Source: Rhodohalobacter sulfatireducens (GTDB taxonomy: Bacteria > Bacteroidota > Rhodothermia > Balneolales > Balneolaceae). Taken from it: a stretch of DNA of 64,000 nucleotides. Position 1 is the stretch's first letter; each line of letters begins with the position of its first letter. The notes under the pieces were generated by a model. The model worked only from the letters and a program-made list of their open reading frames with translations, was not told the origin of the DNA and made no database searches. The stretch spans positions 1 to 64,000 of the forward strand of contig NZ_JAKLWS010000028.1 in assembly GCF_022012475.1 (NCBI RefSeq). Direction: 5' to 3'. A program made the translations under genes and the position numbers. Positions 1 through 64,000 of this stretch are shown here, one piece after another.

Positions 1-205
1 AGCCTGAGACAGTTCCCGGTTTGTTCAAGCAGGGGTTGAATTTTGAAAATTACGCCAAATCTGACCATACATTCGAAAAACAAAGATTCTTTCCACTTTA
101 AAAACGTTTTGGACAGCTATGATCGCATAACAAAAGAATGGATGCAGATTTTACACAGTCTAAAATTTTTGGGGCATGCCAGAAGAAAATCGTGTGAAAA
201 CTCTT

Positions 206-2485
206 TTACATCTCCCTCTCAATAGATTGCAAAATTTGTCTGATGCGGGTATTGTTGGGATTCAATTCCTGAAGACGCCTTGCCTGCTCAAGTGCTTTCT
301 CGTACTGTTCCTGTTGCATATAAAGCGTCAGCAGTCCGTATCGATAGTCCCCGTTTTCCGGCTCCAGTTCTATCGCCTCAAGATATGCAGACTCGGACTG
401 TTCAGGTCGATCAAGCGTTTGGTTGGCAATAGCAAGGTTATAAAAAATTCTGCTTTGATCAGGATTAAGTTCCGATGCGCTTTCAAAATATGGAATAGCT
501 TCTTCCAGCCGCTGCTCTTCAGCCAAAAGCAGTGCAAGGGAATAATGAGCTTGACCAAATTCCGGCTCCTGTTCAATCACTTCTCTTAAAAGTTGTTCAG
601 CTTCAGCGTTTTGCCCTTGCCCATTATAAAGGTAAGCCAGGTTTATGCGTGCCGGATTAAACTTATTGTCTCGTTTCAGAGCACCTTTATATGCCTCAAT
701 TGCCTTGTCTATCTCACCCTGTTGTTCATAAAATTGGCCCCGGTTCATCTCTCCCTGAGGAAAATATCTATTAACCTCCAGGTAGTCTTTATACTCCTGT
801 AAAGCATTTCGAAAATCAGCTTTGTATGCATTTCCAAAATCTTCTGCAGAATATGAGGTCAGGCTTTGCATGGCCGACATACGCACCGCTTTTAATGAAT
901 CGGTAAGATTTTTTCTGAGCACAAGTGTTCTCATCTCCGCAGGAAGATTCTGAACGGCTTTCGCTGCGCTATTTCTTATGAGAGGCGATTCAGATTCCAG
1001 TGACTCCCGAATCAGATCCGTAGTTCCCATATTTGGGAAATGGCCTGCATACCAGATCGCCGTAGCCCGAATGATCTCTGGCTGGGAGGAATCTGCAATT
1101 AAATCGCTAAGCTCCGTTCGAGCACGAATCTCATTGGAACCCGGGTTATCAGCTTGCAAAAAGATATCCGTAAAATGGGTTGAATCATCCAACCCATACC
1201 AATCCTCAATTGCGCTCGCGGCCCATTCAGCAGATTGATCGGTATGGCAGTCGTTACATGCATTGGGAGTTCCAAATTGTGCACTTTGATCGGGACGCGG
1301 AACGCGGAAACTGTGATCCCTACGGTAATCATTGCCCATATAGGTCCGCCCGGTCATGTGACAGTTAATGCATTGAGACGCCTCCGTATTCGCCTCATGA
1401 AAATGGTGGTCCGGTGTGTTGTATCTCGGCTCGTGGCAGGTCATACAGAGCGTGTTATTCGTGAGAGGCTGTTTTAACTGCAACGTATGAGGGTTGTGGC
1501 AGTCTGTGCATTGAACCCCTTCTGCAAACATTTTACTCTGAAGGAAAGAACCATACACATACACTTCACCTTGAATCTGTCCATCAGCAAAATAGTTGTC
1601 CGGATGGGGAAGCGTCGGATCGAAATGATCCAGGTAATCATCACCGTGTACATATTCATCCGTTAATTTCTGCCGAAGCGAATGACAAGGTGCACAGGTA
1701 TTTATTTCAGTCATCTGGGATGTAAATCGTCCGTTCAGGAGATCCCTCCGAATTCTCTCTTTGGAAGCTTCTTGTCCCTCGGGACTGCTCACAAAATCTA
1801 CGTGTTCCCCTCCGGGACCGTGGCAGGCTTCGCAACTCACATTAATTACGGACCATGTAGTATGAAAGGAATCTGCTTCGGCAATATAATTTTCCTGTAG
1901 ATTCGTTGAGTGGCAATCTGCACACATCGTGTTCCAGTTCATACTGGCACCGGTCCAGTGCAGCCAATCACCGGGTTCAGGCTCTTCATCGGGACGCAGC
2001 GAGAACCAACGATTTTCTTCCGTATCCCAGGCAATCTGCAACGCCTGCATCTTACCCTTTCCAAAATCAATCAGGTATTGCTGCAGTGGCTCCCAGCCAA
2101 ACGTATAGGAGATATCATATATCTGCATTTGTCCATCCAGGCCCGGGGCTTCTACTTTGTACTCCTCTCCTTCCCGAAAGAAACGATAGGTGTACTCACC
2201 ATCCTGGAACTCGCTGTTTTCAAAATCTGCTCTTACAGATTCCTCATCTGCCTCGGCAATCGCGTAATCGTGATGAGATCCCAACCAATCTTCCCACTCC
2301 TGGGCATGACAAGATTGACAAGTTTGCCCCCCAACAAACCGGTGATTTTGAGAGATGTCAGCATCCCCCCCTTCTTGCCCGGCGTTATTGTTTTGGGTGC
2401 AACTGTAAATGAGCCCAAAAATCACAAAGAGAGCGAAAATACCTAAAAGCTGAAGCGTTCTTGAGAAAAAAATCTTATGAAACAT
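206..2485 (-). CDS. Octaheme c-type cytochrome lipoprotein with C-terminal TPR repeats
   Basis: The 759-residue product starts with a hydrophobic segment and a lipobox with Cys at residue 29, so it is probably membrane-anchored outside the cytoplasm. Eight CxxCH heme-binding motifs lie near residues 56, 188, 218, 264, 326, 347, 372 and 410, in the style of the cytochrome c554/doubled-CXXCH families. A HEAT-like helical stretch follows (about 430-560) and then TPR repeats from about 575 to the end. No CxxCK active-site heme motif is visible, so a nitrite-reductase-type catalytic heme is not indicated. Electron transfer is the likely role, with TPRs for protein contact; the partner is unknown. 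It is the last gene of the run and is separated from its upstream neighbour by palindromic repeats. Confidence 0.88.
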   Translation of the reverse strand: MFHKIFFSRTLQLLGIFALFVIFGLIYSCTQNNNAGQEGGDADISQNHRFVGGQTCQSCHAQEWEDWLGSHHDYAIAEADEESVRADFENSEFQDGEYTYRFFREGEEYKVEAPGLDGQMQIYDISYTFGWEPLQQYLIDFGKGKMQALQIAWDTEENRWFSLRPDEEPEPGDWLHWTGASMNWNTMCADCHSTNLQENYIAEADSFHTTWSVINVSCEACHGPGGEHVDFVSSPEGQEASKERIRRDLLNGRFTSQMTEINTCAPCHSLRQKLTDEYVHGDDYLDHFDPTLPHPDNYFADGQIQGEVYVYGSFLQSKMFAEGVQCTDCHNPHTLQLKQPLTNNTLCMTCHEPRYNTPDHHFHEANTEASQCINCHMTGRTYMGNDYRRDHSFRVPRPDQSAQFGTPNACNDCHTDQSAEWAASAIEDWYGLDDSTHFTDIFLQADNPGSNEIRARTELSDLIADSSQPEIIRATAIWYAGHFPNMGTTDLIRESLESESPLIRNSAAKAVQNLPAEMRTLVLRKNLTDSLKAVRMSAMQSLTSYSAEDFGNAYKADFRNALQEYKDYLEVNRYFPQGEMNRGQFYEQQGEIDKAIEAYKGALKRDNKFNPARINLAYLYNGQGQNAEAEQLLREVIEQEPEFGQAHYSLALLLAEEQRLEEAIPYFESASELNPDQSRIFYNLAIANQTLDRPEQSESAYLEAIELEPENGDYRYGLLTLYMQQEQYEKALEQARRLQELNPNNTRIRQILQSIEREM

Positions 2486-2581
2486 TGGTTAAATCTATTC
2501 CTGGATAGTATACACAAACACGAAATGGTTCAAAAATTAAGTAGAAAAATTTGATAGAGTTTAGTTACAGTTAAAAATCTG

Positions 2582-2662
2582 GTACCGAAGCAGGGGCTTC
2601 GGTACGAGTAAATAATCACGGCTCAGGCGAGCCGTGTTACGTAGATCGGCTCGCCTGAGCCG
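2582..2662. repeat. Two adjacent perfect inverted repeats
   Basis: The first is a hairpin with 9-base arms at 2582-2590 and 2597-2605 and a 6-base loop. The second has perfect 16-base arms at 2619-2634 and 2647-2662 with a 12-base loop, and each arm is itself partly self-complementary (GGCTC/GAGCC). There is no T-run next to either, so they look more like REP-type intergenic palindromes than simple terminators, although they could stabilise or end the transcript of the upstream sulfatase gene. Confidence 0.8.
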
Positions 2663-2697
2663 ATTCATAATTTTTAATTCCACTTTTATACCCTCTG

Positions 2698-4572
2698 TTA
2701 CAAATCCAATTTCTCAACAAGTCTTTCCGAAGCTCTGAATACATAACCGGCAGCTGCGGCTTCATCATTTTCCATTTCATCCACAAATTGGAGAATAGTA
2801 TTCCTGATATCATCCGTAATCAAACTTTCATCAAGGGTTTCAATCAGGTTTACTGCCCTGAGTTTAACATGTCCGTCCGGGTTATCCAGTGTTTCTTCGA
2901 TCAGCTCTATTGCTTCAGAGCTTTCCCCTGCTGCTAAAAGAGCCTCGGCTACAGCTACCCGGACAGTTCCTGAGGGATCATCTCTCTTTTCCAGTAGTTC
3001 TGATGAATACTCAGAGGCAGATTCTCCGCTGATTGCTATTCCCATCGCTGCCCAAAACCGAACGGAAGATTCGGAATGGTCTAAACGGGTGACTAATTCT
3101 TCCATATTATTTTCAGGTTGAAATGAAGCTATCTCCGCAGTTTCAATGATCTGATTGATCGGAACATTGTCCTCGCGAACAGCATCATAGAGCGGACGTT
3201 CTCCCCGAAGATCATCCAAAACTCCTTCAGGAATAAAGCCAAGGTCATTAATTTGCCGAACCCATTCGGAGTTTGCTTCACGTAAACGGCGCAGATCTTC
3301 TTGATAGGCAGGATCTTCCGCCAGATTATTCACACTATACGGGTCTTCCGATATCAAATAGAGTTCCTCGGCGGGTTTCGGCTCAAAAAACTGGCTCTGA
3401 ATTTCATTCAGATTTCCAGCCTGGTACTCCTCCTCCCATACCTGCATGGTTGGTGCTCTCCATAAATAATTCAAATATTGAGCATATACTCGTTGCGGCA
3501 TATAATTTCTTACATACAGAAAATCCTGATCGCGAACCGCCCTTGACAGATCATATCTTTCATCCATACGGCCCCGGTACAAGTGGACGTATTCTCGCGG
3601 TTCTGTTTCATATTCGCCAAAAAACGGTTCCCCATCCATAAAATCCGGTGGCTGAATTCCGACCAAGCTCAGCAATGTTGCAGGAAAATCCACAAAAGAA
3701 ACCAGCCGTTCTGTTCGATTCTCTTCAGGTTTCAGATGTTCATATTTAGGTGGGAAATAAACAATCAGAGGAATTCTAAGTCCCCGCTGATTCATAAACC
3801 GTTTTGCGCCGGGCAAGGCTCCGCCGTGATCCCCATAATAAAAGATAATCGTATTTTCAGCTTCTCCCGATTGCTCCAATTCATCAAGGACCTGCCCGAC
3901 CTGTGCATCCATTCGGGTCATCTGATCGTAGTAGTGAGCCCAGTCTCGTCGAACCGTCTCGGTATCGGGGTGATAGGGCGGGACCGGTGCATCAACCGGA
4001 TCATGGATCAGGGTGTCAATCGGATCATGGAGCCTGCTTTCGTGAGTCGTTGTTAAATTTCGGATATGAAAAAACGGCTGGCCCTCAGCCCTGTCACTGT
4101 AATGTGCCTCCTGGCTTGATTCATCCCATACCTCCGGCTGATCGATCGTGTTATAATCTTTTTTCACATTGTTTGTGGTATGATATCCCAGATCCTGCAA
4201 ATAGGCTGGGTAAAACCGGATATTCTCCGGAATGGGATATACACTGCGCATATTCTCCGTTCCCATTCTGTTGGCGTAGGTACCCGTAATCAGTGTAAAT
4301 CGCGACGGTGCACATACCGGTGTAGTAGCGTATGCATTTTCATAGACGACTCCCGCATCAGCCAGACGATCCAGGTTGGGGGTATCAGCATAATCATCTC
4401 CGTAGGCCCCCATGAACGGACTGTTATCCTCACTAGTGATCCATAAAATGTTAGGCAGCTCTTCAGGTTCCGGTTCACCACAGCCGCTAAGCATACCTAC
4501 TAGTACAATGATAGCTCCAACTGCTAAAGTAAATTTACTTTCAAACATGCTTTTCATATTACTATAATCCAT
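2698..4572 (-). CDS. S1 sulfatase lipoprotein, heparan-N-sulfatase-like, with HEAT-like tail
   Basis: The 624-residue protein has a lipobox (LSGC, Cys31) and an alkaline-phosphatase-fold sulfatase domain from about residue 39. The metal site begins with a Glu-Asp pair (48-49) in an SEDN context instead of the usual Asp-Asp, as in N-sulfoglucosamine sulfohydrolase relatives. Cys87 in CAPSR is the residue expected to be converted to formylglycine. A THESRLH stretch and a GDHGG metal motif complete the site. Residues from about 485 form HEAT-like helical repeats. The architecture matches the sulfatase at 52732-54624, so the two are paralogs. The substrate cannot be read from sequence; sulfamate or sulfate-ester hydrolysis is inferred from the family. 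Confidence 0.9.
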   Translation of the reverse strand: MDYSNMKSMFESKFTLAVGAIIVLVGMLSGCGEPEPEELPNILWITSEDNSPFMGAYGDDYADTPNLDRLADAGVVYENAYATTPVCAPSRFTLITGTYANRMGTENMRSVYPIPENIRFYPAYLQDLGYHTTNNVKKDYNTIDQPEVWDESSQEAHYSDRAEGQPFFHIRNLTTTHESRLHDPIDTLIHDPVDAPVPPYHPDTETVRRDWAHYYDQMTRMDAQVGQVLDELEQSGEAENTIIFYYGDHGGALPGAKRFMNQRGLRIPLIVYFPPKYEHLKPEENRTERLVSFVDFPATLLSLVGIQPPDFMDGEPFFGEYETEPREYVHLYRGRMDERYDLSRAVRDQDFLYVRNYMPQRVYAQYLNYLWRAPTMQVWEEEYQAGNLNEIQSQFFEPKPAEELYLISEDPYSVNNLAEDPAYQEDLRRLREANSEWVRQINDLGFIPEGVLDDLRGERPLYDAVREDNVPINQIIETAEIASFQPENNMEELVTRLDHSESSVRFWAAMGIAISGESASEYSSELLEKRDDPSGTVRVAVAEALLAAGESSEAIELIEETLDNPDGHVKLRAVNLIETLDESLITDDIRNTILQFVDEMENDEAAAAGYVFRASERLVEKLDL

Positions 4573-4681
4573 TATTAAATGATTATTTACGATTTGAGGA
4601 TCGATTTTACAACCTTCAACAACGCCGGATCTGTCTACTCAAGTTGATATTTCTATAATACCGATTTCTTGCTACTATCCA

Positions 4682-6055
4682 TCAATCACTTTCTTTGTTA
4701 ATAATCTCCTGCATCATATTCAAAACATCAGGATGATCATCTGAAATATTATTCTGCTCTGCCCGGTCAATTTCGAGATTGAAAAGTTCAATATTGGCAT
4801 TGCTGTTTTCCTGGTTATTATACTGCACCGCTTTCCACTTTCCCTTTCGAACAGCTTTTCGAAATCCATCCCAAAAATCAAACTCCCAATACAAGTACTC
4901 ATGGTTTTCTTGATTTTCATTTTCACCGAGAAGTGTAGGTACCATTGAAATACCGTCAATATGATGGTCAAAGGAAGCTCCCGTCAATTCCGCTATCGTT
5001 GGATACATATCCCAAAATGCTGAAATATGATCACTTTCAGTGCCTGCAGGAATTAACCCGGGAGCCCAGGCGATCATTGGAACCCGAATTCCTCCTTCAT
5101 ACAGATCCCGTTTTATTCCTCTCAACGGACCATTGCTGTCAAAGAAATCCGGATCGACTCCACCCTCCTGATGGGGACCATTATCACTTGTAAAAAAGAC
5201 AACTGTATTCTGATCGAGCCCCAAGGACTTCAGCTTATTTAGAAGCCGGCCGATATCCTTATCCATTCGAGTAATCATTGCAGCCTTATTTTTCTCAATC
5301 TGTGGCCAGTCTTTATCTGAATAAGGTTCATCAGAGGGTACTTCCATTCCGTTCGGTTGCCGTTCATTATTTGCATGAGGAATCGTATATGGCAGGTACA
5401 AGAAAAAAGGAGTATCACGTTCTTGTCCGATAAAGTTCAATGCATGTTCCGTAAAACGGTCATGAACATATACCTCTTTCTTATTAGCATAACTCCCAAT
5501 TCCCCTGGCATATCCCTCTTGTACAATTACGACTTCATTGGGCAGTTCTACCCGGCCTTGATTACTCCAAATATAGTCCGGCCAGTAGTTATGCGCCCGA
5601 ATGTGGTTGAGAAATCCATAAAACTGATCAAACCCCTGGTTGGAAGGAACCCCCGGGCTTCCCGGATCACCTAACCCCCATTTACCGATCACAGCTGTCT
5701 CATAGCCTATTGATTTTAATAATTCAGCAATTGTGAAGTCGGAATCTGGTATCGGACCTTGACCATTTCCATTCATACTAGCATTACCCGGATGCTTACC
5801 GGTCAACAAGCTTACACGTGAAGGTGCACATACAGTGTTACCTGCATAATGCTGAGTAAACCGCATTCCCTCTTCCGCCATTTGATCCAGGTGTGGTGTT
5901 TTGATCTTCGCCTGTCCATAACTCCCCAGATCTCCATAACCTAAATCATCCGCTAGGATATACACAATATTTGGTGACCGATCTTGAGCACTTAACTGAG
6001 AAAATCCGCCGCTATGCACAAAAATGAGAAGAAGACAAGTAAAAATATTTTTCAT
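4682..6055 (-). CDS. Secreted S1 arylsulfatase
   Basis: The 457-residue protein has a signal peptide (about 1-23, probable cleavage after LSA). Sulfatase landmarks are Asp36-Asp37, Cys76 in CAPSR (formylglycine site), GKWGLG near 124, a PHAN histidine near 227 and the SDNGPH metal motif near 290. It ends in a typical short C-terminal domain with an ELFNLEIDRAEQNN-like stretch, so it is full length. It belongs to the arylsulfatase A-like group and should release sulfate from a carbohydrate ester in the periplasm or outside; the sugar is unknown. It lies 109 bases upstream of the HEAT-tailed sulfatase and 49 bases downstream of a putative glycosidase. Confidence 0.92.
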   Translation of the reverse strand: MKNIFTCLLLIFVHSGGFSQLSAQDRSPNIVYILADDLGYGDLGSYGQAKIKTPHLDQMAEEGMRFTQHYAGNTVCAPSRVSLLTGKHPGNASMNGNGQGPIPDSDFTIAELLKSIGYETAVIGKWGLGDPGSPGVPSNQGFDQFYGFLNHIRAHNYWPDYIWSNQGRVELPNEVVIVQEGYARGIGSYANKKEVYVHDRFTEHALNFIGQERDTPFFLYLPYTIPHANNERQPNGMEVPSDEPYSDKDWPQIEKNKAAMITRMDKDIGRLLNKLKSLGLDQNTVVFFTSDNGPHQEGGVDPDFFDSNGPLRGIKRDLYEGGIRVPMIAWAPGLIPAGTESDHISAFWDMYPTIAELTGASFDHHIDGISMVPTLLGENENQENHEYLYWEFDFWDGFRKAVRKGKWKAVQYNNQENSNANIELFNLEIDRAEQNNISDDHPDVLNMMQEIINKESD

Positions 6056-6104
6056 TGCTCAGTATTTATGCATCTGTTTATTAGAATTAAGATCAGTTGA
6101 TGTT

Positions 6105-7541
6105 TTACATCTTACTGATGACCGCCACCCAATGTCCATCACCGGGTGCCTTTAAATGAATGGAATTCCGGCTATTCAGGGACTGATTCTCTGTCCAGTT
6201 ACTTTTTGATATGTCAAGCCATCGAACCTGCCATGAACCATCTGCTTCCGGCATATCTACATTTACATCTCCACCGTTTGTAAAAAATACGGCATATTGA
6301 TTCCCTTGAATTCGGGTAAGATAGGCTTCATCCTCCCCACGGTTGGATATTTGTTTATGCCCCGAATCGGGTTCAGCACTGAAGATGTTAAATTCATCCA
6401 AAAACATTCGGGCACTTCGCAGTTGGGTTTTTGATAATTCTTGCAATCCCAGTCCCGACTCGGGTCGATGAAAACGGGCAGATGCAGCCCCCGCAAAAAT
6501 CAACCTCCAAAACTTCTCAACCGCATCGATATTATCCCCGCCATGACGTCCCCCGTCGGCTCCATAGATCTTCACGCTATTAATGGGACGTGGCTCGGAT
6601 TCAATATAATTTCTCACCCACAAGAAATTTTCCCAGTGGGTTTCATCGGTCTGATGGTTGTTTTGGGATACATCCAAAAAATCAAACCGATCAGGATGAT
6701 CTATTGTTCGGCGATGTTCCTCTGCAGTAAGATCCCAGTCATCCCACATTTGGGTTATATTGACTTTCCTTTTTTCTGTATCTGCCCTGTCGCGAATAAA
6801 TTCAGCCCAATAAATCGCCCATGCCTCTTCACCAGAAGTTTCATTATCGATGCAATACAACACATTCGGATACTCCATGGTATGATCCAGGAGCTTATTC
6901 ACAAATTTTTGCTGGTATTGCAACACTATTTGGTTATTCTGCTGATCCGGCGTAGTAAAAAAGAAAGGCTGTTCATTCGCTCCCGGGTGTTCAGGGTACT
7001 CAGGCTGGAAACCGGAATCTTCATAATTGTAATTGATGTTGTTGGCCGGATTATAGGGATGAGGAGGCCAATTCTCCCTTGAATAATCAAAACGGTCCCA
7101 GACTTCAATTTGTACGATGATATCCATCTCGGACGTCAGGCGAAGCATATTTTCAAAACGCTGCCAATACTCTTCATTCCATTGATCTAAATCATACATT
7201 ACGTTGGCCAATTTTTGAAATGGATATTCCTCAAATCCTCCGGAACGGCGATCGCTCATCGTGTTCCGAATGTAGTTACCACCTGCCTCCCTCAGTTCCT
7301 CCAGGTGTTCCCTTAGATTGGGCATTTGAAAAAGGTTATCGTCATCTGTACCGCCTAAAAGAATCACGGGCTCCCCATTGTACTGCCAGTAATATCCATT
7401 CTCCTGGTACGGTTGTATACGGTCATCATTCCCTTGTGCTGAAAGTGTGTCCCAGTTGAAACTGATGACTAAAAGAAATCCGAAAATCAGGTATGTTTTT
7501 GAAGATTTTGTCATTTCCTTTTCATGTAAAGACTCAATCAT
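6105..7541 (-). CDS. Putative secreted clan GH-A glycoside hydrolase
   Basis: The 478-residue protein has a signal peptide (hydrophobic 16-35, LSAQ). An alternative ATG nine codons in (7514) gives a more usual short N-region, and neither start has a well-spaced ribosome site. The fold looks like a (beta/alpha)8 barrel: a YxxNGEPV opening and an Asn-Glu pair at 233-234 in a YCIDNE context, which fits the acid/base residue of clan GH-A. The last 80 residues resemble the small beta domain (putative collagen-binding type) found in related enzymes of the DUF4038/apiosidase-like group. The nucleophile and substrate cannot be assigned. It is one of only two glycosidase-like genes here, placed between sulfatases. 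Confidence 0.65.
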   Translation of the reverse strand: MIESLHEKEMTKSSKTYLIFGFLLVISFNWDTLSAQGNDDRIQPYQENGYYWQYNGEPVILLGGTDDDNLFQMPNLREHLEELREAGGNYIRNTMSDRRSGGFEEYPFQKLANVMYDLDQWNEEYWQRFENMLRLTSEMDIIVQIEVWDRFDYSRENWPPHPYNPANNINYNYEDSGFQPEYPEHPGANEQPFFFTTPDQQNNQIVLQYQQKFVNKLLDHTMEYPNVLYCIDNETSGEEAWAIYWAEFIRDRADTEKRKVNITQMWDDWDLTAEEHRRTIDHPDRFDFLDVSQNNHQTDETHWENFLWVRNYIESEPRPINSVKIYGADGGRHGGDNIDAVEKFWRLIFAGAASARFHRPESGLGLQELSKTQLRSARMFLDEFNIFSAEPDSGHKQISNRGEDEAYLTRIQGNQYAVFFTNGGDVNVDMPEADGSWQVRWLDISKSNWTENQSLNSRNSIHLKAPGDGHWVAVISKM

Positions 7542-7713
7542 TTGATTTCATTCATTTTACTAGAATTCAAGATAAGAATTCGTTGCTGGGTGTCCCCACT
7601 TTGAAGGGGGATTTTAAAAGCATTCTCCTTATATCGTACTCACATTATTTAGCAAATTGGTTAACCTTTTACTCTAAGCAACATGAATGTTTGCCTGAGA
7701 ATCGAATCTGGAA

Positions 7714-9315
7714 TCAATCCTGTCTTTCATCGGGCTCAGCCCAAACCGGAACCGGAAATTCCCGCATGGGTCCCCGGAGGCGCGGATAACTCTCCCAAAC
7801 ATCCGGGTTACCTGTTAGATGGGGATCTCCTGTCTCTTCAAGCATTTCTGTAAGGCGATATCGAAGTCTTTCGGTAACCTCACTGTAATCGGGATTCAGG
7901 GCTAAATTAATGACACAACCAGGATCGTTTTCAATATCGTAAAGTTCTTCGGCCGGCCGCTTACCCACTGCCAAATAGAGATATCTATTGAAATATGGAT
8001 CCTCGGCCCGGCTTGTCAAAACTTCCAAAGTGGGCGCAGCATCAATATCATGATAACCGCTGTGCATGGGAGATAATGTGCCATTCTCAATACGCCGGGG
8101 AGTTCCCGCGGGCCATCTTTCCGGTGCAAAATTTCGAATGTATAAATATTGATCGGTTCGAATAGCCCGCTGTGGATACCCCAAATTGTTCCACCGGGAG
8201 CTTGAGTGCCTCTCTCGTCCTGATAAAATGGCATCACGAGAAGTATTCATACTTCCCTCCTTCTCAGATCTGAGTATTTCCAACAGGCTTGTCCCTGTCA
8301 TTTCATATCGCCCCTTATGCTCAACACCGGTCGCATCCAAAATTGTGGGCATGACGTCAACCAGGCTTACCAAGTCAGAAACAACTCTTCCACCCGGCAC
8401 TTGCTCTCCCCACCGAATTGCCAGGGGTACATGAATGCCATCCTCATATAGATTTGCCTTAGCCCTGGGAAAGGCCATCCCGTTGTCTGATGTAACCATG
8501 ATTAAGGTATTTTCTAATTCACCGATCTCCTCCAAAAAAGCAATGGCTTCTCCCAAGTGCTCATCAAACCACTCAATTTCCACCGCATAATCCAAAAAAT
8601 CACTTCGCACCTCGGGTGTATCCGGCAGATAATCAGGTACTGAAACATGTTCAAGCTTTTTTCCCGATCTCACACCGATCCCTTTTTCGAACTGACGATG
8701 AGGCTCGGACGTACCCAACCAAAAATAGAATGGTTCACCTGCCGACCTTTGTTCCAAAAAACTTTGAAAGTTCACTGCGTAATCCGTTTCGTTGATCCAC
8801 CGGTAAGGAGGATTCAAGGTTTCACCCTGAAAAGCAGGGCCGGCCGGATTTCTCTCCCAACCACTAGCTTCCCAGTCACCCGGTCCCCACCCCTTTCCGG
8901 TGTACCCAACATGGTATCCTGCCTCTTGGAGCAGATCAGGAAGCAATGTAAACTTATTGGGAAAGTAACTGGCATGTGTACCCGCTTCCTCGAGCTGCCA
9001 TGGATATCTGCCCGTTAGGATTGCTGCACGGGAGGGACTGCAGCCCGGTGACGCCGAAAACGCATTTGTAAACAAAACTCCTTCATCAGCGATGCGATCA
9101 AATGCAGGGGTATCGATAAATTCACTTCCATAAGCTGAAGCATGCGGATAGGATTGATCATCACTGATCACAAACAAAATGTTGGGCCGTGAATCCCGGG
9201 CATCTACACCAACACCTGTTAATATTATAAATCCGGCGAAAAATAATTTTATCAAACAGGACTTAAAATTAAATACTTCGAAACAATGTGTGATATTTCT
9301 GATTCGGCATCCCAT
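7714..9315 (-). CDS. Secreted S1 sulfatase
   Basis: The 533-residue protein has an N-terminal hydrophobic segment (about 20-38). The active site shows Asp52-Asp53 in an SDDQSYPHASAYG context, which marks a distinct S1 subgroup, and Cys92 in CSPSR. A TSDNGMAFPRAKANLYEDG stretch gives the second metal motif. The C-terminal region has an EELYDIENDPG-like element. The start codon is one base after the stop of the upstream sulfatase, so the two are probably translationally coupled. Substrate unknown; full length for the family. Confidence 0.9.
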   Translation of the reverse strand: MGCRIRNITHCFEVFNFKSCLIKLFFAGFIILTGVGVDARDSRPNILFVISDDQSYPHASAYGSEFIDTPAFDRIADEGVLFTNAFSASPGCSPSRAAILTGRYPWQLEEAGTHASYFPNKFTLLPDLLQEAGYHVGYTGKGWGPGDWEASGWERNPAGPAFQGETLNPPYRWINETDYAVNFQSFLEQRSAGEPFYFWLGTSEPHRQFEKGIGVRSGKKLEHVSVPDYLPDTPEVRSDFLDYAVEIEWFDEHLGEAIAFLEEIGELENTLIMVTSDNGMAFPRAKANLYEDGIHVPLAIRWGEQVPGGRVVSDLVSLVDVMPTILDATGVEHKGRYEMTGTSLLEILRSEKEGSMNTSRDAILSGRERHSSSRWNNLGYPQRAIRTDQYLYIRNFAPERWPAGTPRRIENGTLSPMHSGYHDIDAAPTLEVLTSRAEDPYFNRYLYLAVGKRPAEELYDIENDPGCVINLALNPDYSEVTERLRYRLTEMLEETGDPHLTGNPDVWESYPRLRGPMREFPVPVWAEPDERQD

Positions 9316-9316
9316 T

Positions 9317-10873
9317 CTAATTCTCGCTATTTACATCTTCCGCCCACTGCTGCCATTGGGCTTCTAATAAATTCACCGTATCCGGATATTCATCAGCAAG
9401 ATTTACTGTTTCTGTAAGATCAGTGCGCCGGTCATAAAGCTCCCAATCCTCGCCCCATTGCACCAACTTCCAATTCTCGGTTTGAACCGCTCTACCTTCG
9501 TTCCATTCATAAAATAGAGGCTTATTTCGTTCAATTGAATCTCCTTGAAACAGAGGCAGCAGGCTGACTCCCTCCATCGGGTACAGTTGTTCGTCTTTAT
9601 ATCTCTCTGGGTATGATCCACCACTTACCTCAACAAAGGTTGGCATCATATCTATAAAGTGAAGCAAACTATGGTTAATCTGTCCCCCTTCCGTAATTAC
9701 ATTCGGCCAGTGGACAATAAAGGGCGTTGCCGTCCCGCCTTCGTGAGAGTAGTTTTTATACAAACGAAAGGGAGTATTCGCCACATTCGCCCAGTCCTCT
9801 TTTAAAGATGCCCATCTTGTCATTGAACCAATTTCTCCATCGCCAATCTCAACCACCTCGGCCGAAGCCCCGTTATCTGAGGCAAACATCAACAGAGTGT
9901 TATCCAGCTCATCCCTTTCTTCCAGGTATTGCAGAATCCTGCCGATATTTTGATCCATCCGGTCGATCATGGCAGCATAAACCTGCATCCGGCGAACCTG
10001 GTCAGCTTTTGTTGAGTCGTTAAGAGCTTCCCATTCACGAAAAGTGGGTTCCGATCGAGGGAATCGCTCATCGAGAAGCCCCATTTGAAGCTGACTCTCA
10101 TAACGATCTGATGCAATCTTCTCGTAACCCACTTCATAAACTCCCTCATATTTCTCGATCGATTCTTCGGGTGCATGCAAAGGATCATGCGGAGCCTGTA
10201 ATGATAAGTAGAGCAGAAACGGATCCGCATCATTTTCATATCGTCCAAGCAGCTCCAATGCCCAATCAGTCCAGGTGTCTGTACCGTAGTAATTTTCCGG
10301 GGGTGTATACGGTTCGGCTAATGAATCATCAAATACAAATGAACGCGGGTATGCCCACTCTTTTTGGGCTGGTGGACCCGGATCGAATGACCGCTGTTCC
10401 CCGGGGTTAAAGTAGTTAGCCGCTCCATCCCGTAATCCCCAGTAGTGATCAAATCCCCATTCATGCGGATTGTCTGTTCCGTGATGTTTTCCCACAAAAA
10501 TTGTTTTATAGCCAGCATTTTTCAAGACTTCACCAAACATCACTGCATTGGATAAACGATCCGGTGATTCACTCATGCCAACTCGTTGTGCATATTGACC
10601 CGTCAGCAGCGAGGCCCGTGATGGAAAACATTTACTCGTATTGTGCATTTGTGTGAACCGGATGCCGTTTTCAGCCAGGCGATCCAGGTTGGGGGTTTCA
10701 ATTTCTGATCCGTATGCCCCAATGTCTGAATAACCGAGATCATCGGCTAAAATTAGTACAATATTTGGAGGTCTGTTTTGATCGGGAGTGCATCCGGTTG
10801 CCAGTAAGAACAAGAGAATACCTACCACTAAAATCGAGAAACTATTAAGTGCCCTGCTAATTAATCGCTTCAT
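9317..10873 (-). CDS. S1 arylsulfatase lipoprotein, AtsA-like
   Basis: The 518-residue protein has a lipobox (ATGC, Cys28), Asp44-Asp45 in ILADDLGYSD, and Cys82 in a KCFPSR context as the formylglycine site. Later parts have SDNGAS metal residues and a KNYSHEGGTATPF stretch typical of AtsA-type arylsulfatases, and it ends with the usual ELYDRRTDLTETVNLA-like tail. It is coupled to the downstream sulfatase (one-base gap) and starts 13 bases after the stop of the upstream sulfatase, so three sulfatases form one translation unit. Periplasm-facing or surface sulfate-ester hydrolase; sugar unknown. Confidence 0.92.
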   Translation of the reverse strand: MKRLISRALNSFSILVVGILLFLLATGCTPDQNRPPNIVLILADDLGYSDIGAYGSEIETPNLDRLAENGIRFTQMHNTSKCFPSRASLLTGQYAQRVGMSESPDRLSNAVMFGEVLKNAGYKTIFVGKHHGTDNPHEWGFDHYWGLRDGAANYFNPGEQRSFDPGPPAQKEWAYPRSFVFDDSLAEPYTPPENYYGTDTWTDWALELLGRYENDADPFLLYLSLQAPHDPLHAPEESIEKYEGVYEVGYEKIASDRYESQLQMGLLDERFPRSEPTFREWEALNDSTKADQVRRMQVYAAMIDRMDQNIGRILQYLEERDELDNTLLMFASDNGASAEVVEIGDGEIGSMTRWASLKEDWANVANTPFRLYKNYSHEGGTATPFIVHWPNVITEGGQINHSLLHFIDMMPTFVEVSGGSYPERYKDEQLYPMEGVSLLPLFQGDSIERNKPLFYEWNEGRAVQTENWKLVQWGEDWELYDRRTDLTETVNLADEYPDTVNLLEAQWQQWAEDVNSEN

Positions 10874-10886
10874 AAGATTTTTAATT

Positions 10887-12287
10887 CTATTCCCGTTCTG
10901 CCAGTTGGTCTTTCACTTCAACCAGGTTTTCTTTGTGCTTTTCAACCATTTCCCGGATTTCTTCTAACATCTCTGGATGTTGATCCGTTACATCATACTT
11001 TTCTCCCGGATCTTCACTTAAATCAAACAACAAGGGCGTTTCCAGCACTTGTTTCTCTTCAAACTGACCGTAAGCTCCTTCAATAATAAAGTGTGCTTTA
11101 AAATTATCTTTCCGAGCCGCATACAACGTAGCTCCCCGATAAAACAACATTTCATTTCGGGGAGAATCATCTTCGCCCATCAACACAGGAGTTAAGTTGA
11201 ATCCATCAATGATGCGGTCATCCGGCAGGTCACCCCCAACCAGATGACTTATCGTGGGAAAAATATCCAGGCTACTTCCAATATCTGTTACTATTTCGGG
11301 TTTGATAGTCCCGGGCCACCAAAAGATCGCGGGTACACGCATGCCTCCCTCCCAGGTCATGCCTTTGCCTGCACGCAGCTGACCGGCACTTCCCCCATGA
11401 GTTCTGAATACTAGCCAGGGGCCGTTGTCCGACGTAAAAATCACTAAGGTTTGCTCTTCAATCTCAAGTTCTTTCAATTTTTTTATGATCTGACCAACCC
11501 CGTGATCAATCTCTTCTATCACATCTCCATACAGTCCCGCATCGCTGTGTCCGGTAAACTCTTCAGATACAAAGAGTGGAATGTGCGGAAGGCTGTGCGC
11601 CAGGAACAGGAAAAAGGGTTGATCATGATTTTCCTCGATAAACGAGATGCTCTCCTGCGTATATCGGCGGGTGATGGTATTTTGATCTGCAGGGCGTTCA
11701 ATAATTTCAATGTTACGCATCAGGGGTACATTGTAATATTCTATAGGAATGTGTTCATCAGCGTATTCCCAATAGGACGGTTTATCTGCAGTGGCATCCA
11801 TATCGTTGGAGTAGGGAATTCCATAATAGGTGTCAAATCCATGATTTGTGGGTAGATATTGCTCACGGTGACCTAAATGCCATTTCCCGATCATCGCCGT
11901 TTGATATCCCGCTTTTTTTACCTGTTCGGCTATCGTTATTTCCCGGTCAGGCAATCCACCCTTAGAATCCGGGAACAGAACTCTGGTTACATCACTGGCC
12001 ATTCCGCTACGCACCGGGTAACGTCCCGTTAGAAGTCCGGCACGACTGGGTGTACAAACACTGGCTGCCGAATAGAAATTGGTCCACTTTTGTCCCTCTG
12101 TTGCCATTTTATCGAGATGCGGAGTTCGAATATTCGGAGAGCCGAACGAACTTAAATCTCCATATCCCTGATCATCCGTAAAAATGATAATGATATTTGG
12201 TTTTGATTTCTCAGTACTTTGAGCAAGAGATGTTGAAAATGGGTAAAGGCCAAGAAGAGCAATCAGGACTGTTATGAATATTTTCAT
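10887..12287 (-). CDS. Secreted S1 sulfatase, arylsulfatase A/GALNS-like
   Basis: The 466-residue protein has a signal peptide (about 1-22) and the classical landmarks: Asp38-Asp39 in FTDDQGYGDLSSFG, Cys78 in CTPSR, GKWHLGH near 134, a SLPHIPLF histidine and SDNGPW near 285. The spacing and the GLYGDVIEEID stretch resemble arylsulfatase A and N-acetylgalactosamine-6-sulfatase. It leads the three-gene tight group 12287-7714. The 276-base gap upstream separates it from a cytochrome gene. Confidence 0.92.
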   Translation of the reverse strand: MKIFITVLIALLGLYPFSTSLAQSTEKSKPNIIIIFTDDQGYGDLSSFGSPNIRTPHLDKMATEGQKWTNFYSAASVCTPSRAGLLTGRYPVRSGMASDVTRVLFPDSKGGLPDREITIAEQVKKAGYQTAMIGKWHLGHREQYLPTNHGFDTYYGIPYSNDMDATADKPSYWEYADEHIPIEYYNVPLMRNIEIIERPADQNTITRRYTQESISFIEENHDQPFFLFLAHSLPHIPLFVSEEFTGHSDAGLYGDVIEEIDHGVGQIIKKLKELEIEEQTLVIFTSDNGPWLVFRTHGGSAGQLRAGKGMTWEGGMRVPAIFWWPGTIKPEIVTDIGSSLDIFPTISHLVGGDLPDDRIIDGFNLTPVLMGEDDSPRNEMLFYRGATLYAARKDNFKAHFIIEGAYGQFEEKQVLETPLLFDLSEDPGEKYDVTDQHPEMLEEIREMVEKHKENLVEVKDQLAERE

Positions 12288-12563
12288 GACGGGGATAGAT
12301 TTTAATCTGAATTCGGCTTTAAAAAACTATTTGATTTTGAAGGATTCACTGCAACATTTAAAATAATCGAGTATGTCAAAAAACATAATCAAAAGAGTAG
12401 TGTTAGACTTAAAAAATCCCGGACAATCGCCACGCCACGCATAACGGTGTCTGTCAAACAGGTGTTACGATACGACAACATATATGCTTGAAGTAATAGA
12501 TCTGGTGATTATCACTTCTACCATTAATACACACAGAATGCGGGATAGTATTATGGATAGACT

Positions 12564-15269
12564 CTAATCCTCTGTCTCTTCCAGCTCCTCATCATTTTCA
12601 GAATCTGCATCTTCATCCTCACTCTGGTAAACATCAGCTTCAGGGTTTCCAGCAGTCATCAGGTATGCCATCAGGTCTCTCAGTTCATCGGGATTCAATG
12701 AATTTATTAAGCCCGGAGGCATCTGAGATATTTCAGCTTTTTCAATGGATGAAACTTCGTCACGTGCCACAAGGATTGGTGGCTGATCGATATTCTGCGT
12801 ATAAATTTCAACGGTATCCCGGCGTTTAACAATTTGTCCGGTATGTGAATCTCCATTGTTCATCTTCACCATATAACTACTGTACTGATCGGAAATAGAC
12901 CAGCTCGGATGAATAATCTCTTCCAATATTCCAACTCTGTTAAATCGATTACTGACACTACTCAAATCAGGGCCAATATTCCCTCCTAAACCACCCATCC
13001 GATGACAGGATGCACACGCTGTGGCATGAAAAAGGCTACGTCCACGTTCGAAACTAAGCTCATCATTTGATTCATCGTCATTACTATTTTGACCTTCATT
13101 GAGCACTGCTAATGCTCCGTCCACAGTCCAATCCCGTCCGGGTCCGGCCGGTGGATGAATTTCAAAATCGGGCGTTTGGTTCAGGCTGACCCCGGTCAGG
13201 TCAGATACTGCTTCTATCTCCTCTTCCGATGCATTTCGAAGTGCTTCATCACGCATACGTTCTAAAAATCCGGAATAGCTATTCCCTCCCATCCCCTGTT
13301 CAGCGGCCCGGTTGATAAATGAGAAGTATTCGCGACGCTGCTCAATGCTCCAACCGTGGGCCATATTTCTAAGCATAAATGCATATTCCAGTTTATGGAT
13401 AGGAGGTGGATTATTGAGCATCTCCATAATGGTTCCACCATAATCTTCACTTCTGTTAATCAGTGCTGAGTCCCAATCAGGCACCGGGGGTGCTTTATAT
13501 TCCTGTAAAAGTGCAAGGGCTTTCTCAATAACCCGGGGCTCCTCCAGGTAAACCAAAAGCCTGATCGCTTCCGTATTCACTCGTACATCATTATGGGGCA
13601 GCTGTTCAATTAATATATCCGTGATTTCGGATCGCTGATTATCATCGGGATTACCCATGCGCATAAACATGAGGGATGCGGCTCGCAGATATCCCAGTTT
13701 CTGCATGGGAGTCAGAGATTCAAAATTTAGCTCAATCAGCGAATCAATTGCTCGCTCTCGGTACTCATCTGAACCGGCTCGAGCCAATGCAACCAGGGAC
13801 GTGATACGCGCCTGGGGACTGTCTTCTTCCATCGCTTTTTCAGCCCACTCGTCCACGGGTTGCCACTCAACGGCTACCCTTGCAGCGTGGCGTATGAATC
13901 GGTCCGGATGGTCCAGGTGTGGCCATGCCGTATCAATCGCTTCGGGATCTTGAGTTCCATGAAACGCTTCAAGGCGTATACGCAATTCTCGAGCCTCTTT
14001 TGCCCTGGGGTCTTCTTCAAAAGAATCAGCTTCGGTGATAGATTCATTTCCTGTATAGATGACCCGATAAAGTACTGATTCTTTATCTCGACCACCCGTC
14101 ACAAAGTACAGGTAACCATCACTCCCGATAACCGCATCAGTCAACGGCAGCGGGGACCCGGAAAGAAACTCCTCAACCTCTGCCGAATAACTAGCCCCTT
14201 CCGGTTTGATATGAAAAGCATACATTGTTCCGAACGTCCAATCCAAGCCAAACAACGCCTGCTGATATTTTGCCGGGTATTTTGCTCCTTTTCCAAATAA
14301 TAAACCTGTTGGCGACCCCGGGCCTACATTCACAATTGGAGGTAAGCTGTCCTCATAATACTCTTTCCATTTTCCGCTTCCACTCCTCCAGCCAAAATCA
14401 CTTCCACTCACAGCGTGAATCAATCGTGTGGGTCGATACCACGGCATCCCCATATCCCATTCCATATCTGAATCGTAGGCAAACAGATCTCCATGTTGAT
14501 TCTGAGCGATATCATAAGTATTGCGATAACCGATACTAACCATGTGCCAATCGGTAGCATCTGAATTTATACGGGCGATATATCCACCTGGTGCCGTAAC
14601 CCCCCTGGCATGGCCTCGTGCATCCCAGTTACGTGGCAGTAAGATATCTTCTTCCCAATTCAATATACTGCTCGAGGTAAAGTCAGGTGGAGGGGTATGA
14701 TTTCCATTTACAAGAAAGAGATCTTCATTATCCTGTGCTTTTATCAAAGCGTGATTTCCATGTTCACCACCGCCATCAGGCCCACCAAGGTATTCCAGGA
14801 TATTGAAAAGGTCACTTTCATCATCATACTTCATTCTGAAGAGGCCTTTTCCGTTAACATTCACATAAAAATAATCATCCATCCACTGTAAGCCCTGCGC
14901 ACCGGAAATTGGCATAATCAATTCTTCCGTGCTGACTTTCTGTTCATCAATATCATCGGTGATCTTGATACGAAACATCCCCTTCGCTTCTTGGTCAGAG
15001 GCGATCAAATGCCCTTTTGGGCCAACACTTAACGATACCCACGATCCCTGCTGATCTCGCGGTACTTCATAGATCTTTTGAATTTCAAAACCGGGAAGCG
15101 TCTCAATATTTTGTAAAACTGAATCTCTTTCTGCGTTCGTAAAACCTTCGTTTTCCTGCTGAGAAGTAGGTTGATTTTCATTTGTACCAACATACCCCAT
15201 TAAAAAAATGGTAGACAATAGGAAGAAAATATTCAGATAGAATCCTGTCCATTTAAAATTCAATTTCAT
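12564..15269 (-). CDS. Planctomycete-type heme-binding (CxxCH) propeller protein
   Basis: The 901-residue protein has an N-terminal hydrophobic anchor or signal (about 8-26), a six-bladed-propeller-like domain related to sugar dehydrogenases (about 50-410), HEAT-like helices (about 430-690) and a C-terminal heme domain with CASCH at 752-756 and a likely Met ligand in SQMPPGL near 848. This order is that of the Pirellula/Verrucomicrobium-type putative heme-binding family. The tail is very acidic (Glu/Asp-rich, last 25 residues). An oxidative role on sugars with electron delivery to the heme is an inference from the propeller; no cofactor site is provable. It sits between sulfatase genes. Confidence 0.85.
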   Translation of the reverse strand: MKLNFKWTGFYLNIFFLLSTIFLMGYVGTNENQPTSQQENEGFTNAERDSVLQNIETLPGFEIQKIYEVPRDQQGSWVSLSVGPKGHLIASDQEAKGMFRIKITDDIDEQKVSTEELIMPISGAQGLQWMDDYFYVNVNGKGLFRMKYDDESDLFNILEYLGGPDGGGEHGNHALIKAQDNEDLFLVNGNHTPPPDFTSSSILNWEEDILLPRNWDARGHARGVTAPGGYIARINSDATDWHMVSIGYRNTYDIAQNQHGDLFAYDSDMEWDMGMPWYRPTRLIHAVSGSDFGWRSGSGKWKEYYEDSLPPIVNVGPGSPTGLLFGKGAKYPAKYQQALFGLDWTFGTMYAFHIKPEGASYSAEVEEFLSGSPLPLTDAVIGSDGYLYFVTGGRDKESVLYRVIYTGNESITEADSFEEDPRAKEARELRIRLEAFHGTQDPEAIDTAWPHLDHPDRFIRHAARVAVEWQPVDEWAEKAMEEDSPQARITSLVALARAGSDEYRERAIDSLIELNFESLTPMQKLGYLRAASLMFMRMGNPDDNQRSEITDILIEQLPHNDVRVNTEAIRLLVYLEEPRVIEKALALLQEYKAPPVPDWDSALINRSEDYGGTIMEMLNNPPPIHKLEYAFMLRNMAHGWSIEQRREYFSFINRAAEQGMGGNSYSGFLERMRDEALRNASEEEIEAVSDLTGVSLNQTPDFEIHPPAGPGRDWTVDGALAVLNEGQNSNDDESNDELSFERGRSLFHATACASCHRMGGLGGNIGPDLSSVSNRFNRVGILEEIIHPSWSISDQYSSYMVKMNNGDSHTGQIVKRRDTVEIYTQNIDQPPILVARDEVSSIEKAEISQMPPGLINSLNPDELRDLMAYLMTAGNPEADVYQSEDEDADSENDEELEETED

Positions 15270-15570
15270 GTAAACCTGGTATCCGTTAATGTTTAAAAGT
15301 CATCCATTGAGATAGTGAAACTCTGGGAATAAATCTACTATAACGTCAAGTCGATTTAAATCTACTGAGATTTGACAATTTGACTGCAGTTTCGGCCTTT
15401 TCTTGGTCGGAACGGCCTGCCCCCAACCTTCGAGAGAGTGGAAAATAAAACTCGACTCCCTTTTGATAGAAAAGCAGGCTCAATGTAATTTATTCAATCA
15501 TTTAATTCATCAACATCTCAAACGATCGTAAATATATTGTAAGTTCTAGCTAATAATTCGGTAAGGAATG
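15270..15570. other. Intergenic gap without recognised gene
   Basis: I see no conserved gene here. On the minus strand a stretch at about 15352-15475 is open in more than one frame, but the translations have no recognisable domain and no convincing start. A GGCC-rich stretch at about 15394-15420 can pair only imperfectly. Confidence 0.4.
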
Positions 15571-16998
15571 TCACCGAACTTTTTCTTTCCATTGCTGCCA
15601 TTTGAGACGCATCTCATCCAACAATTCAGAATATGCCGGATTTTCAGCTAAGTTGACACCTTCAGTCGGATCTGCATTCAGATCATACAGCTCCTCGAAA
15701 AGAGGTTGACTGTCTATGTATCTCAAATATTTAAAATTTTCAGTTCGAACACCCTCCGATCGCGGAATCTGGTCGGGGAAACTGTGGTGTTCGTAAAAGA
15801 ACTCCGTCCGCCAGTTTTCCGGAGTATCTCCTTCAAGTATGGGTACAAGCGATCTGCCTTGTACTTCTTCGGAAGCATGTAAACCGCCCCAATCAAGAAT
15901 GGTGGGATGAAAATCGGTCATAAGTACCATTGCATCCCTTGGTGCGCCTTGCTTCGAAATAGGCAGTCGGGGATCATGAATAATCAACGGAATGCGGATC
16001 GACGTTTCATGACCAAACCATTTGCCCGCAAGGCCACGTGCTCCCAAATACATGCCCTGGTCAGCCGTAAAAACAACAATGGTATTCTCCAACCTTCCTG
16101 ATTGTTGGAGAGCCTTCATCATCTTGCCCAGTTGATTATCTATGCCTGTCACCAAGCGGTAGTATCGACGGATTGAACGCTGAAAATTCAGTGACTCAGG
16201 TGGACCCAGCCGGTATTCCCAGCGCTTACGTCCCAGCGAGTTGCGAATGAGTTCAGGCTGATTCCGGAAAAACTCGGGATCTGAATGAGGCGGTGCCGGC
16301 ATCTCATCTGTATCATACAACACTGCGGTTGAAGGAGAGGCAGGGTATGGTTCAATGGGATGGAATCCGTCTTGAACATGAGTCGCTTTAAACCCAACGG
16401 TAATGACAAAGGGCTGATCTTTGGGTGCTTCATTGATCATTTGAACAGCTTGATCTCCCAACCGGTCGGTCAAGTGAGTTCCCACACCGGGCTTTTCTTC
16501 CTCTGACCAAAATTGCCCTTGCCCCTCAAAAGACTGATCATTATCGAACATGCCCTCTGGTACGGGTCCAAGATGCCATTTCCCGACGTAGCCCGTATAA
16601 TATCCGGCTTCATTTAACAGGTAGGGAAAACTCGTTTCAGCCTGTTTTTGGGTCAGTTTTTCAAATCCGTCAAAGTATATACCTGTTCTTGCTGCATATT
16701 GTCCCGTCATGAAGTTCCCGCGGCTTGTGATGCAGATCGCTGTTACTGCAAACGCATTTTGGAAGGTGATACCTTCTTCTGCGAGAGCATCAATATTAGG
16801 TGTTTGAATGATTGGATCTCCCTTAAATCCAAATTTTTCGTGATGAAGATCATCAATGTATATGACAAGTATATTCGGGCGGGCATCCTGTTTTTTAGCA
16901 GATTGTGCAGATACAGGTGTATTAACCAGACCCAATACAATCAGAGTGAGGAAACAGAAAAAAATATAGATTTTGAATGTGAGGTTAATCAGACGCAA
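15571..16998 (-). CDS. Secreted S1 sulfatase with non-standard CITSR active site
   Basis: The 475-residue protein starts at TTG: an in-frame TAA lies shortly upstream and no ATG fits before the signal peptide (about 8-31). Asp49-Asp50 (IYIDDLHHEKFG) and Cys89 in CITSRGNFMTG form the active-site core. The third motif position is Thr, where Pro or Ala is usual for formylglycine formation. The TADQGMYLGARGLAGKWFGHETSIR stretch is of the iduronate-2-sulfatase/choline-sulfatase-like branch, and the C-terminus fits DUF4976. Otherwise full length, so the gene is probably functional, but maturation should be checked. Substrate unknown. Confidence 0.88.
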   Translation of the reverse strand: MRLINLTFKIYIFFCFLTLIVLGLVNTPVSAQSAKKQDARPNILVIYIDDLHHEKFGFKGDPIIQTPNIDALAEEGITFQNAFAVTAICITSRGNFMTGQYAARTGIYFDGFEKLTQKQAETSFPYLLNEAGYYTGYVGKWHLGPVPEGMFDNDQSFEGQGQFWSEEEKPGVGTHLTDRLGDQAVQMINEAPKDQPFVITVGFKATHVQDGFHPIEPYPASPSTAVLYDTDEMPAPPHSDPEFFRNQPELIRNSLGRKRWEYRLGPPESLNFQRSIRRYYRLVTGIDNQLGKMMKALQQSGRLENTIVVFTADQGMYLGARGLAGKWFGHETSIRIPLIIHDPRLPISKQGAPRDAMVLMTDFHPTILDWGGLHASEEVQGRSLVPILEGDTPENWRTEFFYEHHSFPDQIPRSEGVRTENFKYLRYIDSQPLFEELYDLNADPTEGVNLAENPAYSELLDEMRLKWQQWKEKVR

Positions 16999-17075
16999 TT
17001 GATCATCGAATATAGTTTACATTGGATTTAATATTTAAAGATTGATCCTCATCTGGTGCAAGTGTTCAGCGAAGC

Positions 17076-17124
17076 GTCACTTGTGCCCCATTCCATTTGT
17101 AAAAAAAGATTGGGCACAAGTGAC
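17076..17124. repeat. Inverted repeat with 13-base perfect arms
   Basis: Arms at 17076-17088 and 17112-17124 (GTCACTTGTGCCC and its complement) flank a 23-base spacer that holds a run of seven A. It lies between the sulfatase start and the next stop, so it may be a terminator-like or REP-like element. The T-run on the transcript falls inside the loop, which argues against a classical intrinsic terminator. Confidence 0.7.
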
Positions 17125-17272
17125 ATCCTCATATTACCGATGGCACAATGATTATTCCGACAAGTAAGTACCAACATGATTCCAATTTATGTTTTGAAGT
17201 ATCGGATTTAACACTTGCTCAAGTTTAAGAAAAACCTTGGGAATTTTGTTAAAATGGTATTTAGTTCTCACT

Positions 17273-20200
17273 TCACTCCTCAAATGGATGTTCTTCCAGC
17301 AGTTCTTCAGGAGAATAAAATCCGTTCTTATCCTGAGTAGCAGCCCGTACTTCACCCACTTTTTCAGGAGTGATGGGCGATGCTTCATTTCCAAAAGCAT
17401 TTCTTACATATGTGAGTACGGCAGCCACCTCTTCGTCGTTGAGCATTCCACCGAAAGGAGTCATGGGTACATTTCCGGGATACTCTTCCCCAAGAACTTC
17501 AATAGGGCCCGCTAAACCATGCAGTGTTAATTTGATCAAACGTTCTTCATTCCCATTTACCCATTGGGTACCGGCCAGGGGTGGAAAACCGGAAGCCGTT
17601 AACCCTTTGCCATCGGGCTGATGACATGTACCGCAGTAGCCGTCTATAGCATATATCTCTCTCCCTTTCATGAAAAGCTCTCTGTCAGTTCCTGTAAGGG
17701 TGGTTTCGATTTCTTCGGGTGATTCGTCCTGAACGGTTTCTCCAAGCAGTCGTGCAAGAGCTGTGTCATAGGAGGGCCTCATCCAATCATCGATGGGATA
17801 GTTACCGACTTCGTTTAAAATCGATAAACCGTCGTCCTGGCTCAGCCATGAAGCTGCAACTATTGCTTCAAGGCGAACCCGGCCATGATCATCTCCGGCC
17901 GCCTGAACGAGCAGATCCACCTGTTCTTCCACTTGATGCCCTGTATATCGAAGCACTCGTGCTGCTGCTGCCCTGACTCTGTGATCCTCCGCCTCGAGTA
18001 ATTGACGGAGTAATGGCTCGTGAACCTGGTTCAACCCCCAGCTTACCCATAATCCTTCCAAAAGGTGGTGTTCATATCTTTCATCATTCTCATCGAGGTT
18101 GTTAATCCAGGAGTCTAAATGCTGTAATACTTCGGATGCATCCCGGCCTCGCAATTCCAGGCGTGATCGCTGTCGCGTTCTGAATTCCGGAAGCTCAAGG
18201 TTTTCAAATAACTCTTCAATTGTTGCACCCGCTACGTTTGCAGGTTCCACCAGCGGCCGATCTGGATACGTAATTCGATAAATACGGCCGTGAACGTGAT
18301 CTCTGAGAGGATCGCGGGCATTATGCTGCATATGACCGATCAATACATTGTGCCAGTCAACAAGGTAAAGTGAACCGTCTGGAGCAAACTCCATATCCAC
18401 CGGGCGAAAATTGCGATCGCTTGACTGAACCAAATCCTGTCTGTGACTGCTTTTATATCCCGTACCATCATCTTCCAGTGTATGCTGCTTGGTGCCCAAA
18501 AAACCTATGGTGTTGTTAATCAAAAAATCTCCCTGTACTTCTTCCGGAAAATGCCGGCTCGACACGATTTCCAATCCTGAAGTCGGACGAACTCGATGTT
18601 CATCTTCAATTAGATTTCGTGATTTGGGACTCGCAACACCATACCTGGGTTTTACAGTACCCGGCATCATCCAAAGAACATCCGGTCCGGAAGTTTCGGC
18701 AAAGAAATTCTGTCCCCATTCATCGAATAAAATCCCCCATGGGTTTGGAATCGATAGCTGTGCCGTTCTCTCCAATCGGCGACGCTGCGGGTTGTATCTG
18801 TAAAATCCTCCATTTGTTGCCCGGACCGGACCATAAGATGTTTCAACATTGGTGTGCAAAAATACACCTTCACCCATATAGATAGCGCCGGACGGATCCA
18901 ACGTATATGCACTATGCGCATGGTGCGTATCATGATCATCAAACCCACTTAATACGATTTCGCTGGTGTCGGCCCGGTCATCGCCATCCGTATCTTTGTA
19001 GAGCATCAAATTTGTACCCTGTGATATATAGATTCCCTCCGGAGCAAATTGAAAACCCACGGGAAGATGCAATCCATCGACAAACGTCGTCTGTTTATCT
19101 GCCCTGCCGTCACCGTCTGTATCTTCCAGGATAATCAGCTTGTCATCCGGTTTTTCGTCCCCCGGTTTGTAGTGCGGATAGCTCGGCATGGTAGCCACCC
19201 ACAGACGTCCTTCGGTATCAAACGAGAGCTGAACAGGATTTGCAAGGTCAGAGAAGTCCTCTTCAGAGGCAAAAAGTTCAATTTCATAACCGGGAGCCAT
19301 TTCGAAGGTTGCCAGTGCATCTTCGCCATACTTATACTCGGGATTCCCATGCTGATCGGGATCAAAATTGGTTTCCACTTCAGGCAGCTGCCGTGTGTTT
19401 TGATCCGCAGCTGCTACATCCATCAGCTCACCATCTGCCGCACGCCAGATTGCTGTATCCCTGATAGCGGTCATTTGTCGAATTTTCTCAATTTCAGCCG
19501 GGTAGTTATCGGGTCCGAATGGATTGTAACGGCGGCCGTAGGCATGCACACCGTTTGGTATTTTATAATCATTATGCCACATCCAGTTTTTTTCAAGAAC
19601 AGCATCGTGTACTAATTCGCGATGTTCTTCGGCCTCTTTATTAACCTCACCAAAAACCTCATCAGCCAACAGTTTCGCGAACTTCAAATACCCTTCATCG
19701 GTGAGTTGGGAACCATCAATGGTTAATGGATCATCACCAGACTCAAACCACTCTTTGGATGGTGAAAAAGCATCCACAAATAGCACATCATTTTCTTCTG
19801 AGACCGCATTGTGTTCTTCAACAACTTCCTGCATGGCACGTGAATAGAGTCTCAGGTTTTCATTTTCCGTACTTCCGTCGGGCAGGTCATTATCATCAGA
19901 AAGATTTTCAAATGCTATGGGAGAAACAATGGCAAGCTGCGGGGGTGTTTCTCCATTATAATTCTGATTTAACGTATGGTTGATAAATGCATCCAGTTCA
20001 GACTTGTAATTCTCCAGCCCATCTTGCCCTTCAAACGATTCATTGAAGCCAAAAAAGGCGATGATAATATCGGTTTCAAGCAGGGTAAGCCACTCGTCAG
20101 GTGTTTCAAAGTGACCTTCACTTCCGGAATCTGTAGCTAATTCTGAGTAGAATTGTTCAGCACCGGGAAAAGCCCAGGGGGAATTTCGGGATGAATGTGG

Positions 20201-20440
20201 ACGAAACCCCGGCCTGTTTCCGGGATCACTCATGTTTCGGATAAAGAGTAAACTGTCGGGATATCGAACATGCATCTCGGTTTCAAAATGACCAAAATTC
20301 ATCATTCTTGATCCAAGATTATTACCGATCAGCGTGATATGAGATTCTTTGCTGATTTGAAGAGTATCATCTGTCCGGCTACATTGAACAGCACTTAGTC
20401 CAAATATAACAAGACCGATTAACCAGATTGTTTTACGCAT
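17273..20440 (-). CDS. SGNH-like/propeller/HEAT/cytochrome c fusion lipoprotein
   Basis: The 1055-residue protein has a lipobox (Cys20). Residues about 33-260 are SGNH-hydrolase-like, but the block I serine position reads G-N-N (39-41) and the block V histidine position reads DGSQ (Gln245), so the esterase triad seems lost; the block III Asn133 remains. A PVC-type membrane-bound-dehydrogenase propeller follows (about 370-720), with PDGSLYLVDWHN-type blade motifs, then HEAT-like repeats and a C-terminal cytochrome c domain with CGTCH at 936-940 and a probable Met ligand near 990. Family members pair glycan-binding or sugar oxidation with respiration; the exact reaction is unknown. Flanked by sulfatases on both sides. 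Confidence 0.87.
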   Translation of the reverse strand: MRKTIWLIGLVIFGLSAVQCSRTDDTLQISKESHITLIGNNLGSRMMNFGHFETEMHVRYPDSLLFIRNMSDPGNRPGFRPHSSRNSPWAFPGAEQFYSELATDSGSEGHFETPDEWLTLLETDIIIAFFGFNESFEGQDGLENYKSELDAFINHTLNQNYNGETPPQLAIVSPIAFENLSDDNDLPDGSTENENLRLYSRAMQEVVEEHNAVSEENDVLFVDAFSPSKEWFESGDDPLTIDGSQLTDEGYLKFAKLLADEVFGEVNKEAEEHRELVHDAVLEKNWMWHNDYKIPNGVHAYGRRYNPFGPDNYPAEIEKIRQMTAIRDTAIWRAADGELMDVAAADQNTRQLPEVETNFDPDQHGNPEYKYGEDALATFEMAPGYEIELFASEEDFSDLANPVQLSFDTEGRLWVATMPSYPHYKPGDEKPDDKLIILEDTDGDGRADKQTTFVDGLHLPVGFQFAPEGIYISQGTNLMLYKDTDGDDRADTSEIVLSGFDDHDTHHAHSAYTLDPSGAIYMGEGVFLHTNVETSYGPVRATNGGFYRYNPQRRRLERTAQLSIPNPWGILFDEWGQNFFAETSGPDVLWMMPGTVKPRYGVASPKSRNLIEDEHRVRPTSGLEIVSSRHFPEEVQGDFLINNTIGFLGTKQHTLEDDGTGYKSSHRQDLVQSSDRNFRPVDMEFAPDGSLYLVDWHNVLIGHMQHNARDPLRDHVHGRIYRITYPDRPLVEPANVAGATIEELFENLELPEFRTRQRSRLELRGRDASEVLQHLDSWINNLDENDERYEHHLLEGLWVSWGLNQVHEPLLRQLLEAEDHRVRAAAARVLRYTGHQVEEQVDLLVQAAGDDHGRVRLEAIVAASWLSQDDGLSILNEVGNYPIDDWMRPSYDTALARLLGETVQDESPEEIETTLTGTDRELFMKGREIYAIDGYCGTCHQPDGKGLTASGFPPLAGTQWVNGNEERLIKLTLHGLAGPIEVLGEEYPGNVPMTPFGGMLNDEEVAAVLTYVRNAFGNEASPITPEKVGEVRAATQDKNGFYSPEELLEEHPFEE

Positions 20441-20653
20441 CTAATTCCCAAAATATTTACAATTGAAATTTACTTTTATAGCTGTTTGCTCGCTTTCAAG
20501 CTGAGATTCAACCCTCTATATAACTAATAATAGTTTTCATCTACAACTGATTATTCAAATGAAGTAAATTTAACAAAAACCTTCATGGTTGTATTGGAAT
20601 AATCTGCATCGTGGACCTAATCATTGACTTCAAGAGGATTTATACTTCATTTT

Positions 20654-22534
20654 CTACTCAGCTATTTTTTCTATATAGGTATAATACGAGGGGTATACAC
20701 GTCCCTCAGCGTCTCGCAATACAGCCGTCATATCATACTTGCCCGCAGACAGAGTGCCTTCAAAATGTACAGCCTCGTCATCGGCCTCTATGGTTTTTGT
20801 CTGGCTGATATCTCCCAGATAAAGAACAGCTTGCATCAAGTCTACATCATTACTGGCCGGCATAGGAGAGCTAATCTCCATTGTTTTTGCCTTTCCTGCT
20901 ACATGCTCATTGATTGCGAGGCCGCTCTCACGCGGATAACGACGAAGACTAATGCGATATCTGCCTGGTTCAGCCAGTTCCACTTTCAAAATGCCCTGCC
21001 CCATTGTTGCTTCAAGCGCCCCGTGCTGATGCCATGCATTCTTGTATGGATAAATATGCATATCGTGTGAGCTGATGCGAACCGGATTTTCATGAGGTGT
21101 TCCTGCTTTTATATATGCGTACCTCTCATTTACGGTTTGTTCCATCAGGGAAGTCCACCACTTCTCATAACTTTCCTGAAGGCGCTCTACTACTTCGGGA
21201 TATTCGCTTGCAAGATCATCCGTCTGATCTCGGTCTTGTTTTATGTTATACAGCTCGCTGCCATTAACCAACCGCCAGGTATCATCCATAACCGCTGATT
21301 TTCTCCATTTTACCAGATTAAGTATACGCTGGGAATCCACGATGAGAGTGCGGTTTTTCCACTCCGTTTTGTTGTCCATCAGCAAGGGGGCGAAGCTTTT
21401 TCCATCCAACGGTTTAGTTTCTACAAATCTTAAATCCGCCAGTTCTGCGAGGGTTGGCAACAGATCTATATGAGCCAACAAGTGATCAATATCTCTGTTC
21501 TCACCTATATTACCGGCCGGCCACCGCAGGGCAAAGGGCACCCGATGTCCTCCGTCATATTCGCTATTTTTTTTACCTCTCAGACCGGCATTAAATCCAA
21601 AATCGGTTCCATTTAGGGTTCTATATCCTGCTGCTGTACCATTGTCTCCCAAAAAAATTACTATTGTGTTTTCCCGGAGACCAAGCCGAATGAGGTAGTC
21701 TTCTAGACGCCCGATATTATCATCAATATTTGTAATCATCCCGTAAAACCGTTTCTGGTCTTCCAGGAGCCTGTCTTCATCTTTGTACAAGTTGTAATAC
21801 TTCTCGGGCAGATGAAAGGGAGAATGAGGAGCATTGGTCGCTATATAAGCAAAGAAAGGGTTGTCCTTATTTTTCTCTATAAATGCCATGCTCTCATTGA
21901 AAAATACATCTGTTACATATCCTTCATACTTGTGGGGCACTCCATTCTTCCAGTAGGTATCATTGAAATAGTTGTTTCCCCAGTAGTCGGGTCCTTGAGT
22001 AACGCCACCTCCGCCGTGACGCACCACCTGCTGAAATCCACGATCTTCCGGGCGAAATGGATGATTATCCCCCAAATGCCACTTACCAAACATGCCGGTA
22101 GCGTACCCATTTTCTGCAAAGATTTGAGCCAGAGTCTTTTCATCCTCAAAGAGCAACGATCGGCCGCCAATAGTATGCCATGTGCCTACACGATTGGAAT
22201 ATCTTCCGGTCATTAAAGCTCCACGGGTGGGGGTACAGGTAGGAGAAACATGGAAATTGGTAGCCCGAACGGACTCTTGGAAAAGCTTATCCAAATGGGG
22301 AGTTTGAATGATCTCGTTCCCGTGAAAAGCCAAGTCCCCGTATCCCTGATCATCTGTTATAATAACGATTACATTGGGGGAGCTGGCAGGTGAAATATTA
22401 CCGTTACTTTGCGCTAACAACTGATTGCAGTTTATCAACAAAATAGTAGCCACAAAAAGTAATTTTGTTATACCCACATAGTAACTATATAGATCTTTTG
22501 TTGATGTATTATCTGCTTTAGAGTCTTTAATCAT
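20654..22534 (-). CDS. Secreted S1 sulfatase with C-terminal beta-sandwich
   Basis: I start at the ATG at 22534; a longer reading from a GTG at 22597 would overlap the upstream gene and lacks a normal signal sequence. The 626-residue product has a signal or anchor (about 20-40), a DDQGYGDLAFHG metal motif, the formylglycine Cys100 in CTPTR, GKWHLGDN, and a LGDNGTAAGY metal motif. After the usual sulfatase C-terminal element (about residue 470) there is an extra domain of some 140 residues with the look of an all-beta, carbohydrate-binding-like sandwich. The sulfatase at 36731-38518 carries a comparable tail. Substrate unknown. Confidence 0.9.
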   Translation of the reverse strand: MIKDSKADNTSTKDLYSYYVGITKLLFVATILLINCNQLLAQSNGNISPASSPNVIVIITDDQGYGDLAFHGNEIIQTPHLDKLFQESVRATNFHVSPTCTPTRGALMTGRYSNRVGTWHTIGGRSLLFEDEKTLAQIFAENGYATGMFGKWHLGDNHPFRPEDRGFQQVVRHGGGGVTQGPDYWGNNYFNDTYWKNGVPHKYEGYVTDVFFNESMAFIEKNKDNPFFAYIATNAPHSPFHLPEKYYNLYKDEDRLLEDQKRFYGMITNIDDNIGRLEDYLIRLGLRENTIVIFLGDNGTAAGYRTLNGTDFGFNAGLRGKKNSEYDGGHRVPFALRWPAGNIGENRDIDHLLAHIDLLPTLAELADLRFVETKPLDGKSFAPLLMDNKTEWKNRTLIVDSQRILNLVKWRKSAVMDDTWRLVNGSELYNIKQDRDQTDDLASEYPEVVERLQESYEKWWTSLMEQTVNERYAYIKAGTPHENPVRISSHDMHIYPYKNAWHQHGALEATMGQGILKVELAEPGRYRISLRRYPRESGLAINEHVAGKAKTMEISSPMPASNDVDLMQAVLYLGDISQTKTIEADDEAVHFEGTLSAGKYDMTAVLRDAEGRVYPSYYTYIEKIAE

Positions 22535-22574
22535 CTGATCATTGTAATATGGATTCACACAATTCGTATAGTGA

Positions 22575-24059
22575 TTATTCAAACTCCATTCGTACACTGT
22601 CGATTTCGGGACTGATTTTATTTCCAGTTGTTAGCATTAGCTTAAATTCAAATTTGAATCCGTACCCATCCGGCAATCCTGACAGGGACAGTGTAGCCGG
22701 GCTACGTGTCACATGCTTGGCAAACCCTTCTCTATAATCGTAGCTTTCGTTGACCTCCTGCCAGTGGGTCCACTGGTCAACCATCCCGTCATTGTCGGTA
22801 TCAACACCGGCACGCGCCTGCACCCGACCTACCCATGGCCCCGGACTTACGTAATCGGTCTCCATCTGGGTGACCAGGTAAAACTGTCCCTCTGCAAACA
22901 TGATATCCGGATCAGGATGTCCCCGACCGATATGTCCCTGAAAAATGAACTTCTCATCGAGACTCGAGGCGGTAAACCAGGCCACACTCATATGCTCTTC
23001 CCCGACCGGATCGTAGTCAGCAAACAGGTAGTACTGCTCGCCAATACGTATTGCCGCCCAATCCCCAAAGGCCTCCTGTTCAGGCTCGTGGACCTCATAT
23101 TCAGCCACGTTTGTATCCCAGTCCGGGTGCTGCAGCCAGTGCGGATGCTCGTAGGTACGTATTTCCCCCGTGGGTGTGGTCCGCTCATCTACGACCGGTG
23201 GTAGAATTTCGAAGTTGCCAATGCCATCCGGACTCATCGAATGACCAGCCAGCGGTGAGTCCCAACTATGCGTACTCGCGTTGATCGGGCTCCAGTCTTC
23301 GTAAATTATATGAAAGTTTCCGTTTTCTCCTCGGATCACCGCATTGTCTGAACCATCAGAAGGATCCTTAAATGCCAATCCCATATTTTTACCCGGCACT
23401 CCGTCGGTCAGGTCCTCGTCGATATACAGATGCGGGTCCTGGTCGTTGGGATAATCATAGTATAGGTAGGTCTTTCCATCCACATATTCGGCCGTGGTCA
23501 CCCACCTTGAGAACCGCTCTGTGACCTGCCCGTGGTGAACCCAATGCTTCATGTCCCGACTTTGCCAGGCGTGGTATCCAAAGGCTTTGTTCTGCCCGCC
23601 GGGCGCATCATACTGATCTTCAAATGGAGTCGTTTGCAAAGGAATCTCAAATCCCGGAAGAGATGCGGACTCTGGAATAAAACCCTCGGCCTTCTCCACC
23701 TGTTCGTATAGCCCAAACATCCAATAATCGTTGGGGCCCTTTGCCAGAACCACCGGGGCATCCCCCAAATTAGAAGGGCCGATATTCCCGACAGGCATCC
23801 AGTTCAGCCATTGATCGGACTGCTTAAAAACGACCGATTTAGCCGTCCGTTTGCTATCAAACTGTTTGAGTTGGCTGCGAAAAACCCCTACATCGCCTTC
23901 TTGTTTTACAAGGCCGTCTTGAATAGCAATATTTTCCCCATCCTCACGGGCAGCAATCCACTCTTCCTGAGTATCCACCTTCCAGAACCCAATAGGTTCT
24001 TCTTGTAATGAAAAAAAGATCAACATTGCTGTCAATACTATTGAATAGATAAAACTCAT
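22575..24059 (-). CDS. Putative secreted five-bladed propeller glycosidase-like protein
   Basis: The 494-residue protein has an N-terminal signal peptide (about 1-18). The body has repeated blade-like motifs (YWMFGLYE, KTYLYYDYP, GNFHIIYEDWSP, QYYLFADYDP, QFYLVTQ) and acidic residues in positions reminiscent of GH43/GH117-type five-bladed propellers. A short beta segment with a DTDNDGMVDQW calcium-like loop precedes the C-terminus. I cannot place it in a named family, so glycosidase function is inferred from fold cues and context: it lies 40 bases upstream of a sulfatase and 82 bases downstream of a ThuA-like gene. Confidence 0.55.
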   Translation of the reverse strand: MSFIYSIVLTAMLIFFSLQEEPIGFWKVDTQEEWIAAREDGENIAIQDGLVKQEGDVGVFRSQLKQFDSKRTAKSVVFKQSDQWLNWMPVGNIGPSNLGDAPVVLAKGPNDYWMFGLYEQVEKAEGFIPESASLPGFEIPLQTTPFEDQYDAPGGQNKAFGYHAWQSRDMKHWVHHGQVTERFSRWVTTAEYVDGKTYLYYDYPNDQDPHLYIDEDLTDGVPGKNMGLAFKDPSDGSDNAVIRGENGNFHIIYEDWSPINASTHSWDSPLAGHSMSPDGIGNFEILPPVVDERTTPTGEIRTYEHPHWLQHPDWDTNVAEYEVHEPEQEAFGDWAAIRIGEQYYLFADYDPVGEEHMSVAWFTASSLDEKFIFQGHIGRGHPDPDIMFAEGQFYLVTQMETDYVSPGPWVGRVQARAGVDTDNDGMVDQWTHWQEVNESYDYREGFAKHVTRSPATLSLSGLPDGYGFKFEFKLMLTTGNKISPEIDSVRMEFE

Positions 24060-24141
24060 GATTGGGTCACTTATACTGTTGCTTCACATATTGAATTCTT
24101 TTTAAACACACTTTTTATAATGACTCGTGAAGCAAATTGTA

Positions 24142-25179
24142 TTATTTGTAATCAATCGGCTTAAGCCCTTCAATAAAATCCTCAAAGCCAAATTTTGTTG
24201 GGGTATATTCTCCGATAATAGTGACGTTACTATTATCAGGAACTTCTTCACCCATGTCTATTGCCCAATAACAAGCATTTACTAAAAGCCTCCGAAAGCC
24301 CTCACTTTCCATATCTTCAGAAGATCCCATTGTAGTGGTGAAAACCTTCCCGGAATTTCCCTGCTCCAACGTATAAGTTTTTGTCCAGGCGACCGGCATC
24401 ATTGATTTTTCCCAGTTGATAGGTGTGTCGGGTGTCATCCCTTTTGTTGAAGCACCCCACACAAGAACGTCCACGTCCCCCTGGAGCTCCCGGGTGCCAT
24501 ATACATCGGTCGGTCCCCAAATATCAGATACGCCTCTTATAATCGGATGATCGTTCCGCTCCTCAATTCCATCAATCAACCCCCGTGTTCCCTCACTTCC
24601 ATGATCTCCGTGGTGGTCGACCCAGGTTTCACCTAATATTTTCCGTCCAAATCCGCCCTCCCAGCCGGGAGCGTCGCTGTTCCAAGAGTATTTTGTATAT
24701 TCGCTTTCTGAGTTCTCTGAGTAGGCAAACGCATGTGTTGCAGTTCGTAAAGCAACGATAGGTTTACCGGCTTGAACATATTCATCAATGTATCTCATCT
24801 GTTCGTCCGGCAGCTCGCGGAAACGGGTAAACAAAACCATTAAATCAGCATTTTCAAGATTTTCCAACCCCGGAATATTGTTTTGATAATTAGGTTTAAT
24901 CTCCCCGGTTTCAGGCTCAATTGCGAAAAGAACTGTGGTTTTAAACCCGTGGTGATTCGATAAAATTTTGGCAAGCAATGGCATCGCTTCTTCAGAACGA
25001 TATTCATCATCTCCACTTACCAACACAATATGTTGCCCATTACCCGGTCCCTCGTTCGGTTCAAAGGTGATCCACTGTTCATTTTCCTGACCATTACAGT
25101 TCTGGATACTGAATAAAGCTGTGATAAACAGAATTGGTATGAACTTGAAAGTTTTACTACTTATTAATGATGCTTTCAT
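24142..25179 (-). CDS. Secreted ThuA-like (class I glutamine amidotransferase-like) protein
   Basis: The 345-residue protein has a signal or lipoprotein-like N-terminus (hydrophobic 12-26, then NCNG). The core has an HIVLVSGDDEYR beginning, a DLMVLFTRFRELPDEQ stretch, GKPIVALRTATHAF and an HPIIRGVSDIWGPTDVYG stretch, all of the ThuA-like flavodoxin-type fold seen in planctomycete glycan clusters. ThuA was named in trehalose utilisation; the biochemical role of secreted members is not settled. It precedes the propeller glycosidase-like gene. Confidence 0.75.
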   Translation of the reverse strand: MKASLISSKTFKFIPILFITALFSIQNCNGQENEQWITFEPNEGPGNGQHIVLVSGDDEYRSEEAMPLLAKILSNHHGFKTTVLFAIEPETGEIKPNYQNNIPGLENLENADLMVLFTRFRELPDEQMRYIDEYVQAGKPIVALRTATHAFAYSENSESEYTKYSWNSDAPGWEGGFGRKILGETWVDHHGDHGSEGTRGLIDGIEERNDHPIIRGVSDIWGPTDVYGTRELQGDVDVLVWGASTKGMTPDTPINWEKSMMPVAWTKTYTLEQGNSGKVFTTTMGSSEDMESEGFRRLLVNACYWAIDMGEEVPDNSNVTIIGEYTPTKFGFEDFIEGLKPIDYK

Positions 25180-25409
25180 TCCTTTTTTTTTAATTCGGTT
25201 TCAGACGTTAGTCCAGTTCAATTGTAATTGATGCAAAAAATTTTGCCACTTCTTAAGATGTTAAATTCGATAATGAAATCAAGGTTCAATGTACTTTCTT
25301 TTTTACAACCTAATCATCTACTACAATACTTTTCTCAGGTCTCAGGAAAGTCCTCCCCCATTCAAAGGGGGAATCTAATCTTTGATCAAATTTTAATTCT
25401 ATTCCTATA

Positions 25410-26369
25410 TCACCTATTTCCATCCAATTCATCCCTGTTAAATACTGATTTGGGATCAGGTCTTGACCCATTCAGCACTGCGTTCACATTTTGAACTGTG
25501 GAAACGCACATATTCCGGTAAGTGGTAGCTGTAAGGCTCCCTGTATGAGGTGTAATCAGGGTTTTTGGATGCTTCACGAGAGGATAATCGCTATCCGGTG
25601 GCTCAACAGCCAGAACATCAGAAGCAAACCCGGAAATCTTTTCATTATCCAATGCCTTTATTAAAGCCGTTTCATCAATAATCGGTCCCCTTGCCGTATT
25701 TATAAGCCAGGCCGTTGGCTTCATCATATTTAGTTGTTCCTCGCCTACCAAATGCTTGGTCTCATCAAGAAGTGGTACATGAATGGTGACTACATCTGCT
25801 TGTTTAAGGAGATCCTCCATCGAAATGTTCTCATATTCCGATTGAACCGGGTACTTATCCCAGTAGATCACTTTCATTCCAAAAGCATCGGCCAGTTTTG
25901 CAACCCGCTGCCCAATATTTCCCATTCCCAAAATACCGAGTGTTTTTCCTCTCAGTTCATCTCCGCTGTATTGATTCCGCCAGCTCCAGTCCCCGTCTTT
26001 AACACGCTCAACAGATTTCCAAACATTCCTGACGCCCATCAGCATCAGTGTTAAAGCATGTTCTGCAACAGTTGACGAGTTAGAACCGGGTGCATTAATG
26101 ACTTTGATTCCTCGTCTTGAGGCTTCACCCACATCCACATTATCAAGGCCAACGCCACAACGGGCTATAACTTGAAGGTCGGGGCAGGAATCCATCAACT
26201 CACGATTTACCTTGCCCTTTCCCCTTGTCACAATCGCATGAACAGCAGCACTTTTGGCAACTTCAATCGGATTCCGGGGATGAATTGCCTCATGTACAAC
26301 TGTATTTTCACGCAACAGGCTATCTGCCTCTGAGGCTACAGTTTCGAGAAGAAGCACATTTTTTTTCAT
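25410..26369 (-). CDS. D-2-hydroxyacid dehydrogenase (phosphoglycerate dehydrogenase family)
   Basis: The 319-residue cytoplasmic enzyme has the NAD-binding motif GILGMGNIGQRVA (about 145-157) and the catalytic triad of the family: Arg227 (NTARGP), Glu256 (AVEPP) and His275 (TPHTG). Full length for the short form without an ACT domain, so it is more likely a catabolic 2-hydroxyacid/2-ketoacid oxidoreductase than the serine-pathway enzyme. It is the last gene of the central catabolic block and probably acts on a sugar acid or its cleavage product. NAD dependence is inferred from the acidic residue after the second strand (YWDKYP). Confidence 0.88.
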   Translation of the reverse strand: MKKNVLLLETVASEADSLLRENTVVHEAIHPRNPIEVAKSAAVHAIVTRGKGKVNRELMDSCPDLQVIARCGVGLDNVDVGEASRRGIKVINAPGSNSSTVAEHALTLMLMGVRNVWKSVERVKDGDWSWRNQYSGDELRGKTLGILGMGNIGQRVAKLADAFGMKVIYWDKYPVQSEYENISMEDLLKQADVVTIHVPLLDETKHLVGEEQLNMMKPTAWLINTARGPIIDETALIKALDNEKISGFASDVLAVEPPDSDYPLVKHPKTLITPHTGSLTATTYRNMCVSTVQNVNAVLNGSRPDPKSVFNRDELDGNR

Positions 26370-26430
26370 TGTAAAAACTTAAGTTCGATAATTAAAATTG
26401 AATATTGAACTCTTTAACTGATTATCTATT

Positions 26431-26552
26431 ACCGTTGGCTTCAGCCAACGGTAGAAAGATCTGATATCTCAGGATGGCTTTAGCCCCAAAATTGAATGTG
26501 GCTAAAGCCATCTTTGGGTGAATCTTTTTCACCGTCAGCTAAAGCAGACGGT
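26431..26552. repeat. Array of three short palindromes
   Basis: Element one (26431-26452) is a 10-base perfect stem with a 2-base loop. Element two has perfect 13-base arms at 26473-26485 and 26500-26512. Element three (26531-26552) is a 22-base relative of element one, exactly 100 bases away, with 6-base outer arms. Both 22-mers are followed by a similar AGAAAGAT-containing stretch. The array lies between two convergently oriented functions of the same operon and has the look of REP-like mobile palindromes. Confidence 0.75.
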
Positions 26553-26613
26553 AATAGAAAGATAACACTAATAGATAAACCTCAACCTTCTCAAAGAATA
26601 AAGTTCAAACCGA

Positions 26614-27117
26614 TTACTTTTTCTTTTTCTTCTCGCCGTGATAGAGGGAAGCATCATCACTTCTGTATCCCCGGTAATCTTCACGGTTCGATTTGTAGAG
26701 CCCTTCCTCATAAAATTCATCTTCAAAAATAGACTTATCAATCTCAGCGTCCGGATGGGAGGATAACTCTACAAGATTGCCGGACGGATCACGCACAAAC
26801 ATCTGCATGGCTCCATCTGGTAATTGTCGCACTTTGCCCCAGGGTTTGATGTCAATCGCCTCTAACTCTTTCATTCTGTAAAAGATGGAATTGAAATCAT
26901 CCACCTGCATACATACGTGACCTCGAAAAGAGGGCGTATCTTCCCACTCGGAAAGATGAAGCTGCTGCTCATCGTTGATATCAAAAAACAGAACCGGGTA
27001 ATCGAAATTGAAAGCGGGGAGTTTTTCAAGTCCCAGCTCATTTTCATAGAAATCACCTGCTTCTTCCAGGTTTTCTACAATGAGTGTTACATGGTTGATT
27101 TTAACTGCACGTGCCAT
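26614..27117 (-). CDS. VOC-family (glyoxalase/dioxygenase fold) protein
   Basis: The 167-residue cytoplasmic protein opens with INHVTLIVENLEEAGDFYENELGLEKLP, the standard first betaalphabeta-beta-beta unit of the vicinal oxygen chelate fold, and has a second unit from about 63 (HVCMQVDDFNSIFYR) ending in FVRDPSGNLVEL, giving the typical His/Glu metal ligands. A charged, lysine-rich tail closes it. Likely an isomerase, epimerase or lyase step on a metabolite in the same operon; the reaction cannot be assigned. Confidence 0.82.
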   Translation of the reverse strand: MARAVKINHVTLIVENLEEAGDFYENELGLEKLPAFNFDYPVLFFDINDEQQLHLSEWEDTPSFRGHVCMQVDDFNSIFYRMKELEAIDIKPWGKVRQLPDGAMQMFVRDPSGNLVELSSHPDAEIDKSIFEDEFYEEGLYKSNREDYRGYRSDDASLYHGEKKKKK

Positions 27118-27170
27118 AGGTCAGGTGGTTTAATGTTTAAGGTTTCAGGTCTAATGTTTTTTCTCATTAA

Positions 27171-27246
27171 AGTCATTCCGGGCTTGACCCGGTATCTCCG
27201 AACATTTATTAGGTTGGCAGATTCCAGCTCGCGGGCCGGAATGACT
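27171..27246. repeat. Inverted repeat with 11-base arms
   Basis: Perfect arms AGTCATTCCGG at 27171-27181 and its complement at 27236-27246 enclose a 54-base centre with further local pairing (GGGCTTGACCCGG). It lies between the VOC gene start and the dehydratase stop. The sequence type is common as an intergenic repeat in many bacteria; function unknown. Confidence 0.65.
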
Positions 27247-27256
27247 CAGAATTAAT

Positions 27257-28423
27257 TTAAACTTTTTGTGTGTATTTCTTCACAAAATCCCAATTCGGTG
27301 TGACGCCCAATCCAGGTGCCACGGGAGCATTTATCTTCCCGTTTTCTGCTTCTATATGTTCGTTAACCAGCTCATACATCATGGGATTGCCTCCCAATGA
27401 AAATTCAATAATTGTTGCTGAAGGGCTTGCAAACGCAACTGTAACACCCGCCATAAAAGAAAATGCGGACCCCCAACAGTGAGGGGCAAGTTCCAACTGC
27501 CATGCCTGAGCAAGGTGACCCACCCTCATCGCTTCCGAAATTCCGCCAATAATCGCTGCATCCGGCTGCACAACATCAATCGCCCGATGACTGATTAAAT
27601 CACGTACATCAAAACAAGTGTACTCGCTTTCACCGGCCGCAATGGGAATCGACGTTGAAGAACGCACCTCTGCAGTTCCTTTCGGATTATCAGGGCTTAT
27701 CGGCTCTTCAAACCAGTATAAATTAGAATCCTCTACACCTCTGCAAAACTGTTTGGCCTCGGGTACACTGTAGGTGCCGTGAGCATCCGCCATAATCTTG
27801 ATGTCAGGTCCCAGGGCTTCACGGGCTGCTTTTACCCTGGCGATGCTATTTGATACAGTATCGTCCATCACTCCAACCCGCATTTTAACGCCATCAAATC
27901 CTTTGGAAAGATACCCGGAAAGTTGTTCGCCAATACCATCAACATCCGCCCAACCACCGCTTGCATATGCAGGCATCTGATCCCGGCAAGGTCCTCCAAG
28001 AAGTTCAACCACCGGTACTTTTAGAGCTTTCCCCTTCAAATCCCAAAGGGCCATATCCACACCACTAATCGCTGAGACCGTAAGCCCTCTTCTGCCAAGA
28101 ATTGGGAATTTTCGTCCTCTAGCCAACGAATAATGATCGCGCGAACCACTGTAGAGCTGTTCCCAAATCCGAGTGATGTTCCGCGCATCCTGGCCAATCA
28201 AAGCCGGTTTCAATTCATTTTCTACACAGCTAACAATAGAAGCACATACCCCTGAAGAACCGACTGCCGCTTTTGCCTCGCCAAAACCCTTCAGTCCATC
28301 TTCGGTGGTTACAACTACCAGTGTCATATCAAAGTGAGTAAGCAATCCATAATCGGACCGGTGTTGTTTTACTTCCTGGATGGGACATCGAAGCCAAAAC
28401 GCTTCTACATTTTCTATAATCAT
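27257..28423 (-). CDS. Enolase-superfamily sugar-acid dehydratase (mandelate racemase/MLE type)
   Basis: The 388-residue protein has the N-terminal capping domain and the barrel with visible catalytic landmarks: Lys180-x-Arg182 (VKMRVG), metal ligands Asp213 (MADAHG), Glu239 (WFEEP) and Glu265 (AAGES), and an Asp288/His315 pair (QPDAA; LAPHCW) as in the mandelate racemase subgroup, which contains many acid-sugar dehydratases. It should remove water from, or epimerise, an aldonic or uronic-type acid in the cytoplasm. Operon context (2-hydroxyacid dehydrogenase, isomerase-like TIM barrel) supports sugar-acid catabolism. The specific sugar is unknown. Confidence 0.88.
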   Translation of the reverse strand: MIIENVEAFWLRCPIQEVKQHRSDYGLLTHFDMTLVVVTTEDGLKGFGEAKAAVGSSGVCASIVSCVENELKPALIGQDARNITRIWEQLYSGSRDHYSLARGRKFPILGRRGLTVSAISGVDMALWDLKGKALKVPVVELLGGPCRDQMPAYASGGWADVDGIGEQLSGYLSKGFDGVKMRVGVMDDTVSNSIARVKAAREALGPDIKIMADAHGTYSVPEAKQFCRGVEDSNLYWFEEPISPDNPKGTAEVRSSTSIPIAAGESEYTCFDVRDLISHRAIDVVQPDAAIIGGISEAMRVGHLAQAWQLELAPHCWGSAFSFMAGVTVAFASPSATIIEFSLGGNPMMYELVNEHIEAENGKINAPVAPGLGVTPNWDFVKKYTQKV

Positions 28424-28627
28424 GTGGTGGTTCTTAGTTACGTATTGAATATTGAATTTCGAGATTTTGCTCCCCCAAGTTTCGGAACCAATTCTGACTT
28501 GAGAGTGAACCAGATTGCGTTTCTTTTAGCAAAGTTATGAGGGGTGTGTTGAGATTTTCACAGTTTCACGTTAGTTAATGAAAGGGACATGACCGAACAC
28601 CCCTCGCCTGCGCTACACTTCGGCACT

Positions 28628-28643
28628 TCCGCCAGCCGGCGGA
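28628..28643. repeat. Short GC-rich hairpin in intergenic gap
   Basis: A 6-base stem TCCGCC/GGCGGA with a 4-base loop lies just downstream of the dehydratase promoter-side gap and 32 bases from the stop of the isomerase-like gene. On the minus strand it is preceded by that gene, so it could attenuate or end transcription; no T-run is adjacent. Confidence 0.45.
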
Positions 28644-28674
28644 GAGATTTTTGGTCCTCAGATTCTTCCAACAG

Positions 28675-29565
28675 TTACCCATTGATTAACGGCAAAAGCT
28701 TTTCAGCCGATCTGCGGGTCAGTTCCGTATAGAACTCTTCAGAAACAGAGGTACTTCCATGGTCTTCAATAAATTTTTTCTGTTCGGCACTCAGTCCTTC
28801 AGGCTTCTCATCAATAGAATTGATATATGGATTTGCGGGAGTGCGGTCAACCGGAGAACAGAATTCCACGGAAATGGCCCCGTCGAAGCCTGCTTCTTTT
28901 ACAGTATCCACAATTTTTGGCCAGTTTAGTTTCCCCATTCCCGGTGCCATGCGGTTATTATCCGCAACATGAATCCCGTTAATTCTTCCCTTTGCCCGAA
29001 GAATCGCGTCATAAGTATCATCTTCTTCAATATTCATATGGAATACATCCAGGCATACACCGCAGTTAGGCCCCACCTCTTTTGCAAGAGCAAGAGCCTG
29101 GTCACCCCGATTGATAAAGTAGGTTTCAAATCTATTAATGGGCTCGATGCCAATCAGTATCTCCTGTGATTCCGCATAATCATAAATCTCTTTCATGGAT
29201 GATACGGCCCATTCCCACTCCTCTTCCGGGCGGCCATCTGGAACCAGTTTTCCAACCGTACCGGGTACAACCGATACCATGGTACCGTTCAACTCTTTGA
29301 CCATTTTTACAACATCTTTTACATACTGGATGGACATCGCCCGCTGATCTTCATCGGCAGCAAGTAAATTACGTTCTTCCATCATCAGGGTAACCGATCC
29401 CCAGCAGCCAATACCGTGGTCTTTTAAAAGTTTGCCGATTTTTTGGGTGTCATACGATCCCGGTTCACCGGCAATTTCCAGTTTATGGTAGCCGAGCCGT
29501 GCAATTCGCTCAATTGTGGTTTCAATAGACTCGGCACGCATCCAGTTGTGTATTGCAAGTTCCAT
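28675..29565 (-). CDS. Sugar phosphate isomerase/epimerase-type TIM barrel
   Basis: The 296-residue cytoplasmic protein is of the xylose-isomerase-like TIM-barrel family: IGIEPINRFETYFINRGDQAL with a metal-binding Glu, VCLDVFHMNIEE with Asp and His, and a GAISVEFCSPVD end strand with Glu. These form the usual Glu-Asp-His-Glu divalent-metal site of hexulose/tagatose epimerase and hydroxypyruvate-isomerase relatives. It likely interconverts a keto sugar or related product of the glycan. It has no signal peptide. A 250-base gap with a short hairpin separates it from the dehydratase. Confidence 0.85.
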   Translation of the reverse strand: MELAIHNWMRAESIETTIERIARLGYHKLEIAGEPGSYDTQKIGKLLKDHGIGCWGSVTLMMEERNLLAADEDQRAMSIQYVKDVVKMVKELNGTMVSVVPGTVGKLVPDGRPEEEWEWAVSSMKEIYDYAESQEILIGIEPINRFETYFINRGDQALALAKEVGPNCGVCLDVFHMNIEEDDTYDAILRAKGRINGIHVADNNRMAPGMGKLNWPKIVDTVKEAGFDGAISVEFCSPVDRTPANPYINSIDEKPEGLSAEQKKFIEDHGSTSVSEEFYTELTRRSAEKLLPLING

Positions 29566-29847
29566 ATGTAAAGAATTCTTTTAGGATTATGTGTCTGTTT
29601 GGTAGTTTACATCAATAATAAACAAGTGTGTCAACACTTCAACTGCTTCATGTCAGTTCGCAGAAAATGTGCAGAATTGCTGATGGTTTGTCAAGCATTT
29701 TTATAAAATGGGTCTATTCTCCTCGTAACCAGCTTGTCACTCCGCCGGACAATCTCCTTACCGGACCCAATAGTCTGATAAAAATCCCGGAGAAGTTTTG
29801 GAACCGTTCAAGCTGCGAAATATCAATCACTAAATATTTACAGGAAG

Positions 29848-32748
29848 TTATTTCAAGGTTTTAATGTATTCGATAATGGCATCGATCTGCTGTTCACTCA
29901 GCGCACCCGCATAGGATGGCATGCCCGGATTATAGCCTGATGCAATCTTCTCATTGGGACTAAGAATACTCTCTCGGATGTAATTCTCATCAGCCGAAAC
30001 CGTTTCATCCCCCTGAATTTCCCGCTCAGACATCCACAATCTCTGAAGAGATGGTCCTACAAGACTTGTTCCATCGGTCGTATGACATGTGAAACATGCA
30101 TTTTCATAAATCTGCCTGCCTTGCTCAACCATGCCAACTCCTTCATCGTTGCCGGCAAGGTCCATATTATGTACTGCACCTGCAAGTATTGCAGCCTGCT
30201 GAATCCATTCGCCGGTCATGTTCTCTTCCTGAAGCAATACTTGTGAAATAGCATGCCCCGCCTCTGGACTTGACGGTTGTTCAGTCATAACTACCAGTGT
30301 ACGAAGCCGTACATTCAGATCGCTATCTTCCAGCAAATCTGCATTCAGGATTGCCTGAACGGATTGATCAGAAGGCGGAAGTACCTGCACGGCATTTGCC
30401 CGTACTCCGGCGGAAGGATGTTTTAGGGCTCCAATTGCTGCATCATAAGCTTGCGAGCCGGGCTGATTCAAAGCACCCAGTCCGTGAAGGGTCCAAAGGG
30501 CATGAATCGCACCGGCATTGATGCCAACATCATCAACCGAGGCATCTTCTACAAGATCGATCAGGGCCGGAATGGCATCCTCATCTCCGCTTTCCACCAA
30601 CAACCGCTGTGCATGCTGACGCCAGAGCATATTGGTGTGTGATAAGATCTCGACCAGTTGTTCTGTATTTGCTCCTTCAAGCGACATCGGTTCTGGCTCT
30701 TCCGTACCTTCGTAGACAATGCGGTAAATTCTTCCGTGCTGACGATCCCTCAGAGGATTCGCATAAGCGTTGCCGGGTGTTGGTTCCTGGCGGTCGCTCT
30801 CAGCATTGTGCTGAAGGATATAGTTGTACCAATCGGCGATCCATACATGCCCGTCCGGCCCTACTTCTGCCATCACCGGGCTGAACCACTCGTCATCGCT
30901 GGCAATAAGGTTTCTCGGATAACCGGCGCTGTAACTGTCGCCCTCTTTTTCCAAAGTCATTTCAGCCACCAATTGAACGGTCGGTTCTGTAATAAATGCT
31001 CGCTGATTCCAATACTCTGACGGCCACTCGCGTGCTGTGTACAAACCATGCCCCGCTGCAGATGTAAAAGCGCCAACCCAGTCAACCTGGCGAAACAGGT
31101 TGGTAAGAGTAATCACCCGTGCCGATTCCGCCAGCCTGTCGGTCACCAAATCATTCAGACCATCCACCTCCTCATAATGCCCCCGGGGAATTGTAAACAT
31201 CGTACTTGGATTACCATTGGCCGTGGATATAAATGCATTTCCCTGTTCATTAAAACCAAGCCCCCAGGTATTGTTATTGGTTCGCTGGAGAAACTCCAGT
31301 TTCGACCCGTCTTCTTTAAAACGGTAAATTCCCATGCGAAACTCGTGCCGCTCTCCGCCAACCGTTCCTTCCATTCCGGCATACCCCAAAACGCCCCAGA
31401 GCCAGTTATCCAGTCCATAATGCAGGTTGTTCGGTCCTGCGTGGGTATCCCATTGATTCCAGCCTTCAAACAAAATCTCCCTCACATCGGCCTTATCGTC
31501 TCCGTCGGTATCCATTAAAAACAGTGTTTGCGGAGCCTGGTGAACCACTATACCGCCGTTGACAAACTCCAGGCTGGTGGGAATATTCAAACTATCAGCA
31601 AACACAGTAAATGTGTCTGCTTTGCCATCTTCATTGGTATCTTCAAGAATTATAATCCGGTCTTTGCCGCCATTATCCGGCCAAAATTCGCGGGGGTACG
31701 GATATTCGATCGATTCAATCACCCACAAACGACCTTTTTCATCCCAATCCATGTAGATTGGATTGACGATGTCCGGCTCTGATGCAAACAATTCTACACG
31801 GTATCCCGGCTGTACGATCATCCGGTCAATCGCTGTAATCGCATCAAGTGGTTTCTGTTTGCGATAATATCGCGGATTATTTCCCTGGCGGTCCATCGGG
31901 CCCACCTCTTCCTCATAGCGCAGCCGTTCCTCATGTGGCGGGGGAAAGGGCACATCCAACACCACGTATTCAAAAGGGTTTTCAATAGTCCGTGATGCCA
32001 GTTCTGCCTGAACATCCTGACCGGCTGCCCAACGGATTCCGCGCTCCAGCAGTTCATGAAATCCCGAATTTTGCCAAGTACGCTCATCATGGCCCCACGC
32101 TGTATAAAAAACACGCCCGTCTCCCTGGGTACGTATCCAGGTCCAGGGTTCATCCTCACGGTAGCTTAGAACGGTGCGATTTTCTTCGTTATGCTTTTGA
32201 TGAACATAGGTTTCGTCCCAGCTTTCAAATCCGTTAAACCCTTGCATAATTTCATGGTCGGGTTCAGCAATACGTGTCCGAAACGAATCTACTTCGTGGC
32301 TCAAAAATGCTCCTCCAACAAGATTGATATATCGTTCAGAATCCCGAAAATTTCCGGATGCTGAATGTACCGGTATAAACCCGCCACCTTCTTCAACATA
32401 TGTAATCAGCGCTTCTTCCACATCAGACGGCATCTCCGGGTAAGCCGGTTCGTGGTAATTTGCATAGAGCAGGAGTGCATCATACTTCCTCAGATTTTGC
32501 AAATTGATATCCTGGAGATCACTTGTATAAAATAGTTCTATACCTCTATCCATCATCGGCCTAAAAACATCACGAATCCGAACGCTGGGTTCGTGTCCGC
32601 CGTCATCGCCTAAAAACAAGACATTCAGGCGGGAATCACCAGCTCGTTCTTCATTTTGTGAACTTCCGGAAGTACAGCCGGTCAGAGCTAGTACAATGCT
32701 TGCCAGTACAAGCACACCCCATAGTTTAGATTGTATATTTTTTGACAT
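29848..32748 (-). CDS. ThuA/propeller/HEAT/cytochrome c fusion lipoprotein
   Basis: The 966-residue protein has a lipobox (LTGC, Cys25), a ThuA domain (about 38-265, LNVLFLGDDGGHEPS opening and an AWGHDERTW stretch), a PVC-type dehydrogenase propeller (about 310-680), HEAT-like repeats (about 690-850) and a C-terminal cytochrome c with CFTCH at 885-889 and a Met ligand in GMPSYAG near 938. It is a larger cousin of the SGNH fusion at 17273-20440 with a different N-terminal domain. Periplasmic redox function linked to sugar oxidation is inferred. It is embedded among cytoplasmic sugar-acid genes. Confidence 0.88.
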   Translation of the reverse strand: MSKNIQSKLWGVLVLASIVLALTGCTSGSSQNEERAGDSRLNVLFLGDDGGHEPSVRIRDVFRPMMDRGIELFYTSDLQDINLQNLRKYDALLLYANYHEPAYPEMPSDVEEALITYVEEGGGFIPVHSASGNFRDSERYINLVGGAFLSHEVDSFRTRIAEPDHEIMQGFNGFESWDETYVHQKHNEENRTVLSYREDEPWTWIRTQGDGRVFYTAWGHDERTWQNSGFHELLERGIRWAAGQDVQAELASRTIENPFEYVVLDVPFPPPHEERLRYEEEVGPMDRQGNNPRYYRKQKPLDAITAIDRMIVQPGYRVELFASEPDIVNPIYMDWDEKGRLWVIESIEYPYPREFWPDNGGKDRIIILEDTNEDGKADTFTVFADSLNIPTSLEFVNGGIVVHQAPQTLFLMDTDGDDKADVREILFEGWNQWDTHAGPNNLHYGLDNWLWGVLGYAGMEGTVGGERHEFRMGIYRFKEDGSKLEFLQRTNNNTWGLGFNEQGNAFISTANGNPSTMFTIPRGHYEEVDGLNDLVTDRLAESARVITLTNLFRQVDWVGAFTSAAGHGLYTAREWPSEYWNQRAFITEPTVQLVAEMTLEKEGDSYSAGYPRNLIASDDEWFSPVMAEVGPDGHVWIADWYNYILQHNAESDRQEPTPGNAYANPLRDRQHGRIYRIVYEGTEEPEPMSLEGANTEQLVEILSHTNMLWRQHAQRLLVESGDEDAIPALIDLVEDASVDDVGINAGAIHALWTLHGLGALNQPGSQAYDAAIGALKHPSAGVRANAVQVLPPSDQSVQAILNADLLEDSDLNVRLRTLVVMTEQPSSPEAGHAISQVLLQEENMTGEWIQQAAILAGAVHNMDLAGNDEGVGMVEQGRQIYENACFTCHTTDGTSLVGPSLQRLWMSEREIQGDETVSADENYIRESILSPNEKIASGYNPGMPSYAGALSEQQIDAIIEYIKTLK

Positions 32749-32802
32749 GGAATAAATGATTACTTGGTCAGTATTTATATTTAAATCCAGTTAAATTACT
32801 GA

Positions 32803-33639
32803 TTATATCGTCAGATCTTTAAATGATCTGGCCTGTGCCTCAATTGCCCGTTCGGTTGCTAAACGTTCCACACTGGATGCGCCGAAAAAGCCCGCCACGC
32901 CTTCAGTATGTTCAAAAATGTACTGCGCATCTTCGGGTTCTGCAATTGGTCCGCCATGGCAAAGTACAATTACATCCTCACGAATTTCTTTAGCCACATC
33001 ATGCATCTCCTGGATTCGTTTTGCCGCCTCTTCCAATGTGGGCGCTACATCAGCACTGACCCCGATGGATCCTTTTACAGTGGTGTTCATATGAGTAACC
33101 AGAACATCTGCGCCGGCTTCTGTCATTTTAATGGTTTGGTCAACATCAAATACATATGGACAAGTAAGCATCTCTAACTCATGTGCCTGGCGGATCATCT
33201 CCACTTCCAGGTCGTAACTCATGCCCGTTTCTTCAAGAATTTGCCGGAAATTTCCATCGATCACTCCAACTGTTGGAAAATTCTGAACACCGTCAAATCC
33301 CATCTCTTTGAGTTGTTTGAGAAATACGGGCATCAAACGAAAGGGATCAGTTCCGCAGACTCCAGCCAGAACCGGTGTATCCTGGACCACTGGAAGAACT
33401 TCACGCGCCATATCAACTACAATTTCGTTGGCATCGCCATAAGCAAGAATACCGGCCGCACTGCCCCGACCGGCCATCCGATAGCGGCCGGAATTATAAA
33501 TGATAATAATATCAACACCGCCTTTTTCTGCAAACTTTGCAGAAATTCCTGTACCGGCACCGGCACCAATAAGCGGTTGATTTTTTTTGATTTGATTGTT
33601 GAGTCGTTCGAGACATTCCTGGTAGGGTATAAATGGCAT
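32803..33639 (-). CDS. PEP-hydrolase-family TIM barrel (Tm-1 C-terminal half homolog)
   Basis: The 278-residue protein matches the TIM-barrel signal-transduction/phosphoenolpyruvate hydrolase family: an [31 protein letters not shown] opening, [21 protein letters not shown] and a CHGGPI loop. No signal peptide. Together with the adjacent UPF0261 gene it reproduces the two halves of plant Tm-1 and fungal fusion proteins, in the same order along the transcript. Family chemistry is uncertain; aldolase- or hydrolase-like action on a small carboxylate is possible. Confidence 0.86.
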
Positions 33640-33731
33640 GTGTTTTGTATGTGGTTTGTTGTTAGTTGTATTCTTTTCTGTTACTAAAAGACTGGTGTCC
33701 TGTTCAATTATGTTTTTAAAAAAAGGACTTC

Positions 33732-34937
33732 TTATAACATTGATAACAGTTCTTCTGCAATCCTGTCGGCAAATTCAGGATCGTTGATATGGAGGTCTAA
33801 TTCAACTACATTTACATTCGTGGACACACTCTCCCGCAGTGAATCAAATAATGCCTCATCAGTTTCAGAATCAAAAAATGGCTGTCCATCAGCATCCAGG
33901 CTGCTTACTCCTTTTAACGGCAATATTAATGTAACCGGCCCATTCGCCTGATTGAGTTTTCCTGCAATCTTATTCCCGATTTTTCGGCATTCATCTGCAG
34001 TGGTGCGCATGAGCGTAACCGTCGGATTATGCTTATATAGGTTTCTACCTTTAAACTGTTGCGGCACTGTTTCCATGGCATGGAAATTCACCATATCTAA
34101 AGCCCCGCAGGAAACCACTTGGGGAATGCCTTTTCTTCCTGCCGCTCCAAGACGGTCTTCTCCGGCCGGTAGAACACCGCCAACTACCTGGTCTGCCCAC
34201 TCAGTCGTGGTAATATCTGCAACAGCGGCAAAAAAACCATCTTCTATCAATCCTTCCATCGCCCGGCCTCCGGTGCCAGTAGCGTGAAACACCAGAAGTT
34301 CATAACCCGCCTTTTCAAGCTTTTTTCGTACTTCGCTTACACAAGGTGTGGTTACCCCGAACATGGAGGCTGCAATGAGCGGTTTATCCTCTGCCGCCGG
34401 AGCAACCTGCTCCGCCATTCCGCAAACCGCACCCACCGCATTGGCCAATACCTGTCGGGAGAGACGATTCAGCCCGGCAATGTCGGTAACTGAATACATC
34501 ATTGTAATGTCTTTAACCCCTACATAAGAACTCACATCCGAACTGGCCAGGGTTGATACCATGACTTTGGGAACCCCAACCGGTAACTGCCTCATCCCAG
34601 CCGTGGCAATATTTGTTCCGGCCCCTCCGCCTAGACTTAATACGGCATCAAAGCGTTGTTCTGAATAAAGCTGAGGGACAATTTTTTCCACACCAGCAAT
34701 CATTACATCAATAGCCTGTCCGCGATCTCCTGTTGACCGTAATTTTTGAAGGCTGCTTCCACCAGCTTTAGCTACTTCTGCCGATGAAATATCAGGTTGA
34801 AGATTCACCGGATCTTCAAGAACACCTACATCCGTCAATAATACATGGTGACCCCGTCTCACAATAAGATCCCTGGCGTAGACGAATTCCTCCCCCTTTG
34901 TATCGAAAGCTCCAATTAATAAGATTTTTTTTGGCAA
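33732..34937 (-). CDS. Tm-1-like ATP-binding (UPF0261) protein
   Basis: The 401-residue cytoplasmic protein begins with [23 protein letters not shown], the UPF0261 hallmark, and has [16 protein letters not shown] and [18 protein letters not shown] motifs. Translation starts at TTG, since an in-frame TAA lies eight codons upstream with no ATG between. In tomato the homologous half of Tm-1 binds ATP and blocks a viral replicase; its ancestral bacterial role is unknown. The partner TIM barrel follows after 92 bases, suggesting a complex or sequential steps. Confidence 0.88.
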
Positions 34938-35035
34938 AAACTCGGATTTTGAGAGTTAGCGGTTTGTTAGCCTGATTAACAATCTCAATTAAATTTCAAT
35001 ACTCCTCATTTCACAAACCTAATAGCTATAGGCTA

Positions 35036-35440
35036 TTACTTTATACTTGCCCACGGTTCTTGATCATCTACATAAACCATCGATCCTTCCAGGTCCGCCG
35101 CCGGGCCCAGTATCGCCAGAAAAGACAGTGTTTCATCCGTAGTGTTAAAGGTTGCATGAACCATTTTTTTGGGGACAAAAACAGACTCCCCTGGTTGCAA
35201 AAATTTCTTTTCTTGTTGGATCCACTGCTCTGCTTTGCCCGATAAAATATAAATTACTTCATCCATATCCGGGTGGAAATGAAATGGATGCCCCCCGCCA
35301 GGCCCAACCTCAACCCGAACCACAATCAAATCCTTACTACCCGTTAAATCCGGCCGGGAAAACCAGTGGTGAATTCCTCGTTCCAGCTTTTCGACCACCA
35401 TATTTTCCCGGGTAAAAAATTTACCTTCAAGATCACTCAT
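35036..35440 (-). CDS. Single-domain cupin protein
   Basis: The product is a small cupin: GGGHPFHFHPDMDEVIYILSG gives the two His and Glu of motif 1, and GESVFVPKKMVHATFNT gives the His of motif 2, so a metal site is likely intact. I start at the ATG at 35440; a GTG two codons earlier is possible. Cytoplasmic, 134 residues. It could be an isomerase for a sugar acid or a sensor of it. It starts 13 bases after the stop of the upstream ThuA gene and so belongs to the same operon. Confidence 0.85.
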   Translation of the reverse strand: MSDLEGKFFTRENMVVEKLERGIHHWFSRPDLTGSKDLIVVRVEVGPGGGHPFHFHPDMDEVIYILSGKAEQWIQQEKKFLQPGESVFVPKKMVHATFNTTDETLSFLAILGPAADLEGSMVYVDDQEPWASIK

Positions 35441-35453
35441 ATGCACACTCGGT

Positions 35454-36206
35454 TTATTTGGTTTCTGTTAGCCATTTAATACTGTTTTGCAACAGGGTAA
35501 TGTATGCGGGATGTAGATGTGCTTCCCCGTCATGCCCCAAAGTAATTCCTACAATCCGGCCTTGCCCGTATTCTGATGTCCAAACAACCGGGTATTCGGC
35601 CCCAGTCTCCTCTTCGAGTCCCGTTGCCAAAACATGAATCTCGTTTCCATCCGGGTCTTCTTCAAAACGGTACAGCTCATCTTTAATGGTAAATTGGCCC
35701 GGCACAGCTGCCATCAATGGATGATTAGTTTTGGTTACACTTACTTCAAACTCACCATAGGGAGGGTGGCTGCGGGATCCTCCACCCACCAGGTCTCTGT
35801 TATATTCCGGCCAGTCTTCCCAGTTGTACCAAACCGCTGGATGTACAAGCAATAATCCATTCCCCGCTTCAACAAATTCAAAGATGGCATCTCTAAGATC
35901 AGGATCAGGGAGCGGCTGATTGTTGCTCAGATAGAGAACATCAAGGCCTGTGAGCTCTGGAAGGATCTCATTCGGCTCATCCGTGTAACTGACGGAAGCA
36001 CCGGTTTCTGAAATAATTTTTTGATCTTCCTCATTAAACCAACGCTCAAAATCATGGTGCATACCGCCGCCGACTATCAGAACAGAAAGTGAATCACTTT
36101 CGGAAGAATGACTAAATGCTTGCAGTTGATTGATTGATAATATCACAGAAATTATCAAAAAGAAAAGTCCAAAAAATATGTTCGAGCACCTTAGCATCTT
36201 CTTCAT
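35454..36206 (-). CDS. Secreted ThuA-domain protein
   Basis: The 250-residue protein has a signal peptide (about 12-31) and a single ThuA domain: SVLIVGGGMHHDFERWF, DVLYLSNNQPLPDPDLRDAIFEFVEAGNGLLLVHPAVWYN and GRIVGITLGHDGEAH. It leads the central catabolic block and is the third ThuA domain in the window. Activity of secreted ThuA proteins is not firmly established. Confidence 0.85.
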   Translation of the reverse strand: MKKMLRCSNIFFGLFFLIISVILSINQLQAFSHSSESDSLSVLIVGGGMHHDFERWFNEEDQKIISETGASVSYTDEPNEILPELTGLDVLYLSNNQPLPDPDLRDAIFEFVEAGNGLLLVHPAVWYNWEDWPEYNRDLVGGGSRSHPPYGEFEVSVTKTNHPLMAAVPGQFTIKDELYRFEEDPDGNEIHVLATGLEEETGAEYPVVWTSEYGQGRIVGITLGHDGEAHLHPAYITLLQNSIKWLTETK

Positions 36207-36233
36207 CGTACAAATAAATTTGCCTGGGATTAT

Positions 36234-36480
36234 CTATTTCAGATTTTGATGTATCATTACCTTCGGTTCCTGAGTAAGAATTGCATTCAATTCATGGTCA
36301 ATTTCAAGATGTATATTAGCAATATTTCATCGTTCCACTAAACCCAAAGAGTAATTATACAGCTGAATATCGGCTGTTTCCCGGTCAGCTCCAATTTCTT
36401 TCCATTCCACTACGTGTCGGGGTTCGATCCGGATCGCCCGAGCCATTCATTTTCTGCGGGGATAATTTTGGTATCCATTC
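36234..36480 (-). pseudogene. Probable remnant of a sulfatase C-terminus
   Basis: This 524-base gap holds no intact gene, but its left half translates on the minus strand into something like the end of an iduronate-2-sulfatase-type sulfatase. Reading 36446-36234 gives an AIRIEPRHVVEWKEIGAD stretch, then ADIQLYNYSLGLVER, an in-frame TGA at 36327-36329, and in the same frame NIANIHLEIDHELNAILTQE. This follows the usual pattern of RTdryryvEW, ELYdy..dP.E..NiA. A further piece (PAENEWLG) is in another frame at 36478-36440. Internal stop plus frame change indicate decay. The assignment rests on motif recognition only. Confidence 0.5.
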
Positions 36481-36730
36481 TCACTAGACTCTCACTTGCA
36501 AATTCCGTAATACAGTGACAAGGTTTATCTGATAGTATATATACATAAGGTGATGCGCAGGGTGAAATCATCCCTTCTATAGTTAAAACAACTAGAATAC
36601 TAACAACTATTTGGAATATGTCAATGATAAACTATTGGAACACTCAGTTAAAGTCCTCTTCCAACTGTAGAGAAAAGTTTTTATTCCGACTTTTGCCGAT
36701 GGATGACACTTGACGAGACACGAATAAAGA
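36481..36730. other. Intergenic remainder without recognised gene
   Basis: The 250 bases between the sulfatase remnant and the next intact sulfatase stop hold a stretch open on the minus strand (about 36478-36630) that lacks a plausible ATG start and any domain. I see no clear promoter or terminator. Confidence 0.35.
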
Positions 36731-38518
36731 TTAATCCACTCTTTTTAGCATCAGCAAGCGAATATCCGGTCCGCCACTACCCGGCAGATCTAATGCTTTG
36801 AGCGTTAATAAACCTCGCCCAGCTTGCAGGCTGATCATGCCCATGCTATGCGGTCGAAAATCTTTTACATAGGACTCCTGCCGGGGGATTCGATCATGTC
36901 CCATCCCCTCAACAGGCGGGTCATGAGCCACATCTATCGTATCAGAGAGACTGTTGTCCCCGAAGCTCAATTCAATAACAGATCCCAAATCTTCTTCCGG
37001 CAAAGTATAGTACAAATCAATCTCAAATTGTCCGCTTTCCAACACCTCAACATCCCAGGTGATACTGTCTGACCTGCTGCTCCAATTCCGAAAGAAAGAA
37101 TCATTCGGGAATCGGTTGGATCGTTCAATATTACCATGTGGTACTGCATCCCTGGCCGGCAGTTGAGTATTTCGAAAATCCGGGTGCCCGACCGGAAACG
37201 TCCTGTCGTCTGCTTGATCCGATTTCAGATCCGCAAGAACATTTTCTTCCCATCTATTGAGTGAGTCAGAAAGAGAAGCTGCAATTTCAGGAAATTGATC
37301 AGACACATTATTTCGCTGGGCACGATCTTGGGTGATATCATACAGGTTCCCTTCATGATCCAGCCTCCACTGCTGAGATCGAACACTTGTTTTGCCATTC
37401 CAATGATTAAAGAGAAGGCGATCCTCCCAAGAAACAGGCTCCTGCAAAAGCAATGGTTTCAGAGATACTCCGTCCAAAGGGTGACTCGTTTTATGAGGAA
37501 TTTCAGCCAGGTCAGCCAATGTAGGCAGCATATCTATTGAAGACGATATCTTATCAATTTTAGTTCCTTGTTCAATCTTTTCCGTCCACTTCACGAAAAG
37601 CGGCGAGCGAACCCCACCCTCATGGATACTGCCTTTCCGTCCCTTCATTTCTCCATTCCATCGCCAGCTATTGGGTCCGTTATCACTCATGTAGAGAACA
37701 ATCGTACTCTCTTCAATCCCCAAATCTTCCAGTTTTTGGTTGATACGACCCACATTCCAGTCAATATTCTCCACCATCGCCAAAGCGGCTGTGGTGAATG
37801 TGGTATTTTCCAGATCCGGTTCTCTGTGACGCAACTCTATACCTCGCTCTTCAACCCGCTGCCACCAACTATCCGGAACCTGCATCGGGGAATGAGGAGT
37901 ATTGTAGGGTATGTAGGCAAAAAACGGCTGGTCTTTGTGGTTCTCAATAAAGGAGATCGCTTCGTTTGTAAAATCATCAATGATAAATCCATCGCCCTGA
38001 ATCAGTTCACCATTCCTTTCCAGGAAATTGGGACTGAAATAATCTCCCCAGTGGCCGGAGGCAAAACCATAGAACTCATCGAAACCTCTTCCATTTGGAT
38101 GGTATGGGTATTGCATTCCGTTGTGCCATTTGCCAAAAATACCCGTGGCATACCCAGCTCGTTTGAAAATTTCAGCAATTGTGGTTTCATCCAGGTCCAT
38201 GCGTTCCCCTCCTGCCGAAGTTCCATATACCCCGCTCCGCGGATGGTACCTGCCCGTTAGAAGTTCTGCGCGAGTGGGAGAGCAGACCGGGCTCACATAA
38301 AAATTGGTGAAAGAAGCGCCTTCATAGGCAAGAAAATCGATATTGGGCGTCCGGATATTTTCGTTTCCTTGAATACTCAGATCACCCCAACCTTGATCGT
38401 CTGTTACAATGAGTACAATGTTAGGCAGTGTGTCCTCATTGCTCGTATTGTTTCCGCTGCATGCACTGAATAACAGTACCAACAGAGTGATTATAAGTCT
38501 GTCGTTTATTACTCTCAT
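36731..38518 (-). CDS. S1 sulfatase lipoprotein with C-terminal beta-sandwich
   Basis: The 595-residue protein has a lipobox (FSAC, Cys20), Asp40-Asp41 in VTDDQGWGDLSIQG, Cys79 in CSPTR, GKWHNGM, a YNTPHSPMQVP histidine and a SDNGPNSWRW metal motif. After about residue 445 it continues into an extra domain of roughly 150 residues with alternating strands (SITWDVEVLESGQFEIDLYY), similar in position and character to the tail of the sulfatase at 20654-22534. The two probably share a substrate type. It ends the three-gene sulfatase group 41970-36731. Confidence 0.92.
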   Translation of the reverse strand: MRVINDRLIITLLVLLFSACSGNNTSNEDTLPNIVLIVTDDQGWGDLSIQGNENIRTPNIDFLAYEGASFTNFYVSPVCSPTRAELLTGRYHPRSGVYGTSAGGERMDLDETTIAEIFKRAGYATGIFGKWHNGMQYPYHPNGRGFDEFYGFASGHWGDYFSPNFLERNGELIQGDGFIIDDFTNEAISFIENHKDQPFFAYIPYNTPHSPMQVPDSWWQRVEERGIELRHREPDLENTTFTTAALAMVENIDWNVGRINQKLEDLGIEESTIVLYMSDNGPNSWRWNGEMKGRKGSIHEGGVRSPLFVKWTEKIEQGTKIDKISSSIDMLPTLADLAEIPHKTSHPLDGVSLKPLLLQEPVSWEDRLLFNHWNGKTSVRSQQWRLDHEGNLYDITQDRAQRNNVSDQFPEIAASLSDSLNRWEENVLADLKSDQADDRTFPVGHPDFRNTQLPARDAVPHGNIERSNRFPNDSFFRNWSSRSDSITWDVEVLESGQFEIDLYYTLPEEDLGSVIELSFGDNSLSDTIDVAHDPPVEGMGHDRIPRQESYVKDFRPHSMGMISLQAGRGLLTLKALDLPGSGGPDIRLLMLKRVD

Positions 38519-38673
38519 TTGTAGTTCATTAATTTTTTATCTGTGCTCAAAATGAGAACTTGGAATATGAGTTTCCCCTCCTTCGTAAGGGGGCCAGGGG
38601 TGGTTAAACGTAACCTATTCAAGTCGACAATTTCCTCTTTTCTTACTATAACTTGTCAGGATAATTTGTTTCG

Positions 38674-40071
38674 TCAATCCTCAAAAAATTTTGCCCGGTG
38701 TTCTTCGGCAAAGCGCAGCAGGCGTTCAGCAATTTCAGGGTATTCGTCGATAACATTTACCTTCTCATATGGGTCGTGAACCATATCAAACAGGGCCGTA
38801 TCGATCTCCGCCTGTTGATAGAGGCCAGGAATACCATCTCTGCCGCCAACGGGGCTTGTCCTGTAGCCGTGGGGAACGTGCAATTTCCATTTTCCATCTC
38901 CGCTCATCACTCCCTGAAAATCCTGACCGTTTGTAAACGCATAGTACTCCTGCGGAGATTCAGTACCGTCGTCTCCAAGTATTAAATCCCATACATCTGT
39001 ACCGTCAATCTCATAATCGGGCAATTGTGATCCCGTAAGTTCAGCCAGGGTGGGCATCAGGTCAATTGAGAAAAATGTGTTTTGGGATACCGTATTTTCT
39101 TCAATTTTTTCCGGATAGGAGATAATCAACGGGCTTCGAATGCCTCCATCAAAAGTAGTTCCTTTGCCTTCCCGGAATGGCGTTTTACCGGAGTGATTGG
39201 CATAGGAGAGCCACGGGCCGTTATCTGATGAAAACAGGATGATGGTATTCTCACGAACCCCGTTCTCTACCAGTGCATTCACAATTTCACCCACAGACCA
39301 GTCGATCTCCATCATGACATCCCCATAAAGGCCCGTACCAGATTTTCCTTCAAATTTATCACTCACAAATAGAGGCACATGCGGCTGTGGGTGCGGTACA
39401 TAGAGAAAGAATGGACCGTCGCTATTCCTGTTGATAAAATCCACAGATTCTTCGGTAAACCAGGTAGTAAACTCTTTTTGATGATCAGCCGTCACAGAAT
39501 CGATCATCACCTCCCCGTTTTTCCAGTAGTGCATGGGAAACTGACCCCAGTACTCCGGATTTTCAGGATGATCTGCCCACATATCGTTGGAATACATGAT
39601 CCCGGCCATTTCATCAAAACCACGATTATGCGGGCGTGTATCCTCCTGGTCTCCAAGGTGCCACTTTCCGAAAAATCCGGTGGTATAGCCGTTCTCTTTC
39701 AGCATTTCAGCCATAGTTGTAAACTGCGTATCAAGTCCTCTGGCTTTTGGCGGGTGTGCACCAAAAAGCTGGTTTCGTCCCGGGTAAGTACCGGTCATCA
39801 ACGCTGCACGGGAGGCAGAACAGATCGCCTGCGGGACATAAAAATTGGTAAACGTTCGGCCCTCTTCTGCAAGGGATTGAATATTCGGTGTTGAATACCG
39901 GATTTCCATAAATGGGCTAAAATCGCCGTAAGCGGCATCATCCAGGAAAATCAAAACGATATTGGGAGTATCACTTCCAGGTTCATGAGTGGTTTGATTA
40001 GAGTCAGGCGTACAACCCATTATTAAGATGAGAGCCGCGGTTATTAAAAAAAATAGCTGGAGTGATTTCAT
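38674..40071 (-). CDS. S1 sulfatase lipoprotein with CSASR motif, arylsulfatase A-like
   Basis: The 465-residue protein has a lipobox (IMGC, Cys20), Asp44-Asp45 (IFLDDAAYGDFSPFM), Cys84 in CSASR (an accepted Ala variant of the maturation motif), GKWHLGDQ, PHPQPHVPLF and SSDNGPWLSY motifs. The overall layout resembles the sulfatase at 10887-12287 and the arylsulfatase A/GALNS branch. The 155-base gap downstream contains a CCCC/GGGG palindrome. Substrate unknown. Confidence 0.92.
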   Translation of the reverse strand: MKSLQLFFLITAALILIMGCTPDSNQTTHEPGSDTPNIVLIFLDDAAYGDFSPFMEIRYSTPNIQSLAEEGRTFTNFYVPQAICSASRAALMTGTYPGRNQLFGAHPPKARGLDTQFTTMAEMLKENGYTTGFFGKWHLGDQEDTRPHNRGFDEMAGIMYSNDMWADHPENPEYWGQFPMHYWKNGEVMIDSVTADHQKEFTTWFTEESVDFINRNSDGPFFLYVPHPQPHVPLFVSDKFEGKSGTGLYGDVMMEIDWSVGEIVNALVENGVRENTIILFSSDNGPWLSYANHSGKTPFREGKGTTFDGGIRSPLIISYPEKIEENTVSQNTFFSIDLMPTLAELTGSQLPDYEIDGTDVWDLILGDDGTESPQEYYAFTNGQDFQGVMSGDGKWKLHVPHGYRTSPVGGRDGIPGLYQQAEIDTALFDMVHDPYEKVNVIDEYPEIAERLLRFAEEHRAKFFED

Positions 40072-40287
40072 AGATAACTTGATTGCTTAATTGTTGTTTA
40101 GTTCTATAACCTGTTAAACGAAACTTACGAAGTATTCCCAGGCGTCGTTGAAAATTAAATTAATGTACATGAGTTCGACTTAAGAACCCCGATTATCAAG
40201 CTCCTCCCGTGCAAGAAGGGACTTTTTCAATATCTTCAGATTTATTTTATATCGAACTCACGCTAGGATAATTTTAATACATTCCAG

Positions 40288-41970
40288 CTAATCATCCCAG
40301 GTATCATCCTCATAATGTTCCTGTAGTTCATCAATTTTATCCTTCAATTCTTGCTGAACCTCGGCGTATTCCGGTTCGTCATAAACACTTTGGATCTGTT
40401 CAGGATCAGTTTGGAGGTCAAATAACTCCCACTCATCAAAAGCAGGGTAATGCACGAGAGTGTACCGGTCCGTTCGGACACCGTAATGACGGGCCACTGA
40501 ATGCCAACCCCCTCCAATATCAGGGCCTTCATAATAGTGATAATAAACGGCGTCCCGCCAGTCTTCCGGACTTTCTCCATTTAACAGGGGTACCATCGAT
40601 TTGCCCTGCATCCTTTCCGGGATGTTTGCATCGGCCAGATCTAATATCGTGGGTGCCAGGTCCAGGTTTTGTACAAGATCGTTGTTTACCGATCCTGCCT
40701 CGATTCCTTCCGGCCAGTGAACAATCAGCGGCATGCGCATCGACTCTTCGTAAATCCAACGTTTGTCAAACCAGCCGTTTTCACCCAAAAAGAATCCCTG
40801 GTCGCCTGCATAAATGATAATTGTATTGTCAAGTAAATTCTCTCGTTGCAAGTACGAAATCATATTACCCACCTGGTCATCCACTTCACGGATCACCCGA
40901 AGATAATCTTTTACATACCGCTGATAACGCCATCGCGTTCGATCCTCCTCAGACCAGCTTGCATAATTATCATACAGGTACTGATTATCCCTGGCATATG
41001 CGTCCTTAATTCGCTGAAGCTGATCCTCGGTCAACCTGTTACCTTCAACCAACGATTCCCAACGTGGATTTGGCTCTCCCGTTTCCGGGTTGAGCGGCAC
41101 TTTTAAATCCCGTCCCCAATTCATCGATTGAGGACCACCCTTTTCACTTATTTCCATATCCTGCTCGTGAGCAGCGGTAGTTAAACCTGAGTAGTCGTAA
41201 AAAAGTGTGGATGGTTCAGGAAGATCCCGGTCTTGATAATCATTCAGAGCCGGTCCGGGCAACCACTCCCGATGAGGTGCCTTGTGATTATAAACCATCA
41301 TAAAAGGCTTGTCCCCGTCACGTTGTAACCGCAGCCATTCAATCGCTCTCTCCCCGATGATTTCGGTGGTATGGCCGTGCCTGTCCACATCTCCGTTTGA
41401 GGTTCTCATGGTTGGATTGTAATAAGGTCCCTGGCCATACAACACTTCGTAGTAATCAAAACCCTGTGGTTCCGTACCCAAATGCCATTTTCCAATCATC
41501 GCAGTTTGATACCCATGTTCCTGGAGAATCATGGGAAATGTTTCGAGGTCCATTGAGATCGATTCACCATTTGTCAGAACTCCATTCTTATGGCTGTGCA
41601 TGCCTGTCAGAAGCACGGCGCGTGAAGGTTTACATATGGAGTTGGTGACAAAAGCATTATCAAAACGCATCCCGCCTTCAGCCAGCCGATCAATATTTGG
41701 AGTGGGAGTATGATCCAGTTTCAGCCCGTAATTTAATGCTTCCCGGTAAGCCCCAATGGATTGAGCCGTATGATCATCGGAGTACATGATGATGATGTTG
41801 GGATTATCAATAGATTGAGAATCTTCATCATAGACTTCTACATTCATCCCCAATAGTATTAAAGCTGTCAAAACGGAAACTGAAAATCTCACGGTTTTTT
41901 TCACTGAATCTCTAAAGTTTTCCGATGTTACATACATATCATCTATTTGCTTTTTGAATGTTTGAATCAT
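40288..41970 (-). CDS. Secreted S1 sulfatase, iduronate-sulfatase-like; near-duplicate of 57788-59356
   Basis: The 560-residue protein carries a hydrophobic segment at about 28-44, after an unusually long N-terminal extension (a start at Met12 is possible). Asp65-Asp66 ([14 protein letters not shown]), Cys113 in [25 protein letters not shown] and [19 protein letters not shown] are visible, and the C-terminus fits DUF4976. From about residue 57 to the end it is almost the same protein as the sulfatase at 57788-59356 (by eye well above 80 percent), while the N-terminal signal regions differ. Substrate unknown; the two copies may act at different expression times or locations. Confidence 0.92.
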   Translation of the reverse strand: MIQTFKKQIDDMYVTSENFRDSVKKTVRFSVSVLTALILLGMNVEVYDEDSQSIDNPNIIIMYSDDHTAQSIGAYREALNYGLKLDHTPTPNIDRLAEGGMRFDNAFVTNSICKPSRAVLLTGMHSHKNGVLTNGESISMDLETFPMILQEHGYQTAMIGKWHLGTEPQGFDYYEVLYGQGPYYNPTMRTSNGDVDRHGHTTEIIGERAIEWLRLQRDGDKPFMMVYNHKAPHREWLPGPALNDYQDRDLPEPSTLFYDYSGLTTAAHEQDMEISEKGGPQSMNWGRDLKVPLNPETGEPNPRWESLVEGNRLTEDQLQRIKDAYARDNQYLYDNYASWSEEDRTRWRYQRYVKDYLRVIREVDDQVGNMISYLQRENLLDNTIIIYAGDQGFFLGENGWFDKRWIYEESMRMPLIVHWPEGIEAGSVNNDLVQNLDLAPTILDLADANIPERMQGKSMVPLLNGESPEDWRDAVYYHYYEGPDIGGGWHSVARHYGVRTDRYTLVHYPAFDEWELFDLQTDPEQIQSVYDEPEYAEVQQELKDKIDELQEHYEDDTWDD

Positions 41971-42161
41971 TTTAATTCTGTGTAACCTATCTCATTGAGC
42001 GACTTAAATGAGAAGTTGTTAATCCCATTGTTGCTCATTTTAATTCATGAATGGATCACTTTTTGGTTGATTTCAGCACCCGGCAAAGAATACCTCAAAC
42101 CAATTTTAGTCAAGCGATACCGGTAGTTTCACATATCTGACAGTTCGAAGAATGACATCAA

Positions 42162-44957
42162 TTAATCAATTTCACTGATTTTAATATTCCGAAAGTCAAC
42201 CCTGTCACCATGATTTTGCAAACCAACAAAACCGGATCGTTTCAATAACCCGGGATGATTCGGCACATTATTCATATAGTTAATCAATGTAGTGTTCACG
42301 ATTAATTCGCCGTTCAATGTTACCTGTATTTCAGGTCCCTCCGCTCGCACCTTCAGTGATTGCCATTCTCCGGCAGGTTTTGTGACTCGTTTTGAAGCCG
42401 CTTCTTCAAAATAGATACTACCGGTAAACTGCCAGGGCTTCAGATCGGCGTACTGATCTGCGTAATCATCCAAAATTTGAATTTCCAAACCTTCATAAGC
42501 GGGATTTCCTTCGCGTGGCGATCTCAGAAACAGACCACTGTTTCCGCCCTCAGGAACTCGATACTCCAATTCAATGACAAAATTATCGTAACGGTTTTCA
42601 GTGGATAACCAACCGCTGCCATCGCCATCGGTAAAGAGTATTCCATCTTCTACACCCCATGTACCCGGGGTACCGATAATCTGCCAGCCTTCAAGATTTA
42701 TACCGTTAAATAGAGTACCGTATTTTGGCTCTGTATCCGTTTCATCTTCATCTGAATCTTCACTGTCAAGTTCTGCTTTTTCTGAAAGGATCGATTTGAT
42801 TTTTTCTCTGGAATCCTCATTTAAAACTGCCAGTACTGCCATGGTACCGTCCACCCCCTCAGATTCTTCTTTATAGTGGGGTAATAATAGGTTTGATACG
42901 GTTTGATATGCAGCATTACGGATATTCTCATTCCTATTTGTTAAGTAAACGCCCACTGCCTGAAGTGCTAAGAGATCGTCAGCCTGTTCAAATTGTTCCA
43001 AGGCTGAAATTTTACTGTCCTCTGATTGTGTACCATTAAATAGTTCATGCAGACGCTGTTCTTTTTGGTTGAGAGTGCCATCCAAATCATTTACTAATTG
43101 CACATAGCGCCCGATCACAGCTAATTGTTCCTCACCCGATGTCATAGGAACAGACCCGATCAACAAAGGAAGAGCATCAGCACTATTCCATTCCCTGAGT
43201 GATTGTATTGCTGCAAATTGAATTTCACGATTTTCATGATTCAGTCCGCGTCTTAAAATCCCGGCATTGTCAACGCCTTCAATCCTTGTAACCACTTGAA
43301 TAAGCTGCTTTTTCTGATCTGTAGTACCTTCAGAATAATATTGACCGATCAAATCATTTCTATCAGCGTCCGAAACAGAGCGGTTTACAACAGAAGCAAA
43401 TGCATCCTGCAAGACACTCAGTTCCTCATCAGAAAAATTTTCTCCCATCTGGTCAAACAGCGTACCGGCATCTTCTTCAACTCCCACACTGCCAAGATAT
43501 TCATATGCAGCTATTCGAACGTTCTCGTTATTTATATCCAGCTCATTACGAACTTGATCCAGGTATTCATCCGCTAATCGGATAGTGAGCACACGGATAA
43601 GAACGGGTTTCGCTTTCAGGCTTGCATCCGGAAGGGCACTTGCAACAGCTTTTACAATATTTTCAGATTCCAGTTGCAGAAGGAGTTCTTCCACCCTCTG
43701 AACCCCTTCATCGCTATCAACATCATTTAAAACCGTAACTACAAGCCCCGGATCAATTTCCCCCTCCAATTGGTATAGTGAATAAAGAGCGGCTATTCTG
43801 ATTTCGCTATTTGTATCACCGGTATGACTTCTAAGTGCGGAGGCTGCTGATTCATCACCACGCTCGCCCAGCGCTTCAATAAAGTAGATTTTGTTTGATT
43901 CCGGAGCTGACTTCAGTGCATCAACGATTTGTTCTGTAACCTCAGACTCTTCCAGAGAATTTATCATCGCCAGGGCAGATTTCGCACGAAGTGCTTCTGA
44001 AGACTGTGCAGTTTCGAGAAGTTCATCCGATATATCTTCACCATATAGGTGGAAACGGACCTGAAGAGCTGAATTTTTGATATGTTCCGCAAAATCACTC
44101 TGTAAAAAGTATTCGGTAATTCTGTTGCTTTCTTCGCTATAACCTTCAACTGCAAGCCTATTTGCATAGTGCAGGTAGTATGAAACAACTTCCGACTCCC
44201 TGAAACCTTCATATCCCTGAATTGCTTCTTCGAAATACCGCGACGATCCCGTTTCCCCGATATTTGCAAGTGAATTGAGAGACATACGTTTTATCGGCCA
44301 TTGATCGGAAGCTGCAAATTCCATCAGCTGCTCTGTAGATGATTTATCCTCAAGCTCACCCAAAGCTTTAATCAATGCGATTTTTTGTTCTCCATCTACA
44401 GCCGGGAGAGTATTTCTTACTGCTTCCGCCGCTGATGGTGTATTCAGGGTCAGGAGTACTTTTAGTGCATTATTATAAAGTCTTTCATGAACTAAAAGTG
44501 GTTCAAGAACAGGTACCGATCGATCGCTGCCGGTTAATATCAACTGCTCCAATAAAAAATCTTTAACGTCTATTGGACGATCTTTTTTTATTTCAGCCAG
44601 TAAAGCCGATTCAAAATTCTGTTTATCAGGTTCGGAACCAAAACCGGCTGTATAATTGGCTAAACTACTCAGAGCATATCTTGCCTTAAGATCGCTGCCC
44701 ACAGCAGGATCCGTAAGCATCCACGACAACGCCTGAACCGCTTCTGCTCCATAAGCAGTCATCTGCTCATTTACCCATTTCTCTTCCTCTTTTTCTTCTG
44801 CAGGCATATTTACAATGAGTCGTGTAATCTCCTCGTAAAATTCTTGCTGATGACCAGGTTCCGCCGTTTGAGCGTTTGCTTCCTCAATAGATTTACCGGA
44901 GATCATGAGAAGGGTAAAGATCAACCCCAGATATAAATATTTGCGTAATTTTTTCAT
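42162..44957 (-). CDS. HEAT-repeat protein with C-terminal DUF1080 (3-keto-disaccharide hydrolase) domain
   Basis: I start at the ATG at 44957, which is followed directly by a normal signal peptide (KKLRKYLYLGLIFTLLMISG); the longer reading from 45017 would overlap the upstream gene by 13 bases. The 931-residue protein is mostly HEAT-like helical repeats (about 30-710) and ends in a DUF1080 jelly-roll: FNGINLEGWQ, LEYRVPEGGNSGLFLRSP, ending VGLQNHGDRVDFRNIKI. PF06439 has been renamed 3-keto-disaccharide hydrolase for members that cleave 3-keto glycosides. The neighbouring oxidoreductase could supply the 3-keto substrate; this is inference. Confidence 0.85.
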   Translation of the reverse strand: MKKLRKYLYLGLIFTLLMISGKSIEEANAQTAEPGHQQEFYEEITRLIVNMPAEEKEEEKWVNEQMTAYGAEAVQALSWMLTDPAVGSDLKARYALSSLANYTAGFGSEPDKQNFESALLAEIKKDRPIDVKDFLLEQLILTGSDRSVPVLEPLLVHERLYNNALKVLLTLNTPSAAEAVRNTLPAVDGEQKIALIKALGELEDKSSTEQLMEFAASDQWPIKRMSLNSLANIGETGSSRYFEEAIQGYEGFRESEVVSYYLHYANRLAVEGYSEESNRITEYFLQSDFAEHIKNSALQVRFHLYGEDISDELLETAQSSEALRAKSALAMINSLEESEVTEQIVDALKSAPESNKIYFIEALGERGDESAASALRSHTGDTNSEIRIAALYSLYQLEGEIDPGLVVTVLNDVDSDEGVQRVEELLLQLESENIVKAVASALPDASLKAKPVLIRVLTIRLADEYLDQVRNELDINNENVRIAAYEYLGSVGVEEDAGTLFDQMGENFSDEELSVLQDAFASVVNRSVSDADRNDLIGQYYSEGTTDQKKQLIQVVTRIEGVDNAGILRRGLNHENREIQFAAIQSLREWNSADALPLLIGSVPMTSGEEQLAVIGRYVQLVNDLDGTLNQKEQRLHELFNGTQSEDSKISALEQFEQADDLLALQAVGVYLTNRNENIRNAAYQTVSNLLLPHYKEESEGVDGTMAVLAVLNEDSREKIKSILSEKAELDSEDSDEDETDTEPKYGTLFNGINLEGWQIIGTPGTWGVEDGILFTDGDGSGWLSTENRYDNFVIELEYRVPEGGNSGLFLRSPREGNPAYEGLEIQILDDYADQYADLKPWQFTGSIYFEEAASKRVTKPAGEWQSLKVRAEGPEIQVTLNGELIVNTTLINYMNNVPNHPGLLKRSGFVGLQNHGDRVDFRNIKISEID

Positions 44958-45004
44958 GAAATTATTTCTTTTAATAGAATTTCGATGTCTTTGCCCTTTG
45001 ATTA

Positions 45005-46294
45005 TTAAATATGCCATGGAGAACGCATAGGTTGATGGATCATTCGGTTGGCTGCCTGATCGTTCACAAATGTCTCTGTTTCCGGGTCAAACTCCAGAGA
45101 CCGGCCCAGACGGACTGCAATAATTCCAAGATTTACAACATTGCATGACCTGTGACCATTTTTTTCATTCAGGGCGAACTTCTGTCGAGTTCTAACGGCT
45201 TCGCTAAAATCAGTAACCCGGCTTTCAGGTTCCGGCAGTGTGTCTGCTAATTTCCTGACATTTGGAATATCTGATCGAAATCCTCGATATAGTTTCCCTT
45301 TAGGCCCTTCGATAAATGCAGCGTCTTTATCCCGGTTTTCACCATCCAACACAATCTTACACCCATCCTCATAGGTAAACTCAATTCTGCGCCAGGATGA
45401 TGCTGCATCCGGGTGTTGCTGGGGGGCATCTACATCTACATAAATAGGATTCGTGTCATCTTTATTTAACAAGTATTGAGCCGGATCAATATAGTGCTGA
45501 CCCATATCACCCAATCCACCGCCGTCGTAATCCCAGTATCCCCGGAAATTGCTGTGAACACGATGTTCATGGTATGGCTTATACGGTGCCGGCCCTAACC
45601 ACATGTTATAGTCCAGTGATTCCGGTATCCACTGAGGCGACAGATCCGTTTTGCCCCTCCAAATAAACTTCCAGTCAAATCCCGTTGTTTCGCTCAAAGT
45701 AATTTTTAGCGGCCAGCCGAAAACATCATTCTCAACTAATTTCTTAATTGGCTTTACGGGAGTTCCCATTCCATAGAAATTGCTTCTGAATCGAAACCAA
45801 GTATTCAACCGAAAGATAGTACCATTTCTTTCTACAGCATTAACAACTTCTTGTCCCTCACCGATGGTTCGGGTCATCGGTTTCTCACACCAGATATCTT
45901 TACCGGAATTGGCTGCATCCACGGCCATTTTTCCATGCCAGTGCGGAGGTGTTACGATATGCACAATATCCACGTCATCCTGTTCAAGTACTTCCCGATA
46001 GTCACTGTATCCTCTTACTCCATCCGGGGTGATCGAAAGAGCTCTATTCAAGTGTGTTTGATCCACATCACATACGGCAACCAACTTTGATCCCGGGTAG
46101 TTTAAATGTCCCCTTCCCATCGCACCAACTCCAATTACCGCTTTCGTCAGCTGATCGCTGGGTGCTGTATATCCCGTACCACCAAGTACATGACGCGGAA
46201 TAATCGTAAACGCTCCAAAAGTAAGTATCGATTTTTTTAAAAAATCCTTTCGGCTGTAGTTATTATTCTTCTGCTTTTTATCAGGCTCCTTCAT
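45005..46294 (-). CDS. Exported Gfo/Idh/MocA-family oxidoreductase
   Basis: The 429-residue protein begins with an SRKDFLKKSILTFGAF leader that resembles a Tat signal with Arg-Lys in place of Arg-Arg. The dinucleotide motif is VIGVGAMGRGH (53-63) and the conserved Lys is in CEKPM (Lys138). A C-terminal domain with DYDGGGLGDMGQHYIDPAQYLL supplies the usual substrate His. Members with exported leaders and tightly held NAD(P) are common in Bacteroidota and planctomycete glycan loci. It precedes the DUF1080 protein by 47 bases. Confidence 0.87.
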   Translation of the reverse strand: MKEPDKKQKNNNYSRKDFLKKSILTFGAFTIIPRHVLGGTGYTAPSDQLTKAVIGVGAMGRGHLNYPGSKLVAVCDVDQTHLNRALSITPDGVRGYSDYREVLEQDDVDIVHIVTPPHWHGKMAVDAANSGKDIWCEKPMTRTIGEGQEVVNAVERNGTIFRLNTWFRFRSNFYGMGTPVKPIKKLVENDVFGWPLKITLSETTGFDWKFIWRGKTDLSPQWIPESLDYNMWLGPAPYKPYHEHRVHSNFRGYWDYDGGGLGDMGQHYIDPAQYLLNKDDTNPIYVDVDAPQQHPDAASSWRRIEFTYEDGCKIVLDGENRDKDAAFIEGPKGKLYRGFRSDIPNVRKLADTLPEPESRVTDFSEAVRTRQKFALNEKNGHRSCNVVNLGIIAVRLGRSLEFDPETETFVNDQAANRMIHQPMRSPWHI

Positions 46295-46686
46295 TTATAT
46301 TTCCTTGTGTGATTAATTATTTATCCGGTTTTAATTGTTAATATAATCTGAGGTCGTTTCAAAATAATAACTTAAGCATTGAAAAAGTCCCCTCCTTAAT
46401 CAAGGAGGGGATTTAGGGGTGGTTAGTCCCCCTTTGATGTACACCCCTCCCGCCTAAAGGCGTCCCGACGGTTCGGGACCCTCAAGGGGAGATTGCTACC
46501 TCCCCCAACCCCTCCTTACACCCCGACGTATCGAGGGCAGGCATGACGGGAGCACAATAATCAACATACATATGTCGATTTCACGTTAATATAGATTTAA
46601 GAAAGTAGAAATCTGAACATTTTAAAGGTCTTGATCAGAATTTGAAAGCTAATATTTTGCTGTTCATAAATTATAGTAAAATTACT
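46295..46686. repeat. Intergenic region with palindromic repeats
   Basis: No gene is seen in these 392 bases. A perfect 9-base stem with a 4-base loop lies at 46389-46410 (CCCCTCCTT and complement), followed by GGGGTGGTT, and a 7-base stem at 46462-46479 (GTCCCGA/TCGGGAC). A long stretch of CCCCTCC-rich sequence continues to about 46555. The first palindrome recurs in weaker form at 38575, 25355 and 7594. Confidence 0.6.
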
Positions 46687-48108
46687 TTATGCGAAAAGTT
46701 CATGGATGACTTCGCCATGCCCGTCGGGTGTTGTGTAAAACGGACGCCCTTCAATCACATAATTGGTCTCTGGCGGAATTCCCATAGCATGGTAAATGGT
46801 TTGATGAATTTCATCGATTCCTACCTGATTCTCAATGGTACTGCAAGGACGCTCATCGGCTGTTTTTCCATAAACAAGACCCTTTTTTATACCGCCGCCG
46901 AACATCAGTAATGAACATCCGTTCGTAAAATGCCGGTGCATCCCGTAGTTGGAGATATCCTCCATTTTATCAGGTACTTCGACTTGATCTTTGACTTTTT
47001 GTCCGGGGCGCCCTTCAACCATCATATCACGGCTAAATTCACTTGCAAGTACAACAAGAGTTCGGTCTAAACGACCGGACTGATCCAGATCTATTATAAG
47101 TTGTGCAATCGGCCTGTCGATCATTTCCTTCATCTTCTCTGCCCGGGTATGCCCGTTCTCGTGAGTATCCCATCCCATAAATGGTTCATACTCAGTTGTA
47201 ACACTTATAAAACGGGCTCCCGCTTCTGTTAACCGTTTTGCAAGCAGACAGCCTAAACCAAATCTGCTCGTATCATATGCTTGATAGGTTTCATCTGGCT
47301 CCTTGCTGAGATCAAACGCCTCAGCTTCAGGTGATTTGAGCAGTGCATAAGATCGCTCCATAGCCCGAAGCATGGACTCTTTCTGGTAACCGCTGCTGCG
47401 CTCCCCCACCGGGCTTTGCTCAATCAGGTCGCGATAAAGTTGATGTCTTCGCTCAAATCGTTCTATCGTCATCCCTACCGGTGGGCGAACACTATCCAGC
47501 CCCGTTGATGGATCGGGAATGAGAAACGGACCATATTCACTTCCCAGGAAACCTGCGGTGTGATAGGCCTTTAGTTCTTCCGATTCACCCACATCGAAAC
47601 GCTGACCAATACTAATAAAAGGCGGGATCACCGGGTTTGCAGGTCCGCGCTCCCGTGCAATCCATGCACCGATATGCGGAACGTTCACCGTTTGAGGCGG
47701 TTCATAGCAGGTGTGCCAGTGATATTGATGCCTTGAATGTAGAATATGCCCCATATCAGCGGCCCGGTACGACCGGATCACCGTTCCCCTGTCCATAATA
47801 TCTGCGATGGACTCAAGGCCTTTTGAGAAGTAGAGGTCATCGACAGCTGTAGGAATTTTGGGAAATGTGCTTAGCACACGCTTGCTTTCAAGTCCTTTTT
47901 CAAAAGGCGTATAAGCTTTCGGATCGAAAGTCTCGGTATGAGCCATCCCGCCGGCCATCCATAATAAGATTACCGTATCGGCACTCGACTGGATACCGGT
48001 ATTACAACCGGTTAAAAAAGAGGAAACCGGAAGTGATGCCGCCATTGCAGCCAATGTAGCGGCAGAAGTTTTCTTCAAAAAATCCCGTCGGTTCATACGG
48101 TCATTCAT
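46687..48108 (-). CDS. DUF1501 Tat-exported lipoprotein
   Basis: The 473-residue protein has a twin-arginine leader (MNRRDFLKK, Arg7-Arg8) with a lipobox-like TGC (Cys35), so it is probably exported folded and lipidated. The body fits DUF1501 (SADTVILLWMAGGMAHTETFDPK opening; VVLASEFSRD; HFTNGCSLLMFGGGIKKGL), a family related in fold to alkaline phosphatases/sulfatases that lacks the CxPSR motif. DUF1501 proteins are found nearly always next to DUF1549/DUF1553 proteins, as here (17 bases downstream). Function unproven. Confidence 0.88.
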   Translation of the reverse strand: MNDRMNRRDFLKKTSAATLAAMAASLPVSSFLTGCNTGIQSSADTVILLWMAGGMAHTETFDPKAYTPFEKGLESKRVLSTFPKIPTAVDDLYFSKGLESIADIMDRGTVIRSYRAADMGHILHSRHQYHWHTCYEPPQTVNVPHIGAWIARERGPANPVIPPFISIGQRFDVGESEELKAYHTAGFLGSEYGPFLIPDPSTGLDSVRPPVGMTIERFERRHQLYRDLIEQSPVGERSSGYQKESMLRAMERSYALLKSPEAEAFDLSKEPDETYQAYDTSRFGLGCLLAKRLTEAGARFISVTTEYEPFMGWDTHENGHTRAEKMKEMIDRPIAQLIIDLDQSGRLDRTLVVLASEFSRDMMVEGRPGQKVKDQVEVPDKMEDISNYGMHRHFTNGCSLLMFGGGIKKGLVYGKTADERPCSTIENQVGIDEIHQTIYHAMGIPPETNYVIEGRPFYTTPDGHGEVIHELFA

Positions 48109-48125
48109 AGGACCTCATTTTTATT

Positions 48126-51044
48126 TTAGTATATCATCTGAAATTCAGGTTTCATAGTCACGGCCCACAGCAAATCCTGCACAGCCTCATTATTTGGCTT
48201 CTGTCCAAGCAATTTGCCAATAATCCGGGCTTCCTGACCAGTCGGAGGACGGCTCAGAGCCCGGAGATATATCTGCCGGATCAACTCTTCCGGATCCTCT
48301 CCATACTCACGAATCCATCGGTCAGCACCTCTCGAGAGAACATCATTCACCATCTCTCCATTGGTAAGCTCCAGGGCCTGTAATAAGGTAGGCTCGGAAT
48401 CTCTTTTGGTGATAACGATCTCCCTGGGAGGACGTCCCAGTGCTTTTTGAAAGTCATCATTTTCCACCAGGGAAGCGCGAACAAACTGTAACCTATCCTC
48501 TGTGGATTCATGGCTAAAATCGAGCAATCGCCCCCAGTATTTATTATCCAGGCTGCTGCCAAAAGAGCGTACGGAATACCAGTCACTGTCATCGAAGTCG
48601 GATAGAGCCCAATCCGGATCAGGGTCCTGATTGTTAATTTTCCAATCCGTATTTGATCTCACCTCACTCTTTGTGCCATCTGAATAGGTGATCTCCATGT
48701 TCAATAATACACCGGCAGGTTCCGCAGTTGCACCTCTTTTTTCAGCTTTTACAGCCAGCAGATTTTTTCCGGTTGTTAAATAATCTGTTACATCTACATT
48801 CTGAACTTCTCGCCAATCATGGCCACCAACCGTTGACTCTCCATTAATAATGAGTTCAAACCGTTCATCAGCTGAGATGAGTAATCGTGCTTCGTTAATA
48901 ATTTTATCGTTAGACAGATCGAATGTATGCCGCAGATAATACTGCCCCGGTGGAGCAAATGCCGGGCGTCCATTCTCCCGGGCATCAAACCAGATCCATG
49001 ATGCTTCTGCAATTCGGGTGTCAAAAGGATCATAAGCTACAGAGCTGTAAACAGGTACAGCCAGACGTGTCAATGCATCGGCAAACTGCTCTGCCGTTAA
49101 TCGTTTTCTCAATGGACCTTTGAAAACATATTCATCTGAGGGAGCTCTCGCTTCCTCGGCACTAAGTCCCACGGTAGGTAACTGATAAGTTCGGGAGCGT
49201 AATATTAATGAGAGTAAATATTTCTGGTTGTAATTGTGGTCAATGAAATCCGCTGCAAGCCAGTCCAAAAGCTCCTGGTTCCATGGTTTCGTATCCATCT
49301 CATCTACAGGTTCCACAAGGCCTTTTCCCATAAGTCGCTGCCAATGTCGATTCGTAATCGTACGATAGAGTCTGCCATTTTCCTCCTGAGTAACGATATC
49401 CGCCAGTTGTTCCAGCCTGTCATCGGTTGGCAAATTCTTATCCACTTCACCGAGTTCGCTGTATAGAAATCCGGGTTCGGCAAAATCTCCCGTGGGTTCT
49501 TCACATCTCTCAATCGCAAGCGATGTATCAGAGAAAACAGCTGCCAATGAGTACGCGTCCTTAAGGGTCCAGTTACTCACAAAGCTGTTGTGACAGGATG
49601 CACACTTTAAGTTTACTCCCATCAAACTCTGAGACAAGTTTTGAGCTGCTTGCATCTCTGTGGTCTGGCTGGCATTAACATCTCCCCGCCATTGAATGCC
49701 GCGAATGAAACCCTCCGATTTTTCACCGGGAGAGAGAAGCTCACTGACCATCTGGTTATACGGCTTGTTGTTCTCAAGAGCATCATACAACCACTCTGTT
49801 ATCTGCTTTCTGCCGCCCGTAATAAATCCGGTTCCCGTATAAGCATTTCGAAGCAAATCATTCCAGAAGCTCAGAGAGTGCTGAGCATAATCATGCTCAC
49901 GATTCAAAAGCGACTCGATCAATTGATCGCGTTTGTTGGCAGATGTATCACTCAAAAATTCCTTCAATTCACCCGGTTCCGGTAACAATCCGATCACATC
50001 TAAATAGACCCTCCGAACGAAAAGTGTATCATTAACCGGTTCCTGCCAACTTATACCTTGTTCTTTAAAATAGATGTCCACAAAACGGTCCACAGGATTT
50101 TCAAATTCATTTCCGGAATGCGGAAGTTCCGGTTTCGACAGAGCCATTTCAGCCTCACGAAAAGTCAGCACCTCTTCGTCAGACCAGTGTGCACCAAGTT
50201 CGATCCAGGTTTGGATTAGCTCGATCTCATCCGGGAATAACGCCCTCCCTTTTTGGGGCATCACATCATCGTGGCCCGCCGGCAGAAGCAGTCGCTTCAT
50301 GAGTTCACTGCTTTCCGGTTCGCCCGGCGTTATAATGGGTCCACCATCACCCCCTGCCATAACTGCTGCTTCACTATCGAGAGCCAGCCCTCCCTCCATC
50401 TCATCGGAGGCGTGACAGCGATAGCAGCTGTTTGCAAAAATACGGCGAACCCCCACATTCAATTCATTCAGATGCTGCGGAGCCACAGAACCCATCTCAC
50501 TGTGTTCTTTCACTTCAGTGAGCAATTCCGTGAACTCTCCCTCAGACACAACCTCATGATTCCATGGCAGAACATCCGAAATAAATCCTTCTCCGTGAGT
50601 GAGGCTTGCCCCGAAGTGTCCGGCAAATGTTAGTAAGAGCACGGTTAAGCCAAGAATACTGCGGTAGATATTCAGATCTTTTTTCCGCCTGCTCAAATCC
50701 GCCCGATAAAGAAGACCGGCCGCAGAAAGCGCTGCAACAGCTGTAGCAATGCCGGTCCATCGATGTAAGTTCAACGTTGATTCACTGTAATTCGACCCAT
50801 AGGCAAGCATAAGCCCAAATAAAACAGCTACCAGGGATGTTCCGGCACCGATATATACAAGCCATCGGATGCCTGCTCTCAATTCAGATCGTTTGTTCCC
50901 GAGTGTGAATAGTTCAAGAAAAAAAGCTACAACCAACACCCCGATTGGAAAATGCACAATGATCGGATGCAGCCGCCCCATGAGTTGCCAAACCCATAGT
51001 TCTGAAAGGGAATCTATAAACAATAGAGCGATTATTACATTCAC
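48126..51044 (-). CDS. Membrane DUF1549/DUF1553 protein with cytochrome domain and inserted sugar-binding-like module
   Basis: The 972-residue protein starts at GTG; no in-frame ATG precedes it before a TGA. Residues about 12-150 hold four predicted membrane helices in a DUF2231-like domain (GRLHPIIVHFPIGVLV). A PSD1-type cytochrome domain with CYRCH at 207-211 follows, then DUF1549 (about 318-500) containing a second CASCH at 481-485, and DUF1553 (about 590-960) split by a jelly-roll-like insert at about 695-845 that recalls the galactose-binding-like modules of glycosidases. The family is of planctomycete type. A membrane-bound electron-transfer role is likely; the chemistry is unknown. Confidence 0.85.
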   Translation of the reverse strand: MNVIIALLFIDSLSELWVWQLMGRLHPIIVHFPIGVLVVAFFLELFTLGNKRSELRAGIRWLVYIGAGTSLVAVLFGLMLAYGSNYSESTLNLHRWTGIATAVAALSAAGLLYRADLSRRKKDLNIYRSILGLTVLLLTFAGHFGASLTHGEGFISDVLPWNHEVVSEGEFTELLTEVKEHSEMGSVAPQHLNELNVGVRRIFANSCYRCHASDEMEGGLALDSEAAVMAGGDGGPIITPGEPESSELMKRLLLPAGHDDVMPQKGRALFPDEIELIQTWIELGAHWSDEEVLTFREAEMALSKPELPHSGNEFENPVDRFVDIYFKEQGISWQEPVNDTLFVRRVYLDVIGLLPEPGELKEFLSDTSANKRDQLIESLLNREHDYAQHSLSFWNDLLRNAYTGTGFITGGRKQITEWLYDALENNKPYNQMVSELLSPGEKSEGFIRGIQWRGDVNASQTTEMQAAQNLSQSLMGVNLKCASCHNSFVSNWTLKDAYSLAAVFSDTSLAIERCEEPTGDFAEPGFLYSELGEVDKNLPTDDRLEQLADIVTQEENGRLYRTITNRHWQRLMGKGLVEPVDEMDTKPWNQELLDWLAADFIDHNYNQKYLLSLILRSRTYQLPTVGLSAEEARAPSDEYVFKGPLRKRLTAEQFADALTRLAVPVYSSVAYDPFDTRIAEASWIWFDARENGRPAFAPPGQYYLRHTFDLSNDKIINEARLLISADERFELIINGESTVGGHDWREVQNVDVTDYLTTGKNLLAVKAEKRGATAEPAGVLLNMEITYSDGTKSEVRSNTDWKINNQDPDPDWALSDFDDSDWYSVRSFGSSLDNKYWGRLLDFSHESTEDRLQFVRASLVENDDFQKALGRPPREIVITKRDSEPTLLQALELTNGEMVNDVLSRGADRWIREYGEDPEELIRQIYLRALSRPPTGQEARIIGKLLGQKPNNEAVQDLLWAVTMKPEFQMIY

Positions 51045-51135
51045 AATAGAGATTCTATCGGGATTAAGGTCTAAAGAATATAATCAATGAAGTTGCTGAT
51101 TCCACTCATCACCAATTAAATGTTTCAAATCTTCA

Positions 51136-51228
51136 GGACACTTTTAATGTTATTTAAAGTATTGACAACGAGTTTACCGGTTAAAGGACACTTCTTTGGC
51201 TTTAATGTTTTTAAAGTATTGACAATGA
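51136..51228. repeat. Tandem imperfect direct repeat upstream of a cytochrome gene
   Basis: Two copies, at 51136-51171 and 51186-51228, share GGACACTT and TTTAAAGTATTGACAA, at a 50-base period. They lie 92-184 bases upstream of the GTG start at 51044, on the side of its promoter, so they could be repeated regulator sites or simply a local duplication. The end of copy two continues into a 25-base stretch (51224-51248) that recurs at 54679-54703. Confidence 0.55.
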
Positions 51229-51250
51229 AATCGCAGTCTACTTCTCTGTG

Positions 51251-52588
51251 TCACTCAGATTTAATTTGATTGTCATAAAATTCCGGCCTTGTATTTTCAT
51301 CAATAATTTTTTGAAGCTTTAACAGCACTTTTTTTTGATTCCCTGACAACTGATCCAATGAGATCGGTATGTTTTCTTCTAAAGGATCTTTCGACAAATC
51401 ATAAAATCTACCGTCTCTGTAATATTTGTATCGGTGGGTTCGTGCAAACTCATCGCCGGGCCCCTCTGGATCGTTATTTCGATACCACCACATATAGAGC
51501 CAGTCTGGTAACTTGACGTCTTCCCCGTAAAGAACTGGGGCAAAATTCACTCCATCCAGTTCCAAATCTTCAGGAATTTCAATTCCTGCAACGGCTGCAA
51601 GAGTCGGAAAAAAATATGTAAATCCTATGAGATCATTATTAACGAGACCTTCTGGTATAACACTTGGCCAGTTTGCAATTAACGCAACATGAGTGCCTGC
51701 TTCATTAGACGACAGTTTCGCACCGATGAATTCTTCGCCATTTATTATCGAGGAGACTCCCCTGGCCGTTCCGTTATCAGAGGTAAAAATGATGAGTGTA
51801 TTCTCCCGCAGCTCCAGTTCCTCCAGTTTAGAAATAACTTTACCAACTAATTTATCAGCATACTGAACCATATCACCAAAATATTTGGGCTCTGTATGTA
51901 ATCCAGGTATGACTTTTTCCTCTTCATGATCTCTTCTTAGAGTGGGATCCCAATCAGGCGAATCGGGAGTCGGTTCAAACGGCCAATGTGTTAGATTCAT
52001 CGGGTAATAAACGAAAAATGGTTCCTCCTCATGGCGGTCAATAAAGTCCAGTACGTGATCATTTATAATGTCTGGCCCATATTCTCCATTTTTAAAATCC
52101 ACCTCCTCGCCATTGATTTCTAATCCCGGATTAGGGTAACGATTCGGACGACGAGTAAGCTGCCACAAAGCATACTCATCAAACCCAAACTCATACGGAG
52201 CATTCAGTCCGCCTCCAAGTTGCCATTTTCCACCGATAAACGTTGCATAACCGGCATCTTGAAACAGATTTCCGAAGGTATATACGTCCGGATCCATTTT
52301 TCCAAACTCTGTGTAGTTACGACTATTATACTTTCCACTCATGATGGCCAGCCGTGTTGGAGTACAAACGGGTGTTGCATGTGCCTGATTAAACCGAATA
52401 CCGGTTGCGGCCATGTTATCAAGAACCGGTGTTTGGTAAGACTCCCCTCCATAAGCCCCGATGGTTTCAAAGCCTTGGTCATCGGTCATGATTAAGATGA
52501 TGTTGGGTGATCTCTCCTCACTATCGCAAGACACGAGTACGATTAATGCTATTAGTAATAAGAAAGACCATACTCGAGATTTATTCAT
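51251..52588 (-). CDS. S1 sulfatase lipoprotein
   Basis: I start at the ATG at 52588; the alternative TTG nine codons upstream is weaker. The 445-residue protein has a lipobox (LVSC), an IMTDDQGFETIGAYGG metal motif, Cys75 in CTPTR, GKWQLGGG, a YYPMNLTHWP histidine and a TSDNGTARG metal motif. It ends with YRDGRFYDLSKDPLEENIPI. The short, compact layout is complete for the family. It is transcribed after the HEAT-tailed sulfatase across a 143-base gap. Substrate unknown. Confidence 0.9.
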   Translation of the reverse strand: MNKSRVWSFLLLIALIVLVSCDSEERSPNIILIMTDDQGFETIGAYGGESYQTPVLDNMAATGIRFNQAHATPVCTPTRLAIMSGKYNSRNYTEFGKMDPDVYTFGNLFQDAGYATFIGGKWQLGGGLNAPYEFGFDEYALWQLTRRPNRYPNPGLEINGEEVDFKNGEYGPDIINDHVLDFIDRHEEEPFFVYYPMNLTHWPFEPTPDSPDWDPTLRRDHEEEKVIPGLHTEPKYFGDMVQYADKLVGKVISKLEELELRENTLIIFTSDNGTARGVSSIINGEEFIGAKLSSNEAGTHVALIANWPSVIPEGLVNNDLIGFTYFFPTLAAVAGIEIPEDLELDGVNFAPVLYGEDVKLPDWLYMWWYRNNDPEGPGDEFARTHRYKYYRDGRFYDLSKDPLEENIPISLDQLSGNQKKVLLKLQKIIDENTRPEFYDNQIKSE

Positions 52589-52731
52589 CTGAAGTACAAG
52601 TATTTTATGATTCAATAAATGAATTGATTTCGTTACATCTACAGGGCACTCTTTAAATACTAAATAAATTTGAAATATTTGATAAGGAGTTTTGGTGATG
52701 TTAAATCAATTTCAGATATACCGAAATAAGA

Positions 52732-54624
52732 TCATTCACGGTTACCCAGGTGTTCGATGCGCCAGCCGATCTGTCGGGAATCAACGACCGGTTCAATTGA
52801 CCCAGGATTCACCTCATAGCCTAAATGGTCCCGCAAATAGGTCATTGTATTCAGCGCTAACAACACATCAGATTCATTATTTCTGGTGTTTACTATATCA
52901 TATAGTATCGACATAGGATCGCCATCACCGATAATCCCTAAAAATTCTGCTGCACGGATTCGCACCACAGGTGACCCGTCATAGATAAGATCTTTGGCAA
53001 GACGAATCATCTCCTCTGCCTCCTCTCCAAACACACTACAGGAGATCAGGGCCCAATATCTTTTGAGGGGATCGTCAGCCTCAAGAGCTAGTTTCAAATC
53101 ACTTTTCACTTGTTCGTAGGGAAGCAGTGTCAAATCTGCAATGTCTGACAATTCTGTGATGCGAGTTGTATTCTTTTGAGCAAATGAAAGTGGATCCTGA
53201 ACTGCATTTTTCACCAAATAGCTCTCTGGAAAAAGACCCAAGTCCGGCATCGATCTCATGCGCAGGCGAAGACGACTGCGCATCTCTTCCAACACCTCTG
53301 CATATTCGGGATCATCGGCAAGATTTTTTGTCTCATGCGGATCTGATGAGATGTCATAAAGGGCTTCCGGTTGTCTCTCCTCAAAAAAATGTCTCTGTAC
53401 TGAGTTTAATTCACCGTCTTTATAAGCATCTCTCCACTGCCTGTAGGCAAGCTGAATATAGCGGTACCGATTCCAGAGGCCGTCAGGGTAAAATGGATGA
53501 AAGTTGCGTATATATTTATAATCACCTTTACGAAGCGCTCGTACCATATCATATTTTTCATCAAACCGATCGGCATAGCTAAATGTCTCATCACGCTCAT
53601 TAACCTGCTCAGCTGAGACATCCTTACCGAGGAATGGAACTCCGTCCATATGAGCTGGTAAGCCCACTCCTGCCAGGTTGAGTATCGTTGGTCCGAGATC
53701 AACAAACTCGACGAATCCTTTTACACGACTGCCGGGTTTAAACGGGGAAAGATGTTTGAACTTCTCCGGAATATAGACAACTAACGGCACGTGCAGCCCC
53801 GATTCGTAAACATACCCTTTACTCCTGGGCAGCACACCACCATGATCACCATAGTATATAATGATCGTATTTTCCATGAGGCCGTCTTTTTCCAGCTCAG
53901 TAAGCACCTGTCCAACTTTCTTATCGATATCAAGATGACGGTCCAAATAAGTTGCATGAGTATATCTTAACAATTCGGTATCCGGAAAGTAGGGAAAAAC
54001 CTCAACCTCATCGGGATCATGAACAGTTGATTGTGTGCGAAAGGTCTCTTCATTAAAATGGAGTCTGCTCTCGTGGGTATCGGGTCCCGTTTGTTCCATA
54101 TAAAAGAATGGAGTGTTTTCATTGGGTCGGCTGTTCCAGTGCGCCTCATTTCCATCTTCATCCCAAACATTTCCCTCCATCATGTTAAAATCTTTTTTCC
54201 CATTTACTACTGTGAAATAGCCCTGCTCTCTCAAGTAATGGGGAAACATTTCCCAACCCTCAGGCATGGTAACTTTTTCAATAGCCCGGTGGTGATGTGT
54301 CGCAGTTCGAGGAGCATATACACCATTCATTACCGCACTTCTCGCCACAGAGCAAACGGGTGAATTGGAAAAAGCACGGTCGAATGTGATTCCTGCCTCA
54401 GCAAGTGTCTCAATATTTGGCGTTTTGGCACCACCGGGGGAAAAATGGACCATATAATGGACGGAGTTGTCTTCAGAGACTAGTAAAACAATGTTTGGTC
54501 GATCATGAACCTCTGTTGAACTGTTTGCAATTGAAACAACCGGGATGAGTAAAAGAAGAGTAACAATCCAGTACAAGTGTTTATACTGTATATTTTTTTC
54601 AAATTCTACATACATATTTATCAT
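52732..54624 (-). CDS. Secreted S1 sulfatase with CSVAR motif and HEAT-like tail
   Basis: I start at the ATG at 54624; a GTG two codons earlier is possible. The 630-residue protein has a hydrophobic signal (about 17-33), the SEDN variant metal motif, and Cys91 in CSVARS where CxPSR is expected, so both the third and fourth motif positions differ from consensus. Arg is kept. THESRLH and YYGDHGGVLPRSKGYVYESG are conserved with the sulfatase at 2698-4572, as is the HEAT-like tail (from about 490). The family is heparan-N-sulfatase-like. Whether the Cys is matured must be tested. Confidence 0.88.
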   Translation of the reverse strand: MINMYVEFEKNIQYKHLYWIVTLLLLIPVVSIANSSTEVHDRPNIVLLVSEDNSVHYMVHFSPGGAKTPNIETLAEAGITFDRAFSNSPVCSVARSAVMNGVYAPRTATHHHRAIEKVTMPEGWEMFPHYLREQGYFTVVNGKKDFNMMEGNVWDEDGNEAHWNSRPNENTPFFYMEQTGPDTHESRLHFNEETFRTQSTVHDPDEVEVFPYFPDTELLRYTHATYLDRHLDIDKKVGQVLTELEKDGLMENTIIIYYGDHGGVLPRSKGYVYESGLHVPLVVYIPEKFKHLSPFKPGSRVKGFVEFVDLGPTILNLAGVGLPAHMDGVPFLGKDVSAEQVNERDETFSYADRFDEKYDMVRALRKGDYKYIRNFHPFYPDGLWNRYRYIQLAYRQWRDAYKDGELNSVQRHFFEERQPEALYDISSDPHETKNLADDPEYAEVLEEMRSRLRLRMRSMPDLGLFPESYLVKNAVQDPLSFAQKNTTRITELSDIADLTLLPYEQVKSDLKLALEADDPLKRYWALISCSVFGEEAEEMIRLAKDLIYDGSPVVRIRAAEFLGIIGDGDPMSILYDIVNTRNNESDVLLALNTMTYLRDHLGYEVNPGSIEPVVDSRQIGWRIEHLGNRE

Positions 54625-54678
54625 GGACACATTATAAGTCCTGACTAATTAAGGGACCATTTCAATAGATTAAGTGCT

Positions 54679-54703
54679 AAATGAAATCACAGTTTCTTCT
54701 CTG
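54679..54703. repeat. 25-base stretch similar to 51224-51248
   Basis: AATGAAATC-CAGT and CTTCTCTG are shared with one short gap. Both copies lie between a sulfatase gene and the next gene. Function unknown. Confidence 0.4.
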
Positions 54704-54750
54704 CCTTAATTAACAGTTTAAAATTCACGTAGTAAGATCAAAATAATTAA

Positions 54751-56304
54751 TTAAGGACGACTGCGGCCATTCCTGTCATAATCTTCAAGTATGCCCTGTA
54801 AGCGATTAACCACATCCGGATGATCCAACCATAAATTATTCGTTTCATCCAAATCATCCTCAAGGTTATAGAGTTGACCTTCCGGTCCGCCGGCTTCCGG
54901 CTCAATAGAAACAGGATCTGTGAAGCCACCTGAACCAAGTGATTCAATCAGCTTCCATTTGCCATCCTGGATGGTTCGAACTCCACGACTTGTTACACTA
55001 ACAACCGGAGGCCGAATCGACTCTTCTCCAGAATGTTCACCTGCAAGAACTGAATAGAGACTGAAACTGTCCTCTCCTGTACTATCCGGAAGTTCTGTGT
55101 CAAGAACATCAGCAAAAGTAGCCATTAAATCCGTGAAAGAGATTGTCTGATGAGATACCGTTCCTTGCTCAACAACTCCGGGCCATCGTACAATAAACGG
55201 CATGCGGTGCCCGGCTTCGTAAGCATCACCTTTCATACCGCGCAGCCCCCCCTGGGAATCGTGATCAAATTGCTCTTTGTCTTTATCATACCATACCGGG
55301 CCGTTATCACTGGTAAAAATCACAAGGGTTTCATTAGACATACCTTGCTGATCTAATGCAGAAAGAATTTCTCCGATTTTCGAATCAACCATCGCCATAA
55401 AGTCTCCATACATACCTACGCCACTGACACCATCAAACTCCTGAGAAGGCAGCCATGGCGTATGTGGAGCCGGATACGCTATATACAGGAATAGCGGCTG
55501 GTCGGGATTCGATGAGCTGTGATCTTCAATCACATTGATCGACTCTTCCGTAAACCGGGGAAGAACATCTGCAAGATCGAGGTCCGGAGAAATACCGCCT
55601 TCCCGCCAGAACGCCCCCTGGATATCGGTCCAGATGCCACCGCTGTAATTATTACCAATGGAGTCTGATGGCGGATTTACCACACGGTCATCCCGAATAT
55701 AGAAATAGGGTGGAATATCAGTTGAAGCCCGGATTCCGAAGAAGGAATCGAAACCACGATCTACGGGACCACCTGGCAAAACCTGTCCCTCCTCGTAGGT
55801 TCGATAGGCTGCTCGTGTATTATTTCCGGTTTCCTCAGCATTTTCTTGGCTAGCCTGAATGGCTTCCGATTCGTCAAACCCTAAATGCCATTTCCCAACC
55901 ATTGCCGTATGATAACTTTCAGACTGTAACATGGAGCCAATTGTCATTCGATCTTCCTCTATCACGGGCTGCTCAGGCCAAACATTTGTATTCGTTCGGA
56001 ATGGGTAACGGCCCGTCAGCAATCCATATCGTGACGGATGACAAACTGCGCCGGGTGCATGAGCATCCGTAAAACGCATTCCTTCAGTTGCAAGCCTATC
56101 AAGGTTGGGTGTTGGAATCTTTGATTGCGGATTATAACTTTTGAGATCCCCGTATCCCATGTCATCGACGAGGATGAGCAGAATGTTGGGTTTGCCCTGT
56201 TTTTTCTCATTGCTCCCAAATTTTTCTCCACACCCGGTAAGCAGCAGCAATACGGCACAAAACAACACCCTGAGCATATTATTATCTAAATTTACAGTCA
56301 TCAT
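54751..56304 (-). CDS. S1 sulfatase lipoprotein
   Basis: I start at the ATG at 56304; a TTG at 56322 would extend it by six codons. The 517-residue protein has a lipobox (LLTGC), an ILVDDMGYGDLKSY metal motif, Cys88 in CHPSR, GKWHLGFDES, a YPAPHTPWLPS histidine and a TSDNGPVWYDKD metal motif. It has a long middle insert (about residues 140-230) before the second half. The start lies about 20 bases after the stop of the frameshifted sulfatase locus. Full length and apparently intact. Substrate unknown. Confidence 0.9.
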   Translation of the reverse strand: MMTVNLDNNMLRVLFCAVLLLLTGCGEKFGSNEKKQGKPNILLILVDDMGYGDLKSYNPQSKIPTPNLDRLATEGMRFTDAHAPGAVCHPSRYGLLTGRYPFRTNTNVWPEQPVIEEDRMTIGSMLQSESYHTAMVGKWHLGFDESEAIQASQENAEETGNNTRAAYRTYEEGQVLPGGPVDRGFDSFFGIRASTDIPPYFYIRDDRVVNPPSDSIGNNYSGGIWTDIQGAFWREGGISPDLDLADVLPRFTEESINVIEDHSSSNPDQPLFLYIAYPAPHTPWLPSQEFDGVSGVGMYGDFMAMVDSKIGEILSALDQQGMSNETLVIFTSDNGPVWYDKDKEQFDHDSQGGLRGMKGDAYEAGHRMPFIVRWPGVVEQGTVSHQTISFTDLMATFADVLDTELPDSTGEDSFSLYSVLAGEHSGEESIRPPVVSVTSRGVRTIQDGKWKLIESLGSGGFTDPVSIEPEAGGPEGQLYNLEDDLDETNNLWLDHPDVVNRLQGILEDYDRNGRSRP

Positions 56305-56324
56305 AGCATAATTATTGATCAATA

Positions 56325-57795
56325 TTATCTGTTAGTCCTCAATGCAGGATACTTGCCATTTCTAGCCTTAATATAACTGTGCATTTCTTTTCTGAGCATT
56401 TCTGTTTTATCCGGATATTGTTCTGCAATATTTTTCTGTTCCTCAATATCATTACTCAGATTATATAGCTCAACAGAATTGTCTTCATAAAACTCAATCA
56501 ATTTCCAGTTACCCTGGCGAATAGCAGATCCCGGCCTCCAGGTGGAACCATGATAATGAGGGTAATGCCACACCAATGTTCTTTCCTTTCGTCTGTCTGA
56601 GTTTTTTAGATAAGGAACAATGCTTTCTCCATCCATATGTTGATCTTTTTGCATTGGCAGACCGGCCAATTCCAGAAGAGTGGGATAATAATCCATACTT
56701 GTCACCGGCTGACTGGAAATCTCACCTTCCGGCAAATTGGGACCCTTGATGATTAAAGGCACCCTAATTCCACCCTCATAAGCCCATCCTTTCCCGGCTC
56801 TGAGTGGACTAACAGCTGTTGGCCCAATATTTTTCAAGGTTGTTAGCCCCCCATTATCCGAAGTAAAAACGATGATGGTTTTTTTCGATAAATGCAGTGA
56901 TTCCAGCTTGTCCAATATTTTACCCACATTTTTATCCATAGAACGAACCATAGCAGCATACTTATCGTCTGTCTGGTTCAGTCTAGTCTCACCCAGCCCT
57001 TCCCTTCGCTTTTGGGATTCTCCCCCGTCCGATAACATTGATTTTTTGTATTTGTAAAATTCATCAAATTCTTTAGCCCCCCTGAATGGGCGTGTGTACC
57101 GTATAAAACGACAGAAATAGAAAGAAGGGATCTTCTTCCACACTTTCTAAAAACTGAATTGACTCATCAGCCAATCGATCAGTCAGATATTCGCCCTCCG
57201 GCCCATCATTCAAACGCGGGTTTTCATACGGAGAATAATATCCTCCGGGTGGAGAACCTCTGTCATGACCTCCTTTATTGATATCAAAACCCTGATGTTC
57301 GGGCCAGTATTCCTCTGTTTCTCCCAAATGCCATTTCCCGGCAAAAAAAGTTTTATATCCATGATCTTTAAGCACTTCGGCTAAAGTTACCTCTTCCAGG
57401 GGAAGGTTGTGGATATCTTCCGGTGGTATGAGTTTCGGATTCTCAACCCGATCAATTGGCCGGCCGGGAATCCAATCAGTGATGCCCACCCTAATCGGGT
57501 CCTTGCCGGTCATAATAGCTGCTCGAGTGGGGGAACACACCGGATGAGCTGAATAAGCATCTGTAAATCGGATTCCTTTTTTGGCCAAATCATCCAGATT
57601 AGGGGTATCATAGAAATCGCTACCATAACTTCCCAGATCCTTCCAGCCTAGATCATCTACAAGTATGAATAAAATATTAGGTCTGTCTGCGGGTACAGAA
57701 TTCCCTTTGTGACTAGAGTTACTTCCAGTTAAAAGAATAAAACCAAGCAGAATTGATATAAAGGATGATAGGTATTTATCAATTTGTTTATTCAT
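56325..57795 (-). pseudogene. Frameshifted S1 sulfatase
   Basis: Two reading frames together make one complete sulfatase of about 490 residues. The first (57795-57073) has a signal segment, Asp47-Asp48 ([16 protein letters not shown]), Cys87 in [14 protein letters not shown] and the substrate motif HTPIQ, then hits TAA. The second resumes at about 57079 with [13 protein letters not shown] and runs through a TSDNGGLTTLKN metal motif to a normal end at 56325. The break is in a run of six G (57077-57082 on the minus strand); five G would restore the frame. The ATG overlaps the stop of the upstream sulfatase by eight bases. Could be a real mutation, phase variation or a sequencing error. Confidence 0.88.
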
Positions 57796-59356
57796 CCCAG
57801 GTATCATCCTCATACTGCTCCTGCAGCTCATCAATTCTGTTCTTCAGTTCTTGCTGTATGTCGGCATATTCCGGTTCGCCGTATACACTTTGGATCTGCT
57901 CGGGATCAGTCTCAAGATCAAACAGTTCCCATTCGTTGTGATTTGGATAGTGTACAAGTGTGTACCGATCCGTTCTTACACCGTAATGTTTGGCTACTTC
58001 ATGTACTCTTGGCGGACCTTCGTAATAGTGGTAATAAACCGTATCCCGCCAGTCACTTGGACGTTCACCATTCAACAATGGAACCATCGATTTGCCCTGC
58101 ATTCTTGAGGGAATTTCAGCATCTGCCAGTTCTAATATGGTTGGTGCCAGGTCCAGGTTTTGTACAAGATCTTTGTTTACCGATCCTGCCTCGATTCCTT
58201 CCGGCCAGTGGGCAATCAACGGCATGCGCATCGACTCTTCATATATCCATCGCTTGTCGAACCAACCATTTTCACCCAAAAAGAATCCCTGGTCGCCGGC
58301 ATAAATAATAATCGTGTTATCCAGTAAATTTTCCCGCTCCAGGTACGAGATCATCTTGCCTACCTGGTCATCCACTTCCCGGATCACCCGCAGATAGTCT
58401 TTTATATACCTCTGATATTTCCACCGAAGAAGATCCTCATCAGACATCTGGTCGTAATGATCATACAGGTACTGGTTATTTTCAGCATAGGCGTCCTTAA
58501 TCCGCTCGAGCTGTTCATCTGTCAGACGATTTCGCTCAACTAAATTCTCCCATCCATCGGTCTGCTCACCGGTTTCAGGATGAATCGGCACTTTCAGATC
58601 CCAGGCCCAGCTCATGGTCGTTCCGATCTCCATGTCCTGCTCATGGGCAGGCGTTTCTAACCCGGAATAGTCGTAAAAAAGAGTGGGTGCCTCCGGCAGA
58701 TCCCGACCCCGATAATCATTCAATGCCGGACCCGGCAGCCAGTTTCGATGCGGAGCTTTGTGATTGTAAACCATCATAAACGGTTTGTCCCTGTCTCGCT
58801 GTAATCGCAGCCATTCAATCGCTCTCTCCCCGATGATTTCGGTGGTATGGCCATGCCTGTCCACATCTCCGTTTGAGGTTCTCATCGTAGGGTTATAATA
58901 AGGCCCCTGGCCATACAGCACTTCGTAGTAATCAAAACCTTGTGGTTCCGTACCCAAATGCCATTTACCAACCATGGCGGTTTGATACCCATTGTTTTGT
59001 AAAATCATTGGAAAGGTTTCGAGATCCAGTGAGATCGATTCTCCGTTGGTCAGTACGCCATTTTTGTGGCTGTGCATGCCTGTCAGAAGCACGGCCCGTG
59101 AAGGTTTACAAATAGAATTGGTGACAAAAGCATTGTCAAACCGCATCCCGCCTTCAGCCAGCCGGTCGATATTTGGGGTGGGAGTATGATCCAGTTTCAG
59201 CCCATAATTCAACGCTTCCTGGTAAGCCCCAATCGATTGTGCGGTGTGATCATCGGAGTACATGATGATGATGTTGGGGAAGTCTTGATTTTGCGAGAAT
59301 ACGGTTTCACATAAAAAGAAACAAATCAAAATGAATATGTTGATTCTTATTGTCAT
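57788..59356 (-). CDS. Secreted S1 sulfatase, iduronate-sulfatase-like; near-duplicate of 40288-41970
   Basis: The 522-residue protein has a clean signal peptide (about 1-21), Asp35-Asp36, Cys83 in [25 protein letters not shown], and [19 protein letters not shown]. Beyond the signal it matches the copy at 40288-41970 over nearly its whole length, with a short deletion near GTTMSWAWD and another near the C-terminus (GPPRVHEV against a longer version). It heads the five-sulfatase group and overlaps the next gene by eight bases, a sign of coupled translation. Confidence 0.93.
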
Positions 59357-59470
59357 AGCTTTGGTAATAAGATTATTCTATAAATTCTCGCTTATTATAT
59401 GCAAAACTATGATTCTTTTTGTAAGCATTTCAGTAAGTGTCCTACTATAGCTGAACAGGATTTTATTATT

Positions 59471-61195
59471 TTAAAGCTTTTTCTGATTAAAAATAAGATT
59501 CACTGCCTCCATTAAGATCCAGATTGTAAAGCCAAGGATAATAGCTCCCAAAAGAAAAAGGAGAAGATCGCCTTCATTTGCTCCGTAACCCGACCATTCA
59601 AAGACCACCTGTTGTATCATCGCCCAAAGCGTCATAAACAATAAAAAGATCATCGGTATCAGCGTATAGACAATCGGACGCCCCTTTTTCTTTAACCATA
59701 TCGTAATCAGCAAAAAACTAATCCCGGCAAGTAGTTGATTCGAGGTACCAAACAGCGGCCAGAGCAGGTAGCCGCCCGAACCAAGTCCTCGCGGACCTTC
59801 TGGAAGAAGTACAAGAGCTGCACTCGATATGACCGCTATGGAAGTTGCCACATGAATATTTGTCAGTTGTTTGACTTCATAGACTTCACCAAGTTCGGAG
59901 ATGATATACCGCATCAAACGCACTGATGAATCTAATGTCGTTGCCGCAAAACTGACTACAATCACGGCAATAATGGTACGAGCAGCTTCTGCCGGAATCC
60001 AAAGTCCCGTAGCCAATTGGCCGGCTCCCTGGATAAAAGCATTTAACCCATGTTCTCCTGCGGCAGCAAATGAGGAGTAGGTGGAAGCAAAGGCCTCACT
60101 GCCGGAAAAAAATGTTCCTACTGCCAATATAGTAATGATTGCAAGTGCTCCTTCCCCAATAGCCCCTAAATAACCAACAAAACGGGCATCGGTTTCTTTA
60201 TCAATTTGTTTCGAAGTGGTCCCCGAGGCAACCAACCCGTGGAATCCCGAAACGGCGCCACAGGCAATGGTGATAAATAGCAATGGAAACCAGCTCACAT
60301 CATCCGCAGCCGGATTATTCATGGGTGCGGTCACTCCCGGCGCCATCACAAGCAAGCCTGCATAGAGAATAAATAGCCCAAGAATAAGCTGCTGTGCATT
60401 GATAAAATCTCTGGGTTGAAGCAATTTCCAGACTGGCAACACCGAAGCAATATAAACATAGACCATGAGGATGATAATCCAGGTAAGAAAAGCCATCGAT
60501 ACCCCATTCAATCCAAATAAAACAGTTTGCCCTTCCCCTCCGAACATGTGGACCAGATCTACCTGCAAGGCCGGAACATAGGAGGCAAGAACAGCCGTAC
60601 CATACATTATAACTAACACCAGAATAGTTGGAATCAACATATTCCCCTGGCGTTTATAGGTGTAATATCCAATCCATACGGCAAGGGGTATTTGAATGAA
60701 TATCGAGAGTACACTTGCCGGAAAGGAAATAAACAGGTTGGAGATCACCCAAGCGAATACAGCATTGATCATCAACACCAGAATCAGAATGATGAACAAA
60801 AACAATATTCTTGCTCTCTTTCCAATTAGCTCGTCTGCAAGGGTGCCAATGGAACGCCCTTTATGGCGAATGGAAAGAACCAGTGCACCAAAATCGTGTA
60901 CACCAGCAGCGAAAATCGTTCCGAAAGCCACCCACAATATGGCAGGCAACCACCCCCAATAAATGGCAATGGCAGGTCCAACTATCGGTGCCGCACCGGC
61001 AACAGATGTAAAGTGATGTCCCAATACAACCCACTTATTGGTCGGAACATAATCCCTGCCGTCTTCAAGTTCATGGGCCGGTGTTTGATAATCCGGATCA
61101 AGCTGATAAATACGTTTAGCAATAAAGGAGGAATAAAACCGGTAACCAAAATAAAAGGAACCCATTGCCGCTACGGCAAGCCAAATACTGTTCAT
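59471..61195 (-). CDS. cstA: CstA-family carbon-starvation transporter
   Basis: The 574-residue inner-membrane protein is strongly hydrophobic with many predicted helices and shows CstA landmarks: GHHFTSVAGAAPIVGPAIA near 59-77, FAAGVHDFGAL near 95, SIRHKGRSIGTLA, and FHGLVASGTTSKQ. CstA proteins carry small substrates such as pyruvate or peptides. It is shorter than the Escherichia coli form of about 700 residues, which is common outside enterobacteria. Here it may import an end product of glycan breakdown. It lies 79 bases after an FAD oxidoreductase gene and 114 before the sulfatase group. Confidence 0.9.
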   Translation of the reverse strand: MNSIWLAVAAMGSFYFGYRFYSSFIAKRIYQLDPDYQTPAHELEDGRDYVPTNKWVVLGHHFTSVAGAAPIVGPAIAIYWGWLPAILWVAFGTIFAAGVHDFGALVLSIRHKGRSIGTLADELIGKRARILFLFIILILVLMINAVFAWVISNLFISFPASVLSIFIQIPLAVWIGYYTYKRQGNMLIPTILVLVIMYGTAVLASYVPALQVDLVHMFGGEGQTVLFGLNGVSMAFLTWIIILMVYVYIASVLPVWKLLQPRDFINAQQLILGLFILYAGLLVMAPGVTAPMNNPAADDVSWFPLLFITIACGAVSGFHGLVASGTTSKQIDKETDARFVGYLGAIGEGALAIITILAVGTFFSGSEAFASTYSSFAAAGEHGLNAFIQGAGQLATGLWIPAEAARTIIAVIVVSFAATTLDSSVRLMRYIISELGEVYEVKQLTNIHVATSIAVISSAALVLLPEGPRGLGSGGYLLWPLFGTSNQLLAGISFLLITIWLKKKGRPIVYTLIPMIFLLFMTLWAMIQQVVFEWSGYGANEGDLLLFLLGAIILGFTIWILMEAVNLIFNQKKL

Positions 61196-61274
61196 ATATT
61201 TTCTTTACTAAATGTCAGTTGATTTGCTGTTTATTAAAGAACTCCAACTGCCATTTATCAACTCATCTTTTAAT

Positions 61275-62951
61275 TCAGTCTGAATATTCAAGTACTTGAC
61301 CATCCGCTTCGAGATCATTTCTAAGATCATTATAGTTTACATCTTGCACAGCTTGGCCTTCTCGTATCGCCAAAACAGCAGCAGCAGCAGCACTATGCCC
61401 CAAAACCATAAAAACCGGTTCCATCCGAATCGATCCAAAAGCAATATGTGATGCCGACATGGCTACTGGGACCAATAAATTTTGAATCTCATCTTTTTTA
61501 GGAATGAGAGAACCATAAGCAATTTCATAAGGCTGGTCGGGGCTCACTCCTATATCTCCTTCATTTTGAACATATCCTTCAGGAGTAATATATCTCTGTA
61601 CATTATGAGAATCGAGTGTATAAGACCCCATACCTATCGATTTGGGTACCTCACGATTACCTAATACTTCATGCTCGGTCATTACAAAATCACCGATCAT
61701 TCTACGTGCTTCACGAATATACAATTGATGAGGCCAATTACCATTATCGGTAAATTCATCTTTAGCTAATCCCCACCGTTTTACTTCGTTCTGAATTTCG
61801 CGTGGTACACGCGGATCATTTGCTAAAAAGTACATCATACCTTTCTGATAATCCTCATGCTCTTGGATGATCTGCTCACGGCGTTCATACGATGCTTCTG
61901 GATAGTCGTAATTCATACCCATGTAATCGGTACTTACCGGTCCATGGTTGTTCGTATCCGTTTTTCGGTTCGGAATTTCATCATATTTGGTGAAGAAGTT
62001 ATTTCTCTCATGCCAGCCAGACTCAAACAGACGTAATAAAAGAATATATTGAGATGGCTCGTAATTATCCGGTTTTGGGAATGGAACTTTATTATCAGGA
62101 TGATCACTTAAACACATTCTAAAACAATAGGCTTGTACTCTATGATCACCACTTCCCTTTTCGCCAGGTGGTGCTACCGACACGCCTCCAATAATTCCGC
62201 TGGAAGGGTCACCGGGTGATACATATGGATCTATATGAGGACCATCAGGTGGGAAAAAATGATTGTGATGGTATACGCCTGTCTGTACTCCATTCCATTC
62301 TTCATCATAGGTATCATTAGACTCCCTACCCACATGATAGCTGACTCCGGCGGCTGCCATAAGATCTCCTTCATAAGTTGCATCAATAAACATTTTACCC
62401 TTGAATCTTTTTCCACTTAGAGTTTCAAATGAGACTATACGACCATCTTCGGTCACAACACCATCCTTACGATCCAACCACTCATCTCTTAGAACTGTAA
62501 TTCCTTCGTCATTTATAAAATCTTCAAATACTTGTTCAGCAATATGGGGTTCAAAAATCCACATCGTTCCAAACTCCTCATCCAAGGCTGTAGTCCCCTG
62601 TCCACGATTTCCATACTCCGAACGATCCTGCCATTGCCAGGTCTCATCCTGCTGGTAGTATTCATACACTCGCTGATAAAACTCTCTGGATAGGCCACCA
62701 ATTACCTCTTTATTACCAGTATCAGTGAATCCAAGGCCACCGGAAGAAAGCCCCCCCAAATGTATATCTGGCGATACCATAATGACCGATTGTCCAGTCC
62801 TGGCTACTTTTACTGCCGCAGTAACCGCTGCCGATGTACCACCATAAATGATGACATCCGCTTCAAAATAATTCGAACTGGCAGAACCTCGATCTGTAAT
62901 ATTAATCGATAAAAGTACTGTAGTAAGAAATAAAATAATTTTTGTTTTCAT
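61275..62951 (-). CDS. Secreted FAD-dependent oxidoreductase
   Basis: The 558-residue protein has a signal peptide (about 1-25) and a Rossmann FAD motif VIIYGGTSAAVTAAVKVARTG near 33-53, then GGLSSGGLGFTDTG and KMFIDATYEGDLMAAAGVSY, which place it in the FAD-dependent oxidoreductase family PF12831. The C-terminal part repeats a flavin contact (PVAMSASHIAFGSIRMEP). Substrate unknown; a sugar or polyol is likely from context. The next gene upstream (62970-64000) encodes a close paralog, 18 bases away. Confidence 0.88.
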   Translation of the reverse strand: MKTKIILFLTTVLLSINITDRGSASSNYFEADVIIYGGTSAAVTAAVKVARTGQSVIMVSPDIHLGGLSSGGLGFTDTGNKEVIGGLSREFYQRVYEYYQQDETWQWQDRSEYGNRGQGTTALDEEFGTMWIFEPHIAEQVFEDFINDEGITVLRDEWLDRKDGVVTEDGRIVSFETLSGKRFKGKMFIDATYEGDLMAAAGVSYHVGRESNDTYDEEWNGVQTGVYHHNHFFPPDGPHIDPYVSPGDPSSGIIGGVSVAPPGEKGSGDHRVQAYCFRMCLSDHPDNKVPFPKPDNYEPSQYILLLRLFESGWHERNNFFTKYDEIPNRKTDTNNHGPVSTDYMGMNYDYPEASYERREQIIQEHEDYQKGMMYFLANDPRVPREIQNEVKRWGLAKDEFTDNGNWPHQLYIREARRMIGDFVMTEHEVLGNREVPKSIGMGSYTLDSHNVQRYITPEGYVQNEGDIGVSPDQPYEIAYGSLIPKKDEIQNLLVPVAMSASHIAFGSIRMEPVFMVLGHSAAAAAVLAIREGQAVQDVNYNDLRNDLEADGQVLEYSD

Positions 62952-62969
62952 AATGCTTTGTTTGATTGG

Positions 62970-64000
62970 TTAGCTGTATTCTGGTAAGTGAGGAGGCCAT
63001 TCGTTAAGATCTACATCTAATCGTTGGTCTTCTTTCAGAAGTTGACTCCTAAGTTCTCTATAGGGCACATCCTGAACAATACCATTTTGATTTATTGCAA
63101 TATCAGCGGCCACTGCTGATGATTGCCCCAAGATCATGAATACTGGTTCCATTCGAATAGAACCAAATGAAATGTGTGATGCTGAAATCCCGTTGCAGCA
63201 TACGAGTAAGTTTGTGCACTCCTCCCGTTTTGGAGTTAAGGATCGATAGGAAATCGCATATGGACCGCCGGGTGTATATTCAAGGTTCCCTTCATTTTGC
63301 ACATATCCGTCCTTTGTAATGTACCTTTGGACATTATGAGAATCCATATTATAGGATCCGAGACCAATCGAATCCTCGACGACACGCATTCTTCTGCAGT
63401 CATGCTCTGTCATAACATACTCGCCAATCATTCTGCGAGCTTCACGCACGTAAATCTGTGGAGTCCAATTCCCATTTTCTGGATATTCATCCGCGGCCAG
63501 ACCCCATTTACTGTACTCTTCCCGGAAATGCTCCGGAACTCTGGGATGATTCGCCATTGCCCACATGTGCCCTTGCTGGTATAGTCTATAATCTTCAAGA
63601 ATACGATCGCGGGTGTCGTGATCTCCGTCCGGATAGTCATAATTCATCCCGATATTATTGGTAGATACAGCCCACCTATTATTGATATCTGTTTTCCGAT
63701 TTGGCATTGGAGAGTTTATCCAGGGGAATCTATCATCACCAGCTTCAAAGTTACGAAATAGCAATTCATGCCTTAAGTCTTCATATCCTTCCGGCTTTTC
63801 AATGGGTATTTGATTTTCCGGCACATCGGTTAAACACATTCGATAACAGTATGCCTGGACCCTGTGATCACCGGAAAATTCTTCTCCGGGACCTGTAGGG
63901 TCAATCCCCGGCAGAACGCCACTATGACTTTGCCCGGGTTCTATATACGGATCTACTTTTTTATTGAAAATATGATTGTGAGATCTTTCTGTCTGAACAC
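62970..64000 (-). CDS. FAD-dependent oxidoreductase, N-terminus cut by window edge
   Basis: The reading frame stays open from the stop at 62970 to the right edge, so the apparent Met at 63839 is internal. The visible 343 residues match the second half of the neighbouring oxidoreductase: GDHRVQAYCYRMCLTDVPEN, PNRKTDINN, GSYNMDSHNVQRYITKDGYVQNEG and ASHISFGSIRMEPVFMILGQSSAVAA. The FAD-binding N-terminus lies outside. Together the two form a tandem duplicate upstream of cstA. Confidence 0.88.
   Translation of the reverse strand, partial: VQTERSHNHIFNKKVDPYIEPGQSHSGVLPGIDPTGPGEEFSGDHRVQAYCYRMCLTDVPENQIPIEKPEGYEDLRHELLFRNFEAGDDRFPWINSPMPNRKTDINNRWAVSTNNIGMNYDYPDGDHDTRDRILEDYRLYQQGHMWAMANHPRVPEHFREEYSKWGLAADEYPENGNWTPQIYVREARRMIGEYVMTEHDCRRMRVVEDSIGLGSYNMDSHNVQRYITKDGYVQNEGNLEYTPGGPYAISYRSLTPKREECTNLLVCCNGISASHISFGSIRMEPVFMILGQSSAVAADIAINQNGIVQDVPYRELRSQLLKEDQRLDVDLNEWPPHLPEYS

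Follow-up and report, generated by a model that had tools for sequence, protein, structure and literature searches.

The window, meaning the whole 64,000-nucleotide stretch of Rhodohalobacter sulfatireducens DNA analysed here, carries fifteen sulfatase genes, one of which is split by a frameshift. The gene of interest and the sulfatases that bear on it are located as follows.

52732..54630, minus strand: S1_8C-like sulfatase of 632 aa with a GTG start, comprising a sulfatase domain and a C-terminal region
54354..54340, minus strand: active-site motif C93-S94-V95-A96-R97, the predicted formylglycine site (TGC TCT GTG GCG AGA)
51251..52615, minus strand: adjoining sulfatase, motif read as CTPTR
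54751..56322, minus strand: adjoining sulfatase, motif read as CHPSR
2698..4572, minus strand: paralogous S1_8-like sulfatase with CAPSR; top PDB match 9bba, E 8.4e-96

The 52732-54630 protein scored 121.5 bits against PF00884 (cut-off 25), which makes it a sulfatase by the Pfam definition, and 62.5 bits against SGSH_C (cut-off 29.3). A HEAT_2 match at its C-terminal end was weak and under the cut-off, and none of the NCBIfam families reached a cut-off. The top PDB match was S1_8C (9bba, E 2.5e-160, residues 36-607), and the top five distinct PDB sequences were S1_8A, S1_8B and S1_8C only; judged by sequence, the protein is closest to the characterised SulfAtlas S1_8 members. Its hydrophobic N-terminus suggests that it is exported. 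The CSVAR motif reported in the original prediction at 54340-54354 was confirmed from its minus-strand codons, as was the retention of Cys, Arg and the metal motifs: E53-D54-N55, C93, R97, K145, H186, D262-H263 and K271 are all present. The metal-binding and catalytic roles of these residues were assigned by position and are presumably those known for the family.

The other proteins of the window include DUF1501, PSCyt2/PSD1, DUF7133-cytochrome, ThuA, GFO/IDH/MocA and 3-keto-disaccharide hydrolase types. Between 12564 and 51044, cytochrome, DUF1501, DUF7133, PSCyt/PSD1, ThuA and GFO/IDH/MocA proteins stand together with sulfatases, in a genome most closely related to those of Balneolaceae. The scan of 29 window proteins detected no GH150, GH110 or GH2 at cut-off and named no SusC/SusD-type transporter; one cytochrome protein gave sub-cut-off matches to GH2 and to a rhamnosidase N-domain. 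The split sulfatase (56325-57834) consists of overlapping frames at 57073-57834 (PF00884 positions 1-178) and 56325-57143 (positions 200-300), and the split is a frameshift of natural or sequencing-derived origin. At 61275-63839 two FAD-dependent oxidoreductase frames are paired and adjacent, of which the second matches the 416-position profile from 193 to 416 only.

A PF00884 search of the whole genome gave 39 match rows, one of them sub-cut-off and two belonging to one split gene. Motifs were read for 34 sulfatases, all of the Cys type (34/34); 31 have Pro at position +2, and the other three have Val, Ala and Thr. Two further window sulfatases lack this Pro, namely those at 15571-16998 (CITSR, Thr) and 38674-40071 (CSASR, Ala), and CETTR was read in a sulfatase of another genome (L208, G075). 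The CAPSR paralogue at 2698, put forward originally as the partner in a natural comparison, is real and shares 36% identity over 536 positions with the 52732-54630 protein. At that divergence the comparison is weak, since in a related but distant pair the contribution of the motif is not separable from other differences; a better natural experiment would come from closely related proteins such as L078 (Val) and L071 (Ala).

Conservation of the motif

Relatives were collected by a contig scan with search peptides that exclude the motif. The best 80 of 105 loci were retained, and 79 of these span the motif (L008 does not). Tallied without a motif filter, the 79 loci read CSVAR in 39 cases, CSAAR in 36, CSTAR in three, CSSAR in one and CxPxR in none; Cys, Ser, Ala and Arg of the motif were invariant and Pro was absent (79/79 for each, among the best 80 of 105). 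Reading frames for the 80-row alignment were chosen with a loose motif filter that all 79 loci passed, so the motif columns of that alignment are not independent evidence, whereas its other columns are. In those columns K145, H186, D262, H263 and K271 were kept in 80/80 rows, and E53 and D54 in 79/80, with a single gap. A quick tree built with the motif columns omitted, in which 21 of 78 inner branches are weakly supported, required at least 11 changes among Val, Ala, Thr and Ser at +2. Tally and tree together indicate that the clade, as sampled, has fixed C-S-x-A-R, where x is a varying small residue and not Pro. CSVAR is therefore a subfamily signature and not the isolated departure that it had first appeared to be.

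Among relatives whose motif could be read, the nearest three (L006, L007 and L010; 71, 69 and 64% identity to the 52732-54630 protein) each carry CSVAR, written in differing codons. Pairwise pS against them was 0.81-0.86 and pN 0.19-0.24; pS is saturated at these values, so no dN/dS ratio is given. With pN far below pS the gene is under strong constraint, and this contrast, together with the conservation of Cys, Ser, Ala and Arg in the motif, is more than chance would give. The sequence of the gene, its conservation, its relatedness and its constraint were all observed directly. A tblastn search of plasmids gave no relative above 46.5% identity, the top matches being from Persicobacter (46.5%), Catenovulum (45.7%) and Pseudoalteromonas carrageenovora (44.6%).

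The maturation motif of sulfatases is usually written CxPxR. According to PMC5066984, +2 in sulfatases at large is Pro in 87%, Ala in 369/4058 and any other residue in less than 1% each, Ser at +3 is just 55% conserved, and the updated sulfatase pattern permits only P or A at +2; PMC8746622 yielded the CXPXR rule only. The claim that both inner positions of the motif are altered consequently holds for one of them: Val in place of Pro is unusual, but Ala in place of Ser barely deviates. The original prediction had also weighed two contrary outcomes, that CSVAR is common and fully converted in the subfamily and that other catalytic residues are lost as a sign of decay. The motif did prove common, which goes halfway to the first of these, while the catalytic residues are intact, and the earlier interpretation of CSVAR is partly supported. 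Literature searches for CSVAR, CSAAR and "CSTAR motif" returned no sulfatase paper by title.

Comparison with characterised S1_8 sulfatases

The nearest characterised enzymes are S1_8A, S1_8B and S1_8C of Pseudoalteromonas distincta U2A, which have been assigned as 2-O-sulfohydrolases acting on 2-sulfated galactose, as described in PMC12549532; the S1 proteins of that study were all produced in two versions, alone and together with the FGE of M. tuberculosis. In a coupled assay, S1_8C allowed a galactosidase to act, whereas the specificity of S1_8A and S1_8B is largely structure-based (PMC12549532). For S1_8A, formylglycine was modelled at position 82 in one monomer and the maturation state of the second monomer was indeterminable (PMC12549532). 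The account of these crystals in the same source is self-contradictory, the methods giving protein made without co-expressed FGE and the results giving matured protein. In the deposited PDB chains S1_8A reads VCSTAR and S1_8C reads SSTAR; the latter fits a Cys-to-Ser crystal mutant, which that source names both C68S and C93S (PMC12549532). Formylglycine modelled in a CSTAR protein means that CxPxR is not a strict definition of a type I sulfatase.

S1_8C (PDB 9bba/9bep; PMC12549532) resembles the 52732-54630 protein over its whole length and shares the SEDN metal motif and the C-S-x-A-R frame, but it has Thr at +2 where the window protein has Val, and its mutated Cys was deposited as Ser. The S1_8C gene belongs to a lambda-carrageenan locus that also encodes GH150, GH110 and GH2; by contrast, no glycoside hydrolase reached its cut-off among the 29 proteins scanned from the window. 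S1_8A (PDB 9bb9/9bes), the CSTAR protein with modelled formylglycine and an assigned 2-O-sulfatase function, has only 514 aa and matches less closely (E 1.2e-62). SGSH (N-sulphoglucosamine sulphohydrolase, PDB 4mhx/4miv), which is also placed in S1_8 by PMC5066984, is distant from the window protein (E 2e-19). In the literature searched, no assay of a member with Val at +2 was found.

Maturation enzymes in the host and its family

The GGSxxC-x4-C cysteine pair was taken to be the bis-thiolate copper site of FGE. Such a copper site is described for FGE in PMC12123546. The genome that contains the window (5.1 Mb, 138 contigs, completeness 100, contamination 0.4) gave five PF03781 match rows in four proteins (L001-L004), and the pair is absent from all four (4/4). 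At the corresponding site L001 reads RGGSFNSEDATLRTYWR, L002 and L003 read RG[GA]SWMD, and L004 reads RGGSCATSKSHF; we presume L004 to be EgtB-like. The best score in this genome against the anSME profile TIGR03942 was 25.1 bits, with a cut-off of 349. With a same-genus FGE (L122) as query it returned distant matches only (best 49.9 bits), and a DNA pattern for the Cys pair gave no match. The missing maturase is a lead and not proof.

Across Balneolaceae, FGE with the Cys pair was found in at least 14 of 58 genomes (best loci read), and anSME reached its cut-off in none of the 58. Seven family genomes had at least 13 sulfatase matches, the richest having at most 32 candidates scored: the window's own, G012, G019, G029, G035, G038 and G052. 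Canonical FGE was present only in G029 and G038 among the seven, and the Cys-pair DNA pattern had no match in the other five. Ten sulfatase motifs were read in G019, all of the Cys type (10/10).

Maturation enzymes in genomes carrying relatives

In the wider set, 47 genomes were examined, starting from 48 of the 80 relative loci. Reading the loci showed FGE with the Cys pair in 20/47, and anSME reached its cut-off in 9/47, two of the nine having FGE as well. Neither enzyme was found in 20/47, a count weakened by the fact that completeness is given for 0/47; one of the 20 is a complete chromosome and most are of unknown completeness. The scores separate the classes: among the FGE loci read, Cys-less proteins reached at most 171 bits and those with the pair at least 286, save in G066, G067 and G082, which belong to the 20 without either enzyme, and anSME scores leave a gap from 160 to 395 bits. 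In G067 and G078, both counted among the 20, radical-SAM proteins match TIGR03942 below cut-off, with 160 and 128 bits.

The Cys-pair DNA pattern was run on those 20 genomes and the seven sulfatase-rich Balneolaceae (26 distinct genomes) and on six controls; G012 and G058 share an identical contig. The controls were recovered in 6/6 cases, and a reversed control pattern gave one match, in G072. Four FGE-less genomes gave matches (G070, G075, G080 and G085), all judged to be chance: L186 is a short low-complexity frame, L192 is another protein, and in L187 and L188 the motif lies in no open frame of 60 codons.

Sulfatase matches in the 20 genomes number 15 in the poorest and at least 57 in the richest, with no more than 57 candidates scored, and in every one (20/20) at least one sulfatase that was read is of the Cys type. 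Seven are named isolates (Labilibacter marinus, Algibacter mikhailovii, Wenyingzhuangia aestuarii, Flavicella marina, Planctomycetes Pan216, Flammeovirga aprica and Psychrosphaera sp. B3R10) and the remaining 13 are metagenome or uncultured assemblies. Canonical FGE occurred in 15/24 genomes with a Val member versus 5/19 with an Ala member (Fisher p 0.031). A link between the +2 residue and the host maturase is nevertheless not claimed, as only 4 independent pairs lie on supported branches and a sign test was unsupportive.

Discussion

The product of the 52732-54630 gene is very probably an S1_8 sulfatase of type I, near S1_8C, in which CSVAR is the clade signature and Cys93 is matured to formylglycine. 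The C-S-[V/A/T]-A-R motif would have been inherited within the clade, with small residues standing at +2 where CxPxR sulfatases have Pro, and with Ser (+1), Ala (+3) and Arg (+4) fixed. By analogy with published relatives, from which we infer both formylglycine formation and 2-O-sulfatase activity, Cys93 would be oxidised to formylglycine as in other sulfatases, and the probable reaction of the enzyme is the removal of a non-reducing-end 2-O-sulfate from a sulfated oligosaccharide of marine origin. Formylglycine in the native host is assumed, given that the window's genome yielded neither a canonical FGE nor an anSME.

That the altered motif marks a decaying or already inactive sulfatase is very improbable. 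Val at +2 is indeed rare in sulfatases at large (PMC5066984), but the other catalytic residues are all intact, the motif frame is retained in all 79 relatives read among the best 80 of 105 loci, constraint is strong, and the published CSTAR relatives are described as functional (PMC12549532); decay was rejected on conservation and constraint. On another reading, the Cys is left unmodified where the host has no maturase, and the protein would then either be a slow sulfatase or phosphatase or use a different chemistry. An unmodified choline sulfatase has reportedly been the subject of a published study, and the 20 of 47 genomes in which neither maturase was found, like the window's own, lend this some weight. 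We consider it improbable, because a host that has retained many Cys-type sulfatases, as the window's has, is unlikely to lack activation altogether, and formylglycine has been modelled in S1_8A (PMC12549532).

The canonical maturase of the window's genome might instead lie in an assembly gap or have been missed. The 138 contigs of the assembly, the canonical FGE in two of the seven genus genomes examined, its own included (G029 and G038), and the G067 and G078 radical-SAM proteins, which could be divergent anSMEs, all speak for this. It is nonetheless rather unlikely: completeness is 100%, the profile search and the DNA pattern agree, and none was found either in the same-genus G019 (10 contigs, completeness 99, 16 sulfatase matches) or in the Pan216 chromosome, recorded as a complete genome (G088).

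We tentatively entertain the possibility that many sulfatase-rich carriers of CS[V/A/T]AR, the window's organism included, use a formylglycine-maker other than copper FGE or anSME, with Cys-less SUMF1-domain proteins as candidates. Gaps, divergent maturases and unmodified enzymes are possible causes of the absences. Three close FGE homologues (L166 in G067, L170 in G082 and L178 in G066; 312-334 bits) carry Phe/Tyr and Glu instead of the Cys pair; their genomes are rich in sulfatases and yielded no canonical FGE. A SUMF1-like protein of 335-403 aa, the type of L002 and L003, is present in 7/7 Balneolaceae with at least 13 sulfatase matches (sequence-verified) and in 3/51 others (by matched range and length; G020 sequence-verified). 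Next after the L002 copy comes an oxidoreductase-like frame, and next after the L003 copy a sulfatase gene. This type was set aside as the maturase and kept as a candidate only, as it also occurs in the canonical-FGE genomes G029, G038, G071 and G084. The SUMF1-like family (L002, L003, L145 and proteins in L232-L251) has DPQxPxSxWW near its end.

A third formylglycine-forming system has been suspected in E. coli (PMC8379841). In PMC6388578, the strictly anaerobic Kiritimatiellales F1 and F21 are reported to combine several PF03781 genes with one anSME, which was called paradoxical; in F21 (G101, the source of L078) we found a single pair-bearing FGE (L163) and a single anSME. Counts of PF03781 genes alone mislead, because many, including all four in the window's genome, are without the pair. 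Literature searches yielded no survey of genomes that lack both maturases among the papers listed, which include PMC8379841, PMC6388578 and PMC10880615.

The original sighting was correct, and CSVAR is the ordinary signature of a known marine sulfatase group. The CxPxR (or CxAxR) working rule for maturation is corrected by a broad clade that uses CS[V/A/T]AR; motif filters would miss this clade, and Val and Thr at +2 should be acceptable to maturases. The missing maturase matters more than the motif, and the maturation route of the host is worth pursuing. Genomes without known maturases are where the suspected third route should be sought, and a list of sulfatase-rich genomes without either maturase would make that question directly searchable.
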